Of a stretch of 64,000 nt of DNA, positions 1 through 64,000 are shown piece by piece. Position 1 is the first letter of the stretch, and each line of letters starts with the position of its first letter. Both the position numbers and the translations under genes were made by a program. The stretch is taken from assembly GCA_019636285.1 (NCBI GenBank), contig JAHBXV010000012.1:62001-126000 (forward strand), in the 5' to 3' direction. Source of the DNA: Planctomycetaceae bacterium. GTDB taxonomy: Bacteria > Planctomycetota > Planctomycetia > Planctomycetales > Planctomycetaceae. The notes below the pieces were generated by a model, which was not told the origin of the DNA, did not search any database, and saw nothing but the letters and a program-made list of their open reading frames with translations.

Positions 1-821
1 CGGCAGAACGACTGCAAGAGATGATGGTAGGCGACCGGCGGATGATAGCTTCCCCCGCCCCCCAGGTAGGGCTCGGTGATGAGGCAAGTCAGCCGGCGTC
101 CGAACTGATGCTTGAGAGCCGCCAGTTCGTTGGCCACGTACGAGAAATCGAGCCCCGAGAAATCGAAGGAATGATCGGCGATTTCGGTCATCGGGAAGCT
201 GATGAATCGCACGCGAGGATCGCGTTCGGCATCCTTCTCGGAGCCGGTCACCGCGTTGGAAAGCCCCTTCTTGCCATGGAACCCAAAGCGGGTGGCAAGA
301 ATCATGTCGCGGGTACGGTCGCGGGCCAGCGATGCCCACAGGGCCTTCTGAATCCCCTCGGAGCCGGAAGCAGCCCACATGATGGTGTCCAGCCGCTTGC
401 CGCCCTTCGCCTTCTGAAGACTGCTCACCAGACGTTCCACGGCCCGGGTCTCAACCGGGGTAACGCCGTTGTAGGCCGTCATCGTGACGGCGGGAACGTA
501 TTCGCCAGCCTTGGCCGCTTCACCGCCAAAGAATTCGGGACGCCAACCCATGTAACGGCCGAACCGCTGCATCCAGCGCTTGGGATTATGACCGAGGTTC
601 GCAACGAGAACGCCGGACGAATAGTCGTACAACCGGCGACCTTCCGGTGTCACGTGAAAGGTACCCTCGGAGTGGTCGAAGACCGCCTGGGTGGGCGTGT
701 AGGTTCGCAGAGCCAGCGGTTCGTGTTGGCGAACGACCGATCGGGCCGCGTTCGAGGCGGTTTCGCCGGCAAACTGAATGGCGGGAGAAGCATCGGCACC
801 GGGAACAGTCGTCGCGGCCAT
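1..821 (-). CDS. Class III aminotransferase (PLP-dependent), C-terminus cut by window edge
   Basis: Reading the minus strand from the ATG at 821 gives an open frame of 273 codons that runs off the left edge without a stop. A Shine-Dalgarno (AAGGAA) lies about 5 bases upstream of the ATG. The start of the protein has the class III aminotransferase pattern: an N-terminal strand region, YDYSSGVLVANLGHNP, then a cofactor-region segment WAASGSEGIQKALW and a following FGFHGKKGLSNA stretch. This family moves an amino group between an amino acid or amine and a keto acid using pyridoxal phosphate. The PLP-binding lysine would lie beyond the window, so the substrate cannot be judged. No signal peptide is visible, so it should be cytoplasmic. 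Family call is firm; specificity is unknown. Confidence 0.82.
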   Translation of the reverse strand, partial: MAATTVPGADASPAIQFAGETASNAARSVVRQHEPLALRTYTPTQAVFDHSEGTFHVTPEGRRLYDYSSGVLVANLGHNPKRWMQRFGRYMGWRPEFFGGEAAKAGEYVPAVTMTAYNGVTPVETRAVERLVSSLQKAKGGKRLDTIMWAASGSEGIQKALWASLARDRTRDMILATRFGFHGKKGLSNAVTGSEKDAERDPRVRFISFPMTEIADHSFDFSGLDFSYVANELAALKHQFGRRLTCLITEPYLGGGGSYHPPVAYHHLLQSFC

Positions 822-1014
822 GAGATTCCTTTGAAGTCGCGGTTTCACGCTTTCGAGGAGCAATTGTGCCGAGTTCAAACGATTCGCGCCCGGCACAACG
901 GCTGAAATGGTATTGGCCAACGTCGCGCACGACTAGCGCGTCCGTTGACCAATACTGATACTTTTCTGATCCGCCAGCCGTCAGGACCGGCGAATTCCGC
1001 ACCAACTTTCCCGA

Positions 1015-2211
1015 TCAGGGAACCGGCGTGGCGATGAGGTCGATCGAGATCCGGACGCCGTCACGGCCGGTTCCCACGACCATCGCCTTCGACGCTGCTG
1101 GCGGGCGTTCCGGGTCGTAAAACTCGGGACGCACGGCGTTGAACTGCTCGCTCGCCTCGTCAGTGCTGACGTAATACGTCCCCTTGGCGAGGTGCCCCAG
1201 GTCGCCGCCGGCGCTCTCAACGACCGACTTCAGTTGCTCGAACACTCCGCGTGCTTCAGCGGCAGCGTCAGCCTGTTCGACAAAAAGGCTCGACGTGTAG
1301 ATCGTGCTCGGAGCGTTCACGACCGTTACTCGGGAATAGACATTCGGCTTCGACATTCCTGGCGGAGTCAGGAATTCGAGCGCCGGCTTGTCGGGAACGG
1401 ATGGACCGGACACGACCATTTCAATTTCGATCGGCAGCGACGAATTCCAGGCCACCAGACTGATCGGCGGAGTGGTCGCTTCGCCGAAGGCGGCTCGGAT
1501 GGCGGCAACAGCCGCATCGGCCTCGGTCATCGGACCGAGAAACGCCTTGACGTGCGCGACATCGGCGGGCTTTCGCCCCAGGTATTCCAGCGACGCGAAC
1601 AGGCTGGCCATGGTCTTCGCCGTCGCGTCGGCCATCGTCTTGTCGCCGGCCTCCGCCTGACCCGAAATAAAGATCCGTGATCCGACGGGCATCACCGAGG
1701 CAATCGCCGACTGGGTTTTGCTGTTGGGGGGAATAAACGGGACCACGCGATCTTCCGCCTTGCGGTGAGAAACGGCGACCGCGTCGAAGGCGACGAGGGT
1801 TTCCGGAGAACGCAGCGGCGTCGTGACGAACGTGACGGTGGGTTGATGCGTGCCCGTATACACGGTCGCCAGCAGGGCCTCCACTTCACGCGCCACGGCC
1901 GGAGTCGCGACGTAGCAGTTCAAACGCGCCACGTCCGCCAGTTCGGCTTCGGCGGCCTTCAAAACGGTTTGCAGACGTCCCCAGGCGAAGCGAATCTGGT
2001 CGGCGGGAGGGGTGGGAGAGGTACTTTTTCCGGAAGCCTCCGGGAAAACCTGGCCGGTATGCACGAGTTGGGCCGGTCCGACGACAACGGCGCGTGCCTG
2101 GCCCGTGCGGGCATCACCCCCGACCACGCGGATCGTCGGTGCCGACTGGGCGAATAACAGTCCGGACTGGGAGAGGGCCAGTCCAAGACAGACGGGGAGA
2201 GCAAATCTCAT
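1015..2211 (-). CDS. Exported protein with three RidA/YjgF-like domains
   Basis: The ATG at 2211 begins a signal peptide (MRFALPVCLGLALSQSGLLFAQS) and has GGAG 11 bases upstream; the in-frame extension upstream lacks signal character. The mature 375-residue chain contains three consecutive RidA-like (YjgF/YER057c/UK114) units, at roughly 45-155, 175-280 and 300-398. Each has a GQ or equivalent turn and the pattern of a hydrophobic strand, long helix and hydrophobic strand. Canonical RidA is a single cytoplasmic domain that forms trimers and hydrolyses reactive enamines/imines using an arginine. Here the arginine position near the end of each unit is not conserved (for example ASKAMVVG in the third). 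Three units in one chain could mimic the trimer. Export plus loss of arginine suggests a binding rather than RidA-type deaminase role. Function unproven. Confidence 0.78.
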   Translation of the reverse strand: MRFALPVCLGLALSQSGLLFAQSAPTIRVVGGDARTGQARAVVVGPAQLVHTGQVFPEASGKSTSPTPPADQIRFAWGRLQTVLKAAEAELADVARLNCYVATPAVAREVEALLATVYTGTHQPTVTFVTTPLRSPETLVAFDAVAVSHRKAEDRVVPFIPPNSKTQSAIASVMPVGSRIFISGQAEAGDKTMADATAKTMASLFASLEYLGRKPADVAHVKAFLGPMTEADAAVAAIRAAFGEATTPPISLVAWNSSLPIEIEMVVSGPSVPDKPALEFLTPPGMSKPNVYSRVTVVNAPSTIYTSSLFVEQADAAAEARGVFEQLKSVVESAGGDLGHLAKGTYYVSTDEASEQFNAVRPEFYDPERPPAASKAMVVGTGRDGVRISIDLIATPVP

Positions 2212-2476
2212 AGTGCGGAACACTCCTTTTTGAACTCCGAACTCGATCGGCAGCACTGGCTCAAGGCCCTCGTTTGACCGAGATTGGGCCAGGCGCTGGA
2301 ATCGTGTTCGAGTCACTGTTTACGCGAGCCCACGTGGGTCGCGCCATCAACGGGCCGTCCGTGGAACATCGACCGGAACCTGATGGACTCACACAACCAG
2401 TCGTGCCTGATCGAAGCCTGCGGAAGACTCGGCAAACGCCTCGTCGCACAGGTGGTGTGAGACTCTTTACGGTTCC

Positions 2477-3550
2477 TCATGACGCATGGGCGTCGGTCGG
2501 CGGGTCATCGGCTGTTTCTTCGCCGTCCGACTCCGAAGCGATCTCTTCGTCGAGATCACTGTCGAAGTCTTCACTCGCATCGACTTCTTCGGCATCGGCT
2601 TCCGCTTCGAGCATTCCGGCGCCATGGCCGAATGCGCGGGGCGGAGCCTCGAGCGTGTAAATGGTTACTTCCTCGGCCAGCATCTTTCGCAAATGGAGGG
2701 GAACCTGCAAAAGGCCCAGCAGCGTTTCCCCATCGAACATGCGGAGCTCGCCTTCCACATGGCGAGCCAGACGACGATCAATCGCATTCGGATCCGGACG
2801 ATTCATGAGACCACGATCGCTCGCCAGTGCCAGACCCCACACCGATCCATAGGTGGGGACCGGGGCGGTCATCAGGTAGGTGTGTTCAAAAACATTTCCA
2901 ATGGTGTTCACAACCCGACCCAGCAGCGACGCCAGCGGTGGGGCGGTTGAACCAGCCTGGTTGACGAACACTCCGCCCTGATCGAGAGCCTTCTGACAGA
3001 CCTCGAAAAACTCGCGCGTGAACAGCTTGAACGCGGGGCCGTCTTCCAGCGGGTCGGTCAGGTCCGCAATGACGACATCCCATTCGCCAGGCGTACTTTC
3101 CAGGAGTTCCCACGCATCGCCGACGACCACGCGGGCGCGGGGATCGTCAAACGCACCCTGATGAATTTCGGGCAGCAGTTCGCGGCACAGGTCGATGGCT
3201 TCGCCGTCGATGTCGGCGACAACCGCCAGTTCGACAGTGTTCCATTTGAGAACTTCACGAAGCACGCCCCCATCGGCTCCGCCCGCGATGAGCACGCGCG
3301 AAGGTTGACCATGCAGCACGCAAGGCGCGTGGGCGATCGGCTCGTGATACAGAAACTCGTCGCCAACGGTCGTTTGAACCTTGCCGTCGAGAATCAACGC
3401 TTTGCCGTACGAACCCAGCTCGACAACGTACAACTCCTGAAACCGCGTGCGCCGATGGGTCAGCACGCGCGTGACGCCGTGCTGCCACACGTCGTACGGC
3501 GAAAAAGCTTCATTGATCCAGAAGTCAGTCGCGAGCTGCGATCCGGGCAT
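2477..3550 (-). CDS. speE: Spermidine synthase-like aminopropyltransferase with acidic C-terminal tail
   Basis: The 357-residue protein follows the polyamine aminopropyltransferase fold from the start: FQELYVVELGSYGKALILDG, VQTTVGDEFLYHE (58-70), the decarboxylated-SAM binding loop AGGADGGVLREVLKW (89-103), and the catalytic-type segment VIADLTDP (160-167) with Asp163 at the expected general-base position. Known members transfer an aminopropyl group from decarboxylated SAM to putrescine or a longer polyamine. The common form is about 290 residues; this one carries an extra C-terminal tail of about 40 residues that is almost entirely Glu, Asp, Ser and Ala. No speD or speA/speC homologue is nearby. 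The acceptor (putrescine, cadaverine or spermidine) cannot be told from sequence alone. Confidence 0.85.
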   Translation of the reverse strand: MPGSQLATDFWINEAFSPYDVWQHGVTRVLTHRRTRFQELYVVELGSYGKALILDGKVQTTVGDEFLYHEPIAHAPCVLHGQPSRVLIAGGADGGVLREVLKWNTVELAVVADIDGEAIDLCRELLPEIHQGAFDDPRARVVVGDAWELLESTPGEWDVVIADLTDPLEDGPAFKLFTREFFEVCQKALDQGGVFVNQAGSTAPPLASLLGRVVNTIGNVFEHTYLMTAPVPTYGSVWGLALASDRGLMNRPDPNAIDRRLARHVEGELRMFDGETLLGLLQVPLHLRKMLAEEVTIYTLEAPPRAFGHGAGMLEAEADAEEVDASEDFDSDLDEEIASESDGEETADDPPTDAHAS

Positions 3551-3769
3551 GGTACGGGAACGCCCTTGTGATGAAAAAATGACCGTTCGCGATTCGGCAG
3601 GGGCGAAACAACCCCGCCATGAGAAAGGACTGCCCGCGAGAGTGCAAGGGATCGACCGACCCCGCGACGCGTATCGGCCCCGATAGACGTCGCCGCACGA
3701 TGCATGTGGATTTGTTGATAAAACGCAACTTGGGGCAGCTTGTACGGACAGTCCGATTGGTGGGTGCCG

Positions 3770-6700
3770 CTAACCGGCAAAACTGATTGGCAGAAGCTGG
3801 ACGCGAGGGAGCAGGCGGCGGGTTATTTGTCCGGTCGACTGTTCATCGTCCCAGACTTCGCGCCATTCGGTCCATTCGATGTGATGCGTGAAGAAGGCGA
3901 GCTGGCTGAGGAGCAAGGGCTCAAGATTCGCCGCGCGGGCCAGCGGCCGGGGTCGCGGCTGCGACAACGGAGATTCGCGCAGCGAGTAGTGGACTTCGCT
4001 CTGAAAGCTGGCATCCGGCCAGATGACCAACCCCTGTTCGGAAACGTCGTAGGCGGGCGCCGGCGTCCCGAATTGACTCTCCACCTGTTCGCGGACGAGA
4101 TCAACCGCCGACAGGGTGTAGAATCCAGCCAGAGCCGCCCGAAAAACTTGGGCCTGTTCGTTCGACAACTTCGACAACCAGCCTGGCCGGTCGATTCCCG
4201 CGACAATCCAGCCCGATTGCTCGGCGAACGAAACTTCCAGGTCGTCGTCCGGAAAGCGCTCGCAATGAAACCGCACCCCGATGCGATTGGTGCACAGATC
4301 GACTTCGGCGACTTCCAGCGGTACGTCGCCCAGACTTCGCGTCCGCCGCAACAGTTCCACGAATTCGCGCTCGGCGAAGTGCCGAATGGCTTCCGCCTCG
4401 TGGTGCAAGCGTTCCTGGAACTTGGCCTGCCGATTGTACTCGGGGGTCAGGCGGTACTTTCGGGCGGCGCGGCGGCGTTTGGCGAACAACTTGGGAATGG
4501 TGCCCGAATGAAAACCCGGACGCAATAGCCGCAGGACGGTCTCGCCGTGGTGTCCGATCTGCGAAGGCTTCAGGCTGGTCGACCGATTGGCCGCATACAG
4601 CTTCCAGTTCTCTTTGAGTTCCCAGGCAAGAAACCCGAACAGGCCGGGAATGCAGGTAATGACGACCGTCATCGAGGTGAACGCGAGCCCGTAGTCCATC
4701 CCCGCCGCCGCCAGTTGCCGGGCGAACGGAACAATGAGCGGGACCAGCAGCTTGTGAGACACCGTGACAACGGGAAAGTGCTTAATCGGGTTCACCTGCG
4801 GCTCGATGAGCAGCGTCACGCAAAACCGGACGATGGCCTGCACGATCGACCAGATGAAGGTCAGCACCGATTTGACGGCGAGCGTGAGCGAAGACTCGCC
4901 CGTGCGGAATCGCAACTGTTCGTCGACCGAATAGAGAACCCGTTCGACGAAGTCCATGATCTGCCGGAACGTGTCGACGATCCAGTTGAACAGGCCAAAT
5001 AGAATGTGAACGCGAAAGCGATACCAGGCTCGGCCCAGCCACTCCCAGGTCAGCTCTTCCGTGTCGCGTCCCAGCCGCGAATTGAGCGCCGCGAACGCGA
5101 TGATGAAGATGCCGGCGGCCGCCCAGGGGGTACTCCGCGACAGCCAGCCTCCCTCATAGGGAAGCAGGATCCACAGCAGGAAGGTGAGAATCAGCGGGCT
5201 GAGCAGGTGACGGCGAAAGAGTTTCATCGGCAGGCTTTTGAGGGCCTGTTCCACCAGCGGAATCCGTAAAAGAGCGCGAGGCAGGTCGAAGGCGATCCCG
5301 CGGAGGAACTTCCAGGCCGCGGTCAAGCCTTCGTACAAACGGGCCCGAAACTGCTCGAAATTCATGATTGACCAGAGGATGCACCCCAGCCCGATCATCG
5401 CTTCGTTGCTGTAAAGATGGATCGGCTCGCCGAAGGAATACTCGCTGATCGGTTCGACCAGATGCGCGAGCCCTTCGAGAATGACGAACGCCCCGCCGAA
5501 TGGGAGCAGAAAGTGCCGCGTCAGAAACCGCCCGGAGGGCATGCCGAACGCCAGCGAGCTGAGCCGCTGGATCGTCAGCAGGTAAAACGGCCCTTTGCGA
5601 TAGACTCCATCCAGGACCGCGGAAAGACGGCGGTCGGCTTGCAGCAGGTTGTCGCCGAACACGAACTCGTTCAGGCTGCCAAGGTCCGGAAGTTTGAGCT
5701 GGTTGCGGGAGATGCTGTCGCGAAGATCGCCGAACGTCAGAAATCCCTTGTTGACGATCGCATCGAGCAGTTCGTCGATCAGCTTGCTGAAGGCCACGCG
5801 TTCCACGAGGGACGTCGGGACAAGTCCCGACTGCGGAAGGGCCTCTTCCAGAAGGGGGCGCAGCCGTTCGCGCAGAAGGGACTCGGCCGCGGACTGCGCC
5901 TGATGCAGCAAGCGGTCGAGTTGCTCGCGCGTTTCGGGGGCCATTCGCGCGGCGGGAAGCCGGGCGGCAGCCGTCCGCAGATGCTTTTGAATCAGAACCA
6001 CGCGCTGATTGGGAAGAGGCCGTTTGAGCGGCCACCGGCCGAGCGTGAAGGCCCAGCGAACCAGATCGGTGCGATAGCTTTCCCGCTCCGAATCGATGCA
6101 GACTTTCTGCAAGTCGTACAGCAGGCGCGCGTTGGCCGACCAGTAGGAACTTCCGATGCCCTCGAGGACGGTGCGCATCAGCGCGACACCGGACTCCGCG
6201 AAAGAATCGTCCAGGCGCAGAGCCGCCCGCAGCCGATCCGCGAGCGATTCGAGCGCCTCGGTCAGCAGATGGTCCATTTCGACCCGCTCATCGGCGGGCG
6301 AACGTGCGGCCGCGTTTCGCAGCAGGATCGCGGCGCGCACCGCGTTTCCCTTACGGGCCAGCACTTCGGCACGGCGAAGAATACTGCGCGCCTTCCGGGA
6401 CGACAGGGGTGAGATCCCCGAGGAATCGGCCGCGGCCACCGACATCGCCAGTGCTTCGGTCCGGTTGGGAATCACGGCCGGGTCGACGCCCGACCATTCG
6501 GCGGGGCGCGTCTCTTCAAAGATCGCGTTCGCCCCGACAATTTGCGCCAGTCGATCGATAATGCCTCCCGATTTTTCCAGCGAGGGAAAGTAGATGGGGA
6601 GCAGATCGGGCGCGAAGTAAGCCAGTTCGAGCGACACCGCGATGACTTCCGCGACCACATGGCGAATGTCGTTCGGGCGCGAAAGCATTCCTTCCTGCTT

Positions 6701-7177
6701 GAGGACGGCCCGTGCCTCGTCGAACTGAGTTTGTCCAAATTCGTCGATCAGTTCGCGCAGGCGGGCGGTTGTCAGCGAGCGGGACGAGAGCCCGTCGAGA
6801 AGCTCGCGATCGATGCGGAGGTGAAACAGCAATCGCCAGTAGTACCGCAACAGGTCATCCCGATTGAACCGGACGAGGCGGTCTTCTTCGGGGCGTGCGA
6901 CGAGCAGAACTTGAGGGGGAAGTGTCTCTCCGGGATTCGCGCCAAGTTCATCAAGGGCGACCAGCCACAACAGGCGGTCGCGGTCGATGACCACGCCTTT
7001 GCGATGAGGTACGCGAAAGGCGACCTTGGTGAGTTCCAGTTCGCCCCGAATGACACGGCGAACAATCCGCGGAGCGGCGAAGTACGCTGCGGGAACACGG
7101 TCGCGAAAACAGTGTTCGACGTCGGCGGCAAGCTGCTCCGCCGCCGCCTTCGCCAAGTCGCGATTCGTGTTCGCCAC
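3770..7177 (-). CDS. Large multi-pass membrane protein of unknown function (1135 aa)
   Basis: The open frame continues upstream to 7414, but that part translates a tandem CTGAT repeat (SHQPSAISHQ...), so I place the start at GTG 7177, which has GGAAG 8 bases upstream. The first ~480 residues are soluble and rich in helices and arginine. A membrane region follows at roughly 530-830, including segments such as LLSPLILTFLLWILLPY and AAAGIFIIAFAALN. The last ~270 residues are soluble and charged. I see no catalytic motif or nucleotide-binding loop and do not recognise the family; Planctomycetes are known for such long orphan membrane proteins. It stands alone between spermidine synthase and thioredoxin-YHS genes. 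The product would sit in the cytoplasmic membrane with large cytoplasmic or periplasmic ends. Confidence 0.7.
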   Translation of the reverse strand: MANTNRDLAKAAAEQLAADVEHCFRDRVPAAYFAAPRIVRRVIRGELELTKVAFRVPHRKGVVIDRDRLLWLVALDELGANPGETLPPQVLLVARPEEDRLVRFNRDDLLRYYWRLLFHLRIDRELLDGLSSRSLTTARLRELIDEFGQTQFDEARAVLKQEGMLSRPNDIRHVVAEVIAVSLELAYFAPDLLPIYFPSLEKSGGIIDRLAQIVGANAIFEETRPAEWSGVDPAVIPNRTEALAMSVAAADSSGISPLSSRKARSILRRAEVLARKGNAVRAAILLRNAAARSPADERVEMDHLLTEALESLADRLRAALRLDDSFAESGVALMRTVLEGIGSSYWSANARLLYDLQKVCIDSERESYRTDLVRWAFTLGRWPLKRPLPNQRVVLIQKHLRTAAARLPAARMAPETREQLDRLLHQAQSAAESLLRERLRPLLEEALPQSGLVPTSLVERVAFSKLIDELLDAIVNKGFLTFGDLRDSISRNQLKLPDLGSLNEFVFGDNLLQADRRLSAVLDGVYRKGPFYLLTIQRLSSLAFGMPSGRFLTRHFLLPFGGAFVILEGLAHLVEPISEYSFGEPIHLYSNEAMIGLGCILWSIMNFEQFRARLYEGLTAAWKFLRGIAFDLPRALLRIPLVEQALKSLPMKLFRRHLLSPLILTFLLWILLPYEGGWLSRSTPWAAAGIFIIAFAALNSRLGRDTEELTWEWLGRAWYRFRVHILFGLFNWIVDTFRQIMDFVERVLYSVDEQLRFRTGESSLTLAVKSVLTFIWSIVQAIVRFCVTLLIEPQVNPIKHFPVVTVSHKLLVPLIVPFARQLAAAGMDYGLAFTSMTVVITCIPGLFGFLAWELKENWKLYAANRSTSLKPSQIGHHGETVLRLLRPGFHSGTIPKLFAKRRRAARKYRLTPEYNRQAKFQERLHHEAEAIRHFAEREFVELLRRTRSLGDVPLEVAEVDLCTNRIGVRFHCERFPDDDLEVSFAEQSGWIVAGIDRPGWLSKLSNEQAQVFRAALAGFYTLSAVDLVREQVESQFGTPAPAYDVSEQGLVIWPDASFQSEVHYSLRESPLSQPRPRPLARAANLEPLLLSQLAFFTHHIEWTEWREVWDDEQSTGQITRRLLPRVQLLPISFAG

Positions 7178-7451
7178 GTCTGGGACTTCCGTGTTCGATA
7201 AAGCCGCCCATTCCCGCGATCCCTGTCGCGTGGTCGCGATTCTACCGGACTTGGCAGGTTGGCGGCAGTCCGGGGAAGTGGTTGGTGGGTAGTGGTTGGT
7301 GTCAGAGAGGGAGACGCGGGGAGAGGAGTTGGGGAGAGAAGAGCTATTCGGAACCGCGAACTGACTGATTGCTGATTCCTGATGGCTGATGGCTGATGGC
7401 TGATGGCTGATCACTCTTCGCTGGCTGCTCGCGGCTGGCCGCTGGCGGCTC
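7178..7451. repeat. Intergenic low-complexity repeats (CTGAT and CTGGCGGCT types)
   Basis: Bases 7361-7413 hold at least seven spaced copies of CTGAT, including four or more direct copies of the 7-mer GGCTGAT. Bases 7420-7450 carry a second type, overlapping copies of GCTGGCGGCT/GCTGGCCGCT ending one base before the thioredoxin-YHS stop codon. The same two types recur beside genes at 13.6 kb, 34.68 kb, 42.7 kb and 58.4 kb. No gene is supported here. Confidence 0.75.
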
Positions 7452-8429
7452 CTATCTCAACACCCCTCGTTCGATCGACTGCGGATTCACGGCGTGGCGC
7501 AGCTTGGTGTAACGCTCGGGGTTGGCTTCGAAGCGTTTGCGCGTTTCGGAACTGTTGAAGAGAAAGAGCTCGTCCCCATAGAAACCGCCGTGCCGAATGT
7601 TTCCGGCGATGGCACGATCGGTTTCCCAGAGAATCACGGGATCGCATCCCAGGAGGCGGGGGGCGAAGGTCTCGGGAGACTCGCGAAACTGCTTCCATTC
7701 CGTCTCGTTGGCGAACTGGTAGACGATTCCCTTGTGCGTCCAGCGGTAACGGGGATCGCCGCGCGTCCAGCGGCGTTCGCGGACCAGGGCGACGGGGCTG
7801 AAGCCTTCGAGCCCCAACATGGGCCGCGACTCGCCGAGTTCGGGGCGGAGGACGAGGTCTTTCAGGTCGATCTCTGGCGACAGCCCCGAATTCACGCCGT
7901 TGCCATCGCGCTCCTGCCCGCCTCGCGCCAACGGACTTTCGCTGGCAGGCGGTTGCATGGGGCTCGGCTGGCGGTCAGTCGGGGGCTCCGCTGGAGGACG
8001 GTAACGGCTGGCCGCGAGATCCAGAAAGTTTCGATATGCGTCAACGGTCTTGCCCCCTTTTGTCGCCGCGATGAGCTGGCCGGTCTGGGGGTCGAGAACG
8101 ACGTCGCTGGGAAGACTGTTGATGCCGTAACGCAGTCCCCACTCGGGAAGTTTGTCGGTATCGATCTTCACCGCGACGAATCCGGCCGACAGGCGACGGC
8201 TGATATCGGGATGCGGGAAGACATTCGCTTCCATCGCCAGGCAAGGGCCGCACCAGACGGCGTGGAAGTGCAACAGAACCGGCCGTCGCCGCGCCAACCC
8301 TTCGTTGAGGGCCGCGTCCGGATCGTCCCGCCAGACGCGCGGATCGGCCCCATGCGACGCCCGCACGCCCGCTACCAGCGCGACAGCGAACAACAGGACT
8401 TTCAGGACGGGGTAATTGACGATCCTCAC
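7452..8429 (-). CDS. Exported thioredoxin-like protein fused to a YHS-like domain
   Basis: I use the GTG at 8429, which has GGAGGAG upstream and leads straight into a signal peptide (LKVLLFAVALVAGVRASHGA). A GTG at 8468 is the alternative. The thioredoxin fold occupies about 30-150, with the WCGPC active site at 59-63 and a cis-proline-type LPSD further on. A proline-rich linker (about 155-200) leads to a C-terminal YHS-like region (about 225-315) containing YRWTHKGIVYQFANE, RLLGCDPVIL and a final FEANPERYTK. Thioredoxin domains reduce disulfides; YHS domains are associated with metal (copper) proteins. A periplasmic thiol/metal handling role is a reasonable inference, not shown. Its C-terminus ends at the edge of an intergenic repeat. 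Confidence 0.83.
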   Translation of the reverse strand: MRIVNYPVLKVLLFAVALVAGVRASHGADPRVWRDDPDAALNEGLARRRPVLLHFHAVWCGPCLAMEANVFPHPDISRRLSAGFVAVKIDTDKLPEWGLRYGINSLPSDVVLDPQTGQLIAATKGGKTVDAYRNFLDLAASRYRPPAEPPTDRQPSPMQPPASESPLARGGQERDGNGVNSGLSPEIDLKDLVLRPELGESRPMLGLEGFSPVALVRERRWTRGDPRYRWTHKGIVYQFANETEWKQFRESPETFAPRLLGCDPVILWETDRAIAGNIRHGGFYGDELFLFNSSETRKRFEANPERYTKLRHAVNPQSIERGVLR

Positions 8430-8629
8430 GAAACTCGCGCTCCTCCGTAGGCAGCCGCGCACCAGCACACTGGTGGCGTGTCAGTTTGCCCTACTGGAAG
8501 TGTGCGCGCCGGCAGACAGAAGGTCGGCAAAAGGGACCAGCCAAGACCGGAATTTCGGCGGCAGTTCTCGTGCCGAACGGAATGTTCCGTTGAGGCAAAC
8601 TCTGCCAGCAGGAGAGAAGGGTCGAGCAG

Positions 8630-9364
8630 TTACTCGACGATGACCACCGTGCAGGTGATATTGTCTCGAGACCCGCCCTGTTCCGCGCCACGGACGATCG
8701 AGTCGGCGATTTTCTGGGGGTCGGAACCGGCGGCGAGCAGCTTGCCGATGCTTTCGTCGCTGAGTCCGCCGTTCACGCCATCGGTACATAGCACGAAGCG
8801 ATCACCCGACCGGGCATCGAGCTGCCGGGGCTTCGTCGCGCCGCCGCCGTCCTTGGAACCCAGATAGCGGTACAGAACATTTTTGAACCGATGGTTGGCG
8901 GCTTCCTCGAGCGTGAGGGTGCCGGCATCGACCAGGGCCTGCGTGAGGGAATGGTCGGTCGTGAGCTGTTCGAGTTTCTGATCGCGCAGGCGGTAGACGC
9001 GGCTGTCGCCGACGCCGCCGCAGTAGAGGGTGTTGCCGACCGCCACCAGAAATGTGATGGTCGTCCCCATGTTCTTGAGCTGCGAATCGAGCTCTCCGAG
9101 GGCCATGATCTCGGCATTCGCGTGGGAGATGGCGTCGTCGATCAGTTGCTCGACGGCGGACGCCGACCCGTTTTCGAAGTCGATGGCTTTGAGACGCCTG
9201 GGGATCAATTCCATGGCGATCGCGGAGGCGCGTTCACCAGCCGACTGCCCTCCCATTCCATCGGCGACCAGAAAGAAGCGATGCTGGGGATCGGTGTAGA
9301 AATTGTCTTCGTTGTTTTCGCGGAAATTACCGGTGATGCTCAGGGTGCCGACTCGAAACTTCAT
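8630..9364 (-). CDS. PP2C-family serine/threonine protein phosphatase
   Basis: The ATG at 9364 (MKFRVGTLSITGNFRENNED) gives 244 residues, the usual length for a bacterial PP2C/Stp-type phosphatase; the in-frame 17-residue upstream extension has no support. All signature motifs are visible in order: FRENNEDNFY, the metal-binding VADGMGG, NMGTTITFL, GVGDSRVYRL, TDHSLTQ, LCTDGV, and the final metal ligand segment GGSRDNIT. The enzyme would remove phosphate from Ser/Thr in a Mn2+/Mg2+-dependent way, normally opposing Hanks-type kinases. No kinase gene is next to it, though FHA proteins elsewhere in the window (27.4 and 43.8 kb) would read the same kind of mark. Cytoplasmic, no transmembrane segment. 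Confidence 0.92.
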   Translation of the reverse strand: MKFRVGTLSITGNFRENNEDNFYTDPQHRFFLVADGMGGQSAGERASAIAMELIPRRLKAIDFENGSASAVEQLIDDAISHANAEIMALGELDSQLKNMGTTITFLVAVGNTLYCGGVGDSRVYRLRDQKLEQLTTDHSLTQALVDAGTLTLEEAANHRFKNVLYRYLGSKDGGGATKPRQLDARSGDRFVLCTDGVNGGLSDESIGKLLAAGSDPQKIADSIVRGAEQGGSRDNITCTVVIVE

Positions 9365-9536
9365 GGCAATGTACCAGGCTTTTCCCCGAGCCGGCGTGGG
9401 CGCGACCGGGGTCAATCAGCGAGCGAATCAGAAAGGTGTAGCTCGGTTTTCAACAGTTGGAATTGGGAAACGGATCGTCATCAACTCGCGGGAAGCCGAG
9501 AAAACGCGGAAACGAGGCCGGAACCGCCGCCGACGG

Positions 9537-10328
9537 TCACGGTACCAAGGGAGGAAATGGTTTTTCCAGAGCGGGTGTTTCCGTGAACAGTGCTCCCATC
9601 AGGTCGCTCAGGCCGAGCAACGTCGTGCTGATCAGCAATTCGCCCGCCTCGAAACCAGCGGCGGACCCAAAGTAACGGTTCTGCGATTCCACGAGCCGGA
9701 AGACGCGCTCTTTCCCCGGCGGAAACTGCGTTTTGTAAGCACGTATCGCGTCCAATTTTACCGCGAGAGTGTCCGAAATATCCATCACGAATCGGCCCCC
9801 GCCGTCCGGTTCGTCCAGACTGTGCAATCCCAGCGGATACCAGAGCTGACGGCGGATGGTATGCACCGGAAGACCGCCGAATTCGTCATCCCACTTGGAG
9901 AGCCGCGAGTAAAAGACGGCGGCATCGGTAATTTGGGAAGCCTGCCAGTGGTCGGGCGACGCCATCGGGGTCTTGCCCGCGATCCCAAGCACCAGTTTGG
10001 GGCGATACCGGCGAAACAAGCGGGCGAGCGTGAGCCGTTCGAAAAAGCCGTCGAAGAGACAGCGGTTGGGGAGCGTCAAAGTCTCACGGACCTGCACTCC
10101 CAGAATCTCGGCGGCGGCCCGCGCTTCCTCCAGCCTCACGGGTGGACCCGGGCTCCCAGGCGTTGGCTCGCCGTTGGTGAGGTCGACGATCCCCACGCGG
10201 TAGCCCTGCCGTACGAGTCGGGCCAGGGTTCCGCCAATTGCGATTTCGACGTCGTCCGGATGGGCCCCGACGGCAATGACATCGAGCGGTTCGGGAAGCG
10301 TCTGGCTCTCGGAGTGATCATCCGTCAT
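9537..10328 (-). CDS. PIG-L/LmbE-family deacetylase (BshB1-like)
   Basis: Start ATG at 10328 has AGGACGAG upstream and gives 263 residues. The zinc-binding motif [12 protein letters not shown] lies at 22-33, followed by a typical [12 protein letters not shown] stretch and a late [13 protein letters not shown] segment that supplies the third zinc ligand (His). Members hydrolyse N-acetyl groups from GlcNAc conjugates, for example GlcNAc-malate in bacillithiol synthesis (BshB1). The length and the motif order resemble BshB1, but no bshA or bshC is in the window, so the substrate is uncertain. It follows the HTH-PtsN gene by 49 bases on the same strand and may be cotranscribed with it. Confidence 0.86.
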
Positions 10329-10377
10329 GGGACTCGTCCTGGTTGACGGAGAAGAACTTCCGGCGGACCCCGGCCGA

Positions 10378-11082
10378 TCAACCGCCCAGGCGCTGATCGG
10401 CTTCACAGATCAGCCGATACGCTTCGGCGGAATCTGGAGCCTCGCGCAGCGATTGCAGGAACTCGGGCGACTGGATCATACGGCCCAGGCGCGCCAAAAC
10501 TTGCAGGTGCGTCTTCGAATCGCGACAAAGAACCAGAAAAAACATATCGGTCAACGCGCGGTTGGGAGCCCCGAAGGCGATCCCCGAAGTGCACAGCCCA
10601 AACGCGATGACCGATTCGCCGAGCGCGTCGGGCAATGGATTTCGCGGGTGCGGAATCGCGACGCCGTTCTCGAACGCGGTGGACAGAACCGACTCGCGTT
10701 CCTGAATCGCATTGAGCAGCACCGCGGGCTGCCAGATTTGCCAGCTTCGGCCGGCGACTTCGATGAGCGATTCGAGCACCGATCGCTTGGTACGAGCCGG
10801 CAGGGGAACCTGAACGGTTTCGGGACGCATCAGGCTGGCGACGGGGGTTCGCTGATCGACTTCCGTCGAACGCTGGGTCTGCTCGACGATGGCAAGTTCA
10901 CGGTCCGTGTACTCGCGCATCTCCTGTTCGAGCCAGTGGGTGATCTCGGTGGGATGAAACTGCCACTCTCCGCCGATGCGGCGACCGGGAATGCGACCGC
11001 GGTTGACGAGCTTTTCAATTTCCAGCCGGGATCGCCCCAGATGATCGGCGAGTTCATCGAGGGAGTACCAATCACGGCTCAT
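10378..11082 (-). CDS. HTH (excisionase/MerR-type) fused to PTS EIIA (PtsN-like) domain
   Basis: The N-terminal 55 residues form a helix-turn-helix of the HTH_17 excisionase type ([38 protein letters not shown] read as start, recognition helix and wing). The C-terminal part (about 83-234) is an EIIA-type fold with the phosphorylatable histidine in [11 protein letters not shown] (His145) and the family segment [22 protein letters not shown]. PtsN-like proteins act as regulators that respond to phosphoryl transfer from EI and HPr. No sugar permease or EI/HPr gene is nearby, so a regulatory role is the best inference: DNA binding controlled by phosphorylation. 234 residues. Minus strand, upstream of the LmbE gene. 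Confidence 0.85.
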
Positions 11083-11118
11083 GGCGGGTCGCTCGTGGCG
11101 GGGCGGACGCGAGGAAAT

Positions 11119-12054
11119 CTAGGCAGGTATGGTCGAATGGCAAGGGCGGGCGTCCAGCCCCTGAAGGAACTGCACACATCGCGGAACGAACGCGGCATCG
11201 CCGCGGCGCCACAGCGCCTCCGACCAAACGTGAACTTCAAAATAACCACGATACCCGGCCCGAAGAAAGCTTGGAATGATTTCGTCGAGCGGAATCAGAC
11301 CATCTCCGGGCAGAATGCGGTCGTATTCATGCCGCGGCTCCCCGCGCGAATCGGCAATCTGGACCAGCGTCACGAGCGGGGCGAGTTCCGGTATCCGGGC
11401 GATCAGGCCCGGCTCCTGCCAGAGATGATAGATGTCGAAGACCAGTCCGATTGCCGGATGCCGAGCCGAGTGGATGATCTCCAACGCGTCGTGCGTGGAC
11501 TGCTGAAATGTCCACCGGCGAGCCAAGGCGGCATGCATGGGCAACAGGCCGAGCCGCACGCCGCGCTCGGCGGCTTCATCCGCGACGGCAAGCAGGCCGT
11601 CGCGGACCAGTCGCTTGGCGTGGCGGGTGGTGTGGCCCGAGCGGGTTCCGCCGATCATCACCAGCGTCTCGGCCTTGAGGGCCGCGGCGCGGCGAACGGC
11701 GGCCCGGGCATCATCAACGGCTTCGTCGAAACTGAACCCGTGCGAACCGGTGAAGGCGCCCGCCCACGACAACGACGAAACCTTCAGGTCGAAGTCGTGG
11801 AGGACATGCTCGGCGCGGCCGTGGCCGAAATCGGCGAGCTTCATCCGCCACAATCCCATCGCCTCGTATCCCGAAGCCGCCGCGCAGGCGACCTCTTCGG
11901 GCATGCTCCACCGCAAGGTGGTGAACTGGCTCAGCGAGAGTCGCAATCGCGACTCGGCTCCCTTCGCGCGGGCCGCACAATCCGCCGCGGTGTCGGCAGC
12001 GTGCGTGGTGGTGACTAGCCCATCGCGAGGAATGGCTGTTCGTTTCTGCGTCAC
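11119..12054 (-). CDS. Sugar phosphate isomerase/epimerase-like TIM barrel
   Basis: 311 residues with the AP-endonuclease-2/xylose-isomerase-like barrel pattern. It begins with SLSQFTTLRWSMPEEVACAAASGYEAMGL, has ETLVMIGG and GVRLGLLPMH in the middle strands, and near the C-terminus shows LVFDIYHLWQEP, LVQIADSRGEP and GYFEVHVWSE. The Asp/His and final Glu positions fit metal ligands of this superfamily. Enzymes of this type isomerise or epimerise sugars and inositols; the exact substrate is not readable. The start is a GTG at 12054 with weak ribosome-binding sequence, and the first ~35 residues are not conserved-looking, so the true start could be later. Cytoplasmic. Confidence 0.8.
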   Translation of the reverse strand: MTQKRTAIPRDGLVTTTHAADTAADCAARAKGAESRLRLSLSQFTTLRWSMPEEVACAAASGYEAMGLWRMKLADFGHGRAEHVLHDFDLKVSSLSWAGAFTGSHGFSFDEAVDDARAAVRRAAALKAETLVMIGGTRSGHTTRHAKRLVRDGLLAVADEAAERGVRLGLLPMHAALARRWTFQQSTHDALEIIHSARHPAIGLVFDIYHLWQEPGLIARIPELAPLVTLVQIADSRGEPRHEYDRILPGDGLIPLDEIIPSFLRAGYRGYFEVHVWSEALWRRGDAAFVPRCVQFLQGLDARPCHSTIPA

Positions 12055-12395
12055 TCTGGAACCCGGTGTTGAGGGTATCTTTCAGATGACACGGGATATC
12101 GGCTGCTGCCAAGATCGCGCGATCATCTGCGGGGATTGTGCCCACGTTCAAACGGTTTGCCAAGAGCATCGCCGCCATCTGGCGCACGGACTCTGTTTTT
12201 TTCCCGGACTTTTATCCGCGAAGAGCGAGAGAGATCACGCCCGGAAAGTCGAACGTACCTTTCCCTAGCCGCGGGCTTTTCAGGTACGTACGGATTCTCA
12301 GCGGAATTCTGTCGCCGGAAGAGGACTGAATTCCTCTCCGAAAAAGAAACCGCCGTGGCGAAGATTTGTTTCGCCACGGCGATGATTGACGGCCG
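12055..12395. other. Intergenic region, no gene seen
   Basis: This 341-base gap separates the start of the epimerase-like gene from the stop of the DUF3500-like gene, both on the minus strand. It holds the DUF3500-like gene's terminator at 12340-12380 and presumably the promoter of the epimerase-like gene. A shorter 7-bp inverted repeat (CGTACCT/AGGTACG) lies near 12251-12285. Short open frames here have no ribosome-binding site and I do not support them. Confidence 0.6.
12340..12380 (-). terminator. Rho-independent terminator after DUF3500-like gene
   Basis: A perfect 11-bp stem (GCCGTGGCGAA at 12352-12362 with its complement at 12370-12380, loop of 7) lies just after the stop at 12396. On the minus strand the hairpin is followed by GGTTTCTTTTTCGG, a T-rich run. 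Confidence 0.85.
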
Positions 12396-13451
12396 CTAGC
12401 CGCGAGTGGTGATCTTCGGGTCCGCCGAATTCGCCACGTTCACCCAGACATGCACGTGCGGCGCGCCGCGGTAATGCCAGACGAACGACGGCCCCTCGAG
12501 ACGCCAGTTGTCCCAGACCTTGTCGTCGCCGAGGTCGCCCGACTGGTAGAAGGCGAGGGTACAGGCATCGAGTCCCCCCTGGGCTTCCAGGCATTTGCGG
12601 GCCTCTGCCTGATCGGCCGCGCGATAGGGTTCGAGCAGATTCGCGAGAATCGACTTGGCGAATTCTTTCTGATCGGCCGACAGTTCGGTGACGGGGATTC
12701 CTTCTTTCTTCGCGGTGCCGCGGAAATGGACCATGCTTTCTCGCGGTGCCTGCGGAACGAGCGCCATCTGCTGCTGCTTGCCATCGAGCATCTTGTAAAG
12801 CTCGTTGGCCTTGAGAGCCTGTTCCCAGTAGACGTTCCCGGGATGGTTGGGTTCCTCGTTGAACTCGCCCGGATCGTGACCGTAGAAGATCGGTCCGCCG
12901 AAGGCGAAGTTCTCGGTGCTGTCGCCATCGCAGCGGATGGTGAGGTGGCGACCGGTCATCACGAATTCAAATTTGCCGGTTCCCGGCTCGCCGAAAATGG
13001 CGATCGACTGTGCCTGCCCGTAGCCCCCCGCATCGTCGTCAAGCTGCTTCTTGACGCGATCCTTCCACTCGGGGTTGTACAGACCCCAGTAAATTGCCTC
13101 GATGATGTCCTGCTGCTCTTTCGAGAAGAACTTGCTGCTGACGGTGGGCTTGGTGATGCTCCAGTTGTTGGAGACATGCAATCGCAACAGGCCCCGTTCG
13201 TCCTGATGATCCCACGGAAAGCAAATGGCCGACTTCTGCTCGGGCGTGATCGACTGGTAGAGCTTCTGGACCAGCGTCTCTGATGTTGCCGTCGAACCGG
13301 ATTCGGCTCGCAACCAGGTCGGGCCAAACGCGGCTGCCGCGGCTACGCCTCCAACGGCCGTCACGAATTGCCGCCGCGAAACGACAGGGGATGTACTGGA
13401 ATCGGCCGCGGCGCGAACATCGTCCGGCTGGCAGTCAGGGCATCGAGTCAT
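12396..13451 (-). CDS. Tat-exported DUF3500-like protein
   Basis: The ATG at 13451 has GAGGA 6 bases upstream. Residues 24-50 form a twin-arginine signal (SRRQFVTAVGGVAAAAAFG), preceded by a CPDC pair. The mature part resembles the DUF3500 family: a first segment SITPEQKSAICFPWDH, a middle FVMTGRHLTIRCDGDS, and a closing LEGPSFVWHYRGAPHVHVWVNV. Proteins of this family are exported or surface proteins of unknown biochemical role, common in Planctomycetes and Bacteroidetes. 351 residues. It ends in a strong hairpin terminator and stands alone. Family assignment rests on remembered features and is moderately sure; function unknown. Confidence 0.78.
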   Translation of the reverse strand: MTRCPDCQPDDVRAAADSSTSPVVSRRQFVTAVGGVAAAAAFGPTWLRAESGSTATSETLVQKLYQSITPEQKSAICFPWDHQDERGLLRLHVSNNWSITKPTVSSKFFSKEQQDIIEAIYWGLYNPEWKDRVKKQLDDDAGGYGQAQSIAIFGEPGTGKFEFVMTGRHLTIRCDGDSTENFAFGGPIFYGHDPGEFNEEPNHPGNVYWEQALKANELYKMLDGKQQQMALVPQAPRESMVHFRGTAKKEGIPVTELSADQKEFAKSILANLLEPYRAADQAEARKCLEAQGGLDACTLAFYQSGDLGDDKVWDNWRLEGPSFVWHYRGAPHVHVWVNVANSADPKITTRG

Positions 13452-13548
13452 GATGAGTCCTCGCGCAACTAGGGATCGGAACGCAGACTGTGCCTGCGCA
13501 GTATGCCCCGCCGCGAGGTGATCGGCAATGGGGAAGTTGGAGGAGGAA

Positions 13549-13665
13549 AATTCGAAAAACGAAATTCGAAGCTCGAAATGCTAAATCCGAAATTCGAACA
13601 AGGCGGGAATCGACGGCGTCCCCGTGATCCTGGCTGGCCGCTGGTTGCTGGCGGCTGGCCGCTCT
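13549..13665. repeat. AATTCGAA-type and CTGGCGGCT-type low-complexity repeats
   Basis: Bases 13549-13598 contain spaced copies of AAATTCGAA and CTCGAAAT. Bases 13630-13664 contain overlapping GGCTGGCCGCT/GCTGGCGGCT units ending directly before the LolD stop codon. The AATTCGAA type recurs at 58447-58470 and the other at 7420-7450 and 42710-42745. No gene is visible between 13452 and 13665. Confidence 0.65.
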
Positions 13666-14457
13666 TTATGCCGCTTCCGAAAGGCCCTGGATGCGGCCTT
13701 CCGCGAGGCGCACGGTGCGATCGGCCTGATCGGCGATCTTGGGGTCGTGCGTGACCATGACGATGGTCAGGCCGACCTCGGCATTCAATTGCCGCAACAG
13801 GTCGATGATTTCCTGACCGGTCTGCGCGTCGAGGTTTCCGGTCGGTTCATCGGCGAGCAGAATGCGCGGCTCCGCAACGAGCGATCGCGCGATGGCGGCC
13901 CGCTGCATCTCTCCGCCCGAGAGTTCCGACGGTCGATGCGTGAGCCGATGTCCCAGTCCCACGCGTTCGATCATCCGGCGGGCGCGGTCGACATATTCGT
14001 GGCGGTGTTTCCAATAGCCCCACAGGTTATGCCGGATCATTAGCGGCGAAAGCACGTTTTCGAGCAGGCTCAGTTCCGGGAGGAGATGGTAGAACTGAAA
14101 AACGAAACCAAACACGCGGTTCCGCAATTCGTCGCGCGTCCGCGCGGGCAAGTCATCGATACGCTGCCCGTCGAGATGAATCTCGCCGACGTCGGGCGCG
14201 TCGAGCAGACCGAGGAGGTGCAGCAACGTGCTCTTGCCGGAACCGGACTGGCCGATGATCGACAGGAATTCGCCATGTCGAATTCGCACGTCCACGCCAC
14301 GCAGCACGGGCACCTCGATCCGCCCCTTGGCATAGGCTTTCTCGATCGCGATCGCGGCAATCTGGGTGTCGGACATCGGCAGGGTCTCGATCGGGAAGGT
14401 CTCGTCCGGACCCATCCCGGGAAGCGAATTCGGTTCAAGGACGGATTGACGTGTCAC
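13666..14457 (-). CDS. lolD: LolD-like ABC transporter ATP-binding protein
   Basis: GTG at 14457 is preceded by GGAGG at 4 bases and I take it as the start (263 residues). An internal ATG at 14376 (MSDTQIAAIAIEKAY) would give the more usual 236 residues and cannot be excluded. The protein has Walker A GQSGSGKST (69-77), Q-loop FVFQFYHLLPELSLLENV, signature LSGGEMQRAAIARSLV, Walker B ILLADEPTGNLD and switch VTHD. The FQFYHLLPEL segment and length match the MacB/LolD group, whose members power lipoprotein release or membrane extraction with an FtsX-type permease. Its partner permease gene lies 183 bases upstream on the same strand, separated by a palindromic repeat. Confidence 0.9.
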   Translation of the reverse strand: MTRQSVLEPNSLPGMGPDETFPIETLPMSDTQIAAIAIEKAYAKGRIEVPVLRGVDVRIRHGEFLSIIGQSGSGKSTLLHLLGLLDAPDVGEIHLDGQRIDDLPARTRDELRNRVFGFVFQFYHLLPELSLLENVLSPLMIRHNLWGYWKHRHEYVDRARRMIERVGLGHRLTHRPSELSGGEMQRAAIARSLVAEPRILLADEPTGNLDAQTGQEIIDLLRQLNAEVGLTIVMVTHDPKIADQADRTVRLAEGRIQGLSEAA

Positions 14458-14536
14458 GGATCCTCCGGTCACGAAACGGCCCAGGCGATGTTGGCGAAGC
14501 GACTGTCGGCGTCGCATTCGATTTCATTCGTAGCGT

Positions 14537-14607
14537 GTGCCACTGGCTCCGCCAGTGCATCTTGTTCTTTCGATCAACTGACAGCGCACTGGCAGAGCCA
14601 GTGGCAC
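14537..14607. repeat. Nested inverted repeat (CACTGGC...GCCAGTG arms)
   Basis: Arm 14537-14558 and arm 14586-14607 are inverted copies matching at 21 of 22 bases, 27 bases apart. Each arm is itself a small hairpin: stem CACTGGC, loop TCC or AGA, stem GCCAGTG. It sits between the LolC and LolD genes and has the same design as the element at 49885-49967. Confidence 0.85.
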
Positions 14608-14640
14608 TCGAACAGGAAGCCGCGACATAACACAGTCGGT

Positions 14641-16422
14641 CTATTCATAGCGCAGAGCCCGCACGGGATGCAGCCTCGCGGCACGGCGAGCGGGGAGCAC
14701 GCTCGCCAGGGTCGCGATCGCGATCGCTCCCAGCGCCACCCAGATCACCATGCCCGCGTTGACCTGGGTCGGAATTTCCTTGAAGTAATAAATCTTTTCG
14801 TCGAAGACTTTGCGGCCCGTCAGCCAGCCGATCGCGGCCTCGATTTCGTTGATGTAGTAGACGAACAACAGCCCCGAGATGACCCCCACGCCGCTGCCGA
14901 CCAGGCCCAGCGACAGGCCGTAGCCCAGGAAAATGCTCATCACGCCCCGCGACGAGGCTCCCAGCGCCTTCAGAATGCCGATGTCGCGCGTCTTCTCCAC
15001 CACGATCATGAAGAAGATGGCGAGAATGCCAAAGCCCGCGACGGCGATAATCAGGAACAACAACACGTTCAGAATGGCGGCTTCCACTTCCACCGCTTCC
15101 AGGAGCGGCCCCTGCTTTTGCTCCCACGTCCGAATCGAATAACGGCTCGCGGGGAAAACGGCCTTTAAGCGTTCGACGACTTCCAGGGCATCTTTGTAGT
15201 CCTTGAGCTTGATCTGAATCGACGTGAAGGACCGGCTGACCGCCGAGAGAGAGGCCAGCGGAACCGTGACGTCGCCGGAGACCGGCTCGGACGCATCGGG
15301 CTGGACGGTGGCGGTTCCGGACCTGGTGTCGATGGCGGTGACGGTGCCAATGAAGCTGGCCCCCTCGCCGGGAACAATGGCCTGTACCGAGGTTCCCACC
15401 ACGACGGGGGTACCGGGTTCCGGATGAGTCATCGCGCGGACCTTCTGCAGATACTTCAAGTTGCAGAAGATCAGGCTCGAGTCGTACTCGCTCATTCCGC
15501 TCTTGAAGACATCGACGATGGTGCCCGACAGGTGTGCTTCCTTGGGCGGACGTCCCGAGGTGACGGTGGTGATGCGAACATCGTCACCGGGCTGCACCAT
15601 GTATTCGGTGCGCGAGGCGCCGGTTTCGGAGTCTTCATACGGAAAGCTGATGAGTCCCGCCCCGACATACAGGCGACCGGGGAGCGGATCCGCCAGATCG
15701 GGCTGATGTGCCGCGAGATCGGTCCCCACGCCGCTGTTCGCGAAGGGATCTCCCGCGAAAGGATCGCCATCCGTGACGGCGTCCGCGGGCTTCTCGGCCG
15801 AGCCTTCCTGAGCGGGTGCCGTGGCAGCGATGCCCGGTTCCAAAGGGCTCAGCCCCCCATGCCGCTTCTGTTCTTCGCGAAGCTGTTCGAGAAACCATTT
15901 CTGACGGCGAGCCCATTCGGTGCGGTAGGCCGCGGCGGAGGGGGTCATTTCCCAGGTGGGGGGAGACGTCTTATCGCGCTCGGGGGGAAGCGTTTTACCG
16001 GTTTCGTCGTCGGTCCGCGTGTGGTAGCTCTGCAGGTAGTCGACCAGCGGGCCAACGTCGGCCTTGGTGCCAGGATCGATTCCCACGAGCGTGACCGGTC
16101 GCGTCATCCATTGACCGGCGTACTGAAAGCTGAGCATCCCATAGATTTCGACCGTGGCGGTCATTCCGTCAACGTATTCGCCGGCCACTTCGCGAATGAG
16201 AGCCATCTGGGCCTCGGGATTCTTCTCCCCATCGAGGTTGATGGCCTCGAGAACCAGGTCCGAAAGAATTCCCTGAAGCCGGTTGCGCATTTCGCCGCTG
16301 AAACCGGCCATCACGCTGTTGACCACGATCATCGTCGCCACGCCCAGCGTGACACTGATGATGCTTGCCAACGCGATATAACGGGTCCGCAGATAGCGGC
16401 TGCAAAGAAGCAGTTTGTACAT
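14641..16422 (-). CDS. LolC/LolE-like ABC permease (FtsX-type) with long periplasmic insert
   Basis: The start at ATG 16422 (MYKLLLCSRYLRTRYIALAS) fits the family; an ATG 4 codons earlier is possible, and the longer upstream extension reads through non-coding repeats. 593 residues. The first transmembrane helix is about 15-40 (IALASIISVTLGVATMIVVN). A long periplasmic region follows, then three more helices in the last 170 residues (ILNVLLFLIIAVAGFGILAI and two others), ending in the typical ARRAARLHPVRALRYE. The periplasmic part includes an insert of about 100 residues rich in Pro, Asp and Lys (around 160-260), with repeated DPFA. It should form a homodimer or work as a single-type permease with the LolD-like ATPase, exporting lipoprotein or another envelope substrate. 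Confidence 0.87.
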   Translation of the reverse strand: MYKLLLCSRYLRTRYIALASIISVTLGVATMIVVNSVMAGFSGEMRNRLQGILSDLVLEAINLDGEKNPEAQMALIREVAGEYVDGMTATVEIYGMLSFQYAGQWMTRPVTLVGIDPGTKADVGPLVDYLQSYHTRTDDETGKTLPPERDKTSPPTWEMTPSAAAYRTEWARRQKWFLEQLREEQKRHGGLSPLEPGIAATAPAQEGSAEKPADAVTDGDPFAGDPFANSGVGTDLAAHQPDLADPLPGRLYVGAGLISFPYEDSETGASRTEYMVQPGDDVRITTVTSGRPPKEAHLSGTIVDVFKSGMSEYDSSLIFCNLKYLQKVRAMTHPEPGTPVVVGTSVQAIVPGEGASFIGTVTAIDTRSGTATVQPDASEPVSGDVTVPLASLSAVSRSFTSIQIKLKDYKDALEVVERLKAVFPASRYSIRTWEQKQGPLLEAVEVEAAILNVLLFLIIAVAGFGILAIFFMIVVEKTRDIGILKALGASSRGVMSIFLGYGLSLGLVGSGVGVISGLLFVYYINEIEAAIGWLTGRKVFDEKIYYFKEIPTQVNAGMVIWVALGAIAIATLASVLPARRAARLHPVRALRYE

Positions 16423-16731
16423 CAGACCATCCATGGCCGAAGAGACCGAACCGGCGAAATTTGCCGGACAGTATCGGATCGACGACAAACTGCCAAGAGC
16501 AGGTTGCGACCGTTGGTTGCCCGGCGACCGTTGGTTGCCGGGCATCACACGGGCCGTTTTTCAGGCATTTTTACCATTTTCAAAAGGAGGAGGGAGGGGG
16601 AGACGCGGCGATGGGACGAAATTCGGATGAGTCAGTCCGCGAATTGACCCTTCTCGACCGGCTGTGCTATGAGCCGCTGACGATTTCCGTCAATCCCCGG
16701 CCTTTCTCTTTGCCAGCGAGTGTGCCTTCCC

Positions 16732-17793
16732 ATGTCGCGCGCGGTATCCCCTTCCGTGAGCGCCAATCGACTCCGCCAGACCGGCGGGTGGCACCATTCG
16801 TTCGCGATCCTCGTTTGGGGCGCGCTGGTTGTCGCCCCGATGTCGACAGGCGTCGCACAGGACGAAGAGACCTGGGTACGGCCCGCCTCGGCCGCCAACT
16901 TCTACGAACCGCAGAACGAACCGTTCTTCGAAGACGCGCCGGACAACTACCAGACGCTGCCGCAAGACGTCTTTCGCGATGAAGAAACGGAAGTGGTTGC
17001 GGAACCGTTCATCAAGCCGGAAGGCCATTGGGTGATTCCCGTGGCGCCACGGGTGCAGCTTAGCGTGACGCCGGGCGACGGGGACGACCTGGGGATGGTC
17101 GACATCGACACGGGCCTCACCCTGCTGTCGCTGCGAATTCCCGGGCTGATCATCTCGCCCAACGTCGGCGTTCACTTTCTGAACGGCCCCCAGCGGACCG
17201 ACCTGCCGGGCCAGTTGTACGATGTCTCGTTCGCGATCAACTATCGCCGGACGATCAACGAACGGTGGAGCTACATGGTGGGGGCCACCCCCAGCTTCTA
17301 CACCGACGGCGACAACACCAGCAGCGACATGTTCCGCATGATGGGCCTCGCCCTCGTCTTCTGGGAATGTACGGACTACTTGCAGCTCTCGTTCGGAGCC
17401 ATCTACCTCGACCGCGAGGATATCGCCGCGTTGCCAGCCGTCGGATTGGTCTATAAGCCGTCTGACGAAGCCCGCCTGGAACTGATGTTCCCGCGGCCGC
17501 GCATCCTGCGGCGGATTGCCGACGACGGCGAGCGCTCGCACTGGATCTACCTCGCGGGCGAACTCGGCGGCGGGTCGTGGGCCATCGAGCGATCGAACGG
17601 CCAGGACGACATCTTCACCTACGGCGCCCTGCGAATGCTGCTGGGCTACGAAGTCCAGCGAGCCAGTAAGCGCGGCTTCGCGCCGCGCGTGGAACTTGGC
17701 TGGGTTTTCAACCGCAGTGTTGAATACAAATCGGGCGTGGGCGACTACGACCCCGGCAGCGCGGCGCTCATTCGCGTCGGGGCGACGTTCTGA
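16732..17793 (+). CDS. Outer-membrane beta-barrel protein (likely DUF6268)
   Basis: ATG at 16732 gives 353 residues; a GTG 4 codons earlier is possible. An N-terminal hydrophobic segment (SFAILVWGALVVAPMSTGVAQ) is a signal peptide. The rest alternates polar and hydrophobic residues with many aromatic positions and ends in RVGATF, a C-terminal aromatic residue typical of proteins inserted by BamA. Segments such as LYDVSFAINYRRTINERWSY and VPLDRED-like turns fit a barrel of antiparallel strands. Such planctomycete outer-membrane proteins of about 350 residues have been grouped as DUF6268. Role unknown. It is divergent from the LolC-like gene with about 310 bases between, which holds the likely promoters of both. 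Confidence 0.72.
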   Translation: MSRAVSPSVSANRLRQTGGWHHSFAILVWGALVVAPMSTGVAQDEETWVRPASAANFYEPQNEPFFEDAPDNYQTLPQDVFRDEETEVVAEPFIKPEGHWVIPVAPRVQLSVTPGDGDDLGMVDIDTGLTLLSLRIPGLIISPNVGVHFLNGPQRTDLPGQLYDVSFAINYRRTINERWSYMVGATPSFYTDGDNTSSDMFRMMGLALVFWECTDYLQLSFGAIYLDREDIAALPAVGLVYKPSDEARLELMFPRPRILRRIADDGERSHWIYLAGELGGGSWAIERSNGQDDIFTYGALRMLLGYEVQRASKRGFAPRVELGWVFNRSVEYKSGVGDYDPGSAALIRVGATF

Positions 17794-17839
17794 GATTTGG
17801 CGTGATACCCATTCGCGCGTGACTTCCAGAGTGCCGGAG

Positions 17840-18379
17840 TCACTTCCAAAACTGCCACCACGGTTTTGGGCCACGTTTGAGCAATCTGCTGGCCTCTTCG
17901 ACTACGTCAGTGGCAGTCTTGCACTTGGCCAATTGACCTGTCACGAGGAGGCGGTCACTGAAAATCAGTAGATAACTGTCCGGGATGTTCTTCACTCCTA
18001 GCCCCCATCCCTCAAATTGCCGAAGAGTTTCGGTCATCGCGGCCAGCCAGTTCTCGGTGAGTGGATCGTCACCGTACAGTTCGGCATAGCAATACCGCTC
18101 GTGGTTGAACTGGTCGTCAAGGATGAAGTACATCGGATCGGGATCACCCGGTTTCCAGACGCTGAAATCCCTGGCAAGCAGCGTCATCACGTCTTCGGCA
18201 TCCGCCACGATCTTGATCACGCCCATCGGACCGGTCGGCCCATGTCGGCGACACGTCTGAACCAGGGCATTGCGAACCGTATGATACTTTTGCCACGGGA
18301 GAACACCTCCGGGTTCGGGGTTCGGCACGCGGTCCGATTTGAATGCCTTCACTTTCAAGGTATCCAGATTGTTTGCCAC
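17840..18379 (-). CDS. Hypothetical protein, 179 aa
   Basis: GTG start at 18379 with GGGGGA 5 bases upstream. The sequence is soluble, without signal peptide, and I do not recognise a family. It contains a central DPMYFILDDQFNHERYCYAELYGDDPLTENWL, a following GWGLGVKNIPDSYLLIFSDRLLVTG and a basic aromatic end KPWWQFWK. It starts 44 bases after the stop of the EEP-phosphoesterase gene on the same strand, so it may be read on the same transcript. Its end faces the barrel gene tail-to-tail, 46 bases away. Confidence 0.68.
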   Translation of the reverse strand: MANNLDTLKVKAFKSDRVPNPEPGGVLPWQKYHTVRNALVQTCRRHGPTGPMGVIKIVADAEDVMTLLARDFSVWKPGDPDPMYFILDDQFNHERYCYAELYGDDPLTENWLAAMTETLRQFEGWGLGVKNIPDSYLLIFSDRLLVTGQLAKCKTATDVVEEASRLLKRGPKPWWQFWK

Positions 18380-18423
18380 GCGTCCCCCTTTCCGACTCCG
18401 AAGACCTCAGAAGTGAGTGATCC

Positions 18424-19506
18424 CTACTTATCTGCTGAAATCCCGCGTTCGGCGGCTTCCTGCTTGCCTTCCTGCAGAATCTCCCGCGCGTCTTCGGGAT
18501 CGTTTCCTTCGGGCTTGGGCTCGACGCCGACAGTCGGATTGATGACGGCCAGTGTCGCCAGGATCGCGAAATGGTCCGAACCGGGCATTTCATGCCGCGA
18601 CATTTCCGCGACGGCGAGTCCTTCCGACACGAACACGTGATCGATCGGAAACCGCAGCAGCGGATAGTCGGCGTGATAGGTCCCGAGAAAGTGGCGGCCG
18701 ATGCGGGGATCACTGAGCCCGCTGAGGCGCTGGAACAATCGCGTGGTGTGTGACCAGGCGACGTCGTTGAAGTCGCCCGCGACGATCCAGCTCTCTTTCG
18801 GACGCTTCGTCACCTCGCGGGCTACCAACACGAGTTCAGCATCGCGAGCACGGCTGTCCCGGCGCTCCGGACCCGTGGAATCCTCGAGCCCCGGCGGCGT
18901 GGGATGGACAGCGACAAGGTGAAGCGTATCGCCCTGGTGCGATAAGGTGGCCCAAATCGAGGGTCGGCGATCTTCGACCAGGAACCGCGTTTCCGCGTGT
19001 TGCAGCGAGAACTTGCTCCACAGGCAAAGGCCGAGCCCTTCGTCGCGGGGTTCGTCGTGAAGACCCTGAAACTCCTTTCGCAGGCCGGAAAGGCCGCGGG
19101 ACCATTCCTCGTTCACTTCGATCAGGATCAAGAGATCAGGATCGAGCGCCCGAATGCTCTCCGCGACCGCCGCGTGCTGCCGGTTTTCATACTTGAGGTT
19201 GACCACCAGAAGACGCATCGCCTCGACTGACTCCTTGGCGGTTGGGACTTCCTTGGGCCAGACGGGAGTAAAGGGAACGATGTACGACCAGTCCCACAGA
19301 CAAGCCGGGGCGAGAACGATCAGCCACACGGCCAGCTCGCGGCGGGAACGAAATGCACGGCGAAACACGCAGATCAGCAGCAGCACGCCCAGAGACAGGT
19401 AGGCCAGTTGAAATCGCGGGAAGTCCCAGACACGGACATACCACTCCCCCGTCGGCAGCAGCGGGATGAGGGTGCCCACCACACAGAAGACCGCGAGCAA
19501 GCGCAT
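18424..19506 (-). CDS. Endonuclease/exonuclease/phosphatase (EEP) family membrane protein
   Basis: ATG at 19506 (MRLLAVFCVVGTLIPLL) is preferred over a TTG 8 codons upstream. Two or three hydrophobic helices fill the first ~90 residues. The EEP domain follows (about 95-330): LLVVNLKYEN, the metal-binding Glu in LLILIEVNEEW, then LVAVHPTPPG, AGDFNDVAWSH and the closing PGSDHFAI with the catalytic Asp-His. EEP enzymes cut phosphodiester or phosphomonoester bonds in nucleic acids, lipids or sugars using Mg2+. The membrane-anchored arrangement (YafD-like) usually places the domain outside the cytoplasm. The tail after the domain is charged and likely disordered. 360 residues. Confidence 0.85.
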   Translation of the reverse strand: MRLLAVFCVVGTLIPLLPTGEWYVRVWDFPRFQLAYLSLGVLLLICVFRRAFRSRRELAVWLIVLAPACLWDWSYIVPFTPVWPKEVPTAKESVEAMRLLVVNLKYENRQHAAVAESIRALDPDLLILIEVNEEWSRGLSGLRKEFQGLHDEPRDEGLGLCLWSKFSLQHAETRFLVEDRRPSIWATLSHQGDTLHLVAVHPTPPGLEDSTGPERRDSRARDAELVLVAREVTKRPKESWIVAGDFNDVAWSHTTRLFQRLSGLSDPRIGRHFLGTYHADYPLLRFPIDHVFVSEGLAVAEMSRHEMPGSDHFAILATLAVINPTVGVEPKPEGNDPEDAREILQEGKQEAAERGISADK

Positions 19507-19565
19507 CAGCCAGACCGCGATGACCTGCAATCCGGCTGGACGATTTTCTTCAGCAGTTACGGCCG

Positions 19566-20294
19566 TTACGGATGTTCTCCCCGGTGCCGTAGGGCTCTCA
19601 GCCGATCGTGTGTGATCGCCAGCAAATCAATCGCGATATCGGCAAAAATCAATTGGCCTTTCGTCAACCAGGCAGCGGCGAACGACCACAGGGCGACCCA
19701 CTCCAGCCAGAACAACAGGTTGTAGCGATTCCAGATGAGCTTCCACTCGGCAGGCAGCAGAAAGAGGTAGACCCCCATGGCCGACATGCTCAAGAGGATA
19801 ACCAGTCCGCTGAGGCGATACACGAGGTCTCGCTGGGCCTCGTGCGGCTGTTGCTCGAATTCGGACTTCCGCGAGTTGGGAAAGTAAAACAGCGAATACA
19901 GCGACAGAGTGAGAAAGAATAAACCGCCGCCGAACATGTGGATGTAGCCGCTGATCGAGCTTTGCACCATCGGGTCGCTGTCGGGGTCCAGCGGGAACAG
20001 CGCGATCGCCAGCACGGCCATTGAACCGACATTCGCCGTCCAGTTCTCCACCCAGTCGTAGCCTCGGTAGCAGAACAGGAAGATTCCCAGAGCGCTGAGC
20101 GTGCCGACAAAGATGTCGCGCAGCGGCGTGTGGTAGTAGTTGCTCATGTTGTCCTGGATTTCGACCCCAAAGACGAACCAGCCCACCGGCCCCAGGAGCA
20201 GCGGCAGCAGAAACCCGATTATTCCAATGGCACGGCGAATCTCCGAGTAGGAGACCACCAGATGCCGCGTCGCCTGCGGTAAGTCGGAAAGCAT
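19566..20294 (-). CDS. Multi-pass membrane protein, 242 aa
   Basis: ATG at 20294 (MLSDLPQATRHLVVSYSEIRR) gives 242 residues; the longer in-frame extension overlaps the divergent enzyme gene and has no support. Six hydrophobic segments are visible, starting with AIGIIGFLLPLLLGPVGWFV, then a conserved-looking loop DNMSNYYHTPLRDIFVG, and further helices including YIHMFGGGLFFLTLSLYSL. The YYHT motif after helix 1 and DWVEN after helix 2 resemble DUF998-like or similar small membrane proteins, but I cannot name the family. Located in the cytoplasmic membrane; role unknown. It is divergent from the enolase-superfamily gene with 217 bases between. Confidence 0.72.
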   Translation of the reverse strand: MLSDLPQATRHLVVSYSEIRRAIGIIGFLLPLLLGPVGWFVFGVEIQDNMSNYYHTPLRDIFVGTLSALGIFLFCYRGYDWVENWTANVGSMAVLAIALFPLDPDSDPMVQSSISGYIHMFGGGLFFLTLSLYSLFYFPNSRKSEFEQQPHEAQRDLVYRLSGLVILLSMSAMGVYLFLLPAEWKLIWNRYNLLFWLEWVALWSFAAAWLTKGQLIFADIAIDLLAITHDRLRALRHRGEHP

Positions 20295-20511
20295 GAACCT
20301 CGTCCCGGCACGGATGCCTGTCGAGCAGTACGGCACACAACATACTTTCGCCGCCCGACAATCTTCCGTCGAGAGACTCGATGAAAGTTCGAGTCTGTTT
20401 CCGAGGCCGGCGTTGATTGTGTCCGTTTGCGATCTTCTCCATCCCCAACTACCGTGGCGGATGTGCTTGCCTGGTGCTGATGGGGTCGGCGGCTGACGGG
20501 GAGAGCGGACA

Positions 20512-21753
20512 ATGAGTCGAGCGTTACCAGCGGTGTCGCGGCGGGGGTTTCTCGGCGGAACGGCTGCCGTGGCGGGGGCCGGGCTGACCCGCTCGCTCGC
20601 CGCCCAGGAAAGTGCGGCGGCCGCCGCGCCTGCCGCGAAGATCACGCGGGTCGAGACGTTTCACTTACGGACCAACCTCAAGAAGCCGTTCGGCGTCTCG
20701 GTCTCGGTTCCGCTCGACAAGACCCGGTCGACGCTGCTCGTGAAGATTGAGACCGACACCGGTCACGTCGGCTGGGGCGAGACGGCTCCCGTCAGCGGAG
20801 CCCGGGGAGCCATCGAACAACTCACTCCCCGGCTTATCGGGCAGAACCCGCTCGATTATCGCATCCTGTGGCGATCGCTGTGGGGAGCCAACTTCGGGCA
20901 TGCGCTCGCGGTCGGCGGGCTCGATATCGCCCTCAACGATCTGCGAGGCAAGCTGCTGGGGCTGCCCGTGGCGGAACTGTTCGGCGGACGCTTCCGCGAA
21001 AAGGTTCCCGCCTATGCCTCGGCCATGAACTATGTCGAAGGGGAAGAACCGGAGTCGCTGTTTCCCCGCGAAGCCGAGCGATTGGTGAAGGAAGGTTACC
21101 GGGCTCTCAAAATGCGACTGGGGCGATATCCCGTCGCACGCGAAGCCGAGGTCGCGCGGGCCGTCCGTAAGGTCGTCGGTCCCGATGTCCGCCTGATGGT
21201 CGACGGCAACGCGGCCTATACCCTGGGCAGCGCGATGCGCATGGGAGAGGTCCTGCACGAGCTGCACTTCGACTTCTTCGAGGAACCATTGCCGCAATCG
21301 CCCAAGTACGCCGGCTACGAAGAATTGCGCGAGAAGCTGCCGCTGCCGCTGGCCGGGGGGGAGGGCCTGGACTCGCGCGCGACGGCCAAGCAATTGATCG
21401 ACCGCGGGGCCTTTCACATCATTCAGCCCGATATCAGTCTCTGCTGCGGCATTGGCGAGACGCTGTTCATCGCCGAAATGGCGGCCCTCTCGGGTATTCC
21501 CTGCATCCCCCATTGCTGGGGCAGCGCGATTCTGATCGCCGCGACAACGCATCTCGTTTCGCTGCTGCCGGAACCCCACTGGGGCTTCCCAACCGATTCT
21601 CCCATGGTCGAATACGACCTGTCGGAAAACCCCTGGCGATTGGAAATCGCCGCGAACCCGCTCGTCCCCGAGGATGGCTTCCTGACCGTCCCCAAAGCCC
21701 CTGGCCTGGGACTGGAGATTCGGGAAGACATCATTCGGAAGTATGCGATCTAG
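20512..21753 (+). CDS. Tat-exported enolase-superfamily enzyme (mandelate racemase/muconate lactonizing type)
   Basis: ATG at 20512 follows GGGGAGAG. Residues 8-33 form a twin-arginine signal (SRRGFLGGTAAVAGAGLTRS), so the enzyme is exported folded. The enolase-superfamily capping domain (about 40-165) is followed by the barrel: YRALKMRLGRYP supplies the first catalytic Lys, the metal ligands lie in LMVDGNAAY (Asp), FFEEPLP (Glu) and AGGEGLD (Glu), then IIQPDISLCCGIGE and PHCWGSAI provide a late Asp-His pair. This pattern fits the mandelate-racemase subgroup: abstraction of a proton next to a carboxylate, leading to epimerisation or dehydration. The K-x-R in place of K-x-K narrows it away from typical muconate cycloisomerases. 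413 residues. Substrate unknown. Confidence 0.85.
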   Translation: MSRALPAVSRRGFLGGTAAVAGAGLTRSLAAQESAAAAAPAAKITRVETFHLRTNLKKPFGVSVSVPLDKTRSTLLVKIETDTGHVGWGETAPVSGARGAIEQLTPRLIGQNPLDYRILWRSLWGANFGHALAVGGLDIALNDLRGKLLGLPVAELFGGRFREKVPAYASAMNYVEGEEPESLFPREAERLVKEGYRALKMRLGRYPVAREAEVARAVRKVVGPDVRLMVDGNAAYTLGSAMRMGEVLHELHFDFFEEPLPQSPKYAGYEELREKLPLPLAGGEGLDSRATAKQLIDRGAFHIIQPDISLCCGIGETLFIAEMAALSGIPCIPHCWGSAILIAATTHLVSLLPEPHWGFPTDSPMVEYDLSENPWRLEIAANPLVPEDGFLTVPKAPGLGLEIREDIIRKYAI

Positions 21754-22272
21754 CGCCTCTTTTTGGGTGGCTGGGGTCGGCCGTCTGCGGCCGCCCCCAG
21801 ACGAGAAGGCGGTGAATCAGCACTATCAAGCCTGGGGGCAGGCGAAGACGCCTGACCCCAGCACCCCTCCGACCGATAGCTGAATGAAGTCTGGGTAGGT
21901 CCGGTGATTCGAGCGACGAAATGGAGGCGAAGATCAGTCCGCTGGTACGAGCGGAACAGGTTGAGGGGAGTGCCAATTGAGTATGCGGCGTGAAGGGGCA
22001 GAAACCTCGTGCGGCGTTGCCACACTGGTAGGACGCGGACGTCCAACCGGTGCCACCCAGCGCTGGATCGAATGATTGAAGAACTTTCATCGCAAGCTCT
22101 AGGCCACCCAAGTTCGGTGGAGGTGACGATCCATCGTCGGTCTCCGTGACCGTAGCCGCAGTCTCAAATGCGTTTGCGGCGAACTCTAGATCGTAGTGAA
22201 CCAGCGCTAGGCCACCTGCCTGACGTCCTTTCGGTGAAGTGGCTATCTTCATGGCGAGCGGCGCTGGAGTTG
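21754..22272. other. Third cassette remnant or non-coding stretch
   Basis: No gene is well supported here. A minus-strand frame starts at ATG 22252, 21 bases after the second attC box, and stays open to 21731, but it reads through the double-hairpin repeat and overlaps the end of the enolase-superfamily gene. Its composition is unlike a folded protein after about residue 60. It may be a broken cassette gene whose 3' end was replaced by the repeat. Confidence 0.35.
21764..21870. repeat. Double-hairpin interspersed repeat, copy 1
   Basis: The first hairpin (21771-21800) pairs 12 of 13 positions around a TCTG loop. The second (21832-21861) pairs 12 of 13 around AAGA. A 31-base linker lies between. 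Its left end, TGGGTGGCTGGGGTC (21764-21778), is the exact inverse of the right end of copy 2 at 24169-24183. The copies have the same orientation. Confidence 0.85.
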
Positions 22273-22363
22273 GGCGAACGACACGGTTAACCGGGCCGCG
22301 GCCCACCAGCTCTGATTTCAGAAACCGCGCGGCCCGCGGCTCCGGTTGAACCGATTGTTCGGC
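22273..22363 (-). other. Integron attC-like recombination site 2 (91 bp)
   Basis: Read on the minus strand: R'' box GCCGAAC (22363-22357), spacer ATT/AAT, L'' CGGTTCAACCGG (22353-22342), a GC-rich middle, L' CCGGTTAACCG (22294-22284), 4-base spacer, R' GTTCGCC (22279-22273). R'' and R' pair at 6 of 7 bases. L'' and L' pair perfectly except for one extra C in L'', the extrahelical base typical of attC. The start AACAATCGGTTCAACCGGA resembles known attC ends. R' departs from the GTTRRRY consensus. Confidence 0.7.
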
Positions 22364-22371
22364 AACGATTG

Positions 22372-23439
22372 CTAGACTCCGAGTTTACGCTTGTTCTCGG
22401 AGCGGTAATCCTGAAAAGCAGACCATGTCAGCGAACTGTTCGCAAGCATGTCGTCCAGCACGGAAACGCAATATGTTTGAAGCTCGCGAAAAAGTGCGCG
22501 ACGTTTCATTCTATCGGGAACAATGTCTTCCAAATATCGACCGTGGTGGACAACCAAAGTTCGAATTCCTTGTTGCTTGCCAGAGGCGTCTTCAATAGAT
22601 GTAAGTTCTCTGAATCGCTCACACAGTTGATGATACGCGTCCTTTGTATTCGCGCAATGGCATGCGATATCACCCTTCAACTTCTTCCAGTTCTTGTATT
22701 CGTCGGGACTCGCGAGAAACTCCAACAGCGTCATCACCCTCGTGAACTTGATGGTGTCGTTGCTCGATTGCATTGCATCCGAGAATAGTGTCAGAGCGTG
22801 AACAGCGACCGCAGCCACTTCGCCATCCGTAGGTCTCGGCAAAGGCTCCCGGATATCGAGATCGAGCTCTAGTCCAAGGCCCTTTGCGACGATTGCGCAT
22901 TCAGTTGCGTCACCGGCGATCATGTAGCTTTCGTGGTCTTCCGGCGTGTATAGCAAAGCTCCAAGGTATGGACCAGACCCGTCCCAGGATCCAACGACTC
23001 CCGGAAGTGTGTTTGGCAAATCAAGGCGACAGAGATGATACCGGACCATGTCGAATGCGCGTTCAGCCCTTCGCGAAAGGCTGAGCAGCATGTTGATATC
23101 GTCGTCATGGCTGGCGGAAAGAAATGCATCCCAATCGAGACTTGCGGTGAAAGCGACGAGCGGGGAAGTAGAGAGGACGCCGATTCCAAACCCTGTTAAT
23201 GATGTTGCGACTTCTCGAAGACTTTGACCTGTCAATGTAGTAACGCCGGATTCGTTCGGCGCATCACCGAGGGTCTGATTGCAAATGGGTCTGAGCGATG
23301 TTAGGTCCACATATCCTGGCGGAAACACATGAAAGTCACCGAGAGTTCGAGGCTCCTCCACCAAGAGGCGGGATACTGGCATCAAGATCAGTTTCCGGTC
23401 CTGTGGCTGCTCGGAAAGCTGCAGAAGTAATTCGTCCAT
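22372..23439 (-). CDS. Integron-cassette protein with HEPN (ApeA-like) motif
   Basis: ATG at 23439 lies 15 bases after the R' box of the attC at 23455-23547 and has no Shine-Dalgarno, as is common for the first codon in a gene cassette. 355 residues, soluble. The N-terminal ~190 residues are unrecognised (FHVFPPGYVDLTSLRPIC; LVAFTASLDWDAFLSA). The C-terminal ~150 residues look like an ApeA-like HEPN helical domain: FTRVMTLLEFLASPDEYKNW, a CERFRELT helix and IRTLVVHHGRYLEDI, which carries the R-x4-H motif (Arg293, His298). HEPN domains of this kind are often RNases in toxins or antiviral proteins, or RNA-binding scaffolds. Base composition is less GC-rich than neighbours. The gene ends 8 bases before the second attC. 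Function is inferred only. Confidence 0.78.
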   Translation of the reverse strand: MDELLLQLSEQPQDRKLILMPVSRLLVEEPRTLGDFHVFPPGYVDLTSLRPICNQTLGDAPNESGVTTLTGQSLREVATSLTGFGIGVLSTSPLVAFTASLDWDAFLSASHDDDINMLLSLSRRAERAFDMVRYHLCRLDLPNTLPGVVGSWDGSGPYLGALLYTPEDHESYMIAGDATECAIVAKGLGLELDLDIREPLPRPTDGEVAAVAVHALTLFSDAMQSSNDTIKFTRVMTLLEFLASPDEYKNWKKLKGDIACHCANTKDAYHQLCERFRELTSIEDASGKQQGIRTLVVHHGRYLEDIVPDRMKRRALFRELQTYCVSVLDDMLANSSLTWSAFQDYRSENKRKLGV

Positions 23440-23454
23440 GTTTTTGAATTTTCA

Positions 23455-23547
23455 GCCTAACGACCCAAGCTCAGCGACCCGGCGCTCGGGACGCAACGAT
23501 TGCAAACCACGACGCCATGCCGGGTTCGCTGCCGAGCATGGTTAGGT
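23455..23547 (-). other. Integron attC recombination site 1 (93 bp)
   Basis: Read on the minus strand: R'' ACCTAAC (23547-23541, matches RYYYAAC), 4-base spacer, L'' around GCTCGGCAGCGAACCCGGC, a variable middle, L' around GCCGGGTCGCTGAGC, and R' GTTAGGC (23461-23455, matches GTTRRRY). The arms pair with extrahelical bases in the L'' arm. The stop codon of the 113-aa gene (TAA, 23544-23542) lies inside R'', and the next gene starts 15 bases after R'. These are standard cassette features. Confidence 0.85.
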
Positions 23548-23883
23548 GACTGCTGGGTCAACGTTCTTGATCTCATCGCAAATCTGCTCGAAGCGGTCGA
23601 AATACTCCTTCTGGAGCTTCCGCTGCGAAAGTGAAAAAGCCTCAAGCGTCGCCGCGAGGCCAAGCCGTTGCGCAAACTGCGCGGCGTCGCTCTGAAAAGT
23701 CGGATACATGTCCACAGCATTCGCAAAGTCCCCGGCGTTCCGCATCATGTAATCGGCAACCCAAAGACAATAGACCAATCGCTCCCAGTCGCTCAGTCCA
23801 GTCACGCCAACCTGTGCCTTCCTCTCGACGACCTGTCCGCCTCTCTTCACAACCCAACTTTCATTTTCAGAGTGCGCGTTCAT
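23542..23883 (-). CDS. Integron-cassette protein, 113 aa
   Basis: ATG at 23883 is only 4 bases from a GTTAGGC core (23894-23888) and has no Shine-Dalgarno; the stop overlaps the R'' box of attC 1. So the gene fills one cassette almost exactly. The protein is soluble and acidic. Its middle WERLVYCLWVADYMMRNAGD and following helices (FAQRLGLAATLEAFSLSQ; YFDRFEQICDEI) weakly resemble DMP19/DUF4375-like small proteins, which I offer only as a possibility. It is 102 bases from the HEPN-like gene on the same strand. The pair might be functionally linked, or be two unrelated cassettes captured in order. Confidence 0.75.
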   Translation of the reverse strand: MNAHSENESWVVKRGGQVVERKAQVGVTGLSDWERLVYCLWVADYMMRNAGDFANAVDMYPTFQSDAAQFAQRLGLAATLEAFSLSQRKLQKEYFDRFEQICDEIKNVDPAVT

Positions 23884-23912
23884 AGTCGCCTAACTCTGTT
23901 TATCAGAATCAA
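23884..23912 (-). other. attI-like junction upstream of first cassette
   Basis: On the minus strand the sequence ATAAACAGAGTTAGGC precedes the cassette start. The last 14 bases differ by one base from the end of the class 1 integron attI1 site (AAACAAAGTTAGGC), which I recall from the literature. No matching upstream R'' box with good pairing was found, so this looks like an attI rather than another attC. The rest of an attI site cannot be checked by eye. Confidence 0.5.
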
Positions 23913-23944
23913 CTGCATCGAGAATACCCGACGGCATTCGGCCG

Positions 23945-24028
23945 TCAAACCCCAACAGCCTCAGTGAGATGCGTCGTGTTTCGCCGCGCGAATTGACCGA
24001 GCATTTCTTGCGCGGGGTGGCCGAGGTT
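23945..24028 (-). pseudogene. Possible tyrosine-recombinase C-terminal relic
   Basis: The minus strand encodes NLGHPAQEMLGQFARRNTT followed by HLTEAVGV and a stop at 23945. The LGH box followed nine residues later by an aromatic residue matches the H-box-to-Tyr spacing of tyrosine recombinases, but here the catalytic position is Phe. Upstream sequence runs into the double-hairpin repeat, so only a fragment exists. Its stop is 50 bases from the attI-like core and on the same strand as the cassettes, as in the reversed integrons described from some planctomycetes. Short similarity by eye only; could be chance. Confidence 0.3.
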
Positions 24029-24081
24029 GGATGCCCTCATTCTACCTGCTTGGCCGTACCAAGGCAGGCGGCGGATGGCAT

Positions 24082-24183
24082 GCTTTGGGTCGGCCGTCCT
24101 CGGCCAGCCCCAAACGGGTGGGTACAGTGAATCAACACGATGAAGCCTGGGGGCAGACGAAGGCGCCTGACCCCAGCCACCCA
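24082..24183. repeat. Double-hairpin interspersed repeat, copy 2
   Basis: Same layout and orientation as the copy at 21764. Hairpin one is 24084-24114 and hairpin two 24147-24176. Relative to copy 1, the outer stem changes from CTGGGG/CCCCAG to TTTGGG/CCCAAA, keeping the pairing. The right end GACCCCAGCCACCCA (24169-24183) is the exact inverse of the left end of copy 1. Confidence 0.85.
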
Positions 24184-24217
24184 TCATTAACGAAACGATT
24201 GGATCGGACTAAAGCCG

Positions 24218-25330
24218 ATGGCGATTCTGGAACTGGATGTCAAAGGCTATCGCTCGCTGCGCGATGTGCGGCTGCCGCTTGAGCAGTTGACCGTTATCAC
24301 CGGGCCGAATGGGTCGGGCAAGTCGAATCTGTACCGCGCGTTGTGGTTGATCTCGCGTATTTGCGAAGGGGACTTCGGCCGGGCGATCTGTCGGGAAGGG
24401 GGGCTGCTCTCGGCCATGTGGGCCGGGCCAAGAACGAATGCGAAGAAGCCGGTCCGCATGACGCTCGGGTTTCGTGCGTCTGACTTCTCGTTTCACCTGG
24501 AATGCGGCTTCCCGGTGCCGTCGGCAACGCGGTTCCTCTATGACCCGCAGATCAAGGAAGAGGCGATCTGGGTCGGCAAGCCACGGAAGCCATCGACCAC
24601 CCTGCTGGAGCGCTCGGTCGGCTCTACCTGGATGCGCGACATCGATGGCAATCGCGTCGAGTATCCTCTCATGCTGGGGGAGAACGAATCGGTCCTGTCG
24701 CAGTTGCGCGAACCGCATCGCTTTCCCGATCTGTTCGCGATGCGGGAGGAAGTTCACGGCTGGCGGTTCTATCACACCTTTCGGACCGACGAATCATCCC
24801 CCGTGCGGGCTCCCCAGGTCAGCGTCCGCACGCCGGTCCTCAGCCATGACGGCAGCGATCTCGCGGCGGCGCTCGCGACCATCTCGGAAATCGGCGATGG
24901 CGAGCGACTGCAACGGACGATCGAAACGGCCTTCCCCGGCCGATCGCTGGTCATCGAGTCGAATGACGAATTCGCCCAAGGGAAGTCGCCACGGTTCACG
25001 GAACTGTCGGTCGGCCTGGAAACCGAAGGCTGCATCCGCCCGTTGATGGCTCGGGAACTTTCCGACGGTACGTTGAAGTTCCTCTGCCTCGCCGCCGCGC
25101 TGCTGAGTCCCCGCCCCACGACAATGATCGCCCTGAACGAACCCGAAGCCAGCCTTCACCCGGATTTGCTGGCCCCGTTGGCCGAACTGATCGTCCACGC
25201 TTCGCGAGTCTCGCAGGTGTGGGTGACGACCCATTCGACCGTGCTGTGCGAGGCGATTCAAAACCTGTCGGGCGTGAAACCCGTGGAACTCGCGCTGGAG
25301 AGTGGCGAGACAGTGATCCTCGAAGAATAA
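24218..25330 (+). CDS. AAA/ABC-type ATPase (COG4637-like, RecF/OLD-related)
   Basis: 370 residues. Walker A GPNGSGKS is at 29-36 within LTVITGPNGSGKSNLYRAL, preceded by the family start LDVKGYRSLRDVRLPLEQ. An ABC-type signature LSDGTLKFLCLAAALL and the Walker B segment ALNEPEASLHPDLL are near the C-terminus, followed by the switch VWVTTHST. The Walker B Asp position is Asn; from memory this is usual for COG4637 predicted ATPases rather than a defect. No nuclease (TOPRIM) domain follows. Proteins of this kind bind DNA ends or act in defence or repair, but their role is not established. The start at 24218 lies 35 bases after the repeat that closes the integron islet. Confidence 0.83.
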   Translation: MAILELDVKGYRSLRDVRLPLEQLTVITGPNGSGKSNLYRALWLISRICEGDFGRAICREGGLLSAMWAGPRTNAKKPVRMTLGFRASDFSFHLECGFPVPSATRFLYDPQIKEEAIWVGKPRKPSTTLLERSVGSTWMRDIDGNRVEYPLMLGENESVLSQLREPHRFPDLFAMREEVHGWRFYHTFRTDESSPVRAPQVSVRTPVLSHDGSDLAAALATISEIGDGERLQRTIETAFPGRSLVIESNDEFAQGKSPRFTELSVGLETEGCIRPLMARELSDGTLKFLCLAAALLSPRPTTMIALNEPEASLHPDLLAPLAELIVHASRVSQVWVTTHSTVLCEAIQNLSGVKPVELALESGETVILEE

Positions 25331-25579
25331 CCCGACGCGGCCGAGGCTCATTGGAACGCGTTCCGCCATCGGGAATCAGGACCGCGAGTGATCCGATCGA
25401 TTTCATCCCTGCAATCGCGCAGGTCGGCATATGCGTCATCTGTGGATTGGGGTTGTCCCGAACCAAGGTGGGATTTTGGGAACCCGGATTTCCTGACGAC
25501 CTAGACTCAAAGTGTGAATAAGTATACGGGCACCCCGCTAAGTGGCGGGTCGGATCCAATCGGAGGTGACGGAAGTCTC

Positions 25580-26566
25580 ATGCAGCGCGTCAAGGTGCTT
25601 CTCGCCGACGACAGCCCGGCAACCCGCATGATCTTGCAGCGGCTGCTCAAGAGCTGCGAATATTGCGAGTTCGAGGTTGTTGAAGCGACGAACGGCACCG
25701 ATGCGCTCGCCGCGCTCTGGGCGCCCGATGGCCCACGGCTGGCTCTGCTTGACTGGCAAATGCCGGGGCTCAGCGGTGTCGAAGTCTGCTCGCGCATTCG
25801 GTCACAGCCCGACAATCCCTACATCTACACGCTCCTGGTAACCGCTCGTGAAGATCGCAGAAGCCTCCTTGAGGGTTTAGGAGCCGGGGCCGACGACTAC
25901 CTCGTCAAGCCGTTCGATTCGGAAGAGTTGTCGTACCGTCTGCGAACGGGGCTCCGAATCATCAACCTGGAAGACCGCCTCCGCAAGACTCAAACGCGGC
26001 TCGAACACGAAGCGACGCACGACCAGCTCACCGGGCTGTTGAACCGCGGTACCGTCATGGAGGCCCTTAAGCGGGAACTCGACCGCGGACGCCGCGGCGG
26101 CAACCAGACCTCCGTCGTTCTGGCCGACATCGACTACTTTAAACAGGTGAACGATACGCACGGCCACGTGGCCGGCGATGGCGTGCTGCAGGAAGTCGCC
26201 GGTGTGCTGCGTCAGAACCTCCGCTCCTGCGATTGGATCGGACGCTACGGCGGCGAAGAGTTTCTGATGGTGCTCCCCGAGACCACCACAGAGCGGGCCG
26301 AATTGCTCGCCGAGCGATTGCGGGAAACGATCGCGGCTCATTCGATCACCGTCGGCGATAAGCACCTGAACGTCACGTTGAGCCTTGGTATCGATGGTAC
26401 GAACGCTTACGAGCACTCCTTTGTCGAGACCCTGATCCTGAACGCCGACACGGCTCTCTACGAAGCAAAACGCTGCGGCCGCAATCGTGTTCAACGGTTT
26501 GGCCAGCCGACAGAACAAGGCGTGATCTCAAACGCCGACACCCGGTGCGCGCTCTCCGCGCACTGA
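25580..26566 (+). CDS. Response regulator with GGDEF domain (diguanylate cyclase, PleD/WspR-like)
   Basis: ATG at 25580 is preceded by GGAGGTGA and GGAAG; a GTG at 25514 is less likely. Receiver domain about 1-120: VLLADDS (acidic pocket), phosphorylatable Asp in LALLDWQMPG, the Thr/Ser position in LLVTARED and Lys in DYLVKPF. GGDEF domain about 155-310: DQLTGLLNRG, LADIDYFKQVND, and the active site RYGGEEF. An inhibitory I-site RxxD (RSCD) lies five residues before GGEEF, so product feedback is likely. The enzyme makes cyclic di-GMP from two GTP when the receiver is phosphorylated. 328 residues. No kinase gene is adjacent. Confidence 0.93.
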   Translation: MQRVKVLLADDSPATRMILQRLLKSCEYCEFEVVEATNGTDALAALWAPDGPRLALLDWQMPGLSGVEVCSRIRSQPDNPYIYTLLVTAREDRRSLLEGLGAGADDYLVKPFDSEELSYRLRTGLRIINLEDRLRKTQTRLEHEATHDQLTGLLNRGTVMEALKRELDRGRRGGNQTSVVLADIDYFKQVNDTHGHVAGDGVLQEVAGVLRQNLRSCDWIGRYGGEEFLMVLPETTTERAELLAERLRETIAAHSITVGDKHLNVTLSLGIDGTNAYEHSFVETLILNADTALYEAKRCGRNRVQRFGQPTEQGVISNADTRCALSAH

Positions 26567-26737
26567 TCGCCGAGCGCGGACCGATCGCTCGCGCCGGCCG
26601 TCCGGTGAGGCGGGCTCCGCGTCCCGAACCAACTCGCTCACTTGCGGAATCCTTCGCCCAGCGGAATTTTAGGGGCTGGGGCAAAAGCAAGATCGATTCG
26701 CGGGACGGCGATACGGACGGAGCAATCGGGGCAAATC

Positions 26738-27346
26738 ATGTCGGGCGTGGTGGCCATGTGTGGTGCCTGTCTGACGTGGATCGAACCGCGCGGCGACCGG
26801 TGCCATCACTGCGGCGAGCTGTTCAGCCTCTACAGTGACGACCCGCTCGATCGGGATGTCGCCGAGCGCCTGGGGGAACCGTTGGTCGATCTGGGGCCGG
26901 TCGTTCTCAATCGTCCACGCCTGCCGGTGGCCGGGCGTTTGTACGGAACCACAACCGGCTGGGTGTTTCGCCCGGTGTTCACCCTCGACGAGTCGGGCGC
27001 TCTCTCGCAGTTCCCCATCCCTCGGCGCGATCGGTCGTGGTTGTGGCGATTCGTGCCGTCGTCTGCCACCTCGGGAAAGGCGCGCGCGGACCTCGCGGAA
27101 TGCATCGGCCAGAAAGCGGTTGATTCCGCGGAACAACCGTTCGCGGAACTTTACCTGGCCGCGCCGGGCGGGCTCTTCGTCCCCATCGCCTGGATCCAGA
27201 AGATTCGTCGACAACGATCCGTATTACGAGTCTGGTATCACCAGGTCCAGCGCGTCGAATTTGAACTGCTCGCGTCAGAGAAAGTCGTCGACGACGCCCT
27301 GAACAAGCTGGACGAACACGATGCCTGGCGCGCGATCCTGTCCTGA
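26738..27346 (+). CDS. Zinc-ribbon protein of unknown function, 202 aa
   Basis: ATG at 26738 with GGGGC upstream gives the best start; a longer frame from 26642 has no ribosome-binding support. Residues 8-24 hold a treble-clef style ribbon CGACLTWIEPRGDRCHHCG, two CxxC pairs. The rest is soluble, with a proline-rich middle (PRLPVAGRLYGTTTGW) and a C-terminal region AELYLAAPGGLFVPIAWIQ. I do not recognise the family. It follows the diguanylate cyclase gene by 171 bases on the same strand and converges on the FHA gene, whose stop is 7 bases away. Confidence 0.68.
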   Translation: MSGVVAMCGACLTWIEPRGDRCHHCGELFSLYSDDPLDRDVAERLGEPLVDLGPVVLNRPRLPVAGRLYGTTTGWVFRPVFTLDESGALSQFPIPRRDRSWLWRFVPSSATSGKARADLAECIGQKAVDSAEQPFAELYLAAPGGLFVPIAWIQKIRRQRSVLRVWYHQVQRVEFELLASEKVVDDALNKLDEHDAWRAILS

Positions 27347-27353
27347 TCGGCCC

Positions 27354-27836
27354 TCAGTCCTTCAGGAATTCCAGCGCCAGGTCGTCGTCGTCGGGCTTGT
27401 CCGACGAAGGCTTCGGAGGTGGAACAGGACGCGCCGAGGGGGGAAGCTTCAGCTTCTCCTGTCGCCGCGACGGCGGACGCTCGAGGCCCGCCTTTTCCAT
27501 GAGGCTCAGCGCGAACGGATCGTTGGCTTCCACCGGCACCGGCGCGGCGGGATCGGGCGTGTAGGCCACGTCAAAGCGATGCTTGGCGACCTCGAGCGTA
27601 TCCCCCGGATGGAGAAACTTTTCGACCACCCGTTCGCCATTGACCTTGGTGCCGTTGCTGCTCCCCAGGTCCATCACGTGCCAGTAGCCGTTCTTGAATT
27701 CGAGCTCGCAGTGATGCGACGAGACATTGGGGTAATCGAGACAGATGTCGCACGACGACCGCCGACCGATCGTCAGCCGCTGCTTGAGGAGCGGAATGGG
27801 GTCGCCGCCGCCCAGAGGATTGAGGGTTCCCAGCAT
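27354..27836 (-). CDS. FHA-domain protein, 160 aa
   Basis: An FHA domain fills about residues 12-95: LTIGRRSSCDICLD, the phosphothreonine-binding SSHHCELE, and DLGSSNGTKVNGERV with the conserved SxxH and NG turns. FHA domains bind phosphothreonine on partner proteins, usually substrates of Hanks-type Ser/Thr kinases. The C-terminal 60 residues are low-complexity, rich in Pro, Lys and Asp, and end in an acidic tail. Cytoplasmic. It is tail-to-tail with the zinc-ribbon gene. Partner unknown. Confidence 0.88.
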   Translation of the reverse strand: MLGTLNPLGGGDPIPLLKQRLTIGRRSSCDICLDYPNVSSHHCELEFKNGYWHVMDLGSSNGTKVNGERVVEKFLHPGDTLEVAKHRFDVAYTPDPAAPVPVEANDPFALSLMEKAGLERPPSRRQEKLKLPPSARPVPPPKPSSDKPDDDDLALEFLKD

Positions 27837-28075
27837 CTGGTCTGTATTCCGAATCGACTCGCCGTGTCCTCGTTGACGCGCGGCGAATCCTGATGGTCAT
27901 CCGATATCTGTTTGACACACTCGATCGACGCGCAACCCACGGCGGCCCGTGCCAACCCTCCCTGACGGCAGCCGCGCATCGCACCCGACAAATGTATCGT
28001 AGCAAGCTATGGTCCGTCGTCAATTTCTGTCGACATCCGTCAGGAAACCGCCGGGCGACAGATCCGCTCGCAGCG

Positions 28076-28621
28076 CTACAACCGGTCGAACCAGTCGCTT
28101 GAGGGAATCACTTCGCTCAGAAACATTTGCTGGGCCACGAGAATCGACGTGTGGAGCTGCTCGGCCGTCACCGCCCCGCCGGCGTTTTCGAGGTCCAGCG
28201 TTCCCGTTGCATCGCGGAGGAATTCGACCGTCAGCCCGCGATGAAAGGCCTGCCGAGCGGTGGTGTCGCAGCACATATGGGTCATGTACCCGGCGATCGT
28301 CACGGTGTCGGCCCCGACCGACTTCAGCCAGTCGTTCAGGTTGGTGCCGGTGAACGACCCCGGCAACTGCTTGTCGATCAGGCAATCCCGCGGCCGCTCC
28401 TCCACCTCGGGATGCAGTTCCCACATCGGCGACCCTTTGCGGAAGATCGGCGACTCGGGGTCTTTCTGATGATGCCGAATCACAGCCGTCGGCACCCCCT
28501 TCCGCCGTGCGGCATCCATCACCGACAGAATCGACTCCAGATGCCCCACCGGATGCGTAATCGGCAACGCCCCCTCGAAATACTCCCGCTGCACATCAAT
28601 CACCAGCAAGGCACGCGTCAT
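28076..28621 (-). CDS. Isochorismatase-family cysteine hydrolase
   Basis: 181 residues. The catalytic triad is visible as Asp9 (LLVIDVQREY), Lys84 (LIDKQLPGSF) and a Cys at 117-118 in AGYMTHMCCDTTA. The cis-peptide-type segment before the Cys and the downstream DATGTLDL are standard. Members hydrolyse isochorismate, nicotinamide, N-carbamoyl or similar amide/ether bonds. The TGTNL after the Lys and the length match the general amidase-like branch, not EntB. Substrate unknown. It is isolated, and its 5' side borders the accessory islet at 28.66 kb. Confidence 0.88.
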   Translation of the reverse strand: MTRALLVIDVQREYFEGALPITHPVGHLESILSVMDAARRKGVPTAVIRHHQKDPESPIFRKGSPMWELHPEVEERPRDCLIDKQLPGSFTGTNLNDWLKSVGADTVTIAGYMTHMCCDTTARQAFHRGLTVEFLRDATGTLDLENAGGAVTAEQLHTSILVAQQMFLSEVIPSSDWFDRL

Positions 28622-28658
28622 GGGTGGGGTCTTTCATTGGAGAACGGAGATCTTCCTG

Positions 28659-28704
28659 CTCCCAAGCTCTGCCTGGGTGCAGCTTGGCCGGAGGCTCTGC
28701 CTCC
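28659..28704. repeat. CTCTGCC-hairpin repeat, left copy (inverted relative to 33 kb)
   Basis: Two small hairpins lie in a row: CCCAAGC/TCT/GCCTGGG (28661-28677, one mismatch) and GGAGGC/TCT/GCCTCC (28690-28704, perfect). The reverse complement of this arrangement occurs at 33010-33057. Between the two copies lie six minus-strand genes of accessory type. Confidence 0.75.
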
Positions 28705-28795
28705 ATTGAGGTTGAGTGGAAACCGTGAGCGACGCAAGACCGACTGAATTGGCGTCAACAGCGGAACGCCATCAACGCTGCAACACATTCAGTCG

Positions 28796-29689
28796 TTACC
28801 GTGCATCAGCGACGGCATCGTGAAAGTCATGCTCATGAACCAGAATGACTCGGCTTCCAGCTTTTCGAAGCTCTACCGCCTTCTCAACCTTTCGCCCGTA
28901 ACATGCAAACGCCCAACATGGATTTCCGTCCGCGCCGATGATTAGGTATCTGACGGTCTTCGTGAGACTCCGTGAGAAGACCCCGCCAAGTCGCTCCACG
29001 GTGGCTGCAAGAGTATCCCTGGTGTATTGAGAAGACGCCCCGGTAAAGCAGAATGTGGACTGCGAAAACTCAATCTCCGGACAGACGGCGCACAGCCCGA
29101 TAATGGTTGCCCCTTCATTGAGGACCGGGTTACTGATTGTCCGGCCGTCGCCAATTGCGGTGAATTCTGAAAAGAAATCCTTCAGCATCGACTGTTCCCG
29201 GTCATCGATCTTCCCGTCCTTCATGACACCGAGGATCAGGCTGTCGATCTCATCGTACGGCCAACAGGTTTTCAGGTGTTCATGATCCTGTAGCCAAGTC
29301 GACAGACCATTCAGCTCAAGTTCCGTAATTGTTCCATCAGCGATAATTCCTCCCAGAATGGCATGGAGCCGCTGGAGATCGGCCGTGGTTTTGTCGTAGT
29401 ACTCCGTTGACCTCAGGCGTTCGCACAGCCACACAATGTCATCGTGTTCATCTTGCGTCACGACGCCATCCGCAACGGCTGCCTGCACAACAGGGATTAG
29501 CTCATTGAACGGATGGAGATAACGAACATCGGCGTGCTCAGACAACCAAAGATTGAGAAAGGCGATCTCCGACGAATTGATCGCGCTGTCGATCGCGATT
29601 CCTTCGATCAATCCCAGCAGAGAATTGATCGATTTGTCGAGCCGCGAACGCCCCGTGTACCCGTAGTAACGACGATGGTCAGGATGCAT
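28796..29689 (-). CDS. TerB-like and BRCT domain protein
   Basis: ATG at 29689 has GGAGAG 4 bases upstream. Residues 15-180 contain repeated helical units of the TerB type (SLLGLIEGIAIDSAINSSEI; AAVADGVVTQDEHDDI; GGIIADGTITELEL; GVMKDGKIDDREQ), each with a D-G-x-I/V-x-x-x-E pattern. The C-terminal ~85 residues are a BRCT domain: FCFTGASSQYTRDTLAATVE, GGVFSRSLTKTVRYLIIG, and a late SRVILVHEHDF. BRCT domains bind phosphopeptides or DNA ends and are typical of NAD-dependent ligases and repair proteins; as separate accessory proteins their roles are poorly known. 297 residues. First (5'-most by position) of the accessory islet. Confidence 0.82.
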   Translation of the reverse strand: MHPDHRRYYGYTGRSRLDKSINSLLGLIEGIAIDSAINSSEIAFLNLWLSEHADVRYLHPFNELIPVVQAAVADGVVTQDEHDDIVWLCERLRSTEYYDKTTADLQRLHAILGGIIADGTITELELNGLSTWLQDHEHLKTCWPYDEIDSLILGVMKDGKIDDREQSMLKDFFSEFTAIGDGRTISNPVLNEGATIIGLCAVCPEIEFSQSTFCFTGASSQYTRDTLAATVERLGGVFSRSLTKTVRYLIIGADGNPCWAFACYGRKVEKAVELRKAGSRVILVHEHDFHDAVADAR

Positions 29690-29768
29690 TGACTCTCCAA
29701 CAAAACGGGGTAGCGTTTTCTACGTTAGCCGCCGCCCCACTCGGTCACGCTCGCGACGGTCCTCCTCG

Positions 29769-30287
29769 TCACCTCACCATATCAAGGTAATCCATGTAAA
29801 GCTGATAATCCTCACCTTCAAAACAACAGAACACCACCCGTTGCGGCAGTTTGTTGGCTTCTAGCCATGCCAAAGTCGACGTGACCGCGATTTCACAGGC
29901 TAGTGGCCTCGGAAAGAGATAGACGCCCGTCGCCACGCAGAGAAAGGCGATCGACTGAATTTCCGTATCGGCTGCCAGTTCCAGCGATCGCCGGTAGCAC
30001 GACGACAGCGTCTCGGCTTCGCGATAGCCTCCGCCGTCCCACACCGGCCCCACCGTGTGAATGACATACCTGGCCGGCAGCAGGTAGCCGTTGGTGAGTC
30101 GGGCTTCTCCCTCGGGACAGATGCCAATGGTCCGACACTCCTCATAGAGCGCCGGTCCCGCCGCCCGGTGAATCGCCCCGTCAACGCCACCCCCGCCCGA
30201 AAGAGCCTCGTTCGCCGCCGTCACCACGGCGTCGACACTGAGCTTCGTGATGTCCCCCTGAACGACTTCGATGCGGTTGTGCGGCAT
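29769..30287 (-). CDS. Macro-domain protein (ADP-ribose/O-acetyl-ADP-ribose hydrolase-like)
   Basis: ATG at 30287 has GAGGAG 8 bases upstream. The 172 residues are a single macro domain: VVQGDITKL (8-16), VTAANEALSGGGGVDGAIHR (22-41) with the catalytic Asp in GGGGVDGAIH, ARYVIHTVGPVW, and IAFLCVATGVYLFP. Family members hydrolyse O-acetyl-ADP-ribose or remove mono-ADP-ribose from proteins or nucleic acids. One departure from the common V-N-A-A-N motif: the first Asn is Thr (Thr23), while the second (Asn26) is kept. It lies in the accessory islet next to the TerB/BRCT gene, but no ADP-ribosyltransferase is visible there. Confidence 0.9.
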   Translation of the reverse strand: MPHNRIEVVQGDITKLSVDAVVTAANEALSGGGGVDGAIHRAAGPALYEECRTIGICPEGEARLTNGYLLPARYVIHTVGPVWDGGGYREAETLSSCYRRSLELAADTEIQSIAFLCVATGVYLFPRPLACEIAVTSTLAWLEANKLPQRVVFCCFEGEDYQLYMDYLDMVR

Positions 30288-30346
30288 GACGGAGACTCCT
30301 CATCCTGTACTCAAGGGCCACTCGAGCACGTATCCGAGAAAAAACA

Positions 30347-30823
30347 TCACTCTCTGCTTTCGTCCCACAACTTAAGTTCAATCGTGAGTCCAAGGTCTGC
30401 CACTCGTTCCCCGAAACGACTCACATCGATCGTACTGGCCCGAACACCTAGCGGCACAATTCTTCGGCCGTTTGCCATGATCTCCATCTTCTTCAACTGA
30501 ACGACATTGTACTCCGGTACGAGTCGTGAAAGCCGGAGGAGGTAGTCCGGCGTGCCATCGTTGATCGCGATGGCCTCGAATTCGGACTCATATTCGACGG
30601 GTCCGTGTGGAATGTCGCACATTTTCGCGAGTGGAATTGTTCCGCAACTCGGACATCGCCCCATCTCCGTATCACCACGCAGCCAGACATGGCCGAGCGC
30701 CGCATGACAATGAGGGCATTCGCGATAGCCGATAATCTGCTCCTGTCTACCGTGATGAACTTCAGAACAAAGCCATTCCGATTTTCGAGGCCTTCCCGCG
30801 ATATCAGCCTCGCCGGGCCCCAA
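30347..30823 (-). CDS. Zinc-ribbon hypothetical protein, 158 aa
   Basis: TTG start at 30823, chosen because AAAGG lies 5 bases upstream; no better start exists before the ribbon. Residues 35-62 hold two CxxC-type pairs (CPHCHAALGHVWLRG then CPSCG), a zinc ribbon. The C-terminal half (YNVVQLKKMEIMANGRRIVPLG; FGERVADLGLTIEL) is unrecognised. It begins 11 bases after the stop of the secreted protein gene at 30835, so the two are probably cotranscribed. Function unknown. Confidence 0.6.
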   Translation of the reverse strand: MGPGEADIAGRPRKSEWLCSEVHHGRQEQIIGYRECPHCHAALGHVWLRGDTEMGRCPSCGTIPLAKMCDIPHGPVEYESEFEAIAINDGTPDYLLRLSRLVPEYNVVQLKKMEIMANGRRIVPLGVRASTIDVSRFGERVADLGLTIELKLWDESRE

Positions 30824-30834
30824 AGCAACCTTTG

Positions 30835-31434
30835 CTATTTGTCCGCCGAGATTGAAAACAGGTAATCGTCACTCTGTATCTGTTTACTTCCAAGGCGCTG
30901 TTTCTTACTTAAAGCGCGCACCCTTGCAGACACTCGATATTCGCCAGGGGATTCACCGATTGAGAAACACTGTTTCAGGTCGAGATCCCACGTATAACTC
31001 TCCCCTGCCGGAATGCGATGAAAATGGCCAGATCCCATGTACCAGTGGTCCCCTTTCCAGTCGCTGGACCAACCCTCCAGCACTCGTTCTCCGTGTTGTG
31101 TCACGTCGACAAAATCGTTTTGCGGGTCGTATATCCGAATGCCAAGGCTGGGGAATGGATAGGACCAAAGAATCATGAACTCCTCAGGGCCGGTGTTTGT
31201 GAGCGTGATTCGGACTTTGAGCGGATCCTTCTCGAGACCCTCCTCCGCTTTCTCGACCGTAAGAATCGCGCCTTTGCTTTTCCGATGCTCATCCGATGCG
31301 TTCCGAACCTCACTACCCGTCACAAGGTCGATCGAAGACTGGCTGACCTGACTACCCCATGCGACGGCTGCCAGAACTCCGCAGCATGCGACGCCGACCA
31401 GCGACTGAATGATTCTTCGCTGAGATAGCAGCAT
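30835..31434 (-). CDS. Secreted hypothetical protein, 199 aa
   Basis: ATG at 31434 with GGAGA 7 bases upstream. Residues 8-30 form a signal peptide (IIQSLVGVACCGVLAAVAWG). The mature part has a beta-rich pattern, with VRITLTNTGPEEFMILWSYP and PAGESYTWDLDL, reminiscent of immunoglobulin-like or protease-inhibitor-like sandwich domains (for example BsuPI-type), but I cannot name the family. Exported; role unknown. It is upstream of the zinc-ribbon gene on the same strand and may be in one transcript. Confidence 0.65.
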   Translation of the reverse strand: MLLSQRRIIQSLVGVACCGVLAAVAWGSQVSQSSIDLVTGSEVRNASDEHRKSKGAILTVEKAEEGLEKDPLKVRITLTNTGPEEFMILWSYPFPSLGIRIYDPQNDFVDVTQHGERVLEGWSSDWKGDHWYMGSGHFHRIPAGESYTWDLDLKQCFSIGESPGEYRVSARVRALSKKQRLGSKQIQSDDYLFSISADK

Positions 31435-31504
31435 TGAGCAATCTCCAGACTCTCATTTTTCCACCCCCCAGATTGGGGTGTATCTCACTTGAGTTTCCGC
31501 TCCA

Positions 31505-32443
31505 TCAGAACCGCTTCACCCAGTCCGGGAACTGGGCCAGGTAGTCCGGGTGTCCTCCCTGGATCCACACGAACTCTTTCTCGATTCGCGACGCCGACAC
31601 GATGGAACTGGTAATCACCCCCACGATGGCTCCCACGACGATGGCGAGCAGACCGCCGATGAGAAACCACGCGGGAAAGTCGCGGGCTCGCCCATCCTGA
31701 AACGCGATGGCCGCGAAAATCAGGGCAATCCCTCCCAGCACCAGCCCCCAGCCCGTCCAGATTCCCCGCCACCGCCGCCAAGAGGCTTCGCGGCTCAGGG
31801 GAATCTGAATCGTCGCTCGCCGCTGAACGATCAACGCGATGAGAATGTAAAACAGGAGGCCCGGAAACAGGATCAACAGATAGAGCCAGGGGGCATGCCA
31901 GACGAACTTGCGACGCAGCCAGAGATCGGCGGCCTGATTCGTCTTCAGGCAGCGATAGGGCAGCTTGGCCGTCTTGTGCATGACCAGCAGCTTCCCATCG
32001 CGATAGATCTCGCCTTCCGTCCCCAGCAGCGATTCACCGCACGTCGCACAGTGACTCACACCACTCGGCGACGAAGCCCCGCACATCGGACAGGTCTGCG
32101 TTTGACCGATCCGGCTTCCCGGTTGATCTGTCTCAACAATCGTCGCGATCTGCCTCGTCCAAATTTGCAGAACTCTCTGTTCTGTATGGATTGCATACCT
32201 CGTATGTTCGCCGTCGTGGTCCTCATGAGCACCGAAGAGTGACTCCATGCAGTCGTCATCCCGATCGGACCAATCGGAATCGACTTTCATCACATCGGCA
32301 AAATTGATGAGCTTCTCTGTCGCGCCAATTTCGGGGTGGTGCGTCAGCCCGATTCGAACCGTTTCCGCAGCCTCATTGACTTCAACAAACGTAATCCATT
32401 GGGCTAAGCCCCGAGTGATTCGGTCTTCGAAGTTGTCGACCAT
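31505..32443 (-). CDS. Membrane protein with zinc ribbon, 312 aa
   Basis: ATG at 32443 with GAGGAG 7 bases upstream. The first ~110 residues are soluble (a beta-rich domain beginning QWITFVEVNEAAETVRIGL). A zinc ribbon CPMCGASSPSGVSHCATCG lies around 118-136. Two pairs of hydrophobic helices follow: WLYLLILFPGLLFYILIALI, then LVLGGIALIFAAIAF and LIGGLLAIVVGAIVGVI. The cytoplasmic end is short and basic. I do not recognise a family. One of the unrecognised members of the islet. Confidence 0.68.
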   Translation of the reverse strand: MVDNFEDRITRGLAQWITFVEVNEAAETVRIGLTHHPEIGATEKLINFADVMKVDSDWSDRDDDCMESLFGAHEDHDGEHTRYAIHTEQRVLQIWTRQIATIVETDQPGSRIGQTQTCPMCGASSPSGVSHCATCGESLLGTEGEIYRDGKLLVMHKTAKLPYRCLKTNQAADLWLRRKFVWHAPWLYLLILFPGLLFYILIALIVQRRATIQIPLSREASWRRWRGIWTGWGLVLGGIALIFAAIAFQDGRARDFPAWFLIGGLLAIVVGAIVGVITSSIVSASRIEKEFVWIQGGHPDYLAQFPDWVKRF

Positions 32444-32585
32444 CTTGATGCTCCTCTACGGGGCGAGTATCCGCTGGCAACAGTCGGTCCTCGCGCTCCG
32501 AGTCGTCTTATTTCAGAGACGGAGCAATGAGACGAGTCGACTTCCAAAGCATAAGAGTCGGTTAGTTAAGCCGCACCCACTGCCC

Positions 32586-32966
32586 TCAGTCACACGACAT
32601 GACCTTCACGCTGTCAGGAGCTACGAGGAAACAGGCTTCGATTGATCGCCGGCCACTCATGTCCTTAATCACCAGCATTCCGGACTCGTCAATCGCAACA
32701 CCCATGCGAATTCCACGCACATCAGAGGACATATCTAAGGTGGTCAACACGTTCCTGTAAATGGAGTTCTTTGACAGATGGAAAACGGCTTCGATTTCAA
32801 CGGGATTGACGAGCGTCCATTTGTGGCGGGCTATCACCTGGACTGTCACACCTGTTGCTGTGACATCTTGAAACAGAACTTTCTCCCTTGGAAGAAAGAG
32901 CCAACAGACAACCACTCCGCTGACAACTCCAGCCGAGAATACTCCGAATGTCAAAAAGAGCTTCAT
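32586..32966 (-). CDS. Small membrane-anchored hypothetical protein, 126 aa
   Basis: ATG at 32966 is taken as the start (MKLFLTFGVFSAGVVSGVVV); the in-frame ATG ten codons upstream would precede the anchor by a charged leader. One hydrophobic segment (about 3-24) anchors it or acts as a signal, followed by a beta-rich soluble part with KVLFQDVTATGVTVQVIARH and VRGIRMGVAIDESG. No family is recognised. Last gene of the accessory islet before the repeat at 33010. Confidence 0.58.
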   Translation of the reverse strand: MKLFLTFGVFSAGVVSGVVVCWLFLPREKVLFQDVTATGVTVQVIARHKWTLVNPVEIEAVFHLSKNSIYRNVLTTLDMSSDVRGIRMGVAIDESGMLVIKDMSGRRSIEACFLVAPDSVKVMSCD

Positions 32967-33009
32967 TTCCGAGGTTCTCGCATTCCGAGGCCACATCTCG
33001 TTCCACGTT

Positions 33010-33057
33010 GGAGGCAGAGCCTCCGGAAGAGGCGTTCCCAGGCGGAGCCCGGGAACG
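33010..33057. repeat. CAGAGCC-hairpin repeat, right copy
   Basis: Perfect hairpin GGAGGC/AGA/GCCTCC (33010-33024), then an imperfect one TTCCCAGGC/GGA/GCCCGGGAA (33035-33055). This is the inverted counterpart of the copy at 28659-28704. A single hairpin of the same kind (GAGGC/AGA/GCCTC) is at 34649-34661. Confidence 0.78.
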
Positions 33058-33068
33058 AGACAAGGCGA

Positions 33069-34514
33069 TCACTCGGCCCGCGTGACGACCACGTTCTCAA
33101 TCTTCAAGCCGGGTTCCTCGCTATCGCGGTGCTTGGCTTCTTTCAGCAGCCAGAGGATGTCGTCGTGGATCTGGAAGTCGAGATGGATGTCGAAGTTTCC
33201 GCTTTGGAGACGGAGTTCGAGCGGGACCATGCCGTCGGCCAACGGGACATAATTGGTGAAGGTTTCGATCGACTCCTCACCCAGTGGTCCGTTCGACAGG
33301 CGATGCTCGCGGACCGTGGCGGACTTGGTATCGATCGTGAGTTGTCCGGCTGAAAAGCCTCGCGAGAAGAAGCCGTTCCAACTGGGTCCGACCCCCACGC
33401 CGGCGGAGAAGCCGCGACCTTCCTTCAGGCGGTAATGCAGGACCGAGGTCTCGTCACCGATGTCGACACCCAGGAACTCCACATTGTCCGGCTGCGAGAA
33501 CAACCACCGCAGCGGCGGCATGTAGGCGAAGCCGCGGATGCGCGAGATGTCGTTCCATGACGGGCCGAATGATGAGTTCTGGTCGCGTTCGACGTGTGTT
33601 TTCTCACCGTCTTTCATGACGGCATCGTACTGGTACGCGGCAATTTCCTTGGCCGGCTTGCCATTCCAGGGCCGGGCGGCTTCGCTGACACGAGTCAAAA
33701 GAGCAAGTGCCTGTTCGCGAGTCGCCGGGTCAACCGGTGAGCCGAACATGGGGTCGGCTTTGACCAGTTCCTGTGTCCGGTCCTGCCAGAGAGCATCCTT
33801 GATGGAATCAATCACCAGCCGGGGCGTGCCCGTCTTTTCGTCCTCGATCAGGCTGGCACGAATGTCATAGCGCTGGGGGTCGACCAGCACGAACGGGGGC
33901 GAAATGATCTCGATCTGTTTGGGATGCTCGCGACGCTTTTTGTCAGCGGGGACGTCATCGAGCGTTGCCGGAGGAATCTCTTCGCGGACGATCACCAGAT
34001 GCGAATCTTCATTTCGCGGGAGCAGCGGAAAGTCCCAGTATTCCCACCCCGAGACTTCGGTGCCGCGCTCGGGATAGCGATGGACCTTCGCGGAGCGACC
34101 TTGGCGGACTTCGATTCGCTGCTTCCAACCTGCGGGGACGGTCGCCGTCAGTCGCACCGTCGCAGCAGCCGGTGTTCCCAGCACGAAGTCGGCCTGACGC
34201 GGCGTGTCGGTCGCTTCGTCGGTCAACGCCGGTCCTATCTGCGTTTGCGAGACCTTGTACCGGCCGGGCATCGAGACATCGAGCAGCGGCCAGTTGCGGA
34301 ACGGCTTCGTCAGGAAGACATACCGGCCGTCGGCTCCGGTCAGAACGGTCTTGCCCCCCAGGCAGGTACCGATGCAGTCATGCACGGTCACGCTGGCCCC
34401 CGCGATGGGGCGCCCCTCTTCATCGGTGACCGTTCCCTGTAAAAACGGGTCGGCCGCAAGACCCACCTCCGTCAAACATCCCGCCCAGAGAGCCAACAGA
34501 CACGCCGCGCGCAT
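33069..34514 (-). CDS. Secreted protein with carboxypeptidase regulatory-like domain
   Basis: ATG at 34514 has a strong GGAGG 4 bases upstream and opens a signal peptide (RAACLLALWAGCLTEVGLA). Residues 22-100 form a carboxypeptidase-regulatory-like (transthyretin-fold) domain: GTVTDEEGRPIAGASVTVHD, GADGRYVFLT. The remaining ~380 residues are a large soluble region with no motif I recognise, including RRWLFSQ-like aromatic clusters and a late LELRLQSGNFDIHLDFQIHD. 481 residues. Exported and probably bound to envelope polymers through its N-terminal fold. Function unknown. Confidence 0.75.
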   Translation of the reverse strand: MRAACLLALWAGCLTEVGLAADPFLQGTVTDEEGRPIAGASVTVHDCIGTCLGGKTVLTGADGRYVFLTKPFRNWPLLDVSMPGRYKVSQTQIGPALTDEATDTPRQADFVLGTPAAATVRLTATVPAGWKQRIEVRQGRSAKVHRYPERGTEVSGWEYWDFPLLPRNEDSHLVIVREEIPPATLDDVPADKKRREHPKQIEIISPPFVLVDPQRYDIRASLIEDEKTGTPRLVIDSIKDALWQDRTQELVKADPMFGSPVDPATREQALALLTRVSEAARPWNGKPAKEIAAYQYDAVMKDGEKTHVERDQNSSFGPSWNDISRIRGFAYMPPLRWLFSQPDNVEFLGVDIGDETSVLHYRLKEGRGFSAGVGVGPSWNGFFSRGFSAGQLTIDTKSATVREHRLSNGPLGEESIETFTNYVPLADGMVPLELRLQSGNFDIHLDFQIHDDILWLLKEAKHRDSEEPGLKIENVVVTRAE

Positions 34515-34718
34515 AACCCCTCCGTGTAATGATCGAAGTTCACGTTTGTCGACTGTCTCCGGCCAGCCATTGGACCGCGCGGACTGCGAGATCGGCAATA
34601 GAATTCTTGGTTTCTTGCACCGAACGTTCGACTCTTAGGACGGAAGACGAGGCAGAGCCTCATAAAGAGGCGAATTCTTGCTGATACCTGATCGCTGATC
34701 CCTCCCCCTAAAAACACA

Positions 34719-34746
34719 AACGGGCCGCGCTGGCGCGCGACCCGTT
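34719..34746 (-). terminator. Rho-independent terminator after PqaA-like gene
   Basis: On the minus strand, AACGGG...CCCGTT arms with an inner GCGC stem (one mismatch) lie 30 bases after the stop at 34776, followed by TTTGTGTTTTTAG. Confidence 0.8.
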
Positions 34747-34775
34747 CGCAGTTGTCGGTAAGATTGTCGAAAGCG

Positions 34776-36113
34776 CTAGTCGCGGTGGACCAGCGAGGTC
34801 AGCGAGAACGGCGTGCCGTCGTCGCTGAACCGGAACTCGATGAACGTCGCCAGGCGCTTGCCGGTAGGGACCGGAGCTACACCCACGGCCGCTCCGTCTT
34901 TCGAGTCGAGCTTCTGGCTGGTCCAGGTCGACTCGCGGAAATCCTGCGTGTCGGACGTGGCAGTCCAGATGTGGATCGAATCGGCTGCGGGTTTGGAGCG
35001 AACATCGAGCTTCACCCCTTCGGCGACCTGGCTGGCCTGCCATTCCACCTGCGGCATGCTCTCGCCCCGGGCCGCATGGCGGAAGAAAACGGCCAGCGTG
35101 GCGAGCGCCTTATCTTGCCCACCCTTCAAATTGTGGCCGGCATTAGGAACATGCAGCGCGTAACGAGGACCGACCAGATCCTTCCAGTAGATGTTCATCG
35201 CGTTGACGATCCAGTAGCGATCGTTCGTACCCACGATCATCAGCTTGGGAAGCGTGAGCGTTTCGCGGTAAGTATACGGGTCCATCATCGCCCAGAGAGC
35301 TTGTTCCCGCTCACCCTTGGGAATCCCGTCCTCCTTGACCAGTCCTTTGCTGGTGTAGTCGGCGATCTGCTCGCTGTAAACGCCCCACGTCTCTTTCTGC
35401 TGCTTCATCTGCTCGGGAAAGTTGAGGACGTCGATCACGATCGGCGCGGTGGCGATGATTCGCTTGTCGACCACCGGCGTCAGCCAACTCGTCCACCCGC
35501 GCTTCGAGGCCCCGGTAATTACGAAGCCCTTGACCGGCCGCTCGCGCTTTTCCGCCGAGAACTGTTGCAGCGCGTCCATCGCCCGGACGGCGCTCTTCAC
35601 CATCGGAAAGAGCAGTGGCCAGGTGTCGTCGCCCGTTTCCAGGTATTTCAGCCATGTTTCGGTGATGAGGTCGTCTTCGACGCGATCGCCAAACAACGGC
35701 TGATTGGGTACCTGGTGCAGCGTGGCGACCGGCGCGCGGCAGAGCATGGCGAGTTGCAGTTGCCCGAGCTGATCCCCTTCGCTCGGCTTGCGGCCGTGGC
35801 TGCCGCCGGTCACGAACAGCAGCATGTGCTCGGCATGGTCGATCTTCGCCGGCTCATAGACCATCAGGACGTGCTTCCAGACGATCGACTGCCACGTCTG
35901 CGAGGTCAGTTCGAGTTCGGTCACCTTGCCGACGCCGGGAACGTCCTTCTCGGAAATCACCTTCCAGCCAAAGACCGGATCGGGGAGAGCGGCATACTTG
36001 TAAATCGACGCCGGAAGACCATCGGTCACCGGGCGAACATTCGTCTCGGCCGCCATCCCACAGGATGCGACCGCCAGAATCAAGAATCCTGCTTCACGTA
36101 CAAAACGCAACAT
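34776..36113 (-). CDS. PhoPQ-activated pathogenicity-related (PqaA-like) secreted hydrolase
   Basis: ATG at 36113 (MLRFVREAGFLILAVASCGMAAE) starts a signal peptide; an ATG 9 codons upstream is possible. 445 residues. The family pattern of pfam PhoPQ-activated proteins is clear: an early VFGWKVISEKDVPG, WKHVLMVYEP, LLFVTGGSHGRK, VATLHQVPNQPLFGD, ALQQFSAEKRERPVKGFVITGASKRGWTSWL (a GxSxxG-type nucleophile elbow at GASKRG), then PKLMIVGTNDRYW and NAGHNLKGG, which supply late Asp and His. It is an alpha/beta-hydrolase-like enzyme, exported. Substrate unknown; several copies are usual in Planctomycetes. Confidence 0.88.
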   Translation of the reverse strand: MLRFVREAGFLILAVASCGMAAETNVRPVTDGLPASIYKYAALPDPVFGWKVISEKDVPGVGKVTELELTSQTWQSIVWKHVLMVYEPAKIDHAEHMLLFVTGGSHGRKPSEGDQLGQLQLAMLCRAPVATLHQVPNQPLFGDRVEDDLITETWLKYLETGDDTWPLLFPMVKSAVRAMDALQQFSAEKRERPVKGFVITGASKRGWTSWLTPVVDKRIIATAPIVIDVLNFPEQMKQQKETWGVYSEQIADYTSKGLVKEDGIPKGEREQALWAMMDPYTYRETLTLPKLMIVGTNDRYWIVNAMNIYWKDLVGPRYALHVPNAGHNLKGGQDKALATLAVFFRHAARGESMPQVEWQASQVAEGVKLDVRSKPAADSIHIWTATSDTQDFRESTWTSQKLDSKDGAAVGVAPVPTGKRLATFIEFRFSDDGTPFSLTSLVHRD

Positions 36114-36164
36114 ATCGATGAATCCCTTAGGAGAAACCAAGAACGCAAAACGTCGAGCAAACGC

Positions 36165-36620
36165 CTACTCGGACTTTTCCTCGCCCTTCGTCGTCAGCTC
36201 AATCGTACCCAGATCGACCGGTTCCGAACCCACGGTGACCTTGATCGTTGACTTGTCCTTGTCTTCGTAGCGGCCGTTCAACTGATCGGGTCCACCGAAC
36301 GAGTTAGAGAATGCATTGAATGCCTTCCAGGTGAAGGTGACCACATAGTCTCCCGGAGGAACACCGTCTCCAGACTCATAAGTTGAAATCTCGAAGTTGC
36401 CCAAGAGGTCCGCCACCCCGTGCGACAGCGTGGGCATACTGTTATCCATGCCAGCCAGGTTGTGAAACTGAATCTGGACGGCTGAACCCGGCGGCCGACC
36501 GTCGATCACGATTGTGCCACTGACTTTCTGCAACTCCTTGCGAGGAGGGGGTGACTCTCCGCATCCGGTAAATGACAACAGACAGGGCACGACAGACAAT
36601 AACCACAAAGCGCGATTCAT
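36165..36620 (-). CDS. Lipoprotein with transthyretin-like domain (partner of DUF1559)
   Basis: ATG at 36620 starts a lipoprotein signal: hydrophobic RALWLLSVVPCLLSF then the lipobox FTGC. 151 residues. The soluble part is a single transthyretin/carboxypeptidase-regulatory-like domain: VSGTIVIDGRPPGSAVQIQF, GNFEISTYESGDGVPPGDYV and a final strand VDLGTIEL. It follows a DUF1559 gene by 170 bases on the same strand with a hairpin between, an arrangement repeated in the module at 38-39.8 kb and common in Planctomycetes. Likely tethered to the outer face of a membrane. The AAGGGA of the hairpin's 3' side is its ribosome-binding site. Confidence 0.82.
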   Translation of the reverse strand: MNRALWLLSVVPCLLSFTGCGESPPPRKELQKVSGTIVIDGRPPGSAVQIQFHNLAGMDNSMPTLSHGVADLLGNFEISTYESGDGVPPGDYVVTFTWKAFNAFSNSFGGPDQLNGRYEDKDKSTIKVTVGSEPVDLGTIELTTKGEEKSE

Positions 36621-36640
36621 GCGAAGTAAGTCCCTTTTTC

Positions 36641-36662
36641 GGGGGCCATGAACGCGGCCCCC
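36641..36662 (-). terminator. Intercistronic hairpin between DUF1559 and lipoprotein genes (module A)
   Basis: A 7-bp GC stem (GGGGGCC with GGCCCCC, 8-base loop). On the minus strand it is followed by GAAAAAGGGA, which is the lipoprotein's ribosome-binding region, not a T-run. So it looks more like an RNA stability or attenuation element than a full terminator. Confidence 0.6.
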
Positions 36663-36790
36663 TCTCGGCCGAAATTCATTCTCTAGATGGTCGATCAAAG
36701 TCGGAAAGCCCTGCAAATGAACACGACAAGGACGCGCCAAGACACGCCCTTGTCGATCCGAACATTCCGCAGAACCAGCGTGAACCGCGA

Positions 36791-37813
36791 TCACTCCGGA
36801 GTGACGGTTTCGCCGCCTTGCCGTGTGGTGATTGAGGCAAGAACCAGGTTCGACATGTTCTCGCTGAAGAAACGAACGGCTCCGTCGGCCATCAGCATGT
36901 GCACGCCGCCGGTATGGAACGAGTGCCAGCTTTGGCTGCGGATGTTATTGCAGTTGATCCCGCATGGTCCGCCGTTGCTACCGGGAGTACCATCGTACAA
37001 TGCACCCGAAACCCAGTGCTCTCCGATCAGGAAGTCGCCCCAGCCGCCGCCGTTACCGGGCCCGTAAGTCGCGGTCAGGGTCGCATCAACCTGAAGCTTG
37101 CGATAGATGTTTGAACTTCCGGTACGTTCCCCCAGCACTGCCGTATTCGAGGTGCCATCGGTCACGTCACGCAGCCGACTGACGCCTCCACCTCCCAAAG
37201 AAGGGTCTGTTGCCTGTTGAAGGACTCCGCTACGAGGGCGGCTGGTTCCGCCGGGATAGCCAGTGTAGGCCAACGTGGAGATGTCGCTACGAATTCCCGA
37301 ACTCGGCGAATAATCACCACGGGCAGCCGTCCAGGTGAGCGTGGTCGGAGAAGTGATTTGGTAATTGCTTTCCGTCGGAGCCGAGCTAGACGGGCACTGA
37401 AACACGGTCAACGGCGTACGGATCACAGCCAGGTTCTGGGTGACGGCCGATGCCGGAAGCGCTCCAAGCGCCGCTCCTTGATTGACCGCCGGAACCGAGG
37501 AGTTCCACTGGTTGTAGAGTGGTGCCTGGTCCAGATAGGGAAGGATCATGATTGTCCAGGCAGACAGGTTCACGTTCGGAGAAAGGGACGCCATCCACGA
37601 GAACGGCATCGTGTTGTGCGTATCGTGGTAGTTGTGAAGCGCCAGACCCATCTGCTTCAAATTATTGCGGCACTGCGTCCGCCGAGCCGCCTCGCGTGCC
37701 TGCTGGACCGCCGGCAACAACAGGGCGATCAAAATCGCGATGATCGCGATGACCACCAGCAGTTCGATCAGGGTAAATCCCTTGCGGGAATGAATTCTCG
37801 TCTGAAGATGCAT
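36791..37813 (-). CDS. DUF1559 protein with prepilin-type N-terminus (module A)
   Basis: ATG at 37813 begins [19 protein letters not shown], a type IV prepilin-like leader cleaved after Gly (KG^FTLIE), followed by the hydrophobic helix [18 protein letters not shown]. The next conserved block, [20 protein letters not shown], is the hallmark of DUF1559 proteins, which are very numerous in Planctomycetes. The C-terminal region has [17 protein letters not shown] and a late [18 protein letters not shown], also typical. 340 residues. Likely a pseudopilin-like subunit of a surface structure or secretion system. Paired with the lipoprotein gene that follows and preceded by a 148-bp leader shared with module B. 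Confidence 0.93.
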
Positions 37814-37962
37814 GCCAAAAGTCCCTATGCGCTGCGATTGCCCCGGGGGATGAACTGGTCTGAACGAACCAGAAGAACGTTTCCCCGTATTGAGATACGT
37901 ATCTACCCTACCATTCGACAATGTTCATCGGCAATGAGTTGCTCGATGGAATTTTCGTGAAG
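37814..37962 (-). promoter_or_regulatory. Conserved leader of DUF1559 module A
   Basis: This 149-base stretch upstream of the start is nearly identical in pattern to 39773-39920: TTCACGAAAATTCCATC, CTCATTGCCGA, GGTAGGGTAG and GGGGAAA blocks recur in order at the same spacing. It must contain the promoter and 5' leader of the DUF1559 gene. Confidence 0.6.
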
Positions 37963-38092
37963 ACCTGCCCGAAGGCCGGTGTCCAAGGTTCCGACTGTGC
38001 GAGGTGATGCGCCGTCCGGCGGACTCGCACACTGCCGTCACATTGCCGCGAAGAGGTTCGAGCGGAAACGCTCAGCAAGTCCGTTCTGGACG

Positions 38093-38572
38093 TCACTCCT
38101 TCGTGCTGAAATCGAGCGGAGTCAGTCCCTGGTCGCCGGAGGAAACCGTCATCTTCATCGGCGACGTGCTCGCGGAGACATACTTCCCCTTGAAGAGATC
38201 GGGGCCGGGCTCATCCGTCCCCATCATCTTCTGCTGGGGAGTGGGCACCACGCTGGGATCGGGATAGACGGCCGTGACAGTGTAATCGCCGGGAGAGATT
38301 CCCTGGTTCGTCCCGGTCGTCAGCCGATACGTTCCATCCGCATTCGAGACACCAGAGGCCGGGTTAATTGCCGGATTGGCCGGATGGAAGATGACCTGCA
38401 CGCCACCGGTCGGCGTGCCGTCGACCAGGAGCAATCCCTCGGGATTGACATAGGTTGGCCCGCTATTACAGCCGGTGAACGAAAGCGCTACCAGAGAAAC
38501 GGAAACGATAGCCCACCGAGAACCAACCAGGGTCCGCATACGCGCCCCGGCGGTGAAATGACGTTTTGCCAT
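38093..38572 (-). CDS. Lipoprotein with transthyretin-like domain (module B)
   Basis: ATG at 38572 has GAGGAA 9 bases upstream. The signal (RWAIVSVSLVALSF) ends in the lipobox FTGC, and the mature part has TYVNPEGLLLVDGTPTGGVQVIF, ASGVSNADGTYRLTTG and GDYTVTAVYP, a transthyretin-like fold. 159 residues. It sits 147 bases after the second DUF1559 gene with a GC-rich hairpin between, matching module A. Both modules probably encode an exported pair acting together. Confidence 0.82.
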   Translation of the reverse strand: MAKRHFTAGARMRTLVGSRWAIVSVSLVALSFTGCNSGPTYVNPEGLLLVDGTPTGGVQVIFHPANPAINPASGVSNADGTYRLTTGTNQGISPGDYTVTAVYPDPSVVPTPQQKMMGTDEPGPDLFKGKYVSASTSPMKMTVSSGDQGLTPLDFSTKE

Positions 38573-38667
38573 GAAGCTGGATTCCTCGAGCATAGCGAGA
38601 GAGAGATGTTCGCCCCGTGGAAATGCCGCGATCGACGGTCAGGCGGTCGACTCCGCGAAAGACAAAA

Positions 38668-38691
38668 TGCGCGCGGCATTGGCCGCGCGCA
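38668..38691 (-). terminator. Intercistronic hairpin/terminator (module B)
   Basis: A perfect 10-bp stem TGCGCGCGGC/GCCGCGCGCA with loop ATTG. On the minus strand it is followed by TTTTGTCTTTC, so it can act as an attenuating terminator between the DUF1559 and lipoprotein genes. Confidence 0.75.
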
Positions 38692-38719
38692 TCGAGCGAA
38701 GTCCCGACCAACGCGATTA

Positions 38720-39772
38720 CTATTGCTGGCTGACCGTTTCGCCGCCATCGCGCGAGAGCAGACCGGCAAAGACAATGACCGACATGTTTTCCGACAGGAA
38801 CGAAACCGAACCATCGCCAAACAGGGCATGCACGCCGCCTGTATGGAACGAATACGGGTTGTTCTCGTTGTAGATGTTGATGAACCCGCATCCGGCCTGC
38901 CCGGGATCAGCAATCGTCGCCCCGCTCAGACCGCGGGCATGACGCGCGACGTTTACGTCGCCGAAGAACGAATTCAGCCCGAGCCCGCCGTCGAGGAGCG
39001 TGCTGCCGGGAGTCGGAATGCCCCGAAAATAGCGCTTCTGTTTGCCCGCCAGTTCAACAAGGCAGATCGTGTTCGACAGGCCGTCGGTCACTTCGGAGAA
39101 CTTGACTTTCCAGTTGTCTTCCTTGTTGGTGGCATTGTCGACGCGACCAAAGAACGCGTTGTTCGTGCTCGTGGCAGGCAGTCCAGCGCACGCTGCCAGC
39201 GAGCTGTGCAGGCCGCGGAGCGGAACATAATCGGTCCGCGGCGTGATCATGGGAGCCCCGCTACCAAGACCGACAGACTGCAAGTAAGGGCCATAGTCCG
39301 AAGGGGGACTGCCCGGAGTCGATGGGCAGAGGAATGCGGGAATCGGCGTTCCCATCATCTGGGCGTTCTGCGTTCCATAGGGAGCCGGCATGTTGACCGG
39401 ATCGAGATAGGAGCGCTTCATATCGAAGTTCTGATAGTACGTCGCCTGATCCATGTACGGGAGCAGGTGCCACAGCGTGCCGAACGTCGTTCGCTGCCCA
39501 TAGGGGTTGCCCGCCGGCCAACCGCCGGGATAATCCGCCTGCTTGATGTCGCGCACCCAGGACGGAACGTAGCCGTATGCCTGCTCATGGTTGTGAACAG
39601 CCAGGCCGAGCTGCTTGAGATTGTTCCGGCACTGCGTTCGCCGGGCCGCCTCGCGCGCCTGCTGCACGGCCGGCAACAACAGGGCGATCAGAATCGCGAT
39701 AATCGCGATGACCACCAGCAATTCGATCAGGGTAAACCCCTTCCGGGAACGAATTCTCGTCTGAAGATGCAT
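38720..39772 (-). CDS. DUF1559 protein with prepilin-type N-terminus (module B)
   Basis: 350 residues starting [19 protein letters not shown], with the same leader and hydrophobic helix as module A and the block [21 protein letters not shown]-terminal signatures include EVTDGLSNTICLVELAG and [18 protein letters not shown]. The N-terminal ~55 residues are almost identical to module A while the central region differs, suggesting duplication followed by divergence of the exposed part. Likely a pseudopilin-like exported subunit. Confidence 0.93.
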   Translation of the reverse strand: MHLQTRIRSRKGFTLIELLVVIAIIAILIALLLPAVQQAREAARRTQCRNNLKQLGLAVHNHEQAYGYVPSWVRDIKQADYPGGWPAGNPYGQRTTFGTLWHLLPYMDQATYYQNFDMKRSYLDPVNMPAPYGTQNAQMMGTPIPAFLCPSTPGSPPSDYGPYLQSVGLGSGAPMITPRTDYVPLRGLHSSLAACAGLPATSTNNAFFGRVDNATNKEDNWKVKFSEVTDGLSNTICLVELAGKQKRYFRGIPTPGSTLLDGGLGLNSFFGDVNVARHARGLSGATIADPGQAGCGFINIYNENNPYSFHTGGVHALFGDGSVSFLSENMSVIVFAGLLSRDGGETVSQQ

Positions 39773-40122
39773 GACAATGTTCCTGTGCGATACGAAGAGC
39801 GCCCGGGGATGTGCTGGTCAGAATGAACCAGCGGGATTTTCCCCGTTTCGAGATGCGTAACTACCCTACCATTCCTGAATGTTCGTCGGCAATGAGTTCG
39901 TTGATGGAATTTTCGTGAAGCCCGGCTGGAAAGTCGGTCTCCCCGGTCGCGACTTTCTGAGCGTGCGAGCAGGACACCGGCCAACCAACCAGCCGGTCAA
40001 CTGGGTGGCACGCCGATCGACGGGCTGGCACACTGGGAGTTCGTCGCTGGCACCTGACAGGCACGACCGGTCGCGTGCTGGCCACCCCCTCAGCACGATT
40101 CGCAACGTGACGACCTTTCCGT
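39773..40122. promoter_or_regulatory. Divergent region: leader of module B and promoter side of symporter
   Basis: Bases 39773-39920 repeat the leader described at 37814. The remaining 200 bases up to the symporter start have no gene that I support; they should hold the plus-strand promoter of the symporter. Nothing else is recognised. Confidence 0.5.
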
Positions 40123-41625
40123 ATGCCGCCATCTCACTCGCTTGCCAATGTCGACCTCGCCGTCCTGATTGGCTACCTCGCCTTGACCGTGGGGCTCGGG
40201 TGTCTGTTTGCCCGGCGCGCCGCCAACAGCGAACGCTTCATGGCGGCCGACCGAAACCTCCCCGCGTGGGCCGTCGGTCTGTCAATCTTCGGCTCCTACG
40301 TCAGCAGCATCAGTTACCTGGCCAACCCGGGAAAATCGTTCGCGGACAACTGGAACGCTTTTGTCTTCAGCCTGGCGACCCCGGTCGCCGCCTGGTGTGC
40401 CGTCCGCTGGTTTGTCCCCTTCTACCGCCGGACCGGCGAGGTCTCCGCGTATCACCACCTCGAACACCGATTCGGGCACTGGGCCCGAACGTACGCCGTC
40501 GTCTGCTTTCTGCTCACGCAACTGGCCCGCACCGGGACCATCATCTACTTGTTGGCGCTCGCAGTCGCCCCGCTCACTGGCTGGGATCCACTGGTCCTCA
40601 TTCTGGTAACGGGAATCCTGATGACCGTCTACACGGTTGTCGGGGGGATGGAAGCCCTGATGTGGATCGGGGTGCTACACGCCGTGGTGCTGCTGGCCGG
40701 GCCGCTCATCTGTCTGATTGTGCTGGGAATGCTGCTACCGCATGGATTGTCGACGGTAACCGAACTGCCGGATGTTCGGGAGAAGTTCAGCCTCGGAAGT
40801 CTTTCGCTCGACCCGAGGGAATCGACGGTGTGGGTCGTGCTGATCTATGGATTCGTCATCAACCTCACGAACTTCGCCGCCGATCAGGGATACATTCAGC
40901 GCTACCTGACGGCGAAGTCGGAACGGGACGCCGCCCGTAGTGTCACGTACGGAGCATGGCTCTACGTCCCGGTGGCTGCCGTTTTCTTCCTGATCGGGAC
41001 CGAGTTGTACGCCTGGTCGATCTTCCAGCCCGACGCGCTCCCCACGGGAATCGCCGCCGATCAGGTCTTTCCCTGGTTCATCGCCAACCGCCTTCCGATT
41101 GGTCTGGCCGGGCTGGTGGTGGCCGGAGTCTTCGCGGCCGCCATGGACCCCAGCCTCAACAGCATGGCCACACTGGTGCTGCGCGATCTCTACCAGGGCT
41201 ATTTGCGACCCCAACCGACCGAGCGCGAAGCCTTGTGGGTTCTGCGTTCGGTGACGGCACTTTCCGGATTGCTCGCCATTGCCGTCGCTCTCGCCATGAC
41301 GCGGTCCCGCAGCATTCTCGAAGCGTGGTGGATGCTCGCGGGAGTTTTTAACGGTGGCGTGCTGGGGCTGGTGATTCTTGGCCGTTTTCCCAAGGAACGC
41401 GTCGGTCGCGCGTCCGCTGCCCTCGCGGTGGGCTGCGGAATCATGGTGATTCTGTGGATGACCCTGTCGCCCTCGATCCCGCAACTGCCCAACTGGGCGA
41501 AGAACCCGCTCCACCCCTTCTGCATCCCCGTGGTCGGAACGGCTGTGATCCTGGCAATTGGCTCGCTGGAAGCGATCTTTAAGCCACGAACGCGGCCACA
41601 GAACACAGGCGAAATTCAATCCTGA
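40123..41625 (+). CDS. Sodium:solute symporter (SSF family)
   Basis: 500 residues with about 13 hydrophobic helices, beginning VDLAVLIGYLALTVGLGCLFA. SSF signatures include the SFGSYVSSISYLANPGK-like segment after helix 2 (SIFGSYVSSISYLANPG), TVVGGMEALMWIGVLHAVV, and a central NFAADQGYIQRYLTAK with the DQ-YIQR motif. AAAMDPSLNSMATLVLRDLYQGY is the usual post-helix 8 region. It would import an organic solute with Na+. Gene order with a DapA-family enzyme 46 bases downstream suggests a sialic acid, keto-acid or related sugar-acid substrate, but that is inference. No regulator is adjacent. Confidence 0.9.
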   Translation: MPPSHSLANVDLAVLIGYLALTVGLGCLFARRAANSERFMAADRNLPAWAVGLSIFGSYVSSISYLANPGKSFADNWNAFVFSLATPVAAWCAVRWFVPFYRRTGEVSAYHHLEHRFGHWARTYAVVCFLLTQLARTGTIIYLLALAVAPLTGWDPLVLILVTGILMTVYTVVGGMEALMWIGVLHAVVLLAGPLICLIVLGMLLPHGLSTVTELPDVREKFSLGSLSLDPRESTVWVVLIYGFVINLTNFAADQGYIQRYLTAKSERDAARSVTYGAWLYVPVAAVFFLIGTELYAWSIFQPDALPTGIAADQVFPWFIANRLPIGLAGLVVAGVFAAAMDPSLNSMATLVLRDLYQGYLRPQPTEREALWVLRSVTALSGLLAIAVALAMTRSRSILEAWWMLAGVFNGGVLGLVILGRFPKERVGRASAALAVGCGIMVILWMTLSPSIPQLPNWAKNPLHPFCIPVVGTAVILAIGSLEAIFKPRTRPQNTGEIQS

Positions 41626-41671
41626 GAATTCCCGCGCGTACACGAGTCCCTCTCTGTTGGAACACTTCCCG

Positions 41672-42619
41672 ATGACGACTCGCCTTCAGCCCCTGACCGG
41701 TATCGTCCCGCCGCTGGTCACGCCCCTCGCCGCGCCCGATCGCCTTGACTACGCCGGTCTCGAGCGGTTGATCGAGCATGTGCTCGCGGGGGGCGTCCAT
41801 GGCTTGTTCCTCCTGGGAACAACCGGCGAAGCGCCGAGCCTGGCGTACAAACAGCGATGTGAACTGATTGAACGGGCCTGTCAGCAGGTGGCCGGTCGTG
41901 TTCCGGTTCTCGTCGGCATCACCGACACGTCGTTTCAGGAATCGGTCTTCATTGCCGAGCAGGCCGCCGATGCTGGGGCCAACGCCGTGGTGCTTGCCCC
42001 TCCCTATTACTTCCCGGCTGGACAGAATGACCTGTTCGCCTCGGTCGCACGGCTGGCACAGGCCGTTCCGCTTCCGCTGTTTCTGTACAACATGCCGAGC
42101 CATACCAAGATCAGCTTCGAACTCGAAACCGTCCGCCGCTTGATGGACGTCGACAACATTGTCGGCATCAAGGACAGCTCGGGGCAGATGGTTTACTTCC
42201 ACAAGCTCCGGGAATTGGTTGCCCGGCGCGAAGGCTTCTCGCTGCTGATGGGTCCGGAGGAACTGCTCGCCGATGCGGTCCTCTTCGGAGCCCATGGCGG
42301 CGTCTGCGGCGGCGCCAACCTCGCGCCACGGTTGTACGTCGACCTGTACGAAGCCGCCGCGACGGGAAATCTTCCCGAAGCCCGCCGGTTGCTCCAGGTC
42401 GTCCTGCGGCTGTCGTCCTCGATTTACACCGTCGGCGATTCGCAGTCGAGCTACCTCAAGGGTCTCAAGTGCGCCCTGTCGCTCGTCGGCTTATGCGCCG
42501 ACAGCCTGGCAGAACCCTTCCAGGCATTCACCGGCGTTCAACGAGAGCAAATTGCCCGCGCCCTCGACGAATTGCCAGCCGACTACGTCCCCCGGCTTGC
42601 AGCCGCTACACCCTCGTGA
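41672..42619 (+). CDS. DapA/NanA-family lyase (dihydrodipicolinate synthase-like) 1
   Basis: ATG at 41672 gives 315 residues. Class I aldolase barrel motifs: GTTGEAPSL (49-57), Tyr139 in LFLYNMPSH, and the Schiff-base Lys167 in VGIKDSSG. A late GPEELLADAVLFGAHGGVCGG is typical. Members include dihydrodipicolinate synthase, N-acetylneuraminate lyase, KDG aldolase and 5-keto-4-deoxyglucarate dehydratase. The second DapA-like gene at 50978 shows that at least one of the two is likely catabolic. The symporter upstream makes a sugar-acid breakdown role plausible for this one. Confidence 0.87.
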   Translation: MTTRLQPLTGIVPPLVTPLAAPDRLDYAGLERLIEHVLAGGVHGLFLLGTTGEAPSLAYKQRCELIERACQQVAGRVPVLVGITDTSFQESVFIAEQAADAGANAVVLAPPYYFPAGQNDLFASVARLAQAVPLPLFLYNMPSHTKISFELETVRRLMDVDNIVGIKDSSGQMVYFHKLRELVARREGFSLLMGPEELLADAVLFGAHGGVCGGANLAPRLYVDLYEAAATGNLPEARRLLQVVLRLSSSIYTVGDSQSSYLKGLKCALSLVGLCADSLAEPFQAFTGVQREQIARALDELPADYVPRLAAATPS

Positions 42620-42654
42620 GCCATTAGTCTCAAGAATCCAACGCTTGAGCGCAG

Positions 42655-42760
42655 ATCCTCTTTCATCACTGATCGCTGAAGACTGATCCCTGAAAGCTGG
42701 TGTCACAACTCCTTGCTGGCGGCTGGTAGCTCGCCGCTGGCGGCTTCAACAGCCTTGTCG
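42655..42760. repeat. CTGAT and CTGGCGGCT-type repeats at 3' end of Sco1 gene
   Basis: Bases 42664-42695 hold spaced CTGAT/CTGAA units and 42710-42745 hold GCTGGCGGCT and GCCGCTGGCGGCT. The second group lies inside the coding end of the Sco1 gene, where it encodes the last ~12 residues (AASGELPAASKEL). Confidence 0.65.
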
Positions 42761-43536
42761 TCGATCTTCGCGGACCGCTTCTGCAGTTCGCGGCGCAGGT
42801 TCGCCATTTCGTCCGGCTTGCCCGCGCTGTATTTCCCCTGCACGACGCCGTGTTCGTCGACCAGCAGGACATAGATCGAGTGGATCACTTCATAACCCGG
42901 CTCGACATCCCCGGTCGCTTCCTGCACCGGCAGCTTGAAGCCCCGATGGATGAGCCCGTAGATCTCGTCGACGTTGCCGGTCAGGAAGTACCACTTGTTG
43001 AGGTCCGCTCCGTGCAGCTCGGCATATTTTTTGAGGACGGCCGGCGTATCGCGTCCGGGGTCGACCGTCAGCGTCACCAGGCGACAGTCGTAGCCAGCCA
43101 GCGCGTCCTGCAATTCCCGCATCGCCCGCGTCACGGCCGGGCAGGGGCCGAGGCAGTGGGTGAACACCGTCGCGACAGCCCACGGCTTCCCGAGCAAATC
43201 CTGTTTCGTGATGGTCCGTCCATCACAATTGCGGAACGAGAAGTCTTCCAGACCTTCGGGATCCCAGATGGAACCGCCCGGCGTCTGACTTCCATGGCCG
43301 GACATCAGTTGCCCGATATCGATCTCGCCAGTCCCGTCGGACCGGAGCGTGAACGCGCGATCCGCCGCCGCGCCTCCTGATTCCGGTGCCGCCTGTCGGG
43401 GAGCGCGCCCGATCTGCCCAAAATAAAAATTCGCCGCCACGACGCCTACCAGCACCCACATCGCGGAACCCATCCAAAAGAGGGGGCCAAACCGGCGGCG
43501 CGGCTTGTCGCTGGTTGGGGGGGGACCGTCACTCAT
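42703..43536 (-). CDS. Sco1/SenC-family copper chaperone-like protein
   Basis: ATG at 43536 (MSDGPPPTSDKPRRRF) gives 277 residues with one membrane anchor (about 18-40: PLFWMGSAMWVLVGVVAANFY). The thioredoxin-like Sco domain follows: LEDFSFRNCDGRTIT, the copper-binding FTHCLGPCP with Cys128 and Cys132, LVTLTVDPGRDTP, and the third ligand His in YEVIHSIYVLLVD. Sco proteins deliver copper to the CuA site of cytochrome oxidase, or act as thiol-disulfide enzymes. No oxidase genes are nearby. The final residues come from an intergenic-type repeat, which may be a recent extension. Confidence 0.88.
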   Translation of the reverse strand: MSDGPPPTSDKPRRRFGPLFWMGSAMWVLVGVVAANFYFGQIGRAPRQAAPESGGAAADRAFTLRSDGTGEIDIGQLMSGHGSQTPGGSIWDPEGLEDFSFRNCDGRTITKQDLLGKPWAVATVFTHCLGPCPAVTRAMRELQDALAGYDCRLVTLTVDPGRDTPAVLKKYAELHGADLNKWYFLTGNVDEIYGLIHRGFKLPVQEATGDVEPGYEVIHSIYVLLVDEHGVVQGKYSAGKPDEMANLRRELQKRSAKIDDKAVEAASGELPAASKEL

Positions 43537-43770
43537 CGCACTCGAACCTTCTGAGGAGCCTCCGTCAAAACCCGGTTGGCGGCTCGGAAACGCCCGCAAA
43601 TTCAGGAACAAATCACATGTCCAGAGGGTTTTGACGGTAGGACAGTGTCTTTCAAGAGCCCTGGAATGTCTGGCGCTGGCTCCCAGCGTGATTCCGACAA
43701 CCTGAATTGTAGGCGGGGTGGCGGGCTCAGGCACGCGGTAACCCGTAGATAGTCGCGAGCGTGAGCGGCC

Positions 43771-44457
43771 CTACGCGTCGGGATCGCCCAATTCGCGGAG
43801 GCATTCCGCCAGTTCGGCCGTCAATTGAGCCAGCCGGCTCCAGGTCTCGCCTGGACAGACAATTTGCGTGTAGCCGGAATTTTCACCGTCGCCGGGGTGG
43901 ACCGTCGACTCCAGCAGGACATCCCCCATCCGCTCGTGCATGTAGGCCAGGAGGTCGGTCAGTCGGGCTCGCTGCAGCGCCGTCAGACGCTCCGGAAGTT
44001 CGGGACGTGAGCCATTAAAGAGCAGCGAGCGTTCTTCGCCCCCCGGCGTGGGTGGATCGAACAAACCGAGGTCGTCGGAATCGCTGCCGGAGGCTTCCAG
44101 GTCGTCCCGAGTGCGGAACGCGGTGTCCTCGGTCAATTTACCACCACCCTCGTTCCCGCTGCACGAAACTTCCTCGTACAACAATAGACACCGTCCCAGC
44201 GACAGGACGTCGCCGGTCCGCAGGACATGCATCTGGACCGGATGGCCGTTGACGCGAGTCCCGTTGGTGCTGTCGAGATCGGTCAGAATGACGTTGCCCT
44301 GGTCGTCCTGCAGCTTGGCATGAAAGCGACTGATGCGATCGTCGTTCAATTGAATGTCGTTGTCTTCCTCGCGGCCGATCGTGACCGGCGTCGGGAGGTC
44401 CAGATAGACCCGCCCCCGCTCCAGCCCTTCGAGAACTCGTACCGTGATGGTCGCCAT
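43771..44457 (-). CDS. FHA-domain protein, 228 aa
   Basis: ATG at 44457 (MATITVRVLEG) is the natural start. FHA domain about 5-90: VTIGREEDNDIQL, ISRFHAKLQDDQ, DLDSTNGTRVNGHPV with the conserved R, S-x-x-H-like and NG elements. The C-terminal half has an acidic low-complexity stretch (GSDSDDLGLFDPPTPGGEE), then a helical region. It lies downstream of the degenerate receiver gene (stop 44571) by about 110 bases on the same strand and may be cotranscribed. Binds phosphothreonine proteins; partner unknown. Confidence 0.87.
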   Translation of the reverse strand: MATITVRVLEGLERGRVYLDLPTPVTIGREEDNDIQLNDDRISRFHAKLQDDQGNVILTDLDSTNGTRVNGHPVQMHVLRTGDVLSLGRCLLLYEEVSCSGNEGGGKLTEDTAFRTRDDLEASGSDSDDLGLFDPPTPGGEERSLLFNGSRPELPERLTALQRARLTDLLAYMHERMGDVLLESTVHPGDGENSGYTQIVCPGETWSRLAQLTAELAECLRELGDPDA

Positions 44458-44570
44458 GTTCGATCCGTTCCATCCGTCCGATCGCCAGCCAACCGGGACA
44501 TCGCGCTGATTCGGCCGGCTTCGAGAAGCCTGCGTCGTTCCGAGCGAATTCAGCCCGGCGTGTCTTACGA

Positions 44571-44954
44571 TCACTTCCCGTTATCACTCAGGTAGGGTTC
44601 GACACATTCGCGGACAACATTCATTCCCAGATCGGCTTTCCCAAAACCGCGAACCCCACCGAGAGCCACCGCGCTGTCGTGCGCATCGGGATAATTGCTG
44701 ACCAGCATGACCGCTGCCGACGCCCCCTCCGACCGCTCCCGCAACTGCCGCAGCAGTTCCAGGCCCGATGAGCCATCCGCATCAAGAATCCGGTTAATCA
44801 GAATGAGATCGTATCGCTGACTGGCGGCCGCGGCGAGCGCCTGGGAGGCGGTGTCGACGCCATCGACCCGCACGTCAAACGCGGCTGCAAGTTCCCGGCT
44901 GATCCGGCCGTGGTCGTACTGACACTGCCCAACACTCAGGACGGCTCGCGACAT
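44571..44954 (-). CDS. Degenerate receiver-domain protein, 127 aa
   Basis: The CheY-like fold is recognisable in outline: VLSVGQCQYDHGRISRELAAAF (first strand and helix), YDLILINRILD (strand 3 region), ASAAVMLVSNYPDAHDSAVALGG and GFGKADLG. However, the acidic pocket residues of strand 1 are replaced (GQCQY), and the phosphorylated Asp position in strand 3 is Asn (LILINRILD). So it is unlikely to be phosphorylated normally and may act as a pseudo-receiver. It is upstream of the FHA gene. Confidence in the family is moderate. Confidence 0.7.
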   Translation of the reverse strand: MSRAVLSVGQCQYDHGRISRELAAAFDVRVDGVDTASQALAAAASQRYDLILINRILDADGSSGLELLRQLRERSEGASAAVMLVSNYPDAHDSAVALGGVRGFGKADLGMNVVRECVEPYLSDNGK

Positions 44955-45245
44955 CGATTCGGCTCCCGACCGAACACCCGACGGGACGGCCGCTGCTTGT
45001 CTTTGTGAAAAACGGTCACGACTTACTGGTTGTCATCGAGTCCAAAAGCCACATGTCGTGCGTGGAGACCACTCGCCTTTTGTCGCGATCCCCTGAAGGA
45101 ATTGACAGCCAATCCAGGCCCGAGACTCTGCCCCGCAGGTTCCGGTGCCGCTAAAGTATGACAGGTTTCTCATGCATCGCCACCCATGTTCGAACACGTG
45201 ATCGACCGGGCCGCGGAATCCGTGTTCGGAGGATCGTCTCGAAGA

Positions 45246-45776
45246 ATGACACAAACCTCTCCCCGGATTCTGGCCTTCGTCGACGACCTCTACGAAGACC
45301 TGGAACTGTGGTATCCCAAGCTGCGACTCGAGGAAGCCGGGTATCAAACGGTCCTGGCTGGCCTCAAGGCAGGAACCCGGCATCCCGGCAAGCACGGCTA
45401 TCCCTGCACCAGCGAGGTCGCGATCGCTGACTTGCGCGCGGAAGACTTTGCCGGCGTGCTCTGCGCCGGTGGCTGGATGCCCGACAAACTTCGCCGCGAT
45501 CCCCAGGTGCTCCAACTGCTGCGCGAATTCGATGCCGCGGGCAAGCTGGTTGCCGCGATCTGCCATGGCGGATGGATGCCCATTTCGGCTGGCATTTATC
45601 GCGGCGTTCGGGTCACGGGTTCACCGGGAATCCGCGACGATCTCGTGAATGCGGGAGCGCTGTTCGAAGACGCGCCCCTGGTCGTGGATCGGCATTTCGT
45701 CAGCAGCCGGCGACCGGACGATCTCCCGCAATTTGTGCAGGGAATGTTACAGGTGCTGGAACAAAAACCGGCCTGA
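45246..45776 (+). CDS. DJ-1/PfpI-family protein
   Basis: ATG at 45246 with GGAGGATCGTCTCGAAG upstream. 176 residues. The fold is clear: ILAFVDDLYEDLELWYPKLR with the Glu of the family at the end of strand 1-helix 1, GVLCAGGWMPDKL, and the nucleophile elbow AAICHGGWMP with Cys106. A late VDRHFVSSRRPDDLPQF is the typical C-terminus of the YhbO/PfpI branch. Members act as glyoxalases, deglycases or chaperones against carbonyl stress; some are proteases. Function by homology only. It is followed by an OmpR-type regulator 72 bases on. Confidence 0.87.
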   Translation: MTQTSPRILAFVDDLYEDLELWYPKLRLEEAGYQTVLAGLKAGTRHPGKHGYPCTSEVAIADLRAEDFAGVLCAGGWMPDKLRRDPQVLQLLREFDAAGKLVAAICHGGWMPISAGIYRGVRVTGSPGIRDDLVNAGALFEDAPLVVDRHFVSSRRPDDLPQFVQGMLQVLEQKPA

Positions 45777-45848
45777 GTAGACACTGAAATAAGCCCCGTC
45801 GAGCCCTCTTGAGTGCAAGTGATCGATCGCGTCCCGCGAGCCGGAACC

Positions 45849-46544
45849 ATGAACATCCTGATTATCGAAGACGATCTGGCGATTGGCCGTGCCCTGGTCC
45901 AGGGCTTCACCGAACAGGGTCATCGATGCGAATGGCGGACCGATGGCGAAGCGGGCGTCACCGCCGCGCTGACGCAGCAGTCCGACGCGATCGTTCTCGA
46001 TCAGATGCTTCCCAAGCGATCCGGCCAGCAGGTGTTGAGCGAGATCCGCGCCCGGGGCGTGCTTTGCCCGGTGGTCCTGCTGACGGCTTTGGGAGCCGTG
46101 GACGACCGCGTGACCGGGCTCAACCTGGGGGCCGACGACTACCTCGTCAAGCCGTTCGAGTTTCCCGAGCTGCTCGCCCGACTGAACGCGGTGGTCCGCC
46201 GGACCAGCGTGCGACCGACCCCGCTGCTCCAGGTCGGCGAGATCGCGCTCGATCTCACCACGCGCCGCGTGAACCGCAAGGGTCGCGACATCGACCTGAC
46301 GCCCATCGAATTCAGCCTGATGGAACTGCTGATGCGGTTCGCGGGTCAGGTCGTCACTCGAAAAATGCTCTGCGAGCATGTCTGGGGGTTCAACTGGGAT
46401 GGAACCACCAACGTGATCGAAGTGCATATCAATCGGCTGCGCGGCAAGATCGACCGCGGCTTCGATCACTCGGTCATTCGGACGATCCGCGGACGCGGCT
46501 ATATGATCGGCGCCGCCGGGACAGACGAAGAGCCGGAAGCCTGA
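45849..46544 (+). CDS. OmpR/PhoB-type response regulator
   Basis: ATG at 45849 (MNILIIEDDLAIGRALVQG) is preferred over a GTG at 45813. Receiver domain 1-115: IIEDD, phosphorylated Asp in IVLDQMLPK, Thr in VVLLTALG, Lys in DYLVKPFEFPE. C-terminal winged helix about 130-230: DLTPIEFSLMELLMRF, and VIEVHINRLRGKIDR. 231 residues. The sensor kinase gene follows 108 bases later on the same strand, so the two form a pair. Targets are unknown. Confidence 0.93.
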   Translation: MNILIIEDDLAIGRALVQGFTEQGHRCEWRTDGEAGVTAALTQQSDAIVLDQMLPKRSGQQVLSEIRARGVLCPVVLLTALGAVDDRVTGLNLGADDYLVKPFEFPELLARLNAVVRRTSVRPTPLLQVGEIALDLTTRRVNRKGRDIDLTPIEFSLMELLMRFAGQVVTRKMLCEHVWGFNWDGTTNVIEVHINRLRGKIDRGFDHSVIRTIRGRGYMIGAAGTDEEPEA

Positions 46545-46652
46545 TCTTTTTGTGGCGTCACTCGTAGTGACGGCAGATTCGAGACACCAGCCACGGTTTG
46601 AACTCAGCCCAGTCATCGCGCGGGAACCGGCCAGGTGAGACATCTCTCCCTC

Positions 46653-48059
46653 ATGCGATGGCTCCGCACGCTGAGCGTTCGCCTGACGTTGTGGAATACG
46701 CTCGTCGTTCTACTGGTGCTGCTGGTCGCGCTGTTCGCCGTTCGTGAAGGTCTGCGGTACTACCTGTTGCTCGAAACCGACCAGTTTCTCAGCGACGAAG
46801 CGCACCTGGTTTTGCTGACGATCGAGGCCCTGCATCCCGACCGGGAGGAAACGCTCGCCGAAATCGGTCGGATCGCCGCCAGTCACTCCGAGCGCGGCTG
46901 GTTCGTTCGCTGGCTCGACGAGGATGGAAAACTCCTGTTCTCCAGCCGCAACGCCCCGAGCGAACTCCTCACCACGGGAACCCCATTAGGGAAATCAGCC
47001 ACTCTGTATGTTTCGGCCGACGTTCGCAGCGTGGAGCACACGCTCCGGAAGCCCGGTCTTCCGAAATACCGGGCACGCGTCGGCGCGCCCATGGCCTTCG
47101 TCAACAACGATGTCAGCCGCCTGACGCGCGTGCTGATCCCCGTTGGCGTGGTGTTGTTTCTCCTGGCCCCCCTGGGCGGAGCCATTCTGGCCCGCGCCGC
47201 CACGGCCCCCCTGCGCGACATTATCGAGACCACTCAGCGACTGCGGCCCAGCCACCTCGACGAGCGACTCAAAATTCGCGGAACCGATGACGAGCTCGAT
47301 CAGCTCGCCGGGCAGATCAACCACTTCCTGGATCAGATCGCGCTCCACCTCGCCAAGCACCGCGATTACCTGGCCAACGCCGCGCACGAACTTCGGTCAC
47401 CCCTGACCGCGATCCAGAGCAATCTCGATGTCGTCCTCGAACGGCCTCGCTCCACCGAGGAATACCGGGAAGTCCTCAGCCTCGTGGAGAACGAATGCCA
47501 GCACCTGATCAGCCTGGTTTCCCAGCTCCTCAGCCTGGCCGAAGCCGACGCGGGCGTGACCACGATCGAATGCGTTCCCGTCGATCTCGCCGCCGTTCTG
47601 AGGAGCTGCTGTGAACTGTTCGAACCCGTCGCCGAGGTCAAGTCGGTCGTGCTAATGCTCGCCTCCGGCGACGGCGCGACGGTCCGAGGCTGTCCACAAC
47701 AACTCCGGCAGTTGTTCACGAACCTCATCGACAATGCGGTCAAGTTCACCCCGCCGCAGGGACGCGTGAACGTCGCGCTCACCACCAGCATGGTTGACGG
47801 CAAATCGTTCGCCCAGGTCACCGTCGACGACAGCGGACCCGGAATCGCCGAGAATCTGAGGGTGCGAGTCTTCGACCGGTTCTACCAGATCGATCCCGCG
47901 CGGCAGCGCAACGTCAGCCGCGGGAATGGCCTGGGGCTTTCGATCTGCCAGTCGATCACCGAGTCGCTGGGAGGGACGATCACCGTCCTCACGTCCCCCG
48001 GAGGGGGAGCGCGCTTTCAGGTTCTCTTGCCCGCGCAACAGGATCAGCCGGAACGCTGA
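46653..48059 (+). CDS. HAMP-containing sensor histidine kinase (partner of upstream regulator)
   Basis: Start at ATG 46653 (MRWLRTLSVRLTLWNTL); a GTG at 46635 is equally open. Two transmembrane helices (about 11-35 and 155-180) flank a periplasmic sensor domain with no recognised fold. HAMP about 180-230, then the dimerisation/phosphoacceptor segment ANAAHELRSPLTAIQSNLDV with the phospho-His. The ATPase domain has NLIDNAVKFTPP (N box), DDSGPGI (G1), FDRFYQID (F box) and GNGLGLSICQSI (G2). All catalytic motifs are intact. 468 residues. It should phosphorylate the OmpR-type regulator encoded just upstream. Confidence 0.92.
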   Translation: MRWLRTLSVRLTLWNTLVVLLVLLVALFAVREGLRYYLLLETDQFLSDEAHLVLLTIEALHPDREETLAEIGRIAASHSERGWFVRWLDEDGKLLFSSRNAPSELLTTGTPLGKSATLYVSADVRSVEHTLRKPGLPKYRARVGAPMAFVNNDVSRLTRVLIPVGVVLFLLAPLGGAILARAATAPLRDIIETTQRLRPSHLDERLKIRGTDDELDQLAGQINHFLDQIALHLAKHRDYLANAAHELRSPLTAIQSNLDVVLERPRSTEEYREVLSLVENECQHLISLVSQLLSLAEADAGVTTIECVPVDLAAVLRSCCELFEPVAEVKSVVLMLASGDGATVRGCPQQLRQLFTNLIDNAVKFTPPQGRVNVALTTSMVDGKSFAQVTVDDSGPGIAENLRVRVFDRFYQIDPARQRNVSRGNGLGLSICQSITESLGGTITVLTSPGGGARFQVLLPAQQDQPER

Positions 48060-48070
48060 TTCGGGCCGAT

Positions 48071-48583
48071 TCAGCTCTTGGCGGCGGCCAGAATCGCCTC
48101 GTAGTTCGGCTCCTTGCTGATCTCGGAGACGTATTCGACATACGTCACCTGGCCCTCTGGATTCACGACGAACGCCGCCCGGCACAGGCAACGGTCCAGC
48201 GGGCCGCCGCTGATCAACACGCCGTAGTCGCTTCCGAAGTCGGTGCAGCGGTGCGCGCTGAGGGTTTTGACGTTTTCCACCCCTTCCGCTCCGCACCAAC
48301 GCTTCTGGCCAAACGGCAGGTCCATGCTGACGACCAGCACTTCCACGTTGGAGAGATTCTTGACTTCGTCGTTGAAGCGCTTGGTCTCCATGTGGCAGGT
48401 CGACGTATCGAGCGACGGAATCGTCGCGATGATCCGCGTTTTGCCAGCCGAGGACGCCAAAGTGACTTCGCCCAAGCCGGTATCCTGCAGCGAAAACTCA
48501 GGAGCCGCGTCCCCCACCTGGAGCGCCCGCCCCTTCAGATCGACCGGATTCCCCTTCAGCGTGACGGCGGCAGTTCGTTTCAT
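48071..48583 (-). CDS. tpx: Thiol peroxidase (Tpx)
   Basis: 170 residues, close to the 168 of the E. coli enzyme. The Tpx pattern is complete: NPVDLKGRALQVGDAAPEFSLQD, the peroxidatic Cys in PSLDTSTCHMET (Cys63), the resolving Cys in QKRWCGAEG (Cys97), and the FG(S)DYGV stretch. It is an atypical 2-Cys peroxiredoxin that reduces hydroperoxides using thioredoxin. It faces the HTH-REC gene across a 700-base gap, so its promoter lies there. Confidence 0.94.
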   Translation of the reverse strand: MKRTAAVTLKGNPVDLKGRALQVGDAAPEFSLQDTGLGEVTLASSAGKTRIIATIPSLDTSTCHMETKRFNDEVKNLSNVEVLVVSMDLPFGQKRWCGAEGVENVKTLSAHRCTDFGSDYGVLISGGPLDRCLCRAAFVVNPEGQVTYVEYVSEISKEPNYEAILAAAKS

Positions 48584-49287
48584 CTTGGGTCAACCTTTTG
48601 GCAAGGGGTATCGAAAAGAAGTTTCGGCGGTCAGTCCCGCAGCCGCGTGCGGCCAGTGAACGATCGCGCACGAGCACTATCGCACGAGCGACTTCCAACG
48701 CCAAGTGTCAACAGTGGCCGCGAATTCACCGTGCCCCGAGATCCCAGTCCCGATGGCGGGAATTGCCCCGTTTGATGGCCGTCATAGGCTGTCCTCGCCA
48801 TGCCGAATGGAGAAAAACGCTGGCTGGACGGAATTTCGACCTTGTGGTCGCAAGCGGGGGGTTCTGGCGGGGTCGCGAGTCTTCTTAACCTTCGTAAACC
48901 ATTTTCTTTACAAGGTTTGTGGAGTTCTCGGCAGTCTGGCCGCGCGAATTGGGACGGCGGAGTTTGCCCAAAGAGAATAATGTTGACCGTTTTTCGGGAC
49001 TGGCTACAATCGGCACACGCGGAAGTTTTGGTAAACTCCGCAACACGTGCAAACCTCGACTTCTCCGAAGAAATGTTCCCCAAGGGTTCGTTAGGGATGG
49101 CAGCCCTCGGTCCTCGCCGATTCTGCACCTTCCGCGGCAGCCTCTTGCTGACCGACGATTGGCTTTCCCTTTCCCACCTGCCAGGCATCTCGTCGGAAAT
49201 TCGAGACTCTCGTGAACGGACGTCCGAGAGGTTCCGAGTCGAGCCCGTTCTCTCGGGAACTGGCGGCAGCAAAGGATGGGATTGCCA
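48584..49287. other. 704-base divergent intergenic region
   Basis: Between tpx (minus) and the HTH-REC gene (plus). Several open frames exist on both strands, the longest a 163-codon plus-strand frame (48800-49291), but none has a ribosome-binding site, recognisable motif or coding-like composition. I see no RNA gene. It must contain the promoters of both flanking genes. Confidence 0.5.
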
Positions 49288-49869
49288 ATGAAAACCGTAT
49301 TCACGACGGGCGAAGCCGCCAAAATCTGCAAGGTCAGCCAACAGACCATCATTCGTTGTTTCGACTCGGGTCAGCTCCGTGGTTTTCGCGTTCCCGGTTC
49401 CCGGTTTCGCCGGATTCCCCGCGACATTCTGTACCGATTCATGAAAGAAAACGGCATCCCCACCGATGCCCTCGAAAGCGGTCGCCGGAAGGCGTTGGTG
49501 GTTGATGACGACGAGGAACTCGTCGAACTGATCCGCGACGCGCTGGAGCGGGACGGCCGGTTTGAGGTGCGCGTCGCCAACAACGGCTTCGATGCGGGGA
49601 TGATGGTCAAGGAATATCGTCCCGACATCATCGTCCTCGACATCATGCTGCCCGACATCAACGGCAAGGAAGTCTGCCAACGCGTCCGTAGCGATTCGTC
49701 GCTCGACGAAACTCGCATCATCTGCATTTCGGGGATGGTCGAGCAGGACAAGATCGCCGATCTGCGGGCCTCGGGGGCCGACGACTTCCTGCAGAAACCG
49801 TTCGAGGTCGACTCATTGATCGAGCGCATGTGCAAACTGCTCGATATGGAAGCCTCGGCCCGCGTTTAA
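49288..49869 (+). CDS. Response regulator with N-terminal HTH (excisionase-type) and C-terminal receiver
   Basis: ATG at 49288 (MKTVFTTGEAAKICKVSQQT). The first ~60 residues are an HTH_17/MerR-like DNA-binding domain (SQQTIIRCFDSGQLRGFRVPGSRFRRIPRDIL). The receiver follows at about 68-190: LVVDDDEELVELIRDAL, phosphorylated Asp in IIVLDIMLPDING, Ser in IICISGMVE, Lys in DDFLQKPFEVDS. All phosphorylation residues are kept. Domain order is the reverse of the usual receiver-first regulators. A soluble histidine kinase gene lies 181 bases downstream past a terminator and is the likely partner. 193 residues. Confidence 0.9.
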   Translation: MKTVFTTGEAAKICKVSQQTIIRCFDSGQLRGFRVPGSRFRRIPRDILYRFMKENGIPTDALESGRRKALVVDDDEELVELIRDALERDGRFEVRVANNGFDAGMMVKEYRPDIIVLDIMLPDINGKEVCQRVRSDSSLDETRIICISGMVEQDKIADLRASGADDFLQKPFEVDSLIERMCKLLDMEASARV

Positions 49870-49884
49870 TCTGTTGAATGTCCG

Positions 49885-49967
49885 CGTGTGCCACGGCTCT
49901 GCGAGCCGTGGTGTATTCGGTGAAAGATGCTGGAAAAATCGCACGGCTCGCAGAGCCGTGGCACACG
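49885..49967. repeat. Perfect 26-bp inverted repeat with palindromic arms
   Basis: Arms 49885-49910 and 49942-49967 are exact inverse complements with a 31-base spacer. Each arm is itself a hairpin: CACGGCTC, loop TGC or GCA, GAGCCGTG. Same plan as the element at 14537-14607. It lies after the stop of the HTH-REC gene and could also act as a terminator. Confidence 0.9.
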
Positions 49968-49998
49968 GATTTGCGATCAGACCTCCTGATCGCGAAAT

Positions 49999-50030
49999 GG
50001 GCCGCCGAGCCAATCGGCGGCCCTTCGTTT
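49999..50030 (+). terminator. Rho-independent terminator after HTH-REC gene
   Basis: 10-bp stem GGGCCGCCGA/TCGGCGGCCC with loop GCCAA (49999-50023), followed by TTCGTTTT. It lies only 28 bases before the histidine-kinase start. Confidence 0.82.
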
Positions 50031-50050
50031 TCCGGGTTGACCGATAGTCG

Positions 50051-50797
50051 ATGAGCGAGCCGTCATCCTCTGCTGACAACCACCCAATAGACTGGTCTCC
50101 CGATCCGGACCGTCTGGAAGCCCTCGCGGAATTCGCGGCCGCCGCCGGTCACGAGATCAACAATCCCCTGGGAACCATCGTCGGCCGTGCGAGCCAGTTA
50201 CTGCGCGACGAACAGGATCCCGCCCGACGACAGATGCTGGCAATCATCGGGGCGCAGGCCCTGCGAGTGCGCGACATGATCGGCGACGTCATGCTGTTCG
50301 CCCGCCCCCCCGCGGCACATCCCCAGCGCCTTCATCTCAACGAGGAACTTGAACGCTGGCGGATGACGTGGCAAGCCGACGAACAAAGGGCCTCGACGCC
50401 CCTCGAAGTAAAATGTGAGGGAGAGCTCGTCCTCTGGGCCGATCCCGCACAGTTTGCTGTCATTCTCGCGGAACTGACACGCAACAGTCGCGAAGCGCTG
50501 CTTCCCGACGGTGGACCCATTCGCATCGAGGCAGTCCCCAGCGATTTCCCCGACCGGGTTCGCCTGAGCGTGATCGATCGCGGCCGTGGATTCACTGACG
50601 TCGAACGCTGCCATGCCTTCGACCCGTTTTATTCCGGTCGGCAGGCCGGGCGCGGACTCGGATTCGGCCTGTGCAAAGTGTGGCGGATTGCCCAAATGCA
50701 CAATGCAACGATTGTCGTGACTGGCAAAGCTGGCGAAGAGACGCGAATTGTGCTGGAATGGCCGATACGAGCGGCCGATTCCAGCTCTCCGGCGTGA
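50051..50797 (+). CDS. Soluble histidine kinase, 248 aa
   Basis: No transmembrane segment. Phosphoacceptor helix AEFAAAAGHEINNPLGTIVG with the phospho-His in GHEINNP, the HisKA form common in NtrB-like kinases. The ATPase part has an N-box at ELTRNSREALLPDG, G1 at VIDRGRGFT, F box at AFDPFYSG and G2 at GRGLGFGLCKVW. All are acceptable, though the N-box has Arg in place of the usual Asp. It is the likely kinase of the HTH-REC regulator upstream. A cytoplasmic signal is implied, but no PAS or GAF domain is present. Confidence 0.85.
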   Translation: MSEPSSSADNHPIDWSPDPDRLEALAEFAAAAGHEINNPLGTIVGRASQLLRDEQDPARRQMLAIIGAQALRVRDMIGDVMLFARPPAAHPQRLHLNEELERWRMTWQADEQRASTPLEVKCEGELVLWADPAQFAVILAELTRNSREALLPDGGPIRIEAVPSDFPDRVRLSVIDRGRGFTDVERCHAFDPFYSGRQAGRGLGFGLCKVWRIAQMHNATIVVTGKAGEETRIVLEWPIRAADSSSPA

Positions 50798-50977
50798 GCC
50801 CCAGCGGCAGATTTGGCCAGCTTTCCGATAGGTTGGCGGTTCAACCGCTACCCGACCGCGATCGATGCAGGTGAAGGCGGTGGCTGCCGAAAAGTATCCG
50901 GGCGGTCGTCGACAGCGCGGTCACCCGGCCGATTCCGCCCGCCCGACAAAACGAACGTCCGCAACAGAGAACTCTCC

Positions 50978-51997
50978 ATGGCCTCGACGAAGCTTCAGGG
51001 AATTTTCACCCCCAACATCGTTCCCCTGGACACCCGAGGCGAGATCAACGAACGCGAACTGCGCCGCTATGTCGACTGGCTGATCGACAAGGGGGTCCAC
51101 GGTCTCTACCCCAACGGGTCGACCGGTGAGTTCACGCGATTCACGGCCGACGAGCGCGTGCGGATCATGGAGATCATTACCGACCAGGTCGCGGGCCGCG
51201 TTCCCGTGCTGGCCGGAGCCGCCGAAGCCAATGTTCGCGAGACCCTCCGCGCTTGCGAAACGTACTACCAGTTGGGGGCCACGGCTGTCGCGATCGTCGC
51301 CCCCTTCTACTACAAGCTCAGCCCCCGCGCGGTTTACGCCTACTTCAAAGAGATCGCGGACAACACGCCTATCGACGTCACGCTCTACAACATTCCCATG
51401 TTTGCCAGCCCGATCGACGTCCCCACGGTGCGACGGCTGGCCGAAGAGTGCCCCAAGATCGTGGGCATCAAGGACTCGTCAGGCGAACTGCCCCACATGA
51501 TGCGGATGATCGCGGCCGTGCGACCCAGCCGTCCCGAATTCAGCTTCCTGACCGGTTGGGATGCCGCCCTGATGCCCATGCTGCTGATCGGCTGCGACGG
51601 CGGCACCAACGCCACGTCCGGGGTCGTTCCCGAGCTGACCCGCAAACTCTACGAATTGACGATGTCCGACCAGTTGGATGATGCGCGGACGCTGCAGTAC
51701 GACATTCTGCGGCTGTTCGACACGATGATCTATTCGTCCGAGTTCCCCGACGGCTTCCGCGCCGCGGTGCGGCTGCGCGGCTTTGAAACCGGCATCGGTC
51801 GCCAGCCCCTTTCCGACGATCAGCACCACGACCTGGATTCGCTGGCGAACACTTTGCAGTGCATGCTGGCCGAGCACGGTTTCACCGACGAACCGATCTG
51901 CGGCTGCCCCATTCCGACCACCGGCGAGGCCCCGCAAGACGTCACCCGCATCGTCGAAGCCGTCGTCGCCGCCCTCAAGCAACGCGGCCTCAACTAA
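50978..51997 (+). CDS. DapA/NanA-family lyase 2
   Basis: ATG at 50978 ([18 protein letters not shown]). 339 residues. Motifs: GSTGE (47-51), Tyr137 in TLYNIPMFA, Schiff-base Lys165 in VGIKDSSGE, and a late [16 protein letters not shown]. It is longer than the 292 of classical DapA, with a C-terminal extension of about 40 residues. The two DapA-like genes are only about 35% identical by eye, so they are not a recent duplication. It ends before palindromic repeats at 52026. Substrate unknown: dihydrodipicolinate, KDG or another 2-keto acid. Confidence 0.87.
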
Positions 51998-52025
51998 TTC
52001 ACGCACAAGTCAACCTCGTGAGTGC

Positions 52026-52128
52026 CATGCTTGCCCAAAGGCAAGCATGCGCCTTTCTCCGCGTTCTCTGCGATCTCTGCGGTAAGATCCTTTCGTCACC
52101 GCAGAGACTCCGAGAGACGCGGAGAAAG
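52026..52128. repeat. Two palindromes downstream of the second lyase gene
   Basis: First a perfect hairpin CATGCTTGCC/GGCAAGCATG with loop CAAA (52026-52049), probably a terminator. Then a long imperfect inverted repeat 52053-52083 against 52098-52128 (about 26 of 31 positions), built of CTCTGCG/CGCAGAG units that resemble a repeat type widespread in environmental bacteria. Confidence 0.75.
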
Positions 52129-52202
52129 ATCTGCTGCGATACTCTCCCCGTCTCCCCCTCACCGCGTCCCTCTTCCCCCGAAGGAATTTGAAAAATCGCC
52201 CA

Positions 52203-52242
52203 TTGACACTCTTGGTCAACACTGTACTATCGAAGTAGTACA
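52203..52242 (+). promoter_or_regulatory. GntR-gene promoter with overlapping palindromic operator
   Basis: -35 TTGACA (52203-52208) and -10 TACTAT (52225-52230) are 16 bases apart. The perfect inverted repeat TGTACTA-N6-TAGTACA (52223-52229 and 52236-52242) covers the -10 box and start region. This is the position and form expected for a YtrA-type GntR repressor controlling its own operon. Confidence 0.8.
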
Positions 52243-52254
52243 GAGGGCGCGATC

Positions 52255-52650
52255 ATGCTGTTTCACGTCGACCCCGGAAACGGGCATCCTATCTACGACC
52301 AGATTGCCCGACAGCTCAAATTTGCTGTCGCCAGCCAGGCGATTCGAGCCGGCGACCTGGTTCCTTCGGTGCGGGAGATGGCCCAGCATCTGGCCGTGAA
52401 TCCCAACACCGTCGCTCGCGCCTATCGCGATCTGCAGGTCGACGGCGTCCTGGAGCCGCTCCGCGGCGAGGGCCTGCGAGTCACGCGGGAAGCCCCCGAT
52501 CGTTGCCGTCTGCAACGCCGTCAACTGCTCGGCGATCGTCTGAAAGCCGCCATTCTTGAATGTCGTCGCGGCGGGCTCTCCCCCGACGAAGTCCGCGATC
52601 TCATCAATCACGTCCTTGCGGAAACAGCCTCCTCGGAGACACTCCCATGA
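52255..52650 (+). CDS. GntR-family (YtrA-type) transcriptional repressor
   Basis: 131 residues. The winged helix-turn-helix occupies about 12-78: HPIYDQIARQLKFAVASQAI, GDLVPSVREMAQHLAVNPNTVARAYRDLQVDGVL, with the family signature PSVREMA..L.VNPNTV.RAY. The short C-terminal helical part, with no large effector domain, marks the YtrA subfamily, which usually regulates an adjacent ABC exporter. The ATPase gene overlaps its stop (ATGA, 52647-52650), so the two are translationally coupled. A perfect palindrome upstream is the probable operator. Confidence 0.93.
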   Translation: MLFHVDPGNGHPIYDQIARQLKFAVASQAIRAGDLVPSVREMAQHLAVNPNTVARAYRDLQVDGVLEPLRGEGLRVTREAPDRCRLQRRQLLGDRLKAAILECRRGGLSPDEVRDLINHVLAETASSETLP

Positions 52651-53579
52651 CTTCCGTCTGCGACTTTCGTCATGTCACCAAACGGTTTGGCGACGCATTC
52701 GCCCTTCGCGATGTCAGCTTCAGCGTGAAGCCGGGCCAGGTCGTCGCCCTCCTGGGTGAAAACGGAGCCGGCAAAACCACGGCGATCCGCATTCTGCTCG
52801 GGCTGTTGACGGCGGATGACGGCGAGGCCCGCGTCCTCCAGCTCAACAGCCGGAAATTCGGCGACGAGATCCGTCGTCGCATCGGCTATGTCCCCGATCG
52901 CCCGGCTCTGTACGACTGGATGACAGTCGATGAAGCCGGCTGGTTTGCAGCGGGATTCTGTCCGCTGGGAACATTCGAACGCTTTCTGCAATTGGCCCGG
53001 AAGTTTGATCTTCCCGGCAACCGGCCGATCAAGGCGTTGTCCAAGGGAATGCAGGCCAAGGTGTCGCTGAGCCTTGCCCTGGCGCATGAACCGGATCTCC
53101 TCATTCTGGATGAGCCGACCTCGGGGCTCGACCCGCTCGTGCGCCGCGAGTTCCTGGAGAGTATGGTCGACATCGCCGCGACCGGCCGGACCGTTTTTCT
53201 TTCCAGCCATCAGATCGCGGAAGTCGAACGCGTCGCCGATACCGTTTTGGTCCTACGGCATGGCCGTCTGGTGCTCAACGAACGGTTGGAATCGCTCAAG
53301 AGTCGCGTGAAGCAAGTCCAGGTGACGCTCGACGCCGTCGACACGGCACCGCCGCCGCTCCCCGATCCCGCCCGTTTATTGGCCTCGGAGTCGTTCGAGC
53401 GCCGGTGGCAATTGCTGGTGCGCGACTTCGGCGACGCTCAGCAAGACATCTTGCGATCGCTGCCCGGCGTCCTCGATGTGCAGTCGCGCACGCCGTCGCT
53501 CGAAGAGATCTTCGTGGCTTGCATGCAGGACTCCGCGAACGCGACCTGGACGATCGATGAACCGGTCGCGATGCCGTAA
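52647..53579 (+). CDS. ABC-2 type exporter ATP-binding protein
   Basis: ATG at 52647 overlaps the GntR stop. 310 residues: Walker A LLGENGAGKTTAIR, Q-loop GYVPDRPALYDWMTV, signature LSKGMQAKVSLSLALAH, Walker B LLILDEPTSGLD, switch SSHQIAEVER. This is the DrrA/CcmA-like form used with ABC-2 permeases. The C-terminal extension has a VLRHGRLVLNERLESLK segment common to such exporters. The permease gene follows 57 bases downstream. The operon likely exports a drug, peptide or lipid that inactivates the repressor. Confidence 0.92.
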   Translation: MTSVCDFRHVTKRFGDAFALRDVSFSVKPGQVVALLGENGAGKTTAIRILLGLLTADDGEARVLQLNSRKFGDEIRRRIGYVPDRPALYDWMTVDEAGWFAAGFCPLGTFERFLQLARKFDLPGNRPIKALSKGMQAKVSLSLALAHEPDLLILDEPTSGLDPLVRREFLESMVDIAATGRTVFLSSHQIAEVERVADTVLVLRHGRLVLNERLESLKSRVKQVQVTLDAVDTAPPPLPDPARLLASESFERRWQLLVRDFGDAQQDILRSLPGVLDVQSRTPSLEEIFVACMQDSANATWTIDEPVAMP

Positions 53580-53636
53580 TCACTCGCTCCCATCCAAAGT
53601 CTCCTGTCCTCGTCCCCTTCTTCAGGACGCGCGATC

Positions 53637-56012
53637 ATGTTCGGCTCACCGGCGCTCGGACGACTGGTCTGGAAGGAATATCGGCAGCTTCGCACGCTGT
53701 GGCTGGGCTGCTGCCTGGGCACATTCGGCCTGATGCTGATCATCGCGATCTTCCTGATCATGAATCGCAGCACGTTCGCGGAACAAGCGGCCAGCCTCAC
53801 GTTCTGGATTCCGTTCGTCTATCTCATTGCCGGCGCTGCGATCCAGTACGCGGGCGAGACCGAGGAACGAACCGCCTTCCATCTCATTCAACTGGCGCCA
53901 TCCCTGCGGGTGCTGCTGGCGGGCAAAGTTGGCTTTCTAATGGTCAGCGCGACCATCCTGCAGATCGCGCTGTTTGCCTTCGCGGGCGTCCTGGCCTTGT
54001 TCGATCGACACTCCAATCCCGCGTTTGACCTTGCACGAGATGCGGGATTTCTCATCGGCGTCTTTGTGTTGATGTATGTCCACGTCACGATCTGGTCCAT
54101 GTTCTGGTCGCTGCTGGTGGATAAGGCTCTGGTCGCGGTGGTGATCGCCGCGCTCCTGTTCTTGCCGTTCGAGATTATTCTGCAGTTGATCGCGACTCCG
54201 TGGACCCACGGTTCGACGAGCGATTGGGGCTGGTTCCTCTCCGTTTTCGTGTCGCATTTCGTTGTCGATTCGATCTTGCTGACAATCGTCGTCTTTCTCG
54301 CCAAGGGATGGCTGAATGGGCGGCCGGCTCCGCTGAGTCTCGTGCCGATTCGTCTCCCGCGGCCCCAACGCCGACTCACCGAGCGAACTCTGGTTCGGAC
54401 CGAAGAAGCCCCGCAGGGCTGGCAGCGCACGTGGCATCGCTTGCGATGGCTCGAGTGGCAGTCGCTGCGAACCTTCCTGTTCTGGTCGGCGATCCTCGCC
54501 ATTCCCGTTGTTCTGCTGATTCTTGTGCTCGGCCCCGGGAACTCGCGGAACCTGGCGGCCCTGACGCTCATCCTCCCGTGGTTGTGCGCCCTCCTGGGTG
54601 TGTTCGCGTGGCGCAACGAGCAATTGAATCACGGCTACCGGCAACTCGTCTTCCGCGGAGCATCGCCGCTGGCGCTATGGCTCAACAAGCTTCTTTGCTG
54701 GGGGGTGTTGCCCATCGGCGTGGGAGCCCTCATCGCAACAGCGATCTCCTGGATGGGCGACGACGTTACGCAGGTTCTGCGTTTCCAGGACGTCGATCTG
54801 AAACGAATCTCGGCTCACTGGTTCTTCGCCGCCTGCCTGTCGTTCTTGATCGGCTTTTTTGGCGGATCGACCCAGCGACGCTCGCTGCTGGGGTTGGGGA
54901 TGGCGATCGGATTCGGGTACGCGGCATTTATTTGGGTGATGGTTGTCACCTACGCCCCGCTCCCGGCGCATCTCTTCCTGTGGCCGCTGCCAGTTCTGTT
55001 TCTGTATGTCTCCTGGCGGCATCTCCCCAATTGGTGGCTGGAGCGATCGGGCCCCTGGGTCTGGCTGCCCCGCGCGGCCGAAATCACCCTGGGCTGCCTG
55101 GCGCTCTTGGGAGGCGGAATTGCCTGGCGAATCTACGAGATTCCCGATCGATCGGCCGAGGCGAATGAGATTATCTCGGTCTACATGGCTGGCGCACCCA
55201 ACTCTTCATCGAACTGGGTGCGTTTCGAAGAACTGGTCAAAGCCATCATGGCGGCACCCGATCGTGATGCCGCTGAGGGCCCGGTCACTATGGACGATGC
55301 AAAGCGAGTTGCAGCCAATCAGGACAAACTGCGGGAGCTTCGCGACCTGCTCTTAAAAGATCCCGCGTTGTGGCGACAACCCAAGCGAGCGCAGATCAAT
55401 GATGATCCCGCGCGACTCTTGCTGTTAATGGCCATGCTGGAAGTGGAAGAAGGTCGGCCGGAGGCTTCGACCGACTGGATTCGCGCGGCGTTTAACGATC
55501 TCCGCGTTGTTCAGGCCCACGCCCCGCTGGGTGGTTATTTTTCAAAGCAAGTCGTTACCGATTTCGCATGGCACCTGAACCAATGGGCGCGAGACCCGCG
55601 CGTTTCCCAGGAACTGCGTGATGCGACGTTCGACATGGTTAAGCGGGATCAGCAACAGCAGCCAGGCATCGGGTTGCAACCGTTGGTGCATGACTATGCC
55701 CTGTATCGAATCAACAAAGACGCGGAACTCGGTTTCTGGACGACACGATTCAACTGGGAATGGGCCCGAGATCGGCGGCTGTCCCAGCTTGCTCTTTCCA
55801 ACCAGTGGAATCAGTTGAGAAGCCATCCCCTTGGCCCGCCTGCTGGCATGGCATCGCTCAAGCGAGTCGATAATTACCACTGGGCGTGGCGAAGCAATTC
55901 ACCGGTCCCACCGGAGAAGTACGGCCTCAACGATCTGACAACCGCCACGATGTACGAGTGGGCGTTGACCTGGCAACGTCTCGTGGATGATGCGCGGAAT
56001 TCCGGTCGCTGA
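53637..56012 (+). CDS. ABC-2 type permease with long soluble C-terminal part
   Basis: 791 residues. About the first 520 contain some 12 hydrophobic helices in two halves, beginning VWKEYRQLRTLWLGCCLGTF and TFGLMLIIAIFLIMN, with a second half starting LEWQSLRTFLFWSAILAIPV. The last ~250 residues (from about 530: RIYEIPDRSAEANEI) are soluble and helical, with repeated tryptophans and an overall acidic character. ABC-2 permeases for the YtrA-type operons rarely carry such a tail, so it may bind the substrate or an accessory protein outside the membrane. Third gene of the GntR operon. Confidence 0.85.
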   Translation: MFGSPALGRLVWKEYRQLRTLWLGCCLGTFGLMLIIAIFLIMNRSTFAEQAASLTFWIPFVYLIAGAAIQYAGETEERTAFHLIQLAPSLRVLLAGKVGFLMVSATILQIALFAFAGVLALFDRHSNPAFDLARDAGFLIGVFVLMYVHVTIWSMFWSLLVDKALVAVVIAALLFLPFEIILQLIATPWTHGSTSDWGWFLSVFVSHFVVDSILLTIVVFLAKGWLNGRPAPLSLVPIRLPRPQRRLTERTLVRTEEAPQGWQRTWHRLRWLEWQSLRTFLFWSAILAIPVVLLILVLGPGNSRNLAALTLILPWLCALLGVFAWRNEQLNHGYRQLVFRGASPLALWLNKLLCWGVLPIGVGALIATAISWMGDDVTQVLRFQDVDLKRISAHWFFAACLSFLIGFFGGSTQRRSLLGLGMAIGFGYAAFIWVMVVTYAPLPAHLFLWPLPVLFLYVSWRHLPNWWLERSGPWVWLPRAAEITLGCLALLGGGIAWRIYEIPDRSAEANEIISVYMAGAPNSSSNWVRFEELVKAIMAAPDRDAAEGPVTMDDAKRVAANQDKLRELRDLLLKDPALWRQPKRAQINDDPARLLLLMAMLEVEEGRPEASTDWIRAAFNDLRVVQAHAPLGGYFSKQVVTDFAWHLNQWARDPRVSQELRDATFDMVKRDQQQQPGIGLQPLVHDYALYRINKDAELGFWTTRFNWEWARDRRLSQLALSNQWNQLRSHPLGPPAGMASLKRVDNYHWAWRSNSPVPPEKYGLNDLTTATMYEWALTWQRLVDDARNSGR

Positions 56013-56094
56013 GCAGTCCAGCGAGCAGGAAACACCAGCCGGGCAGAGCGCGACATCGCCCCGTCGCCCTCTCACCCCATCTCCGTGTCGCCAA

Positions 56095-57525
56095 CTACGC
56101 GACCACCCGGTTCCGCTTCGGAATCTCGCGCAGCTCGACCAGATCGTGAATGTTCCCGCAAACCGGTTGCGCGCCAAATTTGCCGGTGGGTTCGCCGAGG
56201 TGAACCATGATGCGCGAGGTCGGACTCAGCATGGTCGAAATGACCTTGCCGCTGACGTCGATACCCGGCACGACGTTGACCTGAAAGCGCTGCAGAATGG
56301 CGGGAATTACCATCTTCAGAATCAGCATGGCCAGGGGCGCGCCGATGCACATCCGAGGACCGGAACCGAAGGGCAAATAAGCGTACGGCGAAGGCGTAAT
56401 TGTCTCCCACCGCCTTGGCAGGAACGCATCGGGCTCGGGATAGAGTTCCGGCAGGTGATGCGTGATGAACTGGCTGAAGACGATTCCCTGCCCAGCCGAG
56501 AGCGAGAACGGCCCGAGTTCGGTTGGTAGAGCCGTAATGCGCTGCGAGTACGAGGATGCTGGCAGGACGCGCATGCTTTCCTTGATGCACCGCTCCATGC
56601 ACGACAACCGTTCCACATCGTCGGGCGAGGGAAACTGGCCGTTCAGTTCGCGCGTCAGTTCCGCATGCAGTTCCCCCATCGCCGAGGGATGTTGCGCGAG
56701 CAGGAACAGCGTCCAGGTCAACGAGTGCGCGGTCGTCAGGTGAGCCGCCGCGAAGAGGAGTGCCGCCTGGCCGATTAATGTTTCATCGCTGATGGCTCCC
56801 TGCTCGTCATGCGCGTGAAGCAACAATGAGAGGAGGTTGGTTTCGTTTTGCGAGCCGTCGCGGCGCAATTGAATGAGGCCGGCGATTTCGGCTTCCAGCC
56901 CGCGCGAAAATTCGAGGAGTTCGGGATAGCGGCTGGAAATGTCGGGATCGGAAACGAACGCGCCCATCCCCATTTCGTGATTCAGATGGACCCAGTGATC
57001 GATCTTGCGGCCGATCGTGTAGGCGAGTTCGGGATCGTCCAAGCCAAACAGAATGGTGCTTGTCAGCCGCAACATGAATTCCGTCATCTCGCGATTGAGA
57101 TCGAACTCCTGCCCCGGCTGCCAGCCGTTGATCATTTGCTCGGCGAGGATGCGGATGGTGTCGGTATAGCCCTGAATGGCTTTCTTCGACAGCGCTTCCA
57201 TCATCAAACGGCGGTTGCGCTTATGCTCGTCGCCATTCTGGCTGAGGAGCCCCGAACTGAGGCGACGCTGGGGCGACTTGCGCGGACCACGAACCGCAAA
57301 GAACCGGGAATGGAAGACCGCGGTGTTCGTAAGAACCTGGTGGTTGTAGTCCTGGCCGAAGACAAAGTGGATCCGCTGACCGTCCTGCTCGAGGGCCGAA
57401 GCGTGTCCAAATTGACGTAACTGCCGACGCATGCACGCGATCGGGTCGTCTGGAAAATCCAGAAGGCTTCCCTGCAAAACGGGCAACGGTCGCCCTCCGG
57501 TCAGCGAAACGACGTCGGCATCCAT
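56095..57525 (-). CDS. Cytochrome P450
   Basis: ATG at 57525 (MDADVVSLTGGRPLPVLQG) gives 476 residues, normal for the family. The heme-binding loop FGSGPRMCIGAPLA places the axial Cys at about 393. The ExxR of the K helix is KESMR. The I-helix reads LLFAAAHLTTAHSLTW: the oxygen-activating (A/G)Gx(D/E)T(T/S) motif is altered, with Leu at the acidic position but the Thr pair kept. PERF-type PxxFxPxRW appears as DAFLPRRW. No redox partner gene (ferredoxin or reductase) is nearby. It may be a monooxygenase with an unusual proton-delivery route, or use peroxide. Substrate unknown. Confidence 0.9.
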   Translation of the reverse strand: MDADVVSLTGGRPLPVLQGSLLDFPDDPIACMRRQLRQFGHASALEQDGQRIHFVFGQDYNHQVLTNTAVFHSRFFAVRGPRKSPQRRLSSGLLSQNGDEHKRNRRLMMEALSKKAIQGYTDTIRILAEQMINGWQPGQEFDLNREMTEFMLRLTSTILFGLDDPELAYTIGRKIDHWVHLNHEMGMGAFVSDPDISSRYPELLEFSRGLEAEIAGLIQLRRDGSQNETNLLSLLLHAHDEQGAISDETLIGQAALLFAAAHLTTAHSLTWTLFLLAQHPSAMGELHAELTRELNGQFPSPDDVERLSCMERCIKESMRVLPASSYSQRITALPTELGPFSLSAGQGIVFSQFITHHLPELYPEPDAFLPRRWETITPSPYAYLPFGSGPRMCIGAPLAMLILKMVIPAILQRFQVNVVPGIDVSGKVISTMLSPTSRIMVHLGEPTGKFGAQPVCGNIHDLVELREIPKRNRVVA

Positions 57526-57731
57526 GAGTGAAACACCCTTCCATGGTCTTTCAAAGTCGCCAAGGGCCGATTCTAGAGGGGGTGCCGGAGCGCGAGCAAT
57601 CCTGGTTTTCCGACACTCCGCCGGAAACTTCGTGATCGAAAGTCCCCTGTCCGACGTATTTTCCGAGTGATACCCTGATCGCAACTCAAGTGCCACCAAC
57701 TCCTTCATTTCCAGCACGGGAGAGTGCAGCC

Positions 57732-57902
57732 ATGCCGTCGTTCTTTTTCTGGCTGACCATGGCCGCGGCCATGGGGGCACTAGTGGGGACTCTCATGCGT
57801 CCAGGATTCCCGGAAATCGTCCTTTCAGTCATCGCGCTGAACGCGATTTTTTACGGTTTCCGGAACGCCCTGCGAGCACGTCGCCGCCGCGCGGCTGTCT
57901 GA
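57732..57902 (+). CDS. Small membrane protein, 56 aa
   Basis: ATG at 57732 has GGGAGAG 7 bases upstream, a good ribosome-binding site for so short a gene. Two hydrophobic helices (FFFWLTMAAAMGALVGTLM and IVLSVIALNAIFYGF) with a short Pro-rich turn, ending in a basic tail RARRRRAAV. It is divergent from the P450 gene. No family recognised. Confidence 0.7.
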   Translation: MPSFFFWLTMAAAMGALVGTLMRPGFPEIVLSVIALNAIFYGFRNALRARRRRAAV

Positions 57903-57927
57903 ACGTCGCTGAGGTGTTCGTTCCCCA

Positions 57928-58395
57928 TCAGGCGTCAGCCAACGATTTCAAATCGGCCAGCAGGGCATCGCGTTCCTGAAGATCGGTGACCCCCACGGCT
58001 TCGGCGTGGGCCAGGCCGAGATGTTGCTCGGCCGCGGCATGGTCGCCCGCCACACGCGCCGCGCGGGCGAGCGCTTCGTGCGCGTAACCGCGATAGAAGG
58101 GCGCTTCATCCTTCGCGAATTCGAGAGACAACAGGCTGAACCTTTTGGCTTCGCTCGCGTTCTTCAGAATGGCCTGTACCCGCGAGGCCAGCCAGTAGCC
58201 GATCGACAGGTTTCTCGGCGTGCAATCGTCGCGGTCCATCCAATGACACAGCGAGGCCATCGCGAGGGCTTCCATCCTGCGGTCGTCCGCATCACTACGT
58301 TCCGGCTGGTCGAGCAGATCCCAGGTCTGATTGAAGTACCGGGCAGCGAAATACTTGTGCGCGACGGCCAGATCGAAGGGAGGCGAGGAAGACAT
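57928..58395 (-). CDS. Hypothetical helical-repeat (TPR-like) protein, 155 aa
   Basis: ATG at 58395 with GAGGG upstream. The sequence is almost all helix, with repeat-like units AVAHKYFAARYFNQTWDLLDQ, ASLCHWMDRDDCTPRNLSIGYWLASR, EAKRFSLLSLEFAKDEAPFYRGYAHEALARAARV and AAAEQHLGLAHAEAVG, the last two typical of TPR hairpins. Soluble, cytoplasmic, no catalytic motif. It probably binds a partner protein. It lies tail-to-tail with the small membrane protein gene, 25 bases away. Confidence 0.75.
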   Translation of the reverse strand: MSSSPPFDLAVAHKYFAARYFNQTWDLLDQPERSDADDRRMEALAMASLCHWMDRDDCTPRNLSIGYWLASRVQAILKNASEAKRFSLLSLEFAKDEAPFYRGYAHEALARAARVAGDHAAAEQHLGLAHAEAVGVTDLQERDALLADLKSLADA

Positions 58396-58446
58396 GACAA
58401 GAGCCCTCAGCAGTCAGGGATCAGCAATCAGCCCAGAGAGTCCCAC

Positions 58447-58512
58447 TTTCGAATTTCCGATTTCGAATTTCGAGTTTTGGTTTTCACCATCAACCTTCAA
58501 CCATCGACCCTC
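58447..58512. repeat. AATTTCGA and CAACC-type low-complexity repeats
   Basis: Spaced TTTCGAATTTC/CGATTTCGAATTTCG units followed by CATCAACCTTCAACCATCGACCCTCAACC. The first type also occurs at 13549-13598. Part of the 218-base gap before the M16 protease gene; no gene seen. Confidence 0.6.
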
Positions 58513-58613
58513 AACCCAATCGGTTCCTTTCCCATCGGGTGACTGCTAGGATCACTCTCCCAGGGATTCTTGCCTGCCGCCGATCTCGCGGCAATCGAAG
58601 GAGTGATGCAACG

Positions 58614-61514
58614 ATGCGACCGAGGCTGTCCCTCATTGGAAGTCGATTCCCACGAATCGGGGTGTCGTGGAACCGCCGGCCAAGTCCGGAAGGGCGTTCC
58701 CGACCCGAGTGGTCCGAACCGTCGGCGACATCGCGCGGGCGGGTCAACGCCGGCTGGCGATGGATGTTCGGCCTGTCTGTTCTCACGAGCCTTTTTGCTT
58801 CGCACGCCTCGGCAGCGGAAGAGCCCATGCTTGTCACCAGTCTCGAAGGGATTTCCGAGTTTCGCCTGGAAAATGGGTTGAAGGTTCTTCTGTTTCCCGA
58901 TTCCTCCAAGCCCACCGTCACGGTGAACCTGACGGTCTTCGTCGGTTCGCGGCATGAAGGCTACGGCGAAGCGGGAATGGCGCATCTTCTGGAGCACATG
59001 CTCTTCAAGGGGACGCCCGATCATCCGACGATTCCCAAGTCGCTGCAGGCCCGCGGGGCCGAGTTCAACGGCACGACCTGGGTTGATCGCACGAACTATT
59101 ACGAGACCATGCCGGCCAGCGACGAAAACCTGGAATTCGCCATTCGGCTCGAAGCCGACCGAATGATTAACAGCCTCATCAAGCGGGAAGACCTTGAGTT
59201 CGAGATGACCGTGGTCCGCAGCGAGTTCGAACGCGGCGAGAATTCGCCCCGCTCGATTCTGGGACAGCGGATGATGTCGGCCGCGTACGAGTGGCACAAC
59301 TACGGCAAAGCGACGATCGGCAATCGGGCCGATATCGAACGGGTGCCGGTCGAGAACCTGCGCGCCTTCTATGAAAAGTACTACCAGCCCGATAACGCGA
59401 TGCTGGTCGTTGCCGGACGGTTCGATGAAGAACGCGCCCTCGAACTGATCGGCAAGTACTTCGGCGCGCTGCCCAAACCCGATCGCGTTTTGCCAAATAC
59501 CTACACCGAAGAACCCGCCCAGGATGGCGAACGGACGGTCACGCTGCGCCGCGTCGGCGAAGTCGCGGTGGTGGGTGTCATTTATCACATTCCCAGCGGC
59601 GCGCATGTCGACTATCCCGCGATCGACGTTCTGGAATCGATCCTCACCATGCAGCCGGCCGGGCGATTGTATAAGTCGCTCGTCGAATCCAAGAAAGCCG
59701 CCAGTGTCTCCGGAGCCGCGTTTGCCTGGCACGACCCGGGCGTCTTGCGGATTATGGCCGAGGTCGCCGCCGGGAATACGCCGGAAACCGTCCTCGACAC
59801 ATTGCTCGATACGCTCGACGGAGTGGTGGACGGCGGAGTGACCGACGCCGAGGTTCAGCGCGCCAAGCAGCGGTTGCTCAAGCAGCGTGAACTGTCCGCG
59901 TCGGATTCGGCCGAGATCGCCGTCGAGCTGAGCGAATGGGCCGCGCAGGGCGACTGGCGACTCTACTTCCTCTATCGGGACCGCCTGGAACAGGTCACCG
60001 CCGAAGACGTGGATCGCGTGGCCCGTGCGTACTTGCAGCCGACCAATCGCACGGTTGGGCTCTATATTCCCACCGACCAGCCCTCGCGGACGGTCATTCC
60101 CGGAACGCCCGATCTGGCCGAGATGATCGGCGATTACCAGGGCCGCTCGTCGGCCACCGTCGGTGAAGCATTCGATGTCGCTCCCGATAAGATCGAAGAG
60201 CGGACGAAGCGAATGAAGATCGGCGGGCTGGACGTGGCCCTGCTTCCCAAGAAGACCCGCGGCAGCACGGTCAACCTGCGCTTCACGGTGCGGTTTGGCA
60301 ATGCGGAAACGCTCAACAACAAAGCGATGGCGTGCGAATTCGTCCCCGCGATGATGACGCGCGGCACGAAGTCGCTGACGCGCCAGCAGTTGCAGGACGA
60401 GCTCGACAAGAACCTCGCGACGCTCAGTTCCAGCGGACAGGCGGGAGTCGCCACCTTCAGCATTCAGACCAAGCGTGAAAATCTCGCTCACGTCCTGGAA
60501 CTGCTGAAGCAGGTGCTGCGTGAACCGGTCTTTCCGGCGACCGAGTTCGATGTCCTCAAGCAGCAGCAGCGGACGAGCCTGGAGCAGATGCTCGCCGATC
60601 CCCAGTCGCTGGCCGTGCGTGCCGTCCAGAAAAAGCTCAGCCCCTATCCGGCTGGCGACCCGCGGCATGTGCCCGCCATCCAGCAGGAACTGACCCAGCT
60701 TGGCGATCTGACGCTGGGAACGGTGAAGCAGGTCTATGACCAGTTCTTCGGTGCCGACCAAGGCCAAGTCGCGGTGGTCGGCGATTTCGACCCCGAGGAA
60801 ATCGTTCCGATCCTGGAAAGCATGATCGTGGGTTGGTCGTCGCGGCAGCCGTATGCTCCGATCACGCGCGATGGCAACCTGGACGTGGCGGGCGACGTGG
60901 TCCGCATTCTGACTCCCGACAAGGCAAACGCGGTCTACTTTGCCGGCCAGGTATTGCCCATGAACGATGTCGACGCGGATTATCCCGCGATGGTGATCGG
61001 CAACTACATCTTCGGGGCCGGGGCGCTGTCGTCGCGACTGGGAGACCGCATCCGTCAGAAGGAAGGGCTCTCGTACGGCGTCGGATCGTTCTTCCGCGCC
61101 GGCGTCATCGACAATCGCGCCTCGCTGTCGATCTATGCGATCTGCAATCCCGACAACATCACCAAGGTGAAGGACGGCATTCGCGAAGAGTTGACGCTGA
61201 TCCTCGAAAAGGGCGTGACCGAACAGGAACTGACCGCGGCGGTCGACGGATACCTGCAGCGGCAGGAAGTCTCTCGCACGGAAGATCCGGCGCTGGCCCA
61301 GATGCTGGAAGAGTCGCTGTATGTCGGGCGAACGATGAAGTATTACACCGAGCTGGAAGCCCGCATCCGCAAGCTGACCCCCGAGGACGTACGTCGGGTA
61401 CTCGATGAACACCTCTCGGTGGAAAGACTGTTCATCGCCCTCGCGGGTGATTTCAAGTCGGAAAAGGCGGACGAGAAGCCCGCCACCGGCACACCGTCTC
61501 CCAAGCAGCAATAA
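58614..61514 (+). CDS. M16-family (insulinase/pitrilysin-like) metalloprotease, two-half fusion
   Basis: ATG at 58614 has GGAG 10 bases upstream. 966 residues with an unusually long N-region before a hydrophobic signal segment (about 45-70: WRWMFGLSVLTSLFASHASAA). The N-terminal half has the inverted zinc motif HLLEH (124-128) and a downstream Glu ligand in VVRSEFERGEN. The second half (from about 545: KMKIGGLDVALLPKKTRGST) repeats the fold with FVPAMMTRGTKSLTRQQLQ but lacks a zinc site, as in pitrilysins where it is structural. The fused arrangement in one chain is known for M16A and M16C. Exported; probably degrades peptides in the periplasm. Substrate unknown. Confidence 0.9.
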   Translation: MRPRLSLIGSRFPRIGVSWNRRPSPEGRSRPEWSEPSATSRGRVNAGWRWMFGLSVLTSLFASHASAAEEPMLVTSLEGISEFRLENGLKVLLFPDSSKPTVTVNLTVFVGSRHEGYGEAGMAHLLEHMLFKGTPDHPTIPKSLQARGAEFNGTTWVDRTNYYETMPASDENLEFAIRLEADRMINSLIKREDLEFEMTVVRSEFERGENSPRSILGQRMMSAAYEWHNYGKATIGNRADIERVPVENLRAFYEKYYQPDNAMLVVAGRFDEERALELIGKYFGALPKPDRVLPNTYTEEPAQDGERTVTLRRVGEVAVVGVIYHIPSGAHVDYPAIDVLESILTMQPAGRLYKSLVESKKAASVSGAAFAWHDPGVLRIMAEVAAGNTPETVLDTLLDTLDGVVDGGVTDAEVQRAKQRLLKQRELSASDSAEIAVELSEWAAQGDWRLYFLYRDRLEQVTAEDVDRVARAYLQPTNRTVGLYIPTDQPSRTVIPGTPDLAEMIGDYQGRSSATVGEAFDVAPDKIEERTKRMKIGGLDVALLPKKTRGSTVNLRFTVRFGNAETLNNKAMACEFVPAMMTRGTKSLTRQQLQDELDKNLATLSSSGQAGVATFSIQTKRENLAHVLELLKQVLREPVFPATEFDVLKQQQRTSLEQMLADPQSLAVRAVQKKLSPYPAGDPRHVPAIQQELTQLGDLTLGTVKQVYDQFFGADQGQVAVVGDFDPEEIVPILESMIVGWSSRQPYAPITRDGNLDVAGDVVRILTPDKANAVYFAGQVLPMNDVDADYPAMVIGNYIFGAGALSSRLGDRIRQKEGLSYGVGSFFRAGVIDNRASLSIYAICNPDNITKVKDGIREELTLILEKGVTEQELTAAVDGYLQRQEVSRTEDPALAQMLEESLYVGRTMKYYTELEARIRKLTPEDVRRVLDEHLSVERLFIALAGDFKSEKADEKPATGTPSPKQQ

Positions 61515-61540
61515 TCTGCTTCAGACACGTCGCGTCCGTC

Positions 61541-61579
61541 GTTCATTCCCCGCAACGCATTTCGCTTCGGGGAATGAAC
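61541..61579. terminator. Bidirectional-type hairpin between convergent genes
   Basis: A perfect 12-bp stem (GTTCATTCCCCG, 61541-61552, with its complement at 61568-61579; 15-base loop) lies between the stops of the M16 protease (plus) and SDR (minus) genes. No long T-run follows on either strand, so termination strength is uncertain. Confidence 0.65.
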
Positions 61580-61585
61580 GGGCCG

Positions 61586-62314
61586 TCAGATGCGCGCCGG
61601 CAGAAGCTGCAATTCAGGCACGACGGCTCGCGCGGGGAGTCGGGCCAGGAAGAGAACCGTCTCGGCGACATCTTCCGGATCGAGCGCGCGACTCAGAACC
61701 TCTTGCGGCGTTGGAACCGGACGGGCATTGAGGATTTCCGTGTCGCACAGTCCGGGAAAGACGACGGTCGTGCGAATTCCGTGGGCTTTCTCTTCCACCC
61801 GCGTTCCGTGCGCGAGCCCCACCAGTCCATGTTTGCTGGCTTGGTAAGCGACGCCGGAAACATCCGGCATCTGCACGGCGGCCGACGAGAGGTAGACAAT
61901 CAAGCCACCCCCTTGTGTCCGCATCGTGGGTAAGGCGGCCTTCGTGCAGAGGAAGGCTCCGGTCAGGTTGGCATCCAGGAGGCTGCTCCAGATTTCCGGG
62001 GTCACGCGATCCAGAGACCGGTCGGGCGTGTTGGCTCCGGTGCAGTAGACCAGCGTGTCGAGCCGTCCGTTCTCGCCGCTCGCGGTACTGATGACCCGTT
62101 CGACATCAGCCGGAATGGTTGCGTCGGCGACGATCGTCGTCAACGTGCCGGCCTGGCCGGCAGCGTCCTTAGCCAACGATTCCAGGCGATCGGCTCGGCG
62201 GGCCACCGCGAACACCCGCGCACCAGCTTTCACGAAGGCGAGTGCCGTCGCTCGGCCCATTCCGCTGGAGGCGCCGACGACCACGACTGTCTGTTCCGCA
62301 AGATCGATCGACAC
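61586..62314 (-). CDS. Short-chain dehydrogenase/reductase
   Basis: GTG at 62314 (SIDLAEQTVVVVGASSGMGR) has GGAGC 8 bases upstream; an ATG at 62371 would add a Cys/Gly-rich leader with no support. 242 residues. Rossmann motif GASSGMGRA, a VADATI for the adenine pocket, the CTGANTP stretch in place of NNAG, and the catalytic SSAAVQ(x)...YQASK with Ser, Tyr and Lys. A late FPGLCDTEIL is typical. Classical SDR: oxidation or reduction of an alcohol/ketone with NAD(P). The ARRADR following strand 2 suggests NADP. Substrate unknown. Confidence 0.9.
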   Translation of the reverse strand: MSIDLAEQTVVVVGASSGMGRATALAFVKAGARVFAVARRADRLESLAKDAAGQAGTLTTIVADATIPADVERVISTASGENGRLDTLVYCTGANTPDRSLDRVTPEIWSSLLDANLTGAFLCTKAALPTMRTQGGGLIVYLSSAAVQMPDVSGVAYQASKHGLVGLAHGTRVEEKAHGIRTTVVFPGLCDTEILNARPVPTPQEVLSRALDPEDVAETVLFLARLPARAVVPELQLLPARI

Positions 62315-62502
62315 CGCAGATGCTCCGTGAGTCCCTGTGCCCGCAGAACACGATCGTCCCGCATGCGGCACAGATCCTCAAGCGACGATGTGCGATTCGC
62401 GCCAGACACGATCTCGCCCCCCACAAACGTCCACAGGGCGGGCAGCCGCAAGTCGACTGTCCGCCCTGGAAAGGGGGGGTTCGATATCACCGTGAAGGGC
62501 GC

Positions 62503-62946
62503 TTACTCTTCGCTGTCCTTGTCCTTCTTCTTCGAAGGCTTCTTTTTGTTGTCAGGCTTCTTCGTCTTCTTCGGCGGAATCTTGTTGGGGACAGTCTCGA
62601 CCTTCGATGGTTCCAGCGTCTTTCGCGAAGCGTCGATCTGTTCGCGAATAAGGGCTGGATCGGTATCGGTCACTCCGCACAGTTCGGCGACGGCTTCCTG
62701 AACCGGCTTCTGGACGAAGTACGAACCAGCCGACCACGCGCGGCAACTGGCGTGTCCCTGGTAGGCGTAACTCTGGTCGAGGCTGCGGATTGCCATCCCG
62801 AACTCCTTGAGTTCGGCATCAACCGCGTCGCTGGCCGCACTCAAACCGACAACAGCTCCCAGGACGCCCACCGTTCCCACGGTCACCGCCTCAGCCGACA
62901 ACACCAGCCCCGCTTCGTCGTTCCAAAGTGATTGCAGCAATCGCAT
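62503..62946 (-). CDS. Pilin-like small membrane protein with lysine-rich tail
   Basis: ATG at 62946 with AGGAAG upstream; a GTG one codon earlier is possible. The N-terminus RLLQSLWNDEAGLVLSAEAV precedes a hydrophobic helix (VTVGTVGVLGAVVGLSAAS), reminiscent of Flp/TadE-type pilins where Glu follows a processing site. The rest is soluble. The last ~35 residues are mostly Lys, Pro, Asp and Ser (KIPPKKTKKPDNKKKPSKKK), probably disordered. 147 residues. Family assignment uncertain; no tad or pil genes are in the window. Confidence 0.62.
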   Translation of the reverse strand: MRLLQSLWNDEAGLVLSAEAVTVGTVGVLGAVVGLSAASDAVDAELKEFGMAIRSLDQSYAYQGHASCRAWSAGSYFVQKPVQEAVAELCGVTDTDPALIREQIDASRKTLEPSKVETVPNKIPPKKTKKPDNKKKPSKKKDKDSEE

Positions 62947-63201
62947 CACAGTCTTCCTGATCTGTTTCGGCTGCTTGACAGTCTGTCAGCCGAATTTAAC
63001 GGTCGCACCAGTTATTCCGATCTTATGGGGCTCCCCGACCTGTGTGAAGATAGGTAATTTGAACAAAATGAAAAGATCTCCGATCAAGCTGTAAAACAGC
63101 GTTCAAACGATCAAAGTATCGCTCCGAACGTTTCCCGGACCGTGTCGACGGGGCTAGCATGACCGGCACTTGTCTTCCGGTTTCTCCACGGAGAGAGTGC
63201 C

Positions 63202-64000
63202 ATGCCCCGCGCCGTCGATCGTGCGTTGAAGCTGTTTGTGCTGGTAGTCCTCGGGCCGACCTTCGCCGCGGCGGCCTCTCCTCAAGCAGCGGATGATGCC
63301 GCCCAGCAGGCCGTCAAACGGGTTCCCACGTCGATCTCGGGAACCTATGAGGGGGGCGAACTTGTCGAGATGCATGTCCGCGACCGCATGGCGTATCTCG
63401 TGAAGCCCAGGGGCGAGGTCGACGCTGAACGCCGCTGGGTCTGGATCTGTCCGTTCTGGCTGGGGATCAACAACGGCTTCGGCAATGTCGAGCATCGGTT
63501 CTATGTGGAGCAGATGCTGGCGAAGGGATTTCATGTCGCCGGGATTCACGTCGGGACCTCGTGCGGCAGTCCCGGAGCCGCGGCCGTGTGCCACGAGTTC
63601 TATGAGCGGCTGATCGACGAACACCGCCTGAACTCGCGGTGCCGGATTGTCGGCCAGAGCAACGGCGGGTTGATCGCCTACGCGTGGGCGTTTCGACATC
63701 CCGACTGCGTGGAGCGCATCGGAGGGATCTGTCCCGCCACCGACTTTCGCAGCTGGCCGGGTCTCTACAACACGGTCAATTTCCCCCTGAAGGGGCTGGA
63801 CTTCGGCGTGACGTATGCCGAGATCCAGGAACGCGCTTCAGAGTTCAACCCCATCGACAACCTCGCGCCGCTGGCCGAGAAGAAGGTGAAGATCCTGCAC
63901 ATTCATGGTGACAAGGACGAACTCGTCCCCATGCAGGCGAACTCGACCGAGCTGGCCGAACGCTATCGCAAGCTGGGAGGCGATGCCCGAATCGTGGTAA
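63202..64000 (+). CDS. Secreted alpha/beta hydrolase, C-terminus cut by window edge
   Basis: ATG at 63202 has GGAGAGAG 6 bases upstream and opens a signal peptide (LKLFVLVVLGPTFAAAASPQ). The frame stays open for 266 codons to the edge. Alpha/beta-hydrolase motifs: WVWICPFWLGINNGFGNVEH with the oxyanion region, the nucleophile elbow GQSNGG (Ser), then ILHIHGDKDELVP supplying the catalytic Asp; the His would lie beyond the window. Resembles esterase/dienelactone-hydrolase-like secreted proteins of Planctomycetes. Substrate unknown. No terminator or partner gene is visible. Confidence 0.85.
   Translation, partial: MPRAVDRALKLFVLVVLGPTFAAAASPQAADDAAQQAVKRVPTSISGTYEGGELVEMHVRDRMAYLVKPRGEVDAERRWVWICPFWLGINNGFGNVEHRFYVEQMLAKGFHVAGIHVGTSCGSPGAAAVCHEFYERLIDEHRLNSRCRIVGQSNGGLIAYAWAFRHPDCVERIGGICPATDFRSWPGLYNTVNFPLKGLDFGVTYAEIQERASEFNPIDNLAPLAEKKVKILHIHGDKDELVPMQANSTELAERYRKLGGDARIVV

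Follow-up and report, generated by a model that had tools for sequence, protein, structure and literature searches.

A REPIN with a GTGC tag and its probable RAYT partner in a planctomycete genome

The regulator-kinase gap and its paired palindrome

The window, a stretch of 64,000 nucleotides, corresponds to positions 62001-126000 of one contig (C18) of a planctomycete genome of 6.37 Mb. Within it, a response regulator with an N-terminal helix-turn-helix domain and a sensor histidine kinase lie in the same direction, and the short gap between them holds two separate structures, namely a large inverted repeat, which begins 15 bases past the regulator's stop codon, and a smaller hairpin with a T-rich tail that resembles an intrinsic terminator (Table 1). 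The preliminary description of this locus reported a perfect 26-bp inverted repeat whose arms are themselves palindromes, and a repeat search of the window bears this out: the arms (49885-49910 and 49942-49967) are 26 nt long and 100% complementary, and each forms a hairpin of its own. The figure of 31 bases given in that description is the length of the spacer. Read from the outside inward, each arm consists of the tag GTGTGC followed by the hairpin CACGGCTC-TGC-GAGCCGTG, which has an 8-bp stem and a TGC loop. Folded as single-stranded DNA, the whole element reaches -37.7 kcal/mol (z -11.4; equalled by 0 of 200 shuffles) and a lone arm -8.8 kcal/mol; folded as RNA, the element reaches -63.8 kcal/mol (z -11.5). 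The element is a REPIN, that is, an inverted pair of REP palindromes, and belongs to what is termed here family B of this genome.

Table 1. Positions of the features discussed, in window coordinates (a point marks features given without strand).
Feature	Position	Strand	Basis
Family-A REPIN (hairpins 14541-14557 and 14587-14603)	14534-14610	.	
Response regulator with N-terminal helix-turn-helix domain	49276-49869	+	
Family-B REPIN, two inverted REPs with tags outward	49885-49967	.	26-nt arms, 100% complementary; family members; folds
Left REP, 5' tag GTGTGC (candidate guide GTGC at hairpin foot)	49886-49891	+	sequence; tag conservation
Left REP, hairpin CACGGCTC-TGC-GAGCCGTG	49892-49910	+	sequence; fold
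31-nt spacer	49911-49941	.	sequence; repeat search
Right REP, hairpin	49942-49960	-	sequence; repeat search
Right REP, tag GTGTGC	49961-49966	-	sequence; repeat search
Intrinsic-terminator-like hairpin with T-rich tail, separate, 3' of the REPIN	49999-50023	+	
Sensor histidine kinase	50051-50797	+	

A second element of the same plan, built on the hairpin CACTGGC-TCY-GCCAGTG, ranks as the window's strongest inverted pair (arms of 25 nt, 92% complementary, with 27 nt between them) and is a REPIN of another, larger family, A; the preliminary description had placed it at 14537-14607 with 22-bp arms and a 27-base spacer, close to the extent measured here. The hairpins at 28659, 33010 and 34649 that were listed there as similar (CAGAGCC/CTCTGCC) proved to be unrelated: they lack the tag and have only the core GGCTCYGCC in common, and GGAGGCAGAGCCTCC is no commoner than its reversed control in 2.4 Mb (11 against 12), so that they were ruled out as relatives of the families. 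Near 33035 (window 33010-33065) lie palindromes of the GTTCCCAGGCGGAGCCYGGGAAC type, which form a different small family with 7 copies in 2.4 Mb, against 0 for the reversed control; a RAYT was not found nearby.

Copy number, geometry and placement of the two families

Both families are dispersed throughout the genome. The pattern that they share, GTGCCACN{0,4}GCTCNGC, occurs at 258 places genome-wide, against 4 for the reversed pattern, and family A alone accounts for over 100 arms. Family B amounts to approximately 28 arms genome-wide, arranged as 12 pairs plus single copies, with a reversed control near zero; most of these arms are identical, 26 of them having no mismatch to the pattern. Statistics on family A were gathered from a sample of 2,415,438 bases (2.4 of the 6.37 Mb), which was read piecewise and includes the window, and in which 108 arms were found at no more than one mismatch, compared with none for the reversed control. 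The preliminary description had named a small number of copies with unrelated arms as the outcome that would speak against a repeat family; the arms of separate copies are clearly related.

As in described REPINs, the palindromes occur more often in inverted pairs than as singlets, and at a preferred spacing. In the 2.4-Mb sample, 104 of 147 family-A matches fall in pairs, and among neighbouring A arms no more than 150 bp apart the tags face outward in 50 of 52 cases, any other arrangement accounting for the remaining 2; all four neighbouring B pairs in the sample are likewise tag-outward. Exactly 30 nt separate the hairpins in 31 of the tag-outward A pairs (the mode), and nearly all fall between 25 and 32 nt, in keeping with the 25-35 bases anticipated for inverted pairs of short palindromes. 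Spacers in family B fall into two classes, 17-31 nt in most pairs and 83-99 nt in four. The four long-spacer REPINs (L194, L196, L198 and L215) resemble one another and differ from the short-spacer copies, and constitute a second subtype.

Once oriented, the A spacers show a common consensus that is asymmetric (orientation score 13.6, as opposed to 6.7 when turned round and 6.9 after shuffling), and the pairs thus appear to have spread as units. The tag is well conserved in family A (G 87%, T 64%, G 86%, T 83%, G 86%, C 86%), and a CTT motif is conserved at positions +4 to +6 after the A hairpins (C 70%, T 73%, T 72%); the window copy of family B is without CTT. Loop letters of paired A arms match no more often than by chance (22 of 46, P 0.73), so the idea that pairing between arms is kept by matched loop changes was rejected for this family: the loops of the two arms vary independently, which suggests that each REP, rather than the long hairpin, is probably what an enzyme reads, and the single long hairpin is under no visible selection in A.

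With respect to genes, the arms lie mostly downstream and avoid divergent promoters. When genes were called simply from codon usage, 39 of the 44 A pairs proved to be intergenic, with 4 called inside genes and 1 at a contig edge, whereas approximately 81% of random positions fall in genes. The median distance of A elements to a gene 3' end is 28 bp, and divergent gaps hold none of the 44 pairs, even though they make up 232 of the 1015 gaps of at least 70 bp. The elements are thus extragenic and present in many copies per genome, as REPINs are. Around 49 A elements there is no target-site duplication (mean 0.88, against 1.07 when shuffled), as expected for Y1 enzymes, and the duplication that characterises DDE-type MITEs is accordingly lacking.

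RAYT genes of this genome and of the Planctomycetota

The RAYT-like transposase that the preliminary description proposed to look for elsewhere in the genome does exist, as two intact genes, each flanked by one of the two REP families. The genome has nine Y1_Tnp matches. The one termed RAYT-B (C70; L010:1159-1788, minus strand) is immediately preceded by a B REP and followed by a full B REPIN, and RAYT-A (C92; L006:1135-1713, minus strand) lies between an A REP on its upstream side and an inverted A pair on its downstream side; across the nine loci, each family is found only at its own RAYT. Three B arms lie within 450 bp of RAYT-B, where simple arithmetic (28 arms in 6.37 Mb) predicts fewer than 0.01 for one given gene. 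Both proteins exceed the NCBIfam cut-off of 80 bits for REP-associated tyrosine transposases (NF047646), with 102.6 bits for RAYT-B and 88.4 bits for RAYT-A, and both genes have uninterrupted reading frames in which the HUH, W and Tyr motifs are preserved. The catalytic H88, H90 and Y168 are present (H-V-H at 88-90), as are W146/Q147 and N172-P173; together, the HUH motif, a catalytic Tyr in Y---NP and the conserved W are those of class 2 Y1 RAYTs (TnpA-REP). The sole PDB match is 4er8, a TnpA-REP (E 3.7e-5).

Further palindrome families, each at its own RAYT, accompany other RAYT loci of the genome (L002, L003, L004, L008 and L009), with 37 copies of TAACCCGAAGCGTCAGCGAGG, 46 of TAGCCGCGACCCAACGGGGAGCG, 50 of GGGTGGCACGCCCTGA and 6 of CCGCCTCCGCTGGAGGCGG in 2.4 Mb, and most of these other families are among the most frequent words in the sampled sequence. 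For the palindrome consensus CACAACCGGTTGTGCCT, with 36 copies in the 2.4-Mb sample, no adjoining RAYT was found; the enzyme may have been lost or may be encoded in the part of the genome that was not read.

The association extends beyond this genome. RAYT relatives were drawn both from genomes belonging to this family and class and from named contigs across the Planctomycetota. Both flanks were available at 102 loci, of which 70 have an inverted repeat of 14 nt or more spanning the gene and 63 have a tagged one. In control sequence 1 kb further out, an inverted repeat was found at 1 of 82 loci and a tagged one at none of the 82, and swapping flanks between loci gave at most 7 inverted repeats and 9 tagged ones. 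When no tag was demanded, the 5' foot of the flanking hairpins carried GTG[CG] in 44 of 48 cases, with 3 on the other strand, and GTAG in none of the 48; a search that required GTG[CG] counted 42 GTGC and 40 GTGG. The hairpins change with the enzymes, as mean identity over 16 nt of REP rises from 0.39 at 40-50% RAYT identity to 0.65 at 60-70% and 0.84 above 70% (Mantel r 0.44, the highest of 2000 permutations being 0.12; r 0.38 once near duplicates are removed), and the nearest relatives of RAYT-B, at 66%, have the same CACGGCTC hairpin. One Planctomicrobium RAYT (L221:158-697), 68% identical to RAYT-B and with a family-B REP beside it, has a stop codon within the matched frame and is possibly a decaying enzyme. 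Some planctomycete genomes (G013, G003 and G040) contain as many as 10 RAYT matches, and stop codons interrupt some of these, which suggests turnover.

The second base of the extended tag covaries with one residue of the enzyme. Among 75 non-redundant RAYTs, Phe occupies position 152 (L010 numbering) in 17 of 23 enzymes with GTGTG tags and in none of 52 with GGGTG, an association that gives a Fisher value of 3.4e-12 uncorrected for ancestry and is the best of 174 columns, the next being 1.7e-6; an ancestry-corrected test had 3 usable pairs. Out-of-sample loci point in the same direction with few cases (1 of 3 GTGTG against 0 of 19 GGGTG), for combined counts of 18 of 26 and 0 of 71. RAYT-B itself has Tyr at this position despite its GTGTG tag, so any such rule is one-way at best. 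The position sits in the WQ-GGG-[FY]-D loop and adjoins residues that align with the guide contacts Q95, position 100 and R104 of the E. coli enzyme (PMC8266576). Given that Phe occurs there only with GTGTG tags, a single residue may help to read the tag, which we offer as a lead. A residue for the last tag base (C or G) was also sought and set aside, the association being weak and confounded by ancestry. It is conceivable, and we suggest it only tentatively, that the Planctomycetota hold a large RAYT/REPIN lineage in which the tag has shifted from GTAG to GTGC/GTGG, has been extended upstream to G[GT]GTG[CG], and has repeatedly undergone natural switches of type.

Origin of the element and its place among known systems

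Taken together, these observations make it highly probable that the element at 49885 is a miniature non-autonomous mobile element that is copied or moved in trans by the HUH/Y1 enzyme RAYT-B. RAYT-B would recognise a single REP while the DNA is single-stranded, as it is on the lagging strand of a replication fork, for instance, through the hairpin and the tag at its foot; it would cut with its catalytic tyrosine, a chemistry suggested by homology, and would copy or move the REP pair as a unit through single-stranded DNA. The window copy would have landed in the short regulator-kinase gap, ahead of the regulator's terminator-like hairpin. Mobility of REPINs in this genome is read from sequence, and movement as a unit is indicated indirectly by the common spacer consensus and by empty sites: in 25 of 25 relatives that have a regulator 78-93% identical with the kinase close by, the regulator-kinase gap contains no A or B REP and no tagged palindrome, a comparison made between genera. 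Precedent comes from E. coli TnpA-REP, which binds single-stranded REPs and cuts them at CT on the 5' or 3' side of the hairpin in a GTAG-dependent manner, and from a Marinomonas enzyme whose cut site shifts in a predictable way once GTGG or GTAC replaces its tag (PMC8266576). Counting against the mechanism, the tag here is GTGC, whereas binding was measured for GTAG. By the published guide scheme, a GTGC tag would direct the enzyme to GC or GA rather than CT. The conserved CTT after the A hairpins is a possible cut site.

The position of the element, 15 bases after the regulator's stop codon and between codirectional genes, together with its RNA fold of -63.8 kcal/mol, could also be taken to mean that it serves this two-gene locus as a regulatory structure in RNA or DNA, with the hairpin stabilising or ending the regulator's messenger or tuning read-through to the kinase, and such effects are known for REPs. 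We consider this improbable, since none of the 25 relatives that have this gene pair carries the element, an identical hairpin stands beside many unrelated genes, and no Rfam family matches it at cut-off; the far weaker matches to microRNA models are a by-product of any long hairpin. The presence of a separate terminator-like hairpin downstream likewise tells against it, and led to the rejection of a plus-strand terminator as the main nature of the REPIN. That the element is a classical MITE, moved by a DDE transposase acting on terminal inverted repeats, would fit its shortness, inverted ends and many dispersed copies, but is very nearly untenable in view of the 49 A elements without target-site duplication, the tagged hairpin at each end and the Y1 protein encoded beside the matching ends.

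The alternative that deserves more weight, although we think it unlikely, is that the REPs are relics that spread long ago and that RAYT-B has since taken on a role for the host and no longer moves REPINs. RAYTs have been described as domesticated, single-copy genes (PMC8266576; PMC6006769), and family B, at approximately 28 arms, is small and may be old and quiet; on the other hand, nearly all B arms are identical (26 without a mismatch) and the catalytic residues are intact. RAYT-B, as the proposed mover of the B REPINs, is presumably still active.

By architecture and enzyme, the system is a REPIN/RAYT system (PMC3116915; PMC6006769), new in its tag. It resembles the REPINs of Pseudomonas fluorescens SBW25 (PMC3116915) and the BIMEs of E. 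coli, which are moved by RAYTs, in its intergenic, inverted REP pairs at fixed spacing, in having one REP family per RAYT with each RAYT beside its own REPs, and in singlets that appear to be remnants; it differs in carrying GTGC (GTGG in relatives) in place of GTAG, in the shorter spacing of its pairs and in its planctomycete host. With the GTAG-tagged REP superfamily and its RAYTs (PMC3733652; PMC6006769) it shares short hairpins that have a tetranucleotide at their 5' foot and an HUH-Y1 enzyme that bears both the WQ motif and Y-x-x-x-N-P, the signature of class 2, whereas the published tag GT[AG]G covers GTGG and not the GTGC of the window element. TIRYTs and TIRtrons (PMC3733652) likewise have a Y1 gene bounded by inverted repeats that are also dispersed as copies, although theirs are plain terminal repeats with GGGGWSAS rather than tagged REP hairpins. 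Class 3 Y1 proteins of Planctomycetes and Acidobacteria (PMC6006769) share the phylum and the many-copy hairpins flanking the gene, but have a CnGA foot and a Y----Q motif where GTG[CG] and Y---NP are found here. Members of IS200/IS605 share the Y1 chemistry and a guide tetranucleotide 5' of hairpins, but the RAYT genes here are not mobile multi-copy genes, the dispersed part being hairpin pairs only. In the non-subscription literature searched, no description of GTGC-tagged REPs was found.

To the few REP/RAYT systems that have been studied, mostly in Proteobacteria, these elements add a branch that spans a phylum and has a tag of its own. They also offer enzyme-repeat pairs whose tags and hairpins vary in concert, a natural series with which it becomes directly testable how single-strand enzymes choose their repeat and cut site; if residue 152 does read the tag, ready-made enzyme pairs with altered specificity would be at hand. 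Lastly, they account for a large share of the palindromes in such genomes, which could otherwise be read as gene regulation.
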